A DNA stretch of 24,020 nt from a virus, in the IMG/VR virus record IMGVR_UViG_3300032323_000425, positions 1-24,020 of that record; one strand, written 5' to 3'. Positions 1 through 24,020 of this stretch are shown piece after piece. Position numbers and translations under genes: made by a program. Every line of letters begins with the position of its first letter. The stretch's first letter is position 1. The notes under the pieces were generated by a model. That model made no database searches and had not been told where the DNA came from. It saw only the letters and a program-made list of their open reading frames with translations.

Positions 1-76
1 AGATGTCTTGAAGTTGCCCAATAAGGTAACAAGCTACTAAAAATACGGCTAAAAGTTGTGCGGTTTCTTTTTTCAT
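1..76 (-). CDS. 5' end of a gene leaving the window; small hydrophobic N-terminus
   Basis: An ATG at 76-74 opens a frame that is still open at position 1. The 25 visible residues begin MKKETAQLLAVFLVACYLIG and continue QLQDI. A hydrophobic stretch from about residue 7 to 20 suggests a membrane segment or signal anchor; no family can be named from so short a piece. It is probably real because a near-consensus Bacteroidota promoter (105-135) sits just upstream. Its A-rich leader also shares the 11 bases CAAAACACAAA with the leader of the gene at 11932. It is likely the first gene of the operon that follows the terminase genes. Confidence 0.55.
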   Translation of the reverse strand, partial: MKKETAQLLAVFLVACYLIGQLQDI

Positions 77-104
77 TGTGTTTGTGTTTTGATTAAATAA
101 TAAT

Positions 105-135
105 CAAATATACAAGTTTTTCACAATCCACCAAA
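105..135 (-). promoter_or_regulatory. Bacteroidota-type promoter for the leftmost gene
   Basis: Read on the minus strand, TTTG (135-132) is followed by a 19-base spacer and TATATTTG (112-105). This matches the known Bacteroidota consensus of a -33 TTTG/TTG and a -7 TAnnTTTG box. The start codon at 76 lies 28 bases downstream, leaving an A-rich leader of roughly 25 bases. The promoter starts a new transcript right after the terminase large subunit gene ends at 171. Confidence 0.6.
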
Positions 136-147
136 TATTTCTTAAAT

Positions 148-169
148 TTATTTTTGTAACCTTGTTGCA
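148..169 (-). promoter_or_regulatory. Operator-like element, copy 1 of 2
   Basis: On the minus strand this reads TGCAAC-AAG-GTTACA-AAAATAA. It is a near-perfect 6-base inverted repeat with a 3-base spacer, followed by an AT tail. The second copy at 12003-12024, in the same orientation, reads TGCAAC-CTT-GTTGCA-AAAATAA. 18 of 22 positions agree, and three of the four differences fall in the spacer. The element lies 19 bases upstream of the -33 box at 132-135, a position typical of activator sites. It is also 2 bases from the terminase stop codon. Function is inferred from symmetry and position only. Confidence 0.5.
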
Positions 170-170
170 A

Positions 171-1319
171 TTATAGGAAAGCATACCTACCCGTGCCACG
201 TTTAAGGCTGAAGTTCTGCCAAGCCAATGCCAAAGCCATTACGGCATCATCGTGAAAGCCTGAAGGTGCTGAGTACTTTACCCCCGTTGCCGTGTATTGA
301 TATTCAAATACTTCTAACTCCTGTCTTATTATGCCTTCAGGATAGCCTATTTTCCCTTGATGTATCGCAGCTTGTAATCCTTCCATAAGTTGCTGCTTAC
401 TTGAACTTGTGAACTTTAAGCCTTGTATCATTACCCCTTCCCTTTGTAAGTCCTCAAGGATAGGGTCGCCAACCCCCGTACTATCGACAAGGATAGGGCA
501 TTTAGGCAGCCTAAGGATAGTTTGCTTGGTATTGTGCCAATCCATCTGAAAGCGGTCAAAATAAGCCACATTTCCATCTTCGTCTAATCCTACTATTACA
601 GTCCAATCGACCGACTTTGCTAAATCAATACCATAAGCCACAACCGGCATTGTTGTTACTGGGTGTAAGCACTTGCGAATATGTTGGCTACCAAAAGGGT
701 TTGCTGCGTTCTCAGCCGGGTTTGCCATATACTCCTGCTCAAACACAACCTCTGGAAGTTGCTTCCTTGCATCTTCTATTTCATTCGGGTCAATGTAAGG
801 GTTATCGTATGTAGTAAACTTAAAGCTTTGCCAATCGGGTTCGGCTTTGCTAAACAAACTAAAGAAATAGTTTTTACCTTTAGGGGTGCTTAAGAATATA
901 GCTTTACCCTTGTAGTCCGTTAAGGTAGGGCGAATAGAGTTGAGCCACCCATCTTCTAAGTTAGGTATAAAGGAAGCCTCGTCTACTATTACCAGATTGA
1001 ACTTTCTACCTCTCAGGTTATCCAAGCGTTCCCCTGTAAAGAACTCTACCTTGCCACCATTTGGAAAGCTAATATTTAAGTCCGATTTGTTATTAGGGAA
1101 GGGAAGGCTATTGCATAACTTCTCAAAAAATACCTTAGCCAATTTATAGGTAGGGGTTATGTATGCAACCTGACCGCCTTTGATTGCTGTTGTAATACAT
1201 TTAATTTGGCTTAACTCCGATTTGCCGAACCTTCTACCGCACATAACAACTATGTACCTGGCTTCGCAGTCAAGTATCTTCTTTTGATTTATATGTCCGT
1301 TAGGTAGCTCTATCCGCAT
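171..1319 (-). CDS. terL: Terminase large subunit (DNA packaging ATPase and nuclease)
   Basis: This 382-residue protein has both terminase domains. In the N-terminal ATPase half, a Walker A variant CGRRFGKSE lies at residues 27-35, Walker B NLVIVDEAS at 108-116 with D113 and E114, and a coupling motif FLSTPKG at 142-148. The C-terminal RNase H-like nuclease half shows the expected acidic residues: D232 (GIDLAKS), D279 (LVDSTG) and D357/D358 (FHDDAVMA). Length is at the short end for large terminases but both domains look complete. It acts at the portal of a prohead, translocating and cutting concatemeric DNA. Its start overlaps the stop of the small-subunit candidate by one base. It is the last gene of the long left operon; a new promoter follows. 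Confidence 0.93.
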   Translation of the reverse strand: MRIELPNGHINQKKILDCEARYIVVMCGRRFGKSELSQIKCITTAIKGGQVAYITPTYKLAKVFFEKLCNSLPFPNNKSDLNISFPNGGKVEFFTGERLDNLRGRKFNLVIVDEASFIPNLEDGWLNSIRPTLTDYKGKAIFLSTPKGKNYFFSLFSKAEPDWQSFKFTTYDNPYIDPNEIEDARKQLPEVVFEQEYMANPAENAANPFGSQHIRKCLHPVTTMPVVAYGIDLAKSVDWTVIVGLDEDGNVAYFDRFQMDWHNTKQTILRLPKCPILVDSTGVGDPILEDLQREGVMIQGLKFTSSSKQQLMEGLQAAIHQGKIGYPEGIIRQELEVFEYQYTATGVKYSAPSGFHDDAVMALALAWQNFSLKRGTGRYAFL

Positions 1320-1687
1320 TAAAGAATTGTCTTGCCGTCTACAAATACTATCTCTATTCTATTATCTGTTTGTATGTCCATTTGTTCCTTAGGCTTACCA
1401 TAAACACGAGTAAGCAAAGTTTCTAAACTATAAAGGCTGCCCTTCTCTAAGCTTTTACGCATAGCTGCTGCAATCGTCTTTTCAAGTATCGTTGCCTTAG
1501 GGTTATCCCATACTGTTTTAAGTTCCTCTAAGTCCATTGACATCATAGCTTGTATGGTATCGTTTATCTCCGCAAGTTTATATCCCTGCTCTTTTAGTAG
1601 GCTTACATATTTACGAGGTCTGCCGTTTGGGTTCATTGTTTCACCCTTCTGCATTTTGTATGGCTCTATATTTTGTGGATTAGGCAT
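1319..1687 (-). CDS. terS: Probable terminase small subunit
   Basis: This 122-residue protein lies directly before the large subunit gene, overlapping it by one base. Its N-terminus contains EPYKMQKGETMNPNGRPRKY (residues 8-27), resembling the PFKKGQSGNPNGRP opening seen in many phage packaging-associated small proteins (DUF5681-like). The rest is predicted helical, with the conserved-looking segment EKTIAAAMRKSLEKGSLYSL ending in LLTRVYGKPKEQ. The motif starts at residue 8, so the ATG at 1687 is preferred over the internal ATG at residue 18. Small terminases bind pac or cos DNA and hand it to the large subunit. The assignment rests mainly on position plus this N-terminal signature. Confidence 0.7.
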   Translation of the reverse strand: MPNPQNIEPYKMQKGETMNPNGRPRKYVSLLKEQGYKLAEINDTIQAMMSMDLEELKTVWDNPKATILEKTIAAAMRKSLEKGSLYSLETLLTRVYGKPKEQMDIQTDNRIEIVFVDGKTIL

Positions 1688-1706
1688 CGCTGTAATTTCG
1701 CTGTTT

Positions 1707-2822
1707 TTAAATTGGTTCTCCGTTCTTTTTAATAACTAATGTAGGGTCAAGTTTACGCATTCTGTCTACTATCACTTGGCAGTATTTTGGGTCGAACTCT
1801 ATTCCGTAGCAAATTCTTTTTAATTGATGAGAAGTTACCATTGTAGTTCCAGAACCAAGATACGGGTCTAAAACTAACTTAACTTCATTTTTAGAATGCC
1901 TATCTGCGTATTCAAAGCACCAATTCATAATCTCAATAGGCTTTTGAGTAGGATGATTTTTCTCTTCTCTATTTGCCAAAGCTCTTGCGTATTCTTTTAT
2001 TCTTAGAGCGTTATCAAAAGAAGTCCAAGCCATTTCTCCGTCTGCTAAACTAAACCCTCTTTGACCTTTATCCCATATAAGCCAACCCATAGTAGGTGGC
2101 AAATCATCGGTAAAGTAATTACCACCCCATATAATTTGATTTTCAGTTATTTGACATAGATATTGCAATACTCCATTTTCAGGCTTTGACTTATCCCATT
2201 GTTTTTTTTCCCATTGATTCCATCCATTTTCTTTTTTACCTGCGTGATTTTCTGCTCCTATTCCGTAAGGTGGGTCGGTTAATAAAAGTTCCGGCTTCTT
2301 ATTTTGTAATAATAAATCTAAATTATTTGTGTCCGTACTATCTCCACAAAGCAATCGGTGTTCCCCTATCTCAAATAAATCTCCTAATACTATATCCGTC
2401 TCAATGCCACCGTCTGGAACTGCAAAGTCATCTTCCTCAGCTTCTATAACTTCTGCATCAAAGCCGGGTATGTCTAACCCCCAATCTATTAACTCCTGCT
2501 CATCCCAGTTATTTGCAAGGTCGCTCCAATCCCATTCTCCATATGCTACGTTGTCTTTAACTATAAACTCCTTTTGTTGCTGCTCGGTTAATTCACTTGC
2601 TTTAATAATCGGTATCTCTTTAAGTCCGGCTTCCTTACAAGCCTTTAATCTCATATTGCCACCAAGTACAACCATATCGTCATTAACAACAATAGGTCTA
2701 AGGTTAAGCATTTGAGGGAACTCGTTTATTGACTTTACGAGCTTTGCAAACTTATCATCTTTAATTATTCTGGGGTTGTTCGGGTTTGCTTTAACTGTGT
2801 TGATTGGTACGTTTTGTATCAT
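1707..2822 (-). CDS. ParB-like domain fused to a DNA N6/N4 methyltransferase
   Basis: This 371-residue protein has two parts. Residues 1-95 are a ParB/Sulfiredoxin-like domain, with NPNNPR at 13-18 and the nucleotide-binding-type motif GGNMRLKA at 54-61. Residues 140-360 are an amino-methyltransferase of the N6_N4_Mtase family. The catalytic DPPY is at 183-186, IWGGN at 231-235, HPTQKP at 290-295 and the SAM-binding DPYLGSGTT at 319-327, giving the beta-class order (DPPY first). It should methylate adenine (or cytosine N4) in a sequence context that cannot be read here. No restriction endonuclease partner is obvious, so it is likely an orphan protecting phage DNA or marking it for packaging. 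To the eye, the methyltransferase half is more AT-rich than the ParB half. Confidence 0.9.
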   Translation of the reverse strand: MIQNVPINTVKANPNNPRIIKDDKFAKLVKSINEFPQMLNLRPIVVNDDMVVLGGNMRLKACKEAGLKEIPIIKASELTEQQQKEFIVKDNVAYGEWDWSDLANNWDEQELIDWGLDIPGFDAEVIEAEEDDFAVPDGGIETDIVLGDLFEIGEHRLLCGDSTDTNNLDLLLQNKKPELLLTDPPYGIGAENHAGKKENGWNQWEKKQWDKSKPENGVLQYLCQITENQIIWGGNYFTDDLPPTMGWLIWDKGQRGFSLADGEMAWTSFDNALRIKEYARALANREEKNHPTQKPIEIMNWCFEYADRHSKNEVKLVLDPYLGSGTTMVTSHQLKRICYGIEFDPKYCQVIVDRMRKLDPTLVIKKNGEPI

Positions 2823-3040
2823 AGTATTCCGTTAATTATATCGTTTGCTTCGTCTATTGCGTCTTCCTGGTCTAAAAAAGTGTCTACGTCTGCTATGTGC
2901 TTATTAATTAAAGTTTCTGCCATTGCATAGGTGTAATTGCCTATCGTTGTCATATCATCTCCATTAAAGCCTGTCTTGCATACTGCAACAAAGTAAGCCT
3001 TATGTGTAAGGAGTAGCCATATAGCAGTTAATTTTCTCAT
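2819..3040 (-). CDS. Small conserved-type phage protein of unknown function
   Basis: This 73-residue protein begins MRKLTAIWLLLTHKAYFVAV. The start resembles a membrane segment but contains a HK pair, so insertion is uncertain. The C-terminal half (residues 38-73) is acidic and helical. It overlaps the ParB-methyltransferase start by 4 bases and is itself coupled to an upstream 40-residue gene through an ATGA overlap. That tight packing supports it as a real gene. I recognise the general form from other Bacteroidota phages but know of no function. Confidence 0.7.
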   Translation of the reverse strand: MRKLTAIWLLLTHKAYFVAVCKTGFNGDDMTTIGNYTYAMAETLINKHIADVDTFLDQEDAIDEANDIINGIL

Positions 3041-3159
3041 CTGCCTTGACCTCTATATGCTTTTTCTCTGGGCGTGTGCTTGTTAAAGGACTTCTTTGCA
3101 GAGCCTCGCTTCCTTTTCCCAAAGCTAATTTTATTCTTATTCTCGTTACCTTTTGCCAT
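3037..3159 (-). CDS. Very small, highly basic protein (40 residues)
   Basis: The frame runs from ATG at 3159-3157 to TGA at 3039-3037. It encodes MAKGNENKNKISFGKRKRGS followed by AKKSFNKHTPREKAYRGQGR, with about 14 Lys/Arg in 40 residues. It fills the otherwise unexplained gap between the HNH gene (14-base overlap) and the next gene (ATGA overlap of 4 bases). The ending HTPREKAYRGQGR resembles short basic proteins I recall from other Bacteroidota phages. The composition suggests nucleic acid binding, but no domain can be named. Confidence 0.65.
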   Translation of the reverse strand: MAKGNENKNKISFGKRKRGSAKKSFNKHTPREKAYRGQGR

Positions 3160-3406
3160 TTGGTATGTTTTTTAAGTGTATCTCTTTTAAGAACTCCTTA
3201 TATTGTTTTTTATCTCCGTATTTAATATGGCATTGTCTACAACAACCCATAAGGTTTTCTATCGTGTCTTTGTCTTTGCTTCCACCCATACCTCTCGCCT
3301 CAATATGATGCACGTCTACTGCTTGTGAGCCACACACTTCACAGGGAATGAAGTCCGTTTTTTTATACCCCATTCCCTGCAAATATATTTGTGTGTGTTT
3401 CTGCAT
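3146..3406 (-). CDS. HNH endonuclease
   Basis: This is an 86-residue single-domain nuclease. Zinc-binding CxxC pairs are at C22/C25 (CEVC) and C56/C59 (CRQC). The HNH core is formed by DVHHIEARGMGG (H33, H34), N51 (ENLMGCC) and H60 (QCHIKYG). Such small HNH proteins near terminase genes are often needed for DNA packaging and cleavage by the terminase, as shown for HK97-type phages. It could alternatively be a homing-type nuclease, but it stands in an operon with tight spacing, which fits a functional phage gene better. Confidence 0.85.
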   Translation of the reverse strand: MQKHTQIYLQGMGYKKTDFIPCEVCGSQAVDVHHIEARGMGGSKDKDTIENLMGCCRQCHIKYGDKKQYKEFLKEIHLKNIPNGKR

Positions 3407-3459
3407 ACTTTCCCCATTAATTTTTCCGTTAGTTAATAATAAAAAATTAAGTATGCAAA

Positions 3460-3882
3460 TTATTTTTCGTCTATCTCTTTTAACTTATTAATTGCGTACT
3501 CAATACCACTCGTTCCGCCCCACGCATCCCAGGCAATACCGCCACAACCTTCGCTATATGGTACGTCTTTATGCTGCTGATGTCTTTTGAATGAAGCCAT
3601 ACGAGCAATAGTATCTCTGCTTATTGGCTCTCTGTTAGCTAACTGCCTTGCCCTTGCTTTGCCGGTTGCTTCAAGACAAGAACCCCATCCATTTTTCTCA
3701 GCCCATTCTATTGCCCTCTTTGCGTTGTTACTAGCTGATTCTGGGTAGTCGGTATAGCTATCAGCGAACTTGCCACCTGCTAGGATAGCCTTCCAAACCT
3801 GCATAGCTTTTTCTTCTGTATCGTACACGCATCCGCCTTGTCCGATTTTCCATTTTCCTGAACTGCATCTTCTTACTGGCAT
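3460..3882 (-). CDS. Standalone domain of the kind linked to XkdF-like head maturation proteins
   Basis: This is a 140-residue protein. The N-terminus MPVRRCSSGKWKIGQGGCVY, followed by DTEEKA, resembles the short opening module found ahead of XkdF-type prohead proteases. The second part contains YPESASNNAKRAIEWAEKNG (46-65), then ARARQLANREPISRDTIARM, and GIAWDAWGG at 115-123. This matches, by memory, a helical domain often fused to phage serine proteases and portal proteins. Here it stands alone with no protease domain, and its catalytic role, if any, is unknown. It overlaps the glycosyltransferase upstream by 10 bases. The GGTSG near the end and several cysteines (6, 18, 69, 113) are visible. 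Confidence 0.6.
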   Translation of the reverse strand: MPVRRCSSGKWKIGQGGCVYDTEEKAMQVWKAILAGGKFADSYTDYPESASNNAKRAIEWAEKNGWGSCLEATGKARARQLANREPISRDTIARMASFKRHQQHKDVPYSEGCGGIAWDAWGGTSGIEYAINKLKEIDEK

Positions 3883-4868
3883 AGTTTACTATAAATATAC
3901 TTTCTGTCTAAATTTATCTCCCCAAAGTTATAGTTCTTTTTGCAGAACTCAAATAGTTTATTTCCGCTTTCCTTTCGCATCTGCTCATCATTAACTAAAT
4001 CTTTGATATGCTTATACCAATCCTTCTGGCTTTTAACGTAATGCACCGGCATATCTAAGTAAGGATTGATGTGGCTAACAACGGCAGGGTTCTTTTTAGC
4101 AGCCGTTTCTAATACTTTAAGATTTGACTTCATAGCGTTAAACTTGTTATCTACCAAAGGTATGATTGAAATGTCGCTATCTGTGTAAGCTCCCATATAT
4201 TCTGTAACCTTTGCATAGTTGTAAATAGTAGGGTTAAGTTTTAGTCCGCAAGTAAACGCATCAATCATTTTATCCCATACCGGCTTTTCGCCATCGTTGT
4301 ACCCGGCTATCACAGTTCTTATATTCATACCTTGCAACCTTTTAAAAGGGTGTCTAATTAAATCAAGGTCTCGTTCGTGTGTTCCGCTGCCGGACCAGAA
4401 TAGTCTAACCTTGTCGCTTTGTAGTTTCTCATCTCTAAATTGCTCGTCTCCATAAGGTAAAGCGTTCGGTAATATGTGAACGTTTTTACTGTATGTGCTT
4501 ATCTCTGCTGCTAATCTTTCGTGGGTGCAGGTGCAAAGGTCTGCAACTTCTAAATAGTCAGTAATAAGTTTAGGTATGTTATTGAGCTTGTATCTTGAAT
4601 ACAACAAATGGCTTTCGCTAAGTTCCCAGTAATCGTCGTTATCTACTACTAATTTAAAGCCGTACTTAGTCCGCCAAGTATCCATTTGCTTTGCATCTAT
4701 CTCGTTAAGCATTCTATTCATTAGCACAATATCCCACCCCTGCTCTAATAACTCATCATTAAGTACGTCTGTGATAAGCGCGTACTCTTTTTCCATATGT
4801 ACTATTGGCATCATTATTCTGTGGAAGCCTACACCTGAGTTAGCACTAGTTATACAAAGTATTCGCAT
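3873..4868 (-). CDS. GT-B fold glycosyltransferase (GT4-like)
   Basis: This 331-residue protein reads like a two-Rossmann glycosyltransferase. It opens with MRILCITSANSGVGFHRIMM, the N-terminal acceptor-domain strand and Gly-rich loop. ILPNALP (132-138) marks the linker, and VRLFWSGSGTHERDLDLI (154-171) starts the donor-binding domain. SDISIIPLVDNKFNAMKSNL with KVLETAA (231-257) is the donor-site segment; the usual EX7E pair appears reduced to one clear Glu (E254). It should transfer a sugar from an activated donor to an unknown acceptor. It forms a three-gene sugar-modification set with the next two genes upstream (GT-A enzyme and LpxA-like acyltransferase), overlapping the former by 19 bases. 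Confidence 0.85.
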   Translation of the reverse strand: MRILCITSANSGVGFHRIMMPIVHMEKEYALITDVLNDELLEQGWDIVLMNRMLNEIDAKQMDTWRTKYGFKLVVDNDDYWELSESHLLYSRYKLNNIPKLITDYLEVADLCTCTHERLAAEISTYSKNVHILPNALPYGDEQFRDEKLQSDKVRLFWSGSGTHERDLDLIRHPFKRLQGMNIRTVIAGYNDGEKPVWDKMIDAFTCGLKLNPTIYNYAKVTEYMGAYTDSDISIIPLVDNKFNAMKSNLKVLETAAKKNPAVVSHINPYLDMPVHYVKSQKDWYKHIKDLVNDEQMRKESGNKLFEFCKKNYNFGEINLDRKYIYSKLCQ

Positions 4869-5533
4869 CTTATATTCTTTTGGTTGTGATAGATGTCCTG
4901 GTATTTATCCCATACGCTTTGCGCCCTTGCCAAGCTCTCGTCTTTCATTCGTCTGTAATCTGTTCCGTTGCCTACATCGTGTCCTATATGTTCTGACCTA
5001 ATATCCGGCAGGTAGTAATTTGTAAACCCTGTAATAGTTGCTCGTTCTCCATAATCTCTATCCTGCATTCCGTAAGGGTCGTACTCTTCGTTGTAACCCC
5101 CAACCGCGTCTATAAGTTCACGAGTGATAAAGTTATCTCCAAAAGGTGTATGCGTTTTATGAACTCCGTCTACTATTGGTGGCAGTTCCTCTACACAATG
5201 TATTCCAATAATGCCAGTTTTTGACACACGTTGAGAAAACATAACCCATTTTGACAACCAATTCTCAGGTAATAAAATGTCATTGGCTAATAAACAAACC
5301 GCATCATAGTTTTGAGTTATCCTAAGACCTGCATTTACTCCGGCTGCTATGCCTCGCTTTTCTTTTGATAAGTCATACCCGGCAAACGGGTAATTAAAGT
5401 TCTCGTGCGTATCGCTGCCGTTATCTATTAGGAAACAATCTGCATTGTAACCTGAGTTGTAAAAGTTCTGGTTAATTACACGCTGCGTTAAATCGTGCCT
5501 GTTTTGTGTAAGTAGTAAAATAGCGACTTTCAT
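4850..5533 (-). CDS. GT-A fold glycosyltransferase (GT2 family)
   Basis: This is a 227-residue enzyme. VAILLLTQNRHDLTQRVI (3-20) and FLIDNGSDT (34-42) form the nucleotide-sugar binding start typical of GT2. KRGIAAGVNAGLRIT (59-73) is the characteristic helix. LLANDILLP (81-89) sits where the metal-binding DxD usually stands, with a single Asp, D85. GMQDRDYGERA (155-165) corresponds to the catalytic-base ED-type motif. No membrane segments are seen, so it is cytosolic. It overlaps its neighbours by one base upstream and 19 downstream. The acceptor could be host surface glycan, a virion protein or modified DNA; nothing in the sequence decides between them. Confidence 0.87.
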   Translation of the reverse strand: MKVAILLLTQNRHDLTQRVINQNFYNSGYNADCFLIDNGSDTHENFNYPFAGYDLSKEKRGIAAGVNAGLRITQNYDAVCLLANDILLPENWLSKWVMFSQRVSKTGIIGIHCVEELPPIVDGVHKTHTPFGDNFITRELIDAVGGYNEEYDPYGMQDRDYGERATITGFTNYYLPDIRSEHIGHDVGNGTDYRRMKDESLARAQSVWDKYQDIYHNQKNIRCEYFV

Positions 5534-6012
5534 TATCTTATATTTGAGCCGATTTCCCTTGCCGGAACTCCTGCATATTTAGTATTTGCTTTTGCTTCTC
5601 CTTTTAAGAAGGCACTTGCTCCTATCATACAATTTGCGCCAACGTGTGCAAACTGATGTAGAACTGCGTTAAGTCCTATATTGCTTCCTTCTTCAATTAT
5701 AGAATGTCCACCTATTTTTGCTCCGCAGCTTATTGTTACATTGTCTAAAATATTACAATCGTGTCCGATGTGTGCGTGTTTCATTATAAAACAATTATTG
5801 CCAATAAAGGTGTCTATCTCCGTTCCTGCATCTATTGTTACAAGTCCTGTAATAACATTGTTATCGCCAATGTAAACTTTGCCTTTTTCTTTTTGCCAGA
5901 ACTTCTTATGCTCTGCTTTGTCTCCAATAATACAATAAGGACCGATGTAGTTGCCATCTCCGATAATTACGTTATCGCCAATGATAGCGGTAGGGTGGAT
6001 AAAATTAGCCAT
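5533..6012 (-). CDS. LpxA-like left-handed beta-helix acyltransferase
   Basis: This 159-residue protein consists mostly of hexapeptide repeats, for example HPTAIIGDNVIIGDGNYIG at 6-24. The central part follows UDP-GlcNAc O-acyltransferase LpxA closely. KHAHIGHDC (78-86) aligns with the LpxA catalytic segment AHIAHDC, placing the catalytic His at H84. LNAVLHQFAHVGANCMIG (114-131) aligns with the LpxA HQF segment. LpxA is about 260 residues with a C-terminal helical domain; here the protein ends with YAGVPAREIG, as in short sugar O- or N-acyltransferases. It is therefore probably a sugar acyltransferase using acyl-CoA or acyl-ACP. It is followed directly by two glycosyltransferases, pointing to a glycan-modifying pathway. 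Confidence 0.85.
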   Translation of the reverse strand: MANFIHPTAIIGDNVIIGDGNYIGPYCIIGDKAEHKKFWQKEKGKVYIGDNNVITGLVTIDAGTEIDTFIGNNCFIMKHAHIGHDCNILDNVTISCGAKIGGHSIIEEGSNIGLNAVLHQFAHVGANCMIGASAFLKGEAKANTKYAGVPAREIGSNIR

Positions 6013-6256
6013 TCTTTTTATTTTTAGGTTTTGGTTGTTCTTCGTACCAAGTATATAAGCGTTTAATCATATCGAATATACAATTACCGCACCATACTGT
6101 TAATATGAAATCTGCACTCATATACTTCCGGTAAATATGCTCGTACATTTTTAAGATGTCTAAATCAATATTACGCACATAACCATTCTGGACTGTGTGC
6201 CAATTACCAACGTTATCATCTAAGAATTTTCTGTGTTCTATTTCCATAAGTTCCAC
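6005..6256 (-). CDS. Small phage protein with a WCGNC motif, unknown function
   Basis: This is an 83-residue protein. It has a helical acidic first half, then YEHIYRKYMSADFILTVWCG (39-57 region) and CIFDMIKRLYTW (59-70). The C56-G-N-C59 pair could bind a metal or be redox-active, but one CxxC alone does not define a zinc site unless the protein dimerises. The basic tail KPKNKKNG closes it. It overlaps both neighbours by a few bases. The pattern is familiar from other Bacteroidota phages but no function is known to me. Confidence 0.7.
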   Translation of the reverse strand: MELMEIEHRKFLDDNVGNWHTVQNGYVRNIDLDILKMYEHIYRKYMSADFILTVWCGNCIFDMIKRLYTWYEEQPKPKNKKNG

Positions 6257-6471
6257 ATTAGTTTAGATAGTAAAGGTGCTGCTACTCCGGGTATAAATAC
6301 AAACGCAATTATGTCGGTACATATTGCAGGTAGAAAATATAAAGCCAATCCAGTCCAAGCTGCTAAACAACTCGTGCAGCTAAACGGCTTAAAATCTAGT
6401 TTCCACTTCCTATGAAATTGATGTATCTCTACAAAGAAGATTGCAAAGCATATCGCTGCTATAATTATCAT
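6238..6471 (-). CDS. Small multi-spanning membrane protein with FSCTSC motif
   Basis: This is a 77-residue hydrophobic protein. Hydrophobic stretches lie at about residues 1-15, 36-50 and 52-70. A hydrophilic loop HQFHRKWKLDFKPFSCTSC carries C32 and C35 at the membrane boundary. The CxxC next to AAWTGLALYFLP resembles a small family of phage inner-membrane proteins that I cannot name a function for. It directly precedes the other CxxC protein (19-base overlap), and the two may work together. A holin role is unlikely because the lysis genes lie elsewhere at 13513-14765. Confidence 0.7.
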   Translation of the reverse strand: MIIIAAICFAIFFVEIHQFHRKWKLDFKPFSCTSCLAAWTGLALYFLPAICTDIIAFVFIPGVAAPLLSKLMWNLWK

Positions 6472-6473
6472 AA

Positions 6474-7127
6474 TTAAAATAGTTTTATTTGTTGAATGTG
6501 ATTGTTATATCTTTTTAATGCTGCTTCATAATATTCAGTATCTAACTCACAGGCAGTTAAATCAAAGCCATAATCGTGACAAGCTATTGCAATACTTCCA
6601 GAGCCTAAATGTGTATCAAGTATTTTATCTCCTTTTTTTGCATATTTGTTTAGTAACCATTTATATAAAGAAACAGGCTTTTGTGTAGGATGTATGCAAT
6701 CTTTACCACCGCGAGTTCCTTCAAATTTATGTATTGTGTATTTTCTTACAGTAGTTTTCATATTAGACCAAGCAAGTTCACAATCTGCAAAATCTGTTCC
6801 TTCATTTTTTTTATCCCAAACAATCCAACAAGATGAATTTTGATTTGGTATGTTTTCAATAAAATGATTTGCTCCCCATATTATTACGTTTTTTGAAACT
6901 CTTAATAATTCAATAAAATAGCTTTTATTAGGAGCAGAATTATCCCAATTTTTTGTAGTATATTTTGGCTTTCTTTTATAGCTATTAGGTCTACTTGGGC
7001 TTGTTCTAATACCTTTTCTTCCATCTTCTCCAATACCATATGGTGGGTCTACAATAGCTAAATCGAAATATTTATCAGCATAACGAGACATTAACTCCAT
7101 ATTATCTTCATTGGTTAATGTTACCAT
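6474..7127 (-). CDS. DNA N6/N4 amino-methyltransferase, stand-alone
   Basis: This is a 217-residue N6_N4_Mtase. Catalytic DPPYGIGE is at 27-34, VIIWGANHF at 81-89, HPTQKP at 146-151 and the SAM-binding motif DTHLGSGSIA at 171-180 (beta-class order). The short insert (about 35-140) would hold target recognition. It is similar in layout to the methyltransferase half of the ParB fusion at 1707-2822 (shared WGxNxF, IVWDK/LIWDK, HPTQKP and LGSGS/T), so the two may be distant paralogues. No endonuclease partner is adjacent. The gene looks more AT-rich than its neighbours, with long runs of A/T-ending codons, which suggests separate acquisition. Confidence 0.88.
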   Translation of the reverse strand: MVTLTNEDNMELMSRYADKYFDLAIVDPPYGIGEDGRKGIRTSPSRPNSYKRKPKYTTKNWDNSAPNKSYFIELLRVSKNVIIWGANHFIENIPNQNSSCWIVWDKKNEGTDFADCELAWSNMKTTVRKYTIHKFEGTRGGKDCIHPTQKPVSLYKWLLNKYAKKGDKILDTHLGSGSIAIACHDYGFDLTACELDTEYYEAALKRYNNHIQQIKLF

Positions 7128-7600
7128 TTTCGTAATTTTTTTTTAAGTTCGCGTTTAGTTAATTTAAGTTCCCTATGTATTGACATATAAGGTATGCCTG
7201 TAACCCTGCTTAGTTCTTTTGCGTTGCAGTTATGCTTGATAGCATAGACCCTTAAAAGTTCTGCTTTGTACCAATGCATCTTAGATAACTCGTCTTCTAC
7301 TTTGTTAAGCAAATCCTCGTCTCTATCGTGTACTATTAACTCAACCTCTAATGGCTTTCTATAAGTCCTATAAAATTGGCTCGTATTACTCTGCATCATG
7401 TTAATCATTGTGCGAACCAGATAGAACTTTAATACGTTTCTTTTTCGCATATCTATTATGCGTTCCTCATCCATTTCGCATAGAACTTTAAATAGTTCAC
7501 TTCTTAAATCTTCTCGCAGGTCTTCCGGCTGCATCTTATCTATTGCTTCCTTTAATTCTCGGCTCTCCCAAAGTTCTAATATGATGCTATTCTTGTTCAT
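7121..7600 (-). CDS. Sigma-70-like factor (probable phage transcription regulator)
   Basis: This is a 159-residue protein. Residues 5-85 are helical and resemble sigma region 2, including EDLRSELFKVLCEMDEERI at about 30-48 and LVRTMINMMQSNTSQFYRTY at 61-80. Residues 104-157 form a region-4-type helix-turn-helix, ELSRVTGIPYMSIHRELKLT (129-148), followed by a basic end. The two-domain size fits ECF-type sigma factors. The likely role is redirecting host RNA polymerase to phage promoters, or an anti-sigma or regulator role if it lacks a working region 2. It overlaps the methyltransferase by 7 bases and the nuclease by 14. The assignment is from pattern only. Confidence 0.6.
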   Translation of the reverse strand: MNKNSIILELWESRELKEAIDKMQPEDLREDLRSELFKVLCEMDEERIIDMRKRNVLKFYLVRTMINMMQSNTSQFYRTYRKPLEVELIVHDRDEDLLNKVEDELSKMHWYKAELLRVYAIKHNCNAKELSRVTGIPYMSIHRELKLTKRELKKKLRKW

Positions 7601-7892
7601 ATTCTTTTAAGGTTAGTTTGCCGTTCTCTTCGGTTGCTATGTAGCAGAAACAATTTGAAGTCTTTGCTAAGTTTAAAAATGCTATTTGATAGCTGCTGAG
7701 TTTATCTCCTATTGCTTTGGTCTCGCAGTATACCGCTACTCCTGTTTGTGTGTGGAAGCCAACAACATCTGGAACTCCTTTAAGTCCTATAAAGGTTCTA
7801 CCTCTAACCGCTAAATTGTTATTGCGCCATACAAAACACCCGTTTTTGTTTAGGGTCTTTATTGCTTCTTTGGTTAATTCGTTTGCGGTCAT
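7587..7892 (-). CDS. VRR-NUC domain nuclease
   Basis: This 101-residue protein is a single PD-(D/E)xK nuclease domain of VRR-NUC type. KGVPDVVGF (38-46) supplies D42, CETKAIGDKLS (56-66) supplies E57 and K59, and the helix SSYQIAFLNLA (66-76) carries the conserved Gln69. The domain is found in phage replication and recombination genes and in structure-specific nucleases such as FAN1. As a stand-alone phage protein it probably resolves or trims branched replication intermediates. It sits within the replication operon between a helicase-loader-like protein and the sigma-like factor. Confidence 0.85.
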   Translation of the reverse strand: MTANELTKEAIKTLNKNGCFVWRNNNLAVRGRTFIGLKGVPDVVGFHTQTGVAVYCETKAIGDKLSSYQIAFLNLAKTSNCFCYIATEENGKLTLKEYEQE

Positions 7893-7906
7893 AATACAAA
7901 ACTATA

Positions 7907-8560
7907 CTAAGAAAATGAAACTTTGCCTAATTTTATTTGCTCCTCAAAAAATAAAGATACCGCTACGGCTCTGGCTTGGTTCTTTAACCATTGTTCAGTC
8001 CATTCATCTCTGTACTGCTTTGCGCTGATTATATCCATTTTATTAGCCTTGTATGTAATGATTTCCATTAGTTTCTTTTTAGCAACTGCCCCGTCTTCTT
8101 TTGACCAAGTCTTAATGCCAGAATTATGCAGCTTTGTAAATACAGATAAAGGGTTAAACAATCTGTCAAAAGTTCTATTTTCTAGAACCTTATACTCCTG
8201 ATAACTGTAATCAATTATCTCTAAATCAGTTAAATGTGGTATTGCTTGTTCTCGTTCCTGTGGTATCATTTTGCGTACTATGTTTGCTTTTTTCTTGTAT
8301 CTATCCATAACCTGACTAAAATAAGCCGGGCTAAAATTTTGGTAATGGTCTATGAAGTCATTAGCTACCATTTGCTTAAACGCTACTTTAACCTCGTTTA
8401 TTGTAAAGCCACCGTATTCAGTCCTTATCCAATCCTCTAAAATTGCTAACTTAACTTCGCCAGGATTGTTAATGCCAACAAGCTGCATTAAATAAATAAG
8501 GTTTTGGTTAAATATGATAGAGTTTAGATTCCGGACTCTCTCCCCCGAAAATGCGGTCAT
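7907..8560 (-). CDS. Probable replication-associated protein; start uncertain
   Basis: The frame is open to an ATG at 8665 (252 residues), but that start would overlap the upstream gene by 158 bases. The ATG at 8560 overlaps only 53 and has AGGAG a few bases before it, so 217 residues is preferred here. Visible features are a helical start ERVRNLNSIIFNQNLIYLMQ and the segment EYGGFTINEVKVAFKQMVAN. A further segment is FSPAYFSQVMDRYKKKA, before a long charged helical C-terminus. The pattern resembles the helper or helicase-loader-type proteins that follow replisome organisers in Bacteroidota phages. No ATP-binding Walker motif is visible, so a DnaC-type ATPase is ruled out. Function is inferred mainly from position. 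Confidence 0.65.
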   Translation of the reverse strand: MTAFSGERVRNLNSIIFNQNLIYLMQLVGINNPGEVKLAILEDWIRTEYGGFTINEVKVAFKQMVANDFIDHYQNFSPAYFSQVMDRYKKKANIVRKMIPQEREQAIPHLTDLEIIDYSYQEYKVLENRTFDRLFNPLSVFTKLHNSGIKTWSKEDGAVAKKKLMEIITYKANKMDIISAKQYRDEWTEQWLKNQARAVAVSLFFEEQIKLGKVSFS

Positions 8561-9233
8561 AATCTCCTGCTCCGTAGGAAGTAGAGTAGATAAAGTTGTA
8601 GTTTTTAAGGTTTTCGAGTTCGTGCTTATCAAGTTTTCGTTGATTATTTGTAGTTCCTTTTGCATATTGTTTAGCGTTTGTTATCCAATTATTTACTGCG
8701 TGTGTCCAACTTTTCATAGGGTTCTTACCTACTCTCCACCCGTTGCTCGTGTAGTAATTTACAAATTTTTCGGCTTCTACCTTTGCCTGTTCTGTTCCTA
8801 TCCGGATTGCCATATATTCGTAAACTTCTTCAAAACTACACTTACTTTTATTAATATTTACATCTTCATTTTCATTTTCATTTTCATCTTCCATAAGGTT
8901 ATGTTTAGCTAAACCTAGTGGTTTTGTATTATTTTTAGGTCTACCACCCTTAGAGCCATTGTTTCTGCGGCTTTCAGTAAATTGAATGCGTTTTTCAATC
9001 TCTTCATTTAGACGTTCATTAAAATAATTTCCTTGTTTGTCTTTTGTAAACTTGCTCAAAACATCAACCGAAACCGAACCTAAACATAACCTAATGGTTT
9101 TGTCTGTAAGTGTTCCTTTTTGGTGTTGTAAACATAAGAGGGTAATAAATTGTCCTCTCTCTTCCATTGTTAAATCAGCTACTCCATTTAGGAAGTCGCT
9201 ACTGTAAAATAGGAATGCAGGGTCTTTTGCCAT
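8508..9233 (-). CDS. Phage replisome organiser-like protein (DUF1376/DnaD-type)
   Basis: This is a 241-residue protein. The N-terminal module (residues 4-40), DPAFLFYSSDFLNGV then EERGQFITLLCLQHQKG, is typical of DUF1376/YdaU-like winged-helix replication proteins. The middle carries SRRNNGSKGGRPK (88-100) and an acidic Asn/Glu linker (115-124) encoded by a CATTTT tandem repeat. The C-terminal part has FVNYYTSNGWRVGKNPMKSW and NNWITNA, the ending of DnaD-type primosome proteins. The likely role is to bind the phage origin and recruit the host helicase. The start codon follows immediately after the U-tract of a hairpin terminator (9241-9277), leaving no room for a normal Shine-Dalgarno site. 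Confidence 0.8.
   Translation of the reverse strand: MAKDPAFLFYSSDFLNGVADLTMEERGQFITLLCLQHQKGTLTDKTIRLCLGSVSVDVLSKFTKDKQGNYFNERLNEEIEKRIQFTESRRNNGSKGGRPKNNTKPLGLAKHNLMEDENENENEDVNINKSKCSFEEVYEYMAIRIGTEQAKVEAEKFVNYYTSNGWRVGKNPMKSWTHAVNNWITNAKQYAKGTTNNQRKLDKHELENLKNYNFIYSTSYGAGDYDRIFGGESPESKLYHI
8867..8887. repeat. Short tandem repeat of CATTTT
   Basis: Three full copies of CATTTT plus a partial fourth (CAT) occur in-frame within the replisome-organiser gene. They encode the Asn-Glu alternation of its acidic linker. Slippage here would change linker length by two residues per unit without a frameshift. Confidence 0.85.
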
Positions 9234-9240
9234 AATAAAA

Positions 9241-9277
9241 TAAAAAAGCCCCCAATAGAGTCCAGCTATCAGGGGCT
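9241..9277 (-). terminator. Hairpin terminator abutting the replisome-organiser start codon
   Basis: On the minus strand AGCCCCTGATAG pairs with CTATTGGGGGCT, giving 12 continuous pairs including two G-U wobbles. The 7-base loop is CTGGACT, and the stem is followed by TTTTTATTTT. Stem arms are 9277-9266 and 9258-9247. This is a textbook intrinsic terminator in structure, located after the DnaA-like gene (stop at 9351). The next start codon (9233) begins 7 bases after the end of the U-tract region. Its loop is fully complementary to the loop of the hairpin at 9294-9325. Confidence 0.8.
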
Positions 9278-9325
9278 ATTATTTAACCACTAAACACATT
9301 ATCGGCTGGACTTTCGCTAATGTGT
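9247..9325 (-). ncRNA. Candidate structured RNA: two hairpins with complementary loops
   Basis: The upstream hairpin on the minus strand pairs ACACATTA (9325-9318) with TAATGTGT (9301-9294). Two further C-G pairs follow a G-A mismatch, leaving a 10-base loop AAAGTCCAGC. The downstream hairpin is the terminator at 9247-9277 with loop CTGGACT. AGTCCAG of the first loop and CTGGACT of the second are exact 7-base complements (8 if the closing G is included). This would permit a kissing-loop contact across a 16-base linker. Such an RNA could act as an attenuator for the downstream replication genes, a processed 3' end, or part of a replication origin. The pairing is seen directly; function is inference. 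Confidence 0.55.
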
Positions 9326-9350
9326 CTTTTATTTATGCTGCGAATATACA

Positions 9351-9779
9351 CTAAATTTCTTTAAGTTCTAATTTTAAGCAAAGTTTTTTTAGCTTTGTTT
9401 TAAACCAATCCTCAGTTTCAATTAGGTTATTCGCTTGTTTTATGTTATGGATAGCAGTCGTGTGGTCGCTTGTTCCTGTGTACTGGCTTATCTCTTTAAG
9501 GCTCAACTTAGTGTACCTTCTAAGTAAATAAGCAGCAGCCTTGCGACCGAACGTTGTTTTTAAGCTTCTATCCTTAATTAATACATCGCACTCAAATTCT
9601 TCGTCTACCAATTTGACAATAGTTCTTGCACCAATGTCTAAACCCAAAGGCTCGTTATCTTCTATGCCTAACAACCCAAGCTGCTGCATCATTTCATGAA
9701 GCTGCAAGTGTGTGTTGCGTTGCGCATAATAAAGCTCCTTTAACTGTCTTATTGATATATCTCTTTTTCTAGTTAGCAT
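9351..9779 (-). CDS. DnaA domain IV-like DNA-binding protein
   Basis: This is a 142-residue protein. The C-terminal 80 residues match the DnaA DNA-binding domain: GRKAAAYLLRRYTKLSLKEI (78-97), followed by the signature TGTSDHTTAIHNIKQANNLI (101-120) with D105-H-T-T. There is no AAA+ ATPase domain; residues 1-50 are a separate helical region (LKELYYAQRNTHLQLHEMMQ at 13-32). It could bind DnaA-box-like sites at a phage origin, compete with host DnaA, or act as a regulator. It lies in the early operon between an SSB-tailed protein and the two-hairpin RNA element. Confidence 0.85.
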   Translation of the reverse strand: MLTRKRDISIRQLKELYYAQRNTHLQLHEMMQQLGLLGIEDNEPLGLDIGARTIVKLVDEEFECDVLIKDRSLKTTFGRKAAAYLLRRYTKLSLKEISQYTGTSDHTTAIHNIKQANNLIETEDWFKTKLKKLCLKLELKEI

Positions 9780-9781
9780 AA

Positions 9782-10000
9782 TTAAAACGGCAGTCCTTCC
9801 GTATCATCTTTTGGTTTTGAATAGGTTTTGTTTTCAGGGTTAAAATCATTAATGTAAATTTTATAGTCCGGCTGCTTATCTTCTGTCTTGTAAGCGTTTT
9901 TCCACATTGAGTATTTAACATCGTTGATTGTAAAATTAATTACTTCTCCTTTGGCGGTTGTATTTTTCCACGCGCCAGTACTCCATTTTTTGTCTGTCAT
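9782..10000 (-). CDS. Small protein with SSB-like acidic tail
   Basis: This is a 72-residue protein. Its strand-rich body is KGEVINFTINDVKYSMWKNA (18-37) and PDYKIYIND (44-52). It ends DDTEGLPF. This resembles the DDDIPF tip of bacterial single-strand binding proteins, which docks replication partners. The body is too short for a full OB fold of the usual about 110 residues. I therefore suggest a compact ssDNA-binding protein or a mimic of the SSB tail. The neighbours, an ERF annealing protein and replication factors, agree with this. Confidence 0.55.
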   Translation of the reverse strand: MTDKKWSTGAWKNTTAKGEVINFTINDVKYSMWKNAYKTEDKQPDYKIYINDFNPENKTYSKPKDDTEGLPF

Positions 10001-10011
10001 TTTATTTGTTT

Positions 10012-10215
10012 TTAAAGTTTTTCAATTTCTTCTATAACCTCTGTTAAAAAAGGGTCTTCCATAAATCTGCCATAAGCCTCCGAGCAAGAGTAAGCATAAG
10101 AAGATTTTATTGTTTTTTCTACTTCTGCTATCGCTAATTCTTTTGCTTCACTTAAACAATCAGTTTTAAGCATATACTTATTTAGCAAATCTACTGCTTT
10201 TTCTTCTGGTGTCAT
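10012..10215 (-). CDS. Small helical protein of unknown function
   Basis: This 67-residue protein begins MTPEEKAVDLLNKYM and ends ZZ-free, helical and acidic, in LTEVIEEIEKL. The layout TPEEKA-LLNKY with a central AKELAIAEVEKTI and a final EIEKL recurs in small Bacteroidota phage proteins that I recall without known function. It overlaps the upstream gene by 4 bases (ATGA-type coupling). No motifs for catalysis or binding are visible. Confidence 0.7.
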   Translation of the reverse strand: MTPEEKAVDLLNKYMLKTDCLSEAKELAIAEVEKTIKSSYAYSCSEAYGRFMEDPFLTEVIEEIEKL

Positions 10216-10421
10216 TTGATTTTGATTGAATATTGAGCTACTAATTTACTTTGTTTTTTCGTACCAACGTTTATTAATTCCGTCTGTACTTTGTAGCCTT
10301 TGCGTTTTAATTCAAATACTACTGCTGCTAATCTCAGGCTATTATATTTGGTTAGAGCCTGAATTGGTGTCAAGGTCTTGCCCGTAAGCAAGTGATTCAA
10401 GATTTGTTGTTTCTGTGTCAT
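10212..10421 (-). CDS. Small winged-helix/HTH DNA-binding protein
   Basis: This is a 69-residue protein. KQQILNHLLTGKTLTPIQAL (4-23) and SLRLAAVVFELKRKGYKVQT (28-47), then a beta-wing-like end SKLVAQYSIKIK, form a winged helix of a type common in phage early regions. The domain begins at the first residues, so the ATG at 10421 is kept. This is despite an 80-base overlap with the previous gene in another frame. It is probably a DNA-binding regulator or replication accessory, and it is one candidate to recognise the repeated element at 148-169 and 12003-12024. Confidence 0.65.
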   Translation of the reverse strand: MTQKQQILNHLLTGKTLTPIQALTKYNSLRLAAVVFELKRKGYKVQTELINVGTKKQSKLVAQYSIKIK

Positions 10422-10578
10422 TGTTATTGATTGGGTTAAAAAATACAGGTTTGTCTAATTTGTTTTCATACTTTTTAATAAAGGCTAATAAGTCCTCGTA
10501 TGCCTCTTCGTTATACCAAGCATAGTGGTAAACTTCTGCCAGAAGCATCTGCCTTTCAAATGGTAATAGTTCCCTCAT
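10342..10578 (-). CDS. Small unknown protein overlapping the next gene
   Basis: This is a 78-residue protein. The first 45 residues, including PFERQMLLAEVYHYAWYNEE, look structured and helical. The last about 27 residues are Asn/Thr/Asp-rich and coincide with the 80-base overlap with the winged-helix gene, so the tail is probably shaped by the other frame. The start codon overlaps the upstream stop in a TAATG arrangement. No function is recognised. Confidence 0.6.
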   Translation of the reverse strand: MRELLPFERQMLLAEVYHYAWYNEEAYEDLLAFIKKYENKLDKPVFFNPINNNDTETTNLESLAYGQDLDTNSGSNQI

Positions 10579-10802
10579 TAGCTTTCGTTTTGGTTATAGG
10601 TTTGGTTGTAGTATTGCTCTGCGTATTCTTGTTTTTTAAAATCTACAACAATATGGTCAAAGCCATCTATATGCGCTTGTATTATCTGCTCTTTTTCTAC
10701 ATCTAATTGATTTTCGCACATATCTATTACTTCAATAGGTATATTTAATTGAAATTGCAATTCTTTTAAAGTACAAATTAATTCTTGTATTGCGGTTTTC
10801 AT
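10578..10802 (-). CDS. Small unknown protein ending in EQYYNQTY-type motif
   Basis: This is a 74-residue protein. Its helical start is LICTLKELQFQLNIPIEVID. A central EKEQIIQAHIDGFDH (36-50) and the ending AEQYYNQTYNQNES follow. The EKEQI-A-G together with EQYYN(Q/E)T(Y/F) is a combination I recall from many small Bacteroidota phage proteins of unknown role. It lies one base after the ERF gene stop and is translationally coupled to the next gene. Confidence 0.7.
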   Translation of the reverse strand: MKTAIQELICTLKELQFQLNIPIEVIDMCENQLDVEKEQIIQAHIDGFDHIVVDFKKQEYAEQYYNQTYNQNES

Positions 10803-10803
10803 A

Positions 10804-11337
10804 TTAGCTTTTCTTTATTGTTTCTTTAATCTTGTTAAATTCGTCTAAACTCTTGATGGCATTGATTTTGAGCGCAGCCTTTATCTTTTGGTCTTCGGTA
10901 AACTTAGTCTTGTCTAACTGCTCAATCAAGAATGCTTTTTGCCCTTCGCTTACTTCGTCTTTATGCTCATTAGTAGCATCTGCATCTTTGGTATCGTCTA
11001 TGGCAAAAAGTCCGTTAAGCGCATATTTTCTGGCATAGCTACTAGCTGCACCTGTAATCTGCGAAGCGTCCATTCCCTTTTTATTTTCCTCTTCACGAGC
11101 AAGACCCGTGCAGGTAATATTGTCATCTCCGTTAGATAGACAAGCCGTAGCCTTTACATATACCCTGCCGCCTACTTCTATAACCTCATCGCTTAACATT
11201 AAAGCGTAGCCGTATTTATGGCAGATAGGTTTTGCAGCTTCGATAATATCTTCTGCACTTCGGTACTTGTATTTAGCAAAAGCGTTGAATTGGTTTTTAG
11301 GTGCTTTAAGCTCCTGTTGGATTTTAATTAGGCTCAT
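10804..11337 (-). CDS. erf: ERF-family single-strand annealing protein
   Basis: This is a 177-residue recombinase. The conserved ERF start is KNQFNAFAKYKYRSAEDIIE (14-33), a beta-strand-rich core follows (DEVIEVGGRVYVKATACLS), and the family hallmark GMDASQITGAASSYARKYAL lies at 88-107, then NGLFAIDD. It anneals complementary single strands during phage recombination and concatemer formation. The C-terminal about 50 residues are a charged helical tail of the sort that contacts partner proteins. Length is within the family range. It sits in the early operon with an SSB-tailed protein and a nuclease. I see no dedicated 5'-3' exonuclease nearby. Confidence 0.9.
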   Translation of the reverse strand: MSLIKIQQELKAPKNQFNAFAKYKYRSAEDIIEAAKPICHKYGYALMLSDEVIEVGGRVYVKATACLSNGDDNITCTGLAREEENKKGMDASQITGAASSYARKYALNGLFAIDDTKDADATNEHKDEVSEGQKAFLIEQLDKTKFTEDQKIKAALKINAIKSLDEFNKIKETIKKS

Positions 11338-11338
11338 A

Positions 11339-11557
11339 TTAGTTGTTTAAAATTAAGGTAATGTTTACGTTATTTTTATTACATTCGAACCAATTATTCT
11401 TTTTGTTAAAATTTAATTCATATCCTAATTGATTTAAATGCTCCATTAAAGAAGCAGTTGCATATCCTTGTAATTTTATCTCGTAAAAAAGTGTTACACA
11501 ATAAAACTTGTCTAGGTCTAAACCTAAGTTTAATAAATCTTCTATTTGTTTTTTCAT
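11339..11557 (-). CDS. Small unknown protein
   Basis: This is a 72-residue protein. It has an acidic helical start (MKKQIEDLLNLGLDLDKFYC), the central segment TLFYEIKLQGYATASLMEHL, and an Asn-rich end (NVNITLILNN) with predicted beta strands. It lies one base upstream of the ERF gene and two bases after the gene before it, so it is certainly part of the early operon. No motif or family is recognised. Confidence 0.65.
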   Translation of the reverse strand: MKKQIEDLLNLGLDLDKFYCVTLFYEIKLQGYATASLMEHLNQLGYELNFNKKNNWFECNKNNVNITLILNN

Positions 11558-11559
11558 TG

Positions 11560-11745
11560 TTATTGGATTGTATAATGTTCTAAAATTTCGATGATAGGCT
11601 CTTGTCTTTTTTTAAGGCTCACAAAGTATTCATAAGCCTGTGAGTATTCTAAGTACATACTAGAACTATCATACTTGTTATCTACTAAGGTGTAGTAAAA
11701 TATTGTGCCGTCTGGCTTGGTTTCTTTTACAAAATCAATTTTCAT
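11560..11745 (-). CDS. Small unknown protein, second gene of early operon
   Basis: This is a 61-residue mixed alpha/beta protein: MKIDFVKETKPDGTIFYYTL then a Tyr-rich region (MYLEYSQAYEYFVSLKKRQE). The pattern of a short beta hairpin followed by a helix is visible. It overlaps the first operon gene by 11 bases. No family is recognised; early-operon first genes of phages often target host functions, but nothing here shows it. Confidence 0.65.
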   Translation of the reverse strand: MKIDFVKETKPDGTIFYYTLVDNKYDSSSMYLEYSQAYEYFVSLKKRQEPIIEILEHYTIQ

Positions 11746-11932
11746 AATCTTGTATTTTTAAAAATGATTGATAGTCTAGCCAACGTTCAAAGGTGTAATC
11801 GTCATCTTCGTAATCGTAATTTTCGGGCATTAATTTCGGGTCATACGGGTTTTGTGTACTGCTCCCGTCTTGCAGTAAGATGTTCCCAAATCTCTCGAAT
11901 TGGAACTTCTGGTAGTTGGTTAAATGTGTCAT
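11735..11932 (-). CDS. Acidic small protein, first gene of the early operon
   Basis: This is a 65-residue protein. It is strongly acidic in the middle and C-terminus, with ENYDYEDDDYTFERWLDYQS at 37-56. It is the first gene after the 235-base control region, with a promoter at 11949-11986. The A-rich leader contains CAAAACACAAA directly before its ATG, as at the leftmost gene. High acidity is common in phage DNA mimics and early host-takeover proteins, but there is no specific motif, so that is only a possibility. Confidence 0.65.
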   Translation of the reverse strand: MTHLTNYQKFQFERFGNILLQDGSSTQNPYDPKLMPENYDYEDDDYTFERWLDYQSFLKIQDYEN

Positions 11933-11948
11933 TTGTGTTTTGTTTGCA

Positions 11949-11986
11949 CAAATCTACTACAATTAACAATACAAAGTGCAAAAGTA
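11949..11986 (-). promoter_or_regulatory. Early-operon promoter(s)
   Basis: Two overlapping Bacteroidota-type -7 boxes are visible on the minus strand: TACTTTTG (11986-11979) and TAGATTTG (11956-11949). The TTTG of the first stands 22 bases upstream of the second. The pair TTTG-N22-TAGATTTG therefore forms a complete promoter whose -7 box ends 16 bases before the start codon at 11932. The first box could be a promoter in its own right, with a TTG 25 bases upstream, outside the usual range. The operator-like element at 12003-12024 lies just upstream. Confidence 0.5.
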
Positions 11987-12002
11987 TTAAAATATTTTAG
12001 AA

Positions 12003-12024
12003 TTATTTTTGCAACAAGGTTGCA
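12003..12024 (-). promoter_or_regulatory. Operator-like element, copy 2 of 2
   Basis: Minus strand TGCAAC-CTT-GTTGCA-AAAATAA contains a perfect 6-base inverted repeat with a 3-base spacer and an AT tail. The copy at 148-169 has the same orientation and the same tail. Centre-to-(-7 box) distances are about 68 bases here and 57 at the other copy, close to one helical turn apart. This is consistent with a regulator bound on the same DNA face at both promoters. Confidence 0.5.
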
Positions 12025-12050
12025 GATAATGGGTCTTATATAGGATAAAA

Positions 12051-12100
12051 GCACATCAAATTGTGCATTTTATGACACATTATGTACAATAGAACGTACA
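12051..12100. repeat. Cluster of short inverted repeats in the control region
   Basis: Two perfect 5-base dyads are seen in this gene-free stretch: GCACA-N6-TGTGC at 12051-12066 and TGTAC-N8-GTACA at 12083-12100. A short ACAT-T-ATGT palindrome lies between them. They lie upstream of the early promoter and could be further operator sites or part of an origin. The rest of 11933-12167 holds only the promoter, the operator-like element and the hairpin at 12145-12168; I see no gene in it. Confidence 0.4.
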
Positions 12101-12140
12101 AAAGTAAAGCTAAAACTTGACAAAGTCGGAAGTAAAATGC

Positions 12141-12168
12141 AGCCAAAAGTAGTAAAAATACTACCTTT
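12141..12168 (-). terminator. Weak hairpin terminator after the GNAT gene
   Basis: On the minus strand GTAGTA-TTTT-TACTAC is a perfect 6-pair hairpin (12164-12149) followed by TTTT. An A-run on the other side could extend the stem past a bulged G. It starts 3 bases after the last sense codon region of the acetyltransferase gene (stop at 12168-12170). The stem is short and AT-rich, so termination would be inefficient. Confidence 0.4.
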
Positions 12169-12596
12169 TATAGCAGCTTCTGGAAGTAAAGTTTGTCAGA
12201 ACCCCCGTATGAATACTCCGGCAGGTACAGTCTAAATCCGCAATTAATAAGGTTATTAGCGGAAGGGAAATTATCTAAGGTTGTGTAAGTGATAGCTATG
12301 TGGCAAAAAGTAGATGCAGCTTTGAGCCGGGTCTTAATCATTCGCCTTTGTATGCCTTGCCCTCTATGTGATTTTTTAACCCAAGCTCTGTTAAATATGC
12401 AGATGCCTTTTGAATAAATAGAGCCACAATAAGCTACTATCTCGCCTTCATCAAGCATAACCCACCACTCCCGGTTGAACTGAAACTCATCTCCGCAACC
12501 CTTAAAGTTTGGGTTGTTATAGTCTAGTTCCCTAAGTTGCTCGTAGGTTTCTCGGTCTAAGATATTACCAAAGCTAAATATCTTTTTGAGGCGCAT
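12168..12596 (-). CDS. GNAT-family N-acetyltransferase
   Basis: This is a 142-residue protein. The acetyl-CoA binding motif A is complete, NRAWVKKSHRGQGIQRRMIK (69-88), with the R/Q-x-x-G-x-G/A pattern RGQGIQ. Motif D (GEIVAYCGSIY, 51-61) precedes it, and motif B-like SANNLINCGFRLY (112-124) follows. The substrate cannot be predicted; phage GNAT proteins have been linked to modifying host proteins or modified DNA bases. It is the last gene of the right-hand operon before the control region and overlaps the preceding gene by 23 bases. Confidence 0.87.
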   Translation of the reverse strand: MRLKKIFSFGNILDRETYEQLRELDYNNPNFKGCGDEFQFNREWWVMLDEGEIVAYCGSIYSKGICIFNRAWVKKSHRGQGIQRRMIKTRLKAASTFCHIAITYTTLDNFPSANNLINCGFRLYLPEYSYGGSDKLYFQKLL

Positions 12597-12774
12597 TGAT
12601 TAACATAATTTTTTTTAGGTATAAACTTAAATCTAATGCTTCTTCATAAGCATATCTCATCCATTCGTCTTCTTTTAAATCAGTTCTATCTAAGGTACAT
12701 TTGTACTCCTCTTTGCCCTTTGCCTCCCGGCTACGCATATCTTCTATAACTGCTGCTAGTATTTTGCTATCCAT
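12574..12774 (-). CDS. Short MazG-like / all-alpha NTP pyrophosphatase-type protein
   Basis: This is a 66-residue helical protein: EDMRSREAKGKEEYKCTLDR (11-30), then DLKEDEWMRYAYEEALDLSL (32-51) and YLKKIM. The EExxxxxxYLK-type helix, with E44, E45 and D48 following AY, resembles the metal-binding helix of all-alpha NTP pyrophosphohydrolases. I recall such short versions in phages. It is much shorter than the usual about 100 residues, so activity would need oligomerisation. It is placed directly after the exonuclease gene with no gap. Confidence 0.55.
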   Translation of the reverse strand: MDSKILAAVIEDMRSREAKGKEEYKCTLDRTDLKEDEWMRYAYEEALDLSLYLKKIMLINAPQKDI

Positions 12775-13509
12775 TTATTTGTCTGTTTTGCTATGTATCT
12801 TAAAACAAGTCTTACACTTATATAAAATCTTCTTTACTCCTGTTGCGGTTGTGCGCCTCATTTGTATTGTTATCTCATCGCTGCCACACTCAGGGCAAGT
12901 GCCTCTATCCTGACCGAAAATAACCCCGTAGTGTGTTTTCGGTTCGATATGGTTTTTAAGTGCATTAAACACCTGCTCCAATAAAACCACATCCTTCTGG
13001 CAGTACTTAATCATTTTAGCCATAGCCACTTTATCCTTATGCAGAACTATGTCCTTCCATAAACTATATTCTGTTTTAATCTTAGTGCCAATGCCTAAGT
13101 AGTCAGCTATGTAATTAAGCTTGTTGCTATTAAATCTAAACTTCTGACGAGCTACCTTTAACGTGTCAATAGTAACATAAGAAGGGAACATATCTATTCC
13201 GTGAAATAAGCACCTGGTTCTTATCCACGCTAAGTCAAACTTATCTCCGTTATGTCCTACTAACTCCGATGCGGTGTTTGCTACTTCTATAAAACTTTGT
13301 AGCATTCGTTTGTCGTTTTGTTTGCTATCCCATTGTAAGTGGTAAACCTCTTTTTCGTCTTCCCACTTATAGCAGATGCAAATGATTGCACGTTCTTTAA
13401 TGATGCTGTCAGCAGTTACATTTAGCTTATATCCGGCAGACCAGAAAAAGCCAACGTTTGGCGAGGTTTCGATGTCAAAGAATAGTCGTTTGCGTTTTGA
13501 TTTTAGCAT
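12775..13509 (-). CDS. DEDD 3'-5' exonuclease with C-terminal zinc ribbon
   Basis: This 244-residue protein has an RNase H-like exonuclease domain. FDIETSP (11-17) gives D12 and E14, GHNGDKFDLAW (85-95) gives D92, and YCQKDVVLLEQV (169-180) gives D173. These are the four acidic residues of the DnaQ/PolB-exonuclease fold. Residues 205-235 form a zinc ribbon with C205-x2-C208 and C232-x2-C235. No polymerase domain is attached and no DNA polymerase gene is seen in the window. It may trim recombination intermediates or degrade host DNA. It is similar in build to YprB-type RNase_H_2 proteins. Confidence 0.85.
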   Translation of the reverse strand: MLKSKRKRLFFDIETSPNVGFFWSAGYKLNVTADSIIKERAIICICYKWEDEKEVYHLQWDSKQNDKRMLQSFIEVANTASELVGHNGDKFDLAWIRTRCLFHGIDMFPSYVTIDTLKVARQKFRFNSNKLNYIADYLGIGTKIKTEYSLWKDIVLHKDKVAMAKMIKYCQKDVVLLEQVFNALKNHIEPKTHYGVIFGQDRGTCPECGSDEITIQMRRTTATGVKKILYKCKTCFKIHSKTDK

Positions 13510-13512
13510 TAT

Positions 13513-13737
13513 TTATTTTTTGCTGAATTTATCTATTGTGGTATAACCCATAGCAAATAGCGTGAGATACAGAACAGCATCTACTAGCTTATCGCTTGGG
13601 TTAATTTTTAAGATTATGTTTAAGAACAAGGATATAAAAAGACATAAGCTGCCAAGCATAGCCACTACTCTTTTATGGCTAATACTGTTGCTTTCGTCTG
13701 ATAATAAATTAACTAATATAGTTCTAAAGTTGCTCAT
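13513..13737 (-). CDS. Holin candidate with two membrane helices
   Basis: This is a 74-residue protein. Its hydrophilic start includes SISHKRVVAMLG (18-29). Two membrane segments follow, about 24-45 (VAMLGSLCLFISLFLNII) and 53-69 (AVLYLTLFAMGYTTID), and a KFSKK tail. Two helices with both ends inside fits class II holins. It overlaps the endolysin gene by 14 bases. The endolysin has no signal peptide, so a pore-forming holin is needed, and this is one of two candidates in the cassette. Confidence 0.7.
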   Translation of the reverse strand: MSNFRTILVNLLSDESNSISHKRVVAMLGSLCLFISLFLNIILKINPSDKLVDAVLYLTLFAMGYTTIDKFSKK

Positions 13738-14170
13738 ATAGTTTAGCTTCAGCCTCTCTCCGCCTCACTAACCCTTTAAGCACAACATTGTTGGCTCTTG
13801 TCCACTTCATAAATTCTGCTCGAATAGAAGGGTCTTTAGGGTTTGCGTTTACCTTCCTTAGTAAAGTGCTTCTCCTAAAATTCCCCATACCTACATTAAA
13901 AGCAAACGAAACAATCGCAGAAAAATTGTTTGCAGTTACATTTGATTTTACAAGCACATCTACTCCTTTTGCAAAGTCATCGACTATTGCGTTAAAGTAA
14001 TCTTCTGCCTGTTGTTGCGTAATTATATCGCCTTCTTTAACTTTCGTTCCGTCAGGGTAAAAAGTCAAACCCCACGAAATAGTCCATAAACCCGCAGGGC
14101 ATTTGTATGCCTTTAACTTGCAGCCTTCAAACTGCTTTATTAAATCTCTACCGGCTTTGTTTACTTCCAT
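13724..14170 (-). CDS. Endolysin, GH24 lysozyme
   Basis: This is a 148-residue glycoside hydrolase 24 muramidase. The catalytic arrangement E-8-[D/C]-5-T is present as E15 (QFEGCKL), C24 (YKCPAG) and T30 (LWTISWG). Further family segments are GDIITQQQAEDYFNAIVDDF and SAIVSFAFNVGMGNFRRSTL, with LLRKVNANP and LVRRREAEAKLY. The usual TIGYG is TISWG here. There is no signal peptide or signal-anchor, so release through a holin is expected. It cuts peptidoglycan glycan strands at lysis. It overlaps the spanin by 10 bases and the holin candidate by 14. Confidence 0.93.
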   Translation of the reverse strand: MEVNKAGRDLIKQFEGCKLKAYKCPAGLWTISWGLTFYPDGTKVKEGDIITQQQAEDYFNAIVDDFAKGVDVLVKSNVTANNFSAIVSFAFNVGMGNFRRSTLLRKVNANPKDPSIRAEFMKWTRANNVVLKGLVRRREAEAKLYEQL

Positions 14171-14598
14171 AACTTATTCCAATATGCTAAAATTAATATA
14201 ATGGCTATAATAAGCCCTATTAGAGCCTTCCAAAAGTTATTGGCAGTACTTACCTTATTTTTATCTACAATCGAAATTTGAGCCGTTTCTGTGCGATTAA
14301 AGGCCATTGTATCTTTTTTGATAAGGCTATTGTCAGTTTGCTTGTCTTTTGTCTGATACACCCACTTAGTTACGATTTTGGGAACTACTATAACGCTGTC
14401 CTTAGTTATGCGGACTGTGTCATAGATTGTAACCTCTTTGGTAAATACCTGCTCCTTTTCTATAATCTTGGTTACGCTATCGTAAAAAGTAAGATGCACG
14501 GAATCAATCTTAGTTGTTCCCGTGCTATCAAATCTCTTTTCAAACTTCTTAACCGAAGCGCAAGATGTAAGTAATAAGGCTAAAAGTATTAATCTCAT
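14161..14598 (-). CDS. Unimolecular spanin (u-spanin)
   Basis: This is a 145-residue protein. A short lipoprotein signal MRLILLALLLTSC puts the lipidated Cys at residue 13, with Ala at +2 rather than an Asp retention signal, so it should reach the outer membrane. Residues 20-118 are a periplasmic, beta-strand-rich domain with repeated SVxLTFYDSV / EVTIYDTVRI patterns. Residues 123-140 (WKALIGLIIAIILILAYW) are one C-terminal inner-membrane helix. One protein tethered to both membranes is the layout of u-spanins such as phage T1 gp11, which fuse the outer membrane at the last step of lysis. It overlaps the genes on both sides. Confidence 0.85.
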   Translation of the reverse strand: MRLILLALLLTSCASVKKFEKRFDSTGTTKIDSVHLTFYDSVTKIIEKEQVFTKEVTIYDTVRITKDSVIVVPKIVTKWVYQTKDKQTDNSLIKKDTMAFNRTETAQISIVDKNKVSTANNFWKALIGLIIAIILILAYWNKLWK

Positions 14599-14765
14599 TT
14601 TAGTTTCTTAGTCATTTTATAGTAATAGCGTATAGCCATACCGCCAGAAACAATAGCCACCAAACTTGCAATCAATGTGAATAGTGGTTGAATACTTGTA
14701 ATGCTAATTGTTGCACTTACTAATGATACCATTGTTGATTGGTCTGCTTGGTGGTTATTTTCCAT
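14595..14765 (-). CDS. Small membrane protein, second holin candidate (56 residues)
   Basis: ATG at 14765-14763 and TGA at 14597-14595 define a frame beginning MENNHQADQSTMVSLVSATI. It has one clear membrane segment, LFTLIASLVAIVSGGMAI (about residues 28-45), and a basic tail RYYYKMTKKLK. Its start follows the previous stop with no gap, and its stop overlaps the spanin start in an ATGA. It is therefore translationally coupled within the lysis cassette. The single-helix layout with basic C-terminus is that of class III holins or antiholins. Confidence 0.75.
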   Translation of the reverse strand: MENNHQADQSTMVSLVSATISITSIQPLFTLIASLVAIVSGGMAIRYYYKMTKKLK

Positions 14766-15152
14766 TTATAGTTCTTCTTCTTCTTGTTTGTTAAATTCTA
14801 TGCCGGTAGTCCAATCCTGTAAGAAGGTAAAATTCTCTAAGCCAGATTGATTAACCACGTTAATTATTTGAAAATCAAATTCTTTATCATTTAAGGCTTC
14901 AATATCTTTTGTCAGCTTCTTAATGCCTTCCTTTGAGAATTTGTAATCTCCTTTGTCTGTAAGGATTAAAATGCCTTTTTCGTCTACCGAAGCGTTGTCT
15001 AAGCGAAGTTCCTCAACTTGTGCGTTGTATTCTTCGTAATACTTTTTAACCTTCTCATAAACTTTTACAAGCTTCTTAGCTACTTTTGTTTCTTGGTTAC
15101 CGATAACTGAATTAATGCTCTGCACTAATTGTAGTAGTTGTTTGTACTTCAT
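14766..15152 (-). CDS. Helical protein of unknown function
   Basis: This is a 128-residue protein. Its first 50 residues are strongly helical and Lys/Glu-rich (ETKVAKKLVKVYEKVKKYYE), a coiled-coil candidate. The middle has a beta hairpin KGILILTDKGDYKFSKEGIK (59-78), and the end is acidic (EEEEL). It lies after the DUF7936-like gene with a 41-base overlap and right before the lysis cassette. It may be a fibre-associated or late regulatory protein; no domain is recognised. Confidence 0.65.
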   Translation of the reverse strand: MKYKQLLQLVQSINSVIGNQETKVAKKLVKVYEKVKKYYEEYNAQVEELRLDNASVDEKGILILTDKGDYKFSKEGIKKLTKDIEALNDKEFDFQIINVVNQSGLENFTFLQDWTTGIEFNKQEEEEL

Positions 15153-15519
15153 TTTCGTTTGTTTTTGTTTGTAAAGATAATTGTGGATTGCTAAACGGCA
15201 AAGGTAATGTTACAATTTTTGGATTGATTTGGTCTGCTATCTGGCTATCTAAGTTCTGCTCTAAGGCTACTTTGTCAAGTCCTGCTTCTAACCAACCGCA
15301 TACCATTTCATAGGTTACTTGTTCATAAGGTACGAAGTTTGCCGGGTCAGGAGCATCTACGCTTAACGTTCCGTAAACATCAGCAAAGTATGTCTTTTCG
15401 TTTTCTACTTGCTCCGTTTGGTATCTCCAATGTACTATGCAAATTACGTCTGTTAAACCCTCTGCATTTTTCGGGTATGATTCAAGTGCGCTTATTACCC
15501 ATTTGTAAGTTGTTGCCAT
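15112..15519 (-). CDS. DUF7936-like late phage protein
   Basis: This is a 135-residue protein. MATTYKWVISALESYPK at the start, VICIVHWRYQTE (25-36), FADVYGTLSVD (43-53) and FVPYEQVTYEMVCGWLEAGL (62-81) match a small protein widespread in phages. The following VALEQNLDSQIADQINP and LPLPF segments also fit. It is usually found next to tail-fibre genes and is known to me as DUF7936. Function is not established; position suggests a fibre or virion accessory. It begins 2 bases after the fibre gene stop. Confidence 0.75.
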   Translation of the reverse strand: MATTYKWVISALESYPKNAEGLTDVICIVHWRYQTEQVENEKTYFADVYGTLSVDAPDPANFVPYEQVTYEMVCGWLEAGLDKVALEQNLDSQIADQINPKIVTLPLPFSNPQLSLQTKTNENEVQTTTTISAEH

Positions 15520-15521
15520 TT

Positions 15522-18500
15522 TTATTTGTTTTTTAATGTGTCTAATTCTTGTTTGAGTTCTTGTATAGATTTGATAAGTACAGGTACTATTTTGCTATAA
15601 TCTACTCCTTGCATTATTTCTCCGTCTTTTATTCCACTAACTGCATAAGGAAGTACACTTGCTAATTCGTGTGCTAATACCCCATACATTCTTTCTTTAT
15701 TATATTTCCATTGATAATCGTAAGTCTTAATATTTCCTATTAAATCTAAACCATTATAACTTTTTAAATCTTCTTTTAATCTATAATCAGAAGATGTTAC
15801 ATAGCTTGTATTAGTTCCATCGTGAGTAATTCTACCAACTTCTGATGATGTACCATAAAATCTAACTAAAAATCTTGTTCCAGAAGTACCAGTATTTGAT
15901 ATATACGCTGCCGTATCTGCTGAAACACTTGTACAAGTAGATATGTAATTTGTAGATGGGTTAAATTCAAAACCATTATTTAATACTGCACCTGTTGTAG
16001 TTTTACCCATCAATACGTTCCCCCCACTTGTTATCCGCATACGTTCGCTTCCGTTAGTAAATATTTGGAAGTCATCTGCACCATTTCTCAATCTAACTGC
16101 ATTTGTACTTGCCGAAGATTGTAAAAATATATCAGCATTTGGATTTGCACTATAAGCAGCAAAAACAAGAGGAGATATACCATTTCCTTGAAGCGTTAAT
16201 AATGTTGTTGGATTATTAGTACCTATACCTACGTTACCTACCGAATTGATTCGCATTCTCTCGAAAAGTAAAGCACCATCTTCTCTCGTAGTTTCAAAAG
16301 ATAAATAACCCGCAGTTGAACCATCTGAAGCATCTTCTTTTTTGCCGTGTATTCTACCGAAAGTAGCTATAATTGTATTTCCACTAAAATATCTACCTCC
16401 TAAAGAAAATGAACCTCCCCTATTTATAGCAGGACCTTCGTTAGATGTAATTAAAACATTTCCGTAAGTATTAAATGCTCCACCAAGAGCTTGATTTGCT
16501 CCTGATACTGTAAATAAAGTTTGTGGATTGTTAGTACCTATACCTACGTTACCGGCTGAGGTTATGCGCATTTTTTCGGCATTGTTCGTACCGAATATTA
16601 AAGTATTAGCAGGACTACCTGTTGCTCCAAATAAACTAATATAAGCACCTGCATCAACTGTTTGAATTGAACCACCTGTATTTGCTACATTATATCCCGT
16701 TGCCGTTACACTACTTGAAAAAGTAGCTGCACCTGTTGCTCTAAATGTACCTGTTACATCAAGTCTAAAAGTATCGTTAGTATTTCCAATAGAAACATTA
16801 CCAGATGCTTGTACACGCATCTTCTCAGTAGAACTCGTAGCGAATATAGTAGCACCTGTTTGTGAAATCATTACGAAATCTCCTGCAACGCCACCTGTAA
16901 CATATTGCCCGTTTGCAGTAATAAGACCGAATTTAGCTTGATAAATAGCACCCGTAATTGCTTCGCCTAATGATACGCTAGGCGCAGCTCCACTTATTCT
17001 TAATTGGCTATCAGCATTAGGGTTATGAATTTCAAGCGTTCTTTGAGGATTGTTAAGTCCGATACCTAATCTATTGTTGGTAGCGTCCCAAAAAAAGTTA
17101 CTTGAACCTGTTATGCTTGTATCTCCATTAAAATACGCTACTCTGCCACTTGCACTTATACCCGTTATCGGATTTGTTAAAGCGTTCTGCTTATTGTTAA
17201 AAGTAGTCCAATCAGTAGAACTTAAAGCACCTCTATTAGTTGCACTAGCCGTAGGTACGTTTAAAGTAATTACAGGGGTTGTTGTTCCGTTTGCAACAGT
17301 TGAGCTTAAATCAGTTCCAGAAGTTCCGATTGTTAAAGCGGCTACACTCGTTACTGTACCGCCTGTTAAATCGCTTGTTAAAGCAATCGTTCCACTTGCT
17401 CTCGGTACTAAATATTGGAAGCTATCTCCGTCTTGTAAAGCTGCAACACTTAAAGCATATCTGCGCCTTGTTGTGTTTGCTTGGTTATGTACTATGTTTA
17501 ACTCCGTTGCAGTACTTGGCGCTATCTGAGTGTAAGCTCCTGTAACGAAATTATAAACACTATACTGCTTCATTAAAAGCCCTGTTTGGTAATTAGTAGC
17601 ACCTTCAATAAAAACACTTCTTGCTAGAAAATCATTAGTGCCTAAATTAACAGTACCCGTTGCCCCTGTGTACGGAACAAAATTTGCCGGGTTTGCAGGT
17701 GTGTAACCTAAAACAGTTGCTATGCTTTTATTTTTCCAAAGGCTTGTAGATGCTTCCCAAAATAAGCCGTCATTGTTTGTAGGTGTTTGTGCAGCTACAT
17801 TATGAAGCTCGTCTAACTCATATCCGTTCTGTATCTTAACCTCTATAATACCTTGTGTCGGGTGTGAACGTACAATAATACCTATATAAACTAAGTGAGC
17901 AGGAGCGTATTGTTTTGTGCTTGTATAAGCTCCGGCAGTTGTAGAACTCAAATATAATTGAGTGCCTACGCTAAAAGCTTGTGTATCGATGTCAGCTAAT
18001 CTACCTGCAACAACTACAAAGCCATTATTCATATTAGTTATGTCAGATTGCACTATGCCGTATGTTTGAGCTGATGTGCTATCGCCACTTGCAAGAGCCT
18101 TTGTAACTGTTGGTAAATTACCCTGACCGCCATTAATATATACTACTGTACCCTTTGTTAAAGTTGCTCCTGTGCTATTGTAAACTTCTGTAATTAAGTT
18201 CTTAGCTTGGTCGATTGTGTTAGGGAACGTTGCAAGTGTACCATCGCCTTTAATATACTGCGCACCTGTTCCGGCAAAGCCTATATTAATCGTTCCGCTT
18301 GTAGTTATAGGACTGCCTGTAATTGTTAAAGCATCTCCGCTTCTTGATACCGCTACGCTTGTTACAGTACCTACCGCACCACTTGAACGCTGCCATATAG
18401 TTCCTGAATAAATTACATAATCGCCTACCGCAAAAGTAATAGGACCAGCTCCAAAGTTTACTGTTCCGGCTACGTTACAAATATAAACGTCTCCTGTGTC

Positions 18501-18938
18501 TCCTGTTCCGTTTGCAAGTGTAGGTGTGTTAGTCGCTGCATTCCAAGTTCCCTTATATTCCATAATTGAACTAGGTAGCTGACTGATAGGAACTTTACCC
18601 TGACTATCCAAAGAAGCATAGCCATTAGCGTTGCCCTTCTCACTTCTTAGCTGATAAGTATCTAAAAGTGCTTGTGAAGGGAACACCTCTACATAAGCAG
18701 AGCCAGTCCATAAGTAAAGCTTCTGGGTGTCTTTGGCGCAATAAATAACGTTAATATCGCCAGTCACGGGGAACGCTGCAAGGTTAGTATAAAAGCTAAC
18801 TGCACCGCTAAATATAGCCCCTAATTGCGCAATAGTAATCTTCTTACTTACTCCGGTTGTCGGGTCACCTATAATAGTTAAATCTGTACTCTCAGGAGCT
18901 AACTCAGTAGCTAATTGGTTAATTTTTTTGCCTATCAT
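15522..18938 (-). CDS. Tail fibre/spike with C-terminal Peptidase S74 chaperone domain
   Basis: This is an 1138-residue fibre. The N-terminal about 100 residues (MIGKKINQLATELAPESTDL on) form the virion-attachment part. A long Thr/Ser/Gly-rich beta-structured shaft follows, with repeats such as RMRITSAGNVGIGTNNP that occur several times between about residues 600 and 1000. Residues 1047-1138 are the S74 intramolecular chaperone: SSDYRLKEDL, YDYQWKYNKERMYGVLAHEL, DYSKIVPVLIKSIQEL and a terminal coiled coil. In endosialidase-type fibres this domain drives trimer folding and is then cut off before the Ser of the SSD segment (S1049/S1050 here). It overlaps the previous gene by 4 bases. Confidence 0.92.
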   Translation of the reverse strand: MIGKKINQLATELAPESTDLTIIGDPTTGVSKKITIAQLGAIFSGAVSFYTNLAAFPVTGDINVIYCAKDTQKLYLWTGSAYVEVFPSQALLDTYQLRSEKGNANGYASLDSQGKVPISQLPSSIMEYKGTWNAATNTPTLANGTGDTGDVYICNVAGTVNFGAGPITFAVGDYVIYSGTIWQRSSGAVGTVTSVAVSRSGDALTITGSPITTSGTINIGFAGTGAQYIKGDGTLATFPNTIDQAKNLITEVYNSTGATLTKGTVVYINGGQGNLPTVTKALASGDSTSAQTYGIVQSDITNMNNGFVVVAGRLADIDTQAFSVGTQLYLSSTTAGAYTSTKQYAPAHLVYIGIIVRSHPTQGIIEVKIQNGYELDELHNVAAQTPTNNDGLFWEASTSLWKNKSIATVLGYTPANPANFVPYTGATGTVNLGTNDFLARSVFIEGATNYQTGLLMKQYSVYNFVTGAYTQIAPSTATELNIVHNQANTTRRRYALSVAALQDGDSFQYLVPRASGTIALTSDLTGGTVTSVAALTIGTSGTDLSSTVANGTTTPVITLNVPTASATNRGALSSTDWTTFNNKQNALTNPITGISASGRVAYFNGDTSITGSSNFFWDATNNRLGIGLNNPQRTLEIHNPNADSQLRISGAAPSVSLGEAITGAIYQAKFGLITANGQYVTGGVAGDFVMISQTGATIFATSSTEKMRVQASGNVSIGNTNDTFRLDVTGTFRATGAATFSSSVTATGYNVANTGGSIQTVDAGAYISLFGATGSPANTLIFGTNNAEKMRITSAGNVGIGTNNPQTLFTVSGANQALGGAFNTYGNVLITSNEGPAINRGGSFSLGGRYFSGNTIIATFGRIHGKKEDASDGSTAGYLSFETTREDGALLFERMRINSVGNVGIGTNNPTTLLTLQGNGISPLVFAAYSANPNADIFLQSSASTNAVRLRNGADDFQIFTNGSERMRITSGGNVLMGKTTTGAVLNNGFEFNPSTNYISTCTSVSADTAAYISNTGTSGTRFLVRFYGTSSEVGRITHDGTNTSYVTSSDYRLKEDLKSYNGLDLIGNIKTYDYQWKYNKERMYGVLAHELASVLPYAVSGIKDGEIMQGVDYSKIVPVLIKSIQELKQELDTLKNK
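16210..16238 (-). repeat. Near-identical 29-base repeat in the fibre gene, copy 1
   Basis: The copy at 16525-16553 differs at one base. A looser third copy stands near 17045. They encode the repeated GNVGIGTNNP shaft motif. High nucleotide identity inside a fast-evolving receptor-binding gene allows shaft length to change by homologous exchange. Confidence 0.8.
16525..16553 (-). repeat. Near-identical 29-base repeat in the fibre gene, copy 2
   Basis: This is the second copy of the repeat at 16210-16238, with one mismatch (G for A at the sixth base), in the same frame and encoding the same shaft motif. The distance of 315 bases is a whole number of codons, so recombination between copies would keep the frame. 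Confidence 0.8.
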
Positions 18939-19384
18939 TCTGTATAATTATAGATGCTGGGAATCTGGCATCGGTCATTTAAGTATGGTAATTCCATTGT
19001 AATATCTATCTTAACTCCGGCAAGATAATCAGGGTCGCTTTCGGTAAAATAAGTCATTGGTGCAGTTTCGCCAATATCCCATATAGCTTTGGGGTATCTT
19101 AACTGCGCTACTATATCCTGACCTACTAATGTCATATCAGACAAAACTTCCGTTTCGTTGCTCTCTTCCATTAGCATTCTATCCATAAAATAAAGGCTAA
19201 AATTATAGGTAATATTTTTAGCGTTTATAGTTGCACCCGTTAAAATGTAGAACATAGCCGGATATGTTACCTCTCCGTTGCTTAAACGTTCCCACACATC
19301 ACCGAAGTAAACAAAGTTAATTTGTTCGTGGTCGTTTCCGAGTGTCGTTATTTGTTTGACGATTTGGTTTAAGGTTAGGCTCAT
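18935..19384 (-). CDS. Tail-completion / neck-type structural protein
   Basis: This is a 149-residue protein. It starts MSLTLNQIVKQITTLGNDHE, continues INFVYFGDVWERLSNGEVTY and NFSLYFMDRML, and has the helical SDMTLVGQDIVAQLRYP (82-98). A strand-rich end ADKI-free VKIDITMELPYLNDRC closes it. This order of mixed alpha/beta segments recalls tail terminator or tail completion proteins, and I know similar proteins between connectors and tail genes in Bacteroidota phages. It lies between the connector and the fibre. No closer assignment can be made from the sequence. Confidence 0.6.
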   Translation of the reverse strand: MSLTLNQIVKQITTLGNDHEQINFVYFGDVWERLSNGEVTYPAMFYILTGATINAKNITYNFSLYFMDRMLMEESNETEVLSDMTLVGQDIVAQLRYPKAIWDIGETAPMTYFTESDPDYLAGVKIDITMELPYLNDRCQIPSIYNYTE

Positions 19385-19450
19385 TCTTAATTTTTTCTAA
19401 ATAAACACGCAGTTTATTTTGGTTCTTTATTGTTGTTACTTTGCTCATAT

Positions 19451-20032
19451 TTAACAGTCGCTACAACCTCTGTTTCCTTGATATAACTCCTCAAAGCTCT
19501 TACCTGCACAGCAATCAAAATCACCTAACCAGATGCTAGTTGTGTAAGCATCGTTCTCAGGGTGGATTGCATCAATGCCGCTTCCCGGATTCAAGTACTC
19601 AGGGTAAAGTGTAGAATATTCTTTTAAGTATTTAATCATTCTTTGCTTGTAGAACTCAGCTCTTGTCTTGTATCTATTAGCCACATCAATCATGTCCTGC
19701 ATAGAAGGTGCTTCCGTATTTTCTCCCGTTTTTCTTAGTAGTCCTTTATTGTAATATTGGAAAGATAATCCAATAGGCATTTCACTAAGTACATAATGCA
19801 CCAAAGTATCTGCTATGTATTGGTCTAATAAAATAACTTCATTAGCGTTTAAATTGTTAGCCGTGATACCTGCTTGTAGTCGGTTATATAAAGCACTACC
19901 AAGCGCAGGTAAAATATACATATCCTGAGAAGTTTTAATTTCAGGTAATACAAGTTTCTCGTCTACGTTAGCGTGTAAGCCAGAGCGGTCTTTAATATTT
20001 TGAACCGATATGAATAATGTGTTTAAGCTCAT
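19451..20032 (-). CDS. Head-tail connector-like protein (DUF6712-like)
   Basis: This is a 193-residue protein. VQNIKDRSGLHANVDEKLVL (10-29) and ETKT-like EIKTSQDMYILPALGSALYN (31-50) match the opening of small helical connector proteins. These form the ring below the portal (gp6/DUF6712 type in Bacteroidota phages). The C-terminal part has helices with EFYKQRMIKYLKEYSTLYPE, and the end is Cys-rich (CC at 174-175, CSDC). It starts 12 bases after the portal gene stop, the expected place for a connector. Confidence 0.7.
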   Translation of the reverse strand: MSLNTLFISVQNIKDRSGLHANVDEKLVLPEIKTSQDMYILPALGSALYNRLQAGITANNLNANEVILLDQYIADTLVHYVLSEMPIGLSFQYYNKGLLRKTGENTEAPSMQDMIDVANRYKTRAEFYKQRMIKYLKEYSTLYPEYLNPGSGIDAIHPENDAYTTSIWLGDFDCCAGKSFEELYQGNRGCSDC

Positions 20033-20044
20033 TTCTTATTTTAT

Positions 20045-22021
20045 TTATTTTCTTCTCACAATATTTGAAACCCACTGATGTCTGCAACTTGGAGAATGTG
20101 TATTTGTACCCGGCTTAGTATACCAGCCGCCTCTTCTATCCCATACGCTATAACCTAATCTAGCACTCATTTGCTCAATCTCGCTACGGGTATAAAACTT
20201 ATTAGCAGTAACTAAATATTTGCAAAAAGGTCTGCTTGTATCTAAATCGCCATCATTAAATCCTGCCTTCCACTCATAGCTATATCTAATTAAAATCTGA
20301 GTAGTCTCAGGCTTTATAGCTTCTACAATTTTGCTTATAGGCTGAGTTAATTGTCTCTCAATAATTATATTGCTATCAATCCCTTTGCCTTGCTTTACTT
20401 CGGTAGTCTTAATAAACCCCTTCTCGATTAAAATATCAATAACACGCTTAACTGCTCCTACATCTTCCTTCAAAGTGTCAGCAATTACTTCTGGGGTAAT
20501 TCTCTTATCCTTAACAATTAAATCTAAAATATTAGACTGCAACTGCGTTACATCTGCAAAAGCCTGATAGTCCTCATCGTCGCTAAATCTTGTTTTGCTT
20601 TTAAGAACTTCATAAGCGTTTCTGTCATCTCCGAACTCAAAGAAAACTTGATAATCATCTTCGCTAAATTCTAACTCCTCAGAACCAAGCCAAGTACTAA
20701 CTTCATCATCAGTTAAAGCATATCCTGCTTTTAACATCGCAGTAGCTTGTTCTCTGCTTATCTTACCCTTGTTAAATTCTCTAATGATACGCTGCATATT
20801 TTGCCATTCACGACCTTTTAAGCCTTTAATATGCTCATTAACATTTAAAGGACTTGCTGACATTGGTTGCTCTGTTTCAAGAGGCAAATTGTACTGAGTA
20901 GGGTCTATTCCTAACTTCTCTAAAATCCATTGTTTTGGTGCTACCTGTAAAATAATATTCTCACTAAAATCAATTCCGATAGGGTCTACCGGCTGCAACT
21001 TTAACTCTACTGTTACTCCTGCATACTGACCAAGCATATTAAATACACCCTCAATCTGCATTTGCTTATATCTAACATAAGTGTTGTTAAATATCTCGTA
21101 GCTATCGCGCATCTGTTGGCGCGTACCTAATTGACCAGCAGTTGCGATACCGAATAAATCAGGGCTTGTAATCTGATGTCCGCTAAATATGTTAGTCTGT
21201 ATTAACTCGTCTACTCTACTAAAATCTTCTTTCGTTAAATCACTCGCACCTAAGTCATCAACAATAGGCTTTCTAGTTGCATCGTTTACAAAAGCAAGTA
21301 AATACTTTTTCCCGTCTGCACCTGTGTACATATTATCGAACTGTCTGCTAACTGCTCTCTTCTCATCAGGGCTTGGCTCTCCGTTTGGTAAAGTAATAAG
21401 TTTACTAGCAGAAAACCCGGTCTGAGCATTTCCTAAGACGTGCTTACTTACTTCTACATCACTTTCAATGTAGTTAAGCGCACCGAAATAACCCGGAAGA
21501 CTATAAACGTTCATTCCCGGCCTATATTCCTTTACATAAAGTATTTGAACTCCTTGTGGATTAGCAGGGTTAAACGCATTGTATACCTCAGCTTTTTCTT
21601 GGTTGCGTGTAGCCTTCCAATCTTCTTTATACCAAAACTGAGTGTTGTCTTTGTTAGTTCTAATCTTTGTATAATCACAATGCCATAACTCAGCAATCTG
21701 TGCGCCCATTACACTCCATATAACTTGAATGTAAGCACCGCCAAATAACTCTAAGTCCAAAGCAACCTTTTTAGTAAGGTCGTTTAAGGTCTCTTCTCTA
21801 TTTACCTTCTTAACAATAGCTTCTTCGCCTACCCATCCGTTCCCTACAATGTAGTTCACCTTGCCTCTAATAATAGCGTTGTGCTTTGCTGATTTGTTAA
21901 ACAAGTCTAATAGGTACTGAGGATAGTCATTGTTCTGACCATACTGCATATAACCTTCGCCTTTTTTCTCTTTATATTCTGGTTGCTTTGCTTCCGCAAA
22001 TGTCAATACTTGTATTTCCAT
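20045..22021 (-). CDS. Portal protein with winged-helix and MuF-like C-terminal extensions
   Basis: This is a 658-residue protein. Residues 1 to about 400 are a phage portal. It starts YMQYGQNNDYPQYLLDLFNK (24-43), then AIIRGKVNYIVGNGW (49-63), LDLELFGGAYIQVIW, and HQITSPDLFGIATAGQLGTR in the stem and clip region. About 493-547 is a winged helix (NILDLIVKDKRITPEVIADT, then VIDILIEKGFIKTTEV). About 579-658 resembles the C-terminal domain of Mu gpF-type head morphogenesis proteins: DTSRPFCKYL, YTRSEIEQMSARLGYSVWDR, GGWY and CRHQW. A typical portal has 400-500 residues, so two extra domains are fused. It forms the dodecameric DNA gate at the capsid vertex. Confidence 0.88.
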   Translation of the reverse strand: MEIQVLTFAEAKQPEYKEKKGEGYMQYGQNNDYPQYLLDLFNKSAKHNAIIRGKVNYIVGNGWVGEEAIVKKVNREETLNDLTKKVALDLELFGGAYIQVIWSVMGAQIAELWHCDYTKIRTNKDNTQFWYKEDWKATRNQEKAEVYNAFNPANPQGVQILYVKEYRPGMNVYSLPGYFGALNYIESDVEVSKHVLGNAQTGFSASKLITLPNGEPSPDEKRAVSRQFDNMYTGADGKKYLLAFVNDATRKPIVDDLGASDLTKEDFSRVDELIQTNIFSGHQITSPDLFGIATAGQLGTRQQMRDSYEIFNNTYVRYKQMQIEGVFNMLGQYAGVTVELKLQPVDPIGIDFSENIILQVAPKQWILEKLGIDPTQYNLPLETEQPMSASPLNVNEHIKGLKGREWQNMQRIIREFNKGKISREQATAMLKAGYALTDDEVSTWLGSEELEFSEDDYQVFFEFGDDRNAYEVLKSKTRFSDDEDYQAFADVTQLQSNILDLIVKDKRITPEVIADTLKEDVGAVKRVIDILIEKGFIKTTEVKQGKGIDSNIIIERQLTQPISKIVEAIKPETTQILIRYSYEWKAGFNDGDLDTSRPFCKYLVTANKFYTRSEIEQMSARLGYSVWDRRGGWYTKPGTNTHSPSCRHQWVSNIVRRK

Positions 22022-22395
22022 TATTGTCTAATTGTGAATGTGCTTGTCGTTTCGTATTCTGTGAATGATATAGTAGTTCCCGTTAGCTCCATTATGCCGG
22101 TTTCTAGCAGGTTTAAGCCTGTCGGGTCTGTGTTAGTAGTACTTGTTTGCTCGTAAATTGTATACGTGTATTGTCCGTTTAAAGCTGTATTAAAGAAGCT
22201 ATTTACAACAATAGTGAACTCGTTGTAACGTTCTTTATATGGACTTATGTCTGTGTTGTTTAGCCTTACAAATTTAATGTCCGTGTTCGTGCTTCTATTC
22301 TCAAAAATGAATAAATAGTTCGGACTTGTTAAAAGCTGCTTCTCAGTCAAGGTAAGTATTATATTTTGGGTTTGCCCCTTGTTTAGTCTTATCAC
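22021..22395 (-). CDS. Virion-type small protein, GTG start
   Basis: This is a 124-residue beta-rich protein. MIRLNKGQTQNIILTLTEKQ opens it, with NYLFIFENRSTNTDIKF in the middle. GQYTYTIYEQTS (73-84 region) and GLNLLETGIMELTG follow. This arrangement is familiar from proteins encoded beside Bacteroidota phage portals, probably virion components, without known role. The frame begins with GTG at 22395-22393; the protein start fits the family, so GTG is preferred to later ATGs. A promoter-like sequence ends only 5 bases before it, which would give a nearly leaderless message. It overlaps the portal by one base. Confidence 0.65.
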   Translation of the reverse strand: MIRLNKGQTQNIILTLTEKQLLTSPNYLFIFENRSTNTDIKFVRLNNTDISPYKERYNEFTIVVNSFFNTALNGQYTYTIYEQTSTTNTDPTGLNLLETGIMELTGTTISFTEYETTSTFTIRQ

Positions 22396-22400
22396 AACTA

Positions 22401-22430
22401 TAAATATAAACTAACACGATTGTTTGCAAA
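22401..22430 (-). promoter_or_regulatory. Candidate promoter for the portal operon
   Basis: Minus strand TTTG (22430-22427), 18-base spacer, TATATTTA (22408-22401). One mismatch from TAnnTTTG. It follows directly on the terminator U-tract at 22431-22438. Its -7 box ends 5 bases before the GTG start, so the message would be leaderless or nearly so. Confidence 0.35.
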
Positions 22431-22463
22431 ATAAAAAACCCCCGCCTAATTAAAGACGAGGGC
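22430..22463 (-). terminator. Hairpin terminator after the 173-residue structural gene
   Basis: On the minus strand CCCTCGTC (22462-22455) pairs with GGCGGGGG (22446-22439) across the loop TTTAATTA, including two G-U wobbles, and is followed by TTTTTTATTTT. It begins 25 bases after the stop of the gene at 22488 and separates it from the portal operon. Confidence 0.8.
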
Positions 22464-22487
22464 ATCTATATACAAAACCAAAACAAC

Positions 22488-23009
22488 CTAAGTTCCCGGT
22501 GTCATTAAAGCTGCTGCAATATTTGAAGCAACAGCCGGAGCCATAGCAGCTTCCGCACCTGTGAAGGTTAAAGTGTAACCACTTCTATCTCCTTCGGCAG
22601 TTCCTGTACCGGAGTTACCTGCGGTAAGGTCTAAGCCTCTTGTTTTTCCTAAGTACCAGAATAAGCCATTGTTATCTTTGGCTACTGCTACTAATGTGTT
22701 TTGAGCTAATAACAAGATTTCGTTTCTTGTGTTCGCTTGTAGTTTGTTTAATACTATGGTCAATTCAGGAGCATAAAAGACAGTACCGTTTTGTACGTTT
22801 GCATTAACATTCTCAACGAATTGAGAAGTGCCTTTAACAAGCTCGTACTTATAGAACTTCTTGCCAGATGCTTTTACAAGAGCGGTGATTACACCACTTG
22901 CTTCTGTTGTAGAAGTAACATCTGCTGCTGCTATGAAATAAACCTCAGTAATACCACCTAAACTGTCTTTACAATCTAGGGTATAATTTTGAGTTAAAGC
23001 GCAAGGCAT
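22488..23009 (-). CDS. Virion structural protein, tail-tube-like
   Basis: This is a 173-residue protein. MPCALTQNYTLDCKDSLGGI opens it, and EVYFIAAADVTSTTEASGVI (22-41) follows. The segment PELTIVLNKLQANTRNEILL with LAQNTLVAVAKDNNGLFWYL precedes RSGYTLTFTGAEAAMAP near the end. The beta-rich build and final GYTLTFTG resemble tail-tube or tail-spacer proteins of Bacteroidota phages that follow the capsid gene. The Ala-rich last 20 residues may be disordered. It is framed by terminators on both sides (23032-23062 and 22430-22463), suggesting its own transcript and high expression. Confidence 0.65.
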   Translation of the reverse strand: MPCALTQNYTLDCKDSLGGITEVYFIAAADVTSTTEASGVITALVKASGKKFYKYELVKGTSQFVENVNANVQNGTVFYAPELTIVLNKLQANTRNEILLLAQNTLVAVAKDNNGLFWYLGKTRGLDLTAGNSGTGTAEGDRSGYTLTFTGAEAAMAPAVASNIAAALMTPGT

Positions 23010-23031
23010 ATTGTTTGAATTAATTAGTTTG

Positions 23032-23062
23032 AAAAAATGGGTAGGTATATTTCAACCTACCC
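23032..23062 (-). terminator. Hairpin terminator after the capsid gene
   Basis: A perfect 8-pair stem is formed by GGGTAGGT (23062-23055 arm on the minus strand) and ACCTACCC (23046-23039), with an 8-base loop, followed on the minus strand by ATTTTTTC. The stem starts 6 bases after the capsid stop codon (23069-23071), so the capsid message ends here at least in part. Confidence 0.82.
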
Positions 23063-23068
23063 TATAAA

Positions 23069-24020
23069 TTATGCTAAAACGAATGCAGCAACTTCATCAG
23101 GGAACGCGATGTTCACGCCCATTTTGAACTCACTTACAAAACGTACTTGGTCAGCTTCCTTAGCGTAGAAAATTTCAAACTTCTCTTCTTCGTTCAATAA
23201 GTCTGTACCTAAGAACAAGTTGCTTAAACGTAAAGCGTAAACTTTGTTTGTTCCGTTAAGACCTGCAACAGCTACAACTTTGATTGTAGTACCAGGAAGT
23301 ACGAATTCGCTATCAGCTTTTACATCAATTTGGTAATTGAAAGAACCGCTGTTTTTAAGAGCAATAGTGTAAGTACGGAATAAATCTTGACCGCAGAAGA
23401 TAGTCATATCATCAGCAGCTACAACTTTTGCAGGGATAGCTCTGTAAACACCATCAAAGATAGAGATTACGTTAGCAGCAGTAATAGAAGATAAAGGCGC
23501 ACCTGAGATAAAGGTAGAAGCGTTTGCAGCAACAACACCAGAAGCAGCACCGATTAACTTAACAAGACCATCGAACTTGTTTAAGTTTACGTTCACACTT
23601 GAAGTGTCACCTTGCCATAAAGCAGTTTCTAATTGTGCAGCGATAGTCTTAGCTTTCTTTTCGGTAAATTCTTGCTCGAAAGGAATGCTATCGTACATAG
23701 AACCGGTAGGTAAAGCCTTCTGTAAATACTTAGCTTCTAAGTCCTTAGGGCAAAGAGCTTCGTTTACTTTAATTTTACCCGGAGTTACAGTTCTTTGAGT
23801 AAAAGTTGTAGAACCAGAAGCGTTGAAGCCACAAGTACCACCAGCTTGGAAAATAGCATCAGTTTCCATGATGTTGATTTTTTCGCTTGACTTTACACCA
23901 ACCATAACGTTACCTGCACTCTTAATAAGAGCAGCAGTTTTTGCACCCAATACAGATGAAGTTACAAGTAGAGCTTCGTTTTCTTTTGTATAGTTTGCTA
24001 ATGCAGATACATCAAATCCC
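23069..24020 (-). CDS. Major capsid protein, N-terminus beyond the window
   Basis: The frame is open across the right edge: codons to 24020 read GFDVSALANYTKENEALLVT then SSVLGAKTAALIKS, so the TTG at 23950 is not the start. About 317 residues are visible. The core has TFTQRTVTPGKIKVNEALCP (about 80 residues in), DLEAKYLQKALPTGSMYDSI, KTIAAQLETALWQGD and a C-terminal domain with DLFRTYTIALKNSGSFNYQI and a final GVNIAFPDEVAAF. The arrangement, with a LWQGD loop followed by a P-domain-like region, fits an HK97-fold capsid protein of Bacteroidota phages. Codon use looks more selected (fewer AT-rich runs) than in the early genes, as expected for the most abundant virion protein. Confidence 0.82.
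   Translation of the reverse strand, partial: GFDVSALANYTKENEALLVTSSVLGAKTAALIKSAGNVMVGVKSSEKINIMETDAIFQAGGTCGFNASGSTTFTQRTVTPGKIKVNEALCPKDLEAKYLQKALPTGSMYDSIPFEQEFTEKKAKTIAAQLETALWQGDTSSVNVNLNKFDGLVKLIGAASGVVAANASTFISGAPLSSITAANVISIFDGVYRAIPAKVVAADDMTIFCGQDLFRTYTIALKNSGSFNYQIDVKADSEFVLPGTTIKVVAVAGLNGTNKVYALRLSNLFLGTDLLNEEEKFEIFYAKEADQVRFVSEFKMGVNIAFPDEVAAFVLA

Follow-up and report, generated by a model that had tools for sequence, protein, structure and literature searches.

In the contact between RNAI and RNAII of ColE1, seven-nucleotide loops are fully paired, and RNAI, which is antisense to RNAII, acts in trans. The CI RNA of phage P4 and the C4 RNA of phage P1 belong to leaders with internal complementarity and termination control before the replication genes; the processed RNA acts in trans and serves prophage immunity. 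In type III toxin-antitoxin systems, the ToxI RNA gene is followed by a terminator and then by the protein gene. Cobalamin riboswitches carry an L5-L13 kissing loop, in which a leader loop contacts a loop of the expression platform on the same transcript (PMC9600662), and in attenuators of the pT181 type, a terminator stands in the leader of a replication gene and kissing hairpins take part in the control (PMC4878617).

Here, we analyzed an element in a viral stretch of 24,020 nucleotides (positions 1 to 24,020 of IMGVR_UViG_3300032323_000425; hereafter, the window), in which two hairpins on one strand carry complementary loops ahead of a replication gene. Its nearest known mechanism is, by analogy, that of the cobalamin riboswitches (RF00174) with their L5-L13 kissing loop; in both, a leader loop kisses the loop of a regulatory hairpin in cis, which in our case is inferred from loop-loop covariation. 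Unlike the riboswitch, the element has no aptamer core and only a minimal 5' hairpin, and the partner is the terminator loop itself. RF00174 gave no gathering-score match in the window or in loci L151, L159, L445, L447, and L449, and it was absent from the relaxed list for positions 9200-9400. As in pT181, a leader terminator stands before a replication gene together with kissing hairpins. However, pT181 uses a trans-acting antisense RNA and an antiterminator that excludes the terminator, whereas the contact here lies in cis and leaves the stem intact, and no upstream partner for AGCCCC that could form a pT181-style antiterminator was found in the fold or in relatives. An earlier interpretation of the window made without database searches (the sequence-only reading) had drawn a parallel with ColE1. 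The parallel stands with respect to contact size, in that the contact spans the full 7-nt terminator loop, but it fails with respect to arrangement, since both loops belong to hairpins of one strand and one predicted transcript and no antisense gene was found; nor did the Rfam RNAI model match the element. Like the P4 CI and P1 C4 RNAs, the element would be a phage leader RNA with internal complementarity before replication genes, but it has no Rfam match to C4 (RF01695), and its relatives lack an integrase (14 contigs). With ToxI it shares the order of RNA, terminator, and protein gene; in contrast, it has no tandem repeats, and the genes downstream are replication or homing-endonuclease genes. 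No Rfam family matched the element at gathering or relaxed thresholds, and none of the papers searched describes such an element, the subscription literature lying outside the scope of this search.

Anatomy and genomic setting of the element

All parts of the element lie on the minus strand. Hairpin 1 (HP1; 9294..9325) has an 8-bp outer stem (ACACATTA at 9325-9318 and TAATGTGT at 9301-9294), a 1x1 mismatch, and 2 more pairs (CG/CG) closing a 10-nt loop, within which lies the kissing 7-mer AGTCCAG (9306..9312). A linker of 16 nt (9278..9293), mostly unpaired, leads to hairpin 2 (HP2; 9247..9277), an intrinsic terminator with a 12-bp stem (AGCCCCTGATAG at 9277-9266 and CTATTGGGGGCT at 9258-9247) followed by a tract of six T residues (9242..9247). 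The entire 7-nt loop of this terminator, CTGGACT (9259..9265), is exactly complementary to the 7-mer in loop 1. The extent of the element (9241-9325), the 16-nt gap, the 12-bp terminator, and the 7-base complement had all been reported from the letters alone and proved correct on rereading. HP2 is the best terminator within the 20 kb scanned and meets the criteria of a GC-rich hairpin and U-tract, although termination itself is predicted. The minimum free energy of the element is -32 kcal/mol (z = -2.8 versus dinucleotide shuffles; 1/200 shuffles was equally low), and by our own arithmetic, the chance of an exact 7-mer match to the terminator loop inside a 10-nt loop is about 4/4^7, or 2e-4, for a single sequence.

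Downstream, 8 nt separate the T-tract from the ATG (9233-9231) of a DUF1376-like gene for a replisome organizer or primosomal protein (8508..9233, minus strand; PHROG primosomal families, E=3e-10 and 1e-8); the start codon is at most about 36 nt from loop 2. The DUF1376 match itself (E=3e-4) remains under the curated cut-off. In this gene (window 8508-9233; also L008, L011, and L018), the C-terminal part is common, while the N-terminal domain is swapped among at least four kinds; these are DUF1376-like, Lin1244_N, or unnamed, and the DnaA-like proteins of the same phages are nearly identical. Free-standing homing-endonuclease-like genes sit exactly between the T-tract and the replication gene in some relatives (HNH in L003 and L032, GIY-YIG in L004). 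The element stays in place while the downstream N-terminal domains are exchanged or an HNH, GIY-YIG, or small ORF is inserted, and in the loci read, no further promoter or terminator was noticed on the way to the replication gene.

Upstream lies a gene for a 142-aa protein with a DnaA domain IV helix-turn-helix (Bac_DnaA_C; 9351..9779, minus strand; Pfam PF08299, E=3e-11), 95-99% identical among close relatives and missing from the L151, L152, and L159 lineages, whose upstream regions were read by eye. Two bases past its stop is a putative -7 promoter box, TATATTCG (9341..9348, minus strand), which follows the Bacteroidota consensus TTTG/TAnnTTTG (PMC6847099). It takes the form TATATT[TC]G in 90/90 aligned relatives, partly by construction, because the extraction was anchored on the box; it is also present in the DnaA-anchored set, and a TAnnTT[TCA]G box accompanies all but three tabulated copies (of the three, one is a wrong-strand match and one is cut by a contig end; the row for L166, which matched the wrong strand, was disregarded). 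A possible -33 element, TTA (9369..9371, minus strand), lies 20 nt before the -7 box and is weak in the window. At this position, 30/90 relatives have TTG at 19 nt and 56/90 have TTA, but in AT-rich DNA a TT[AG] will often turn up by chance within a 6-position range, and promoter activity is inferred only. Taking the start as 5 nt past the G of the -7 box and the end as the T-tract, we predict a leader RNA of about 96 nt (9241..9336, minus strand); this placement rests on the Flavobacterium johnsoniae promoter map (PMC6847099) and on the terminator, with no transcript data. The promoter boxes suggest that the hosts are probably Bacteroidota. Because the genes around the element are co-oriented, transcripts from upstream would also cross it. 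Elsewhere in the window are glycosyltransferase-like genes with a hexapeptide-repeat transferase (3873-6012) and, by eye only, two DNA methyltransferase-like genes with DPPYG motifs (1707-2822 and 6474-7127), the first with a ParB-like N-terminal part.

Conservation among close relatives

Two scans anchored on neighboring proteins yielded 160 loci of uncultured phages, to which a linker scan added more. The element is kept in 299/299 loci that have enough sequence after the DnaA-like gene; many of these loci overlap, and they comprise 118 distinct gene-loop combinations. In an alignment of 90 distinct sequences (A3), the 7 loop-loop pairs are Watson-Crick in 629/630 cells, with no wobble among them, and 5/7 show compensatory two-sided change. 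Six loop pairs occur in the close family: AGTCCAG/CTGGACT, AGTCGAG/CTCGACT, GTACGAA/TTCGTAC, CTGCGAA/TTCGCAG, CTACGAA/TTCGTAG, and GAGCGAA/TTCGCTC. The stems behave likewise. HP1 is paired in 99.5% of cells and has three pairs with compensatory changes (TTA/TAA to TAG/CTA, and CG to GG/CC), and the terminator stem, which also has compensatory changes, is paired in 97% of cells. Sliding the 3' partners by 1 to 3 columns lowered whole-structure pairing from 98.8% to 35-42%. A possible eighth loop pair (C/G) is broken in 10/90 relatives; it is thus not maintained, so that the contact corresponds exactly to the 7-nt terminator loop. The sole broken loop pair in the family, with one A-C mismatch (CTACGAA versus TTCGCAG), is found in IMGVR_UViG_3300042881_000703 (L213, 576-684, minus strand), which looks like a recombinant or an intermediate of two loop types.

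Aligned cells are not independent events, because the sequences of one family share kinship, a weakness from which the test across other lineages (see below) is free. Parsimony on the DnaA-like tree gave 62 loop-type changes over 118 tips, but mutation and whole-element recombination are mixed in this figure, so it cannot be read as a count of events. We regard the structure, i.e., two hairpins and a 7-nt loop-loop contact, as near certain. The sequence-only reading had argued that the loop match was unlikely to arise by chance, which the pairing across 90 distinct homologues bears out, and had described a kissing-loop-like RNA, of no named family that it knew of, between two replication genes, one of them DnaA-like, a description that the homologues and the Rfam result uphold. 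It had also set refuting conditions, one of them homologous loci that keep both stems but lose loop complementarity; the relatives gave no such case, with the element kept in every usable locus and a single mismatch in one contig.

Recurrence with unrelated sequence

Further relatives of the DUF1376-like gene supplied 173 distinct upstream regions, which fell into 45 clusters. A terminator lies beside the start codon in 20/45 clusters, and 24/45 have none (one more automatic call was spurious), so the element is dispensable in the latter lineages. In all 20 terminator clusters, a loop of the terminator, either terminal or internal, is matched by a complementary segment close to where the transcript is predicted to begin. 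These segments are 6 to 10 nt long, mostly 7, with only 6-nt matches in two clusters (L675 and L677). The 20 clusters have no detectable sequence kinship; what they have in common is the order of TAnnTTTG box, 5' partner, complementary terminator loop, and start codon. Examples of the kissing pairs are GTACGAG/CTCGTAC (L151), CCACCAC/GTGGTGG (L159), GTGGTAG/CTACCAC (L585), GTATCCG/CGGATAC (L588), GTCGGAT/ATCCGAC (L632), GTGCGAG/CTCGCAC (L578), and AGAACGAC/GTCGTTCT (L672). Pairs are also replaced within clusters: GTCTCAG/CTGAGAC, GTCGCAC/GTGCGAC, and CTACCAG/CTGGTAG in L559/L561/L640, GTCGCAG/CTGCGAC and GTACAAG/CTTGTAC in L641/L671, and TGCAACC/GGTTGCA and TGGAACC/GGTTCCA in L537/L535, with compensatory swaps inside L660/L686 and L599/L601/L676/L680 as well.

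The distance from loop to loop is 36-47 nt except in two lineages, where it is about 80 nt (the L535-L542 kind) or 55-57 nt (the L599 kind). The L535-L542 elements are a larger, GC-rich version (ca. 145 nt); their terminator hairpin is long, and an internal loop within it is the partner of the 5' hairpin loop. L599, L601, L676, and L680 have no 5' hairpin; instead, the terminator loop forms a pseudoknot with the first 9 to 10 nt of the predicted RNA, in four different compensated sequences.

As a control, we took the 47 other distinct terminators in these loci, two of which had a loop complement. Both turned out to be the element itself, displaced upstream by one gene, a small ORF that separates it from the DUF1376-like gene (L596, 1140-1500; L689, about 1100-1300). 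Hence, 0/45 terminators elsewhere in these phages have a partner, versus 69/71 at the site. The pair in L689 is GTGGAAG/CTTCCAC, and that locus is similar to L675 except that the loop pair has been exchanged. Only two genes, both from one neighborhood, served as anchors for sampling, and the figure of 0/45 covers only the loci fetched.

Outside these uncultured phages, a nucleotide search of named phages returned only chance matches. In protein searches, the DnaA-like protein was found in no named phage and the replication gene had only remote relatives, one of which, from human feces, lacks the element. A covariance model run on five Bacteroidota genomes recovered ordinary terminators only, without loop partners, and the element was absent from the upstream regions read for DUF1376-like genes of Flavobacteriaceae genomes (L691-L693 and L695). 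No cellular copy was thus found in these genomes and upstream regions or among the matches listed in the linker scan. In IMGVR_UViG_3300008259_000430 (L133 and L149), one part of the primosomal gene apparently lies at each end of the 33.5-kb contig; this points to a near-complete genome of ca. 33 to 35 kb that is circularly permuted.

A cis-acting leader and the alternatives

We propose that the element is a cis-acting leader, or kissing terminator, of the phage replication module; its regulatory role is inferred, and we hold this proposal to be evenly poised between right and wrong. Transcription would start just past the DnaA-like gene, promoter use being inferred, and the 5' hairpin would fold first. 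As the terminator emerges, its 7-nt loop would pair with the waiting loop of the 5' hairpin to form a compact, docked RNA with an intact terminator stem. Docking may then set the strength or stability of the terminator, the direction of this effect again being inferred, and the docked structure, lying near the start codon, may also affect translation of the replication genes; in Flavobacterium, structure near the start codon reduces translation (PMC6847099). Read-through, or undocking by an unidentified factor, would release the replication genes and raise their expression, the trigger likewise being an inference. Such a role is possible and agrees with the arrangement of an upstream promoter box and a terminator abutting the start codon, but there are no functional data.

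Conservation covers the terminator stem and the loop-loop helix alike, and the contact stops where the stem begins, which indicates that they are parts of one structure and not alternatives. This coexistence argues against a classical antiterminator and makes it more likely that docking stabilizes or sets the terminated state than that it opens an antiterminator. Against the leader model stand the lack of RNA data, the transcripts from upstream that also cross the element, the 24/45 clusters that do without a terminator, and the fact that no antiterminator or ligand pocket is visible. The constant loop spacing points to docking in cis. By our own estimate, the two stems and the 7-bp helix are about 30 bp long, a length that a linker of 15 to 18 nt just spans.

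The main rival to this leader model is a free small RNA acting elsewhere: a stable, end-protected phage RNA of about 96 nt that has host or phage targets or binds protein, with the replication gene a mere neighbor. We think this unlikely, albeit well worth keeping in view. An RNA of this kind would account for a promoter box and terminator of its own and for a downstream gene that can be exchanged. It would also suit the linker, TTTAGTGGTTAAATAA(T), which is mostly unpaired and nearly invariant in 299/299 DnaA-anchored loci with enough downstream sequence, while the surrounding stems and loops change; as TTTAGTGGTTAAAT it is identical across these 299 loci, and variation is limited to TAA/TGA near the 3' end. 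The leader model leaves this near-invariance unexplained, and it could mean a protein-binding RNA with some other role. However, the linker sequence is not common to other lineages. Searched for in about 85,000 genomes of bacteria and archaea, the 16-mer gave 101 stretches, which is close to chance expectation, and among the matches listed there was no element and no conserved complement that stood out. It is also difficult to reconcile a mere neighbor with the finding that in 20 unrelated clusters the element lies directly before the replication gene, or one gene before it (L596, L689, and the HNH/GIY-YIG cases), and that none of the 45 other terminators carries this layout.

Control in trans between transcripts, in the style of ColE1, pT181, or the P4 CI RNA, would provide dose-dependent replication control or type-specific phage exclusion. 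The six orthogonal loop pairs of the close relatives would then be specificity groups, the target would lie before a replication gene, and kissing attenuators are indeed known in plasmids (PMC4878617). Nevertheless, we consider it improbable. Both partners lie in one molecule, at a spacing (36-47 nt) that fits docking in cis and would hide the loops from partners in trans; each RNA would thus mask its own loops. Furthermore, no antisense gene was found. Lysogenic immunity is unlikely because no tyrosine integrase or serine resolvase was found in 14 contigs of 32 to 35 kb; for the same reason, the phage group seems to be virulent, although other routes to lysogeny are not excluded.

That the element works as DNA, whether as an origin, as a recombination boundary, or as a protein-bound inverted repeat, is very improbable, even though it adjoins the DnaA-like gene and marks a boundary where downstream domains exchange. 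The stems hold 228 G-U cells on the minus strand, where the opposite strand would have A-C mismatches, so the structure belongs to the minus-strand RNA and not to double-stranded DNA or to an RNA of the other strand. Moreover, the contact matches loops and not arms, and lineages without the DnaA-like gene also carry the element. The suggestion of an origin element next to that gene in the sequence-only reading therefore finds no support, there being no skew minimum at the site and the wobble pairs placing the structure on the minus-strand RNA. Attenuation by a leader peptide is hardly credible: the linker mini-ORF (ATG TGT TTA GTG GTT AAA TAA/TGA, MCLVVK) is present in nearly all family members, with its start inside the HP1 3' arm, but it shows no synonymous change in any member while the adjacent gene does vary at its third codon positions (mean diversity, 0.25), its stop is lost in 5/90 aligned sequences, and it is missing from other lineages.

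Returning to the cis-acting leader, we suggest tentatively, and with real doubt, that it represents a class of phage regulatory RNA, so far undescribed, whose architecture is inherited and not its sequence: the loop of a 5' element pairs with that of the terminator ahead of the replication-initiation gene, a layout that has evolved or diversified into at least 20 sequence-unrelated forms, and the loop pairs may serve as orthogonal locks. If the latter is true, the loop pairs would govern at what time, or together with which phage, replication begins. As a resource, the natural orthogonal loop pairs at constant spacing offer a ready-made set on which loop-loop control of termination could be assayed in a reporter. 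If confirmed, the class would be one that sequence homology searches cannot detect, because nothing but a rule of pairing and a genomic place is common to its unrelated sequences, and it would mean that an intrinsic terminator can be controlled via its loop and not by unfolding of its stem. It would also be the first regulatory RNA for replication in this group of aquatic phages, which is uncultured and abundant and probably infects Bacteroidota.
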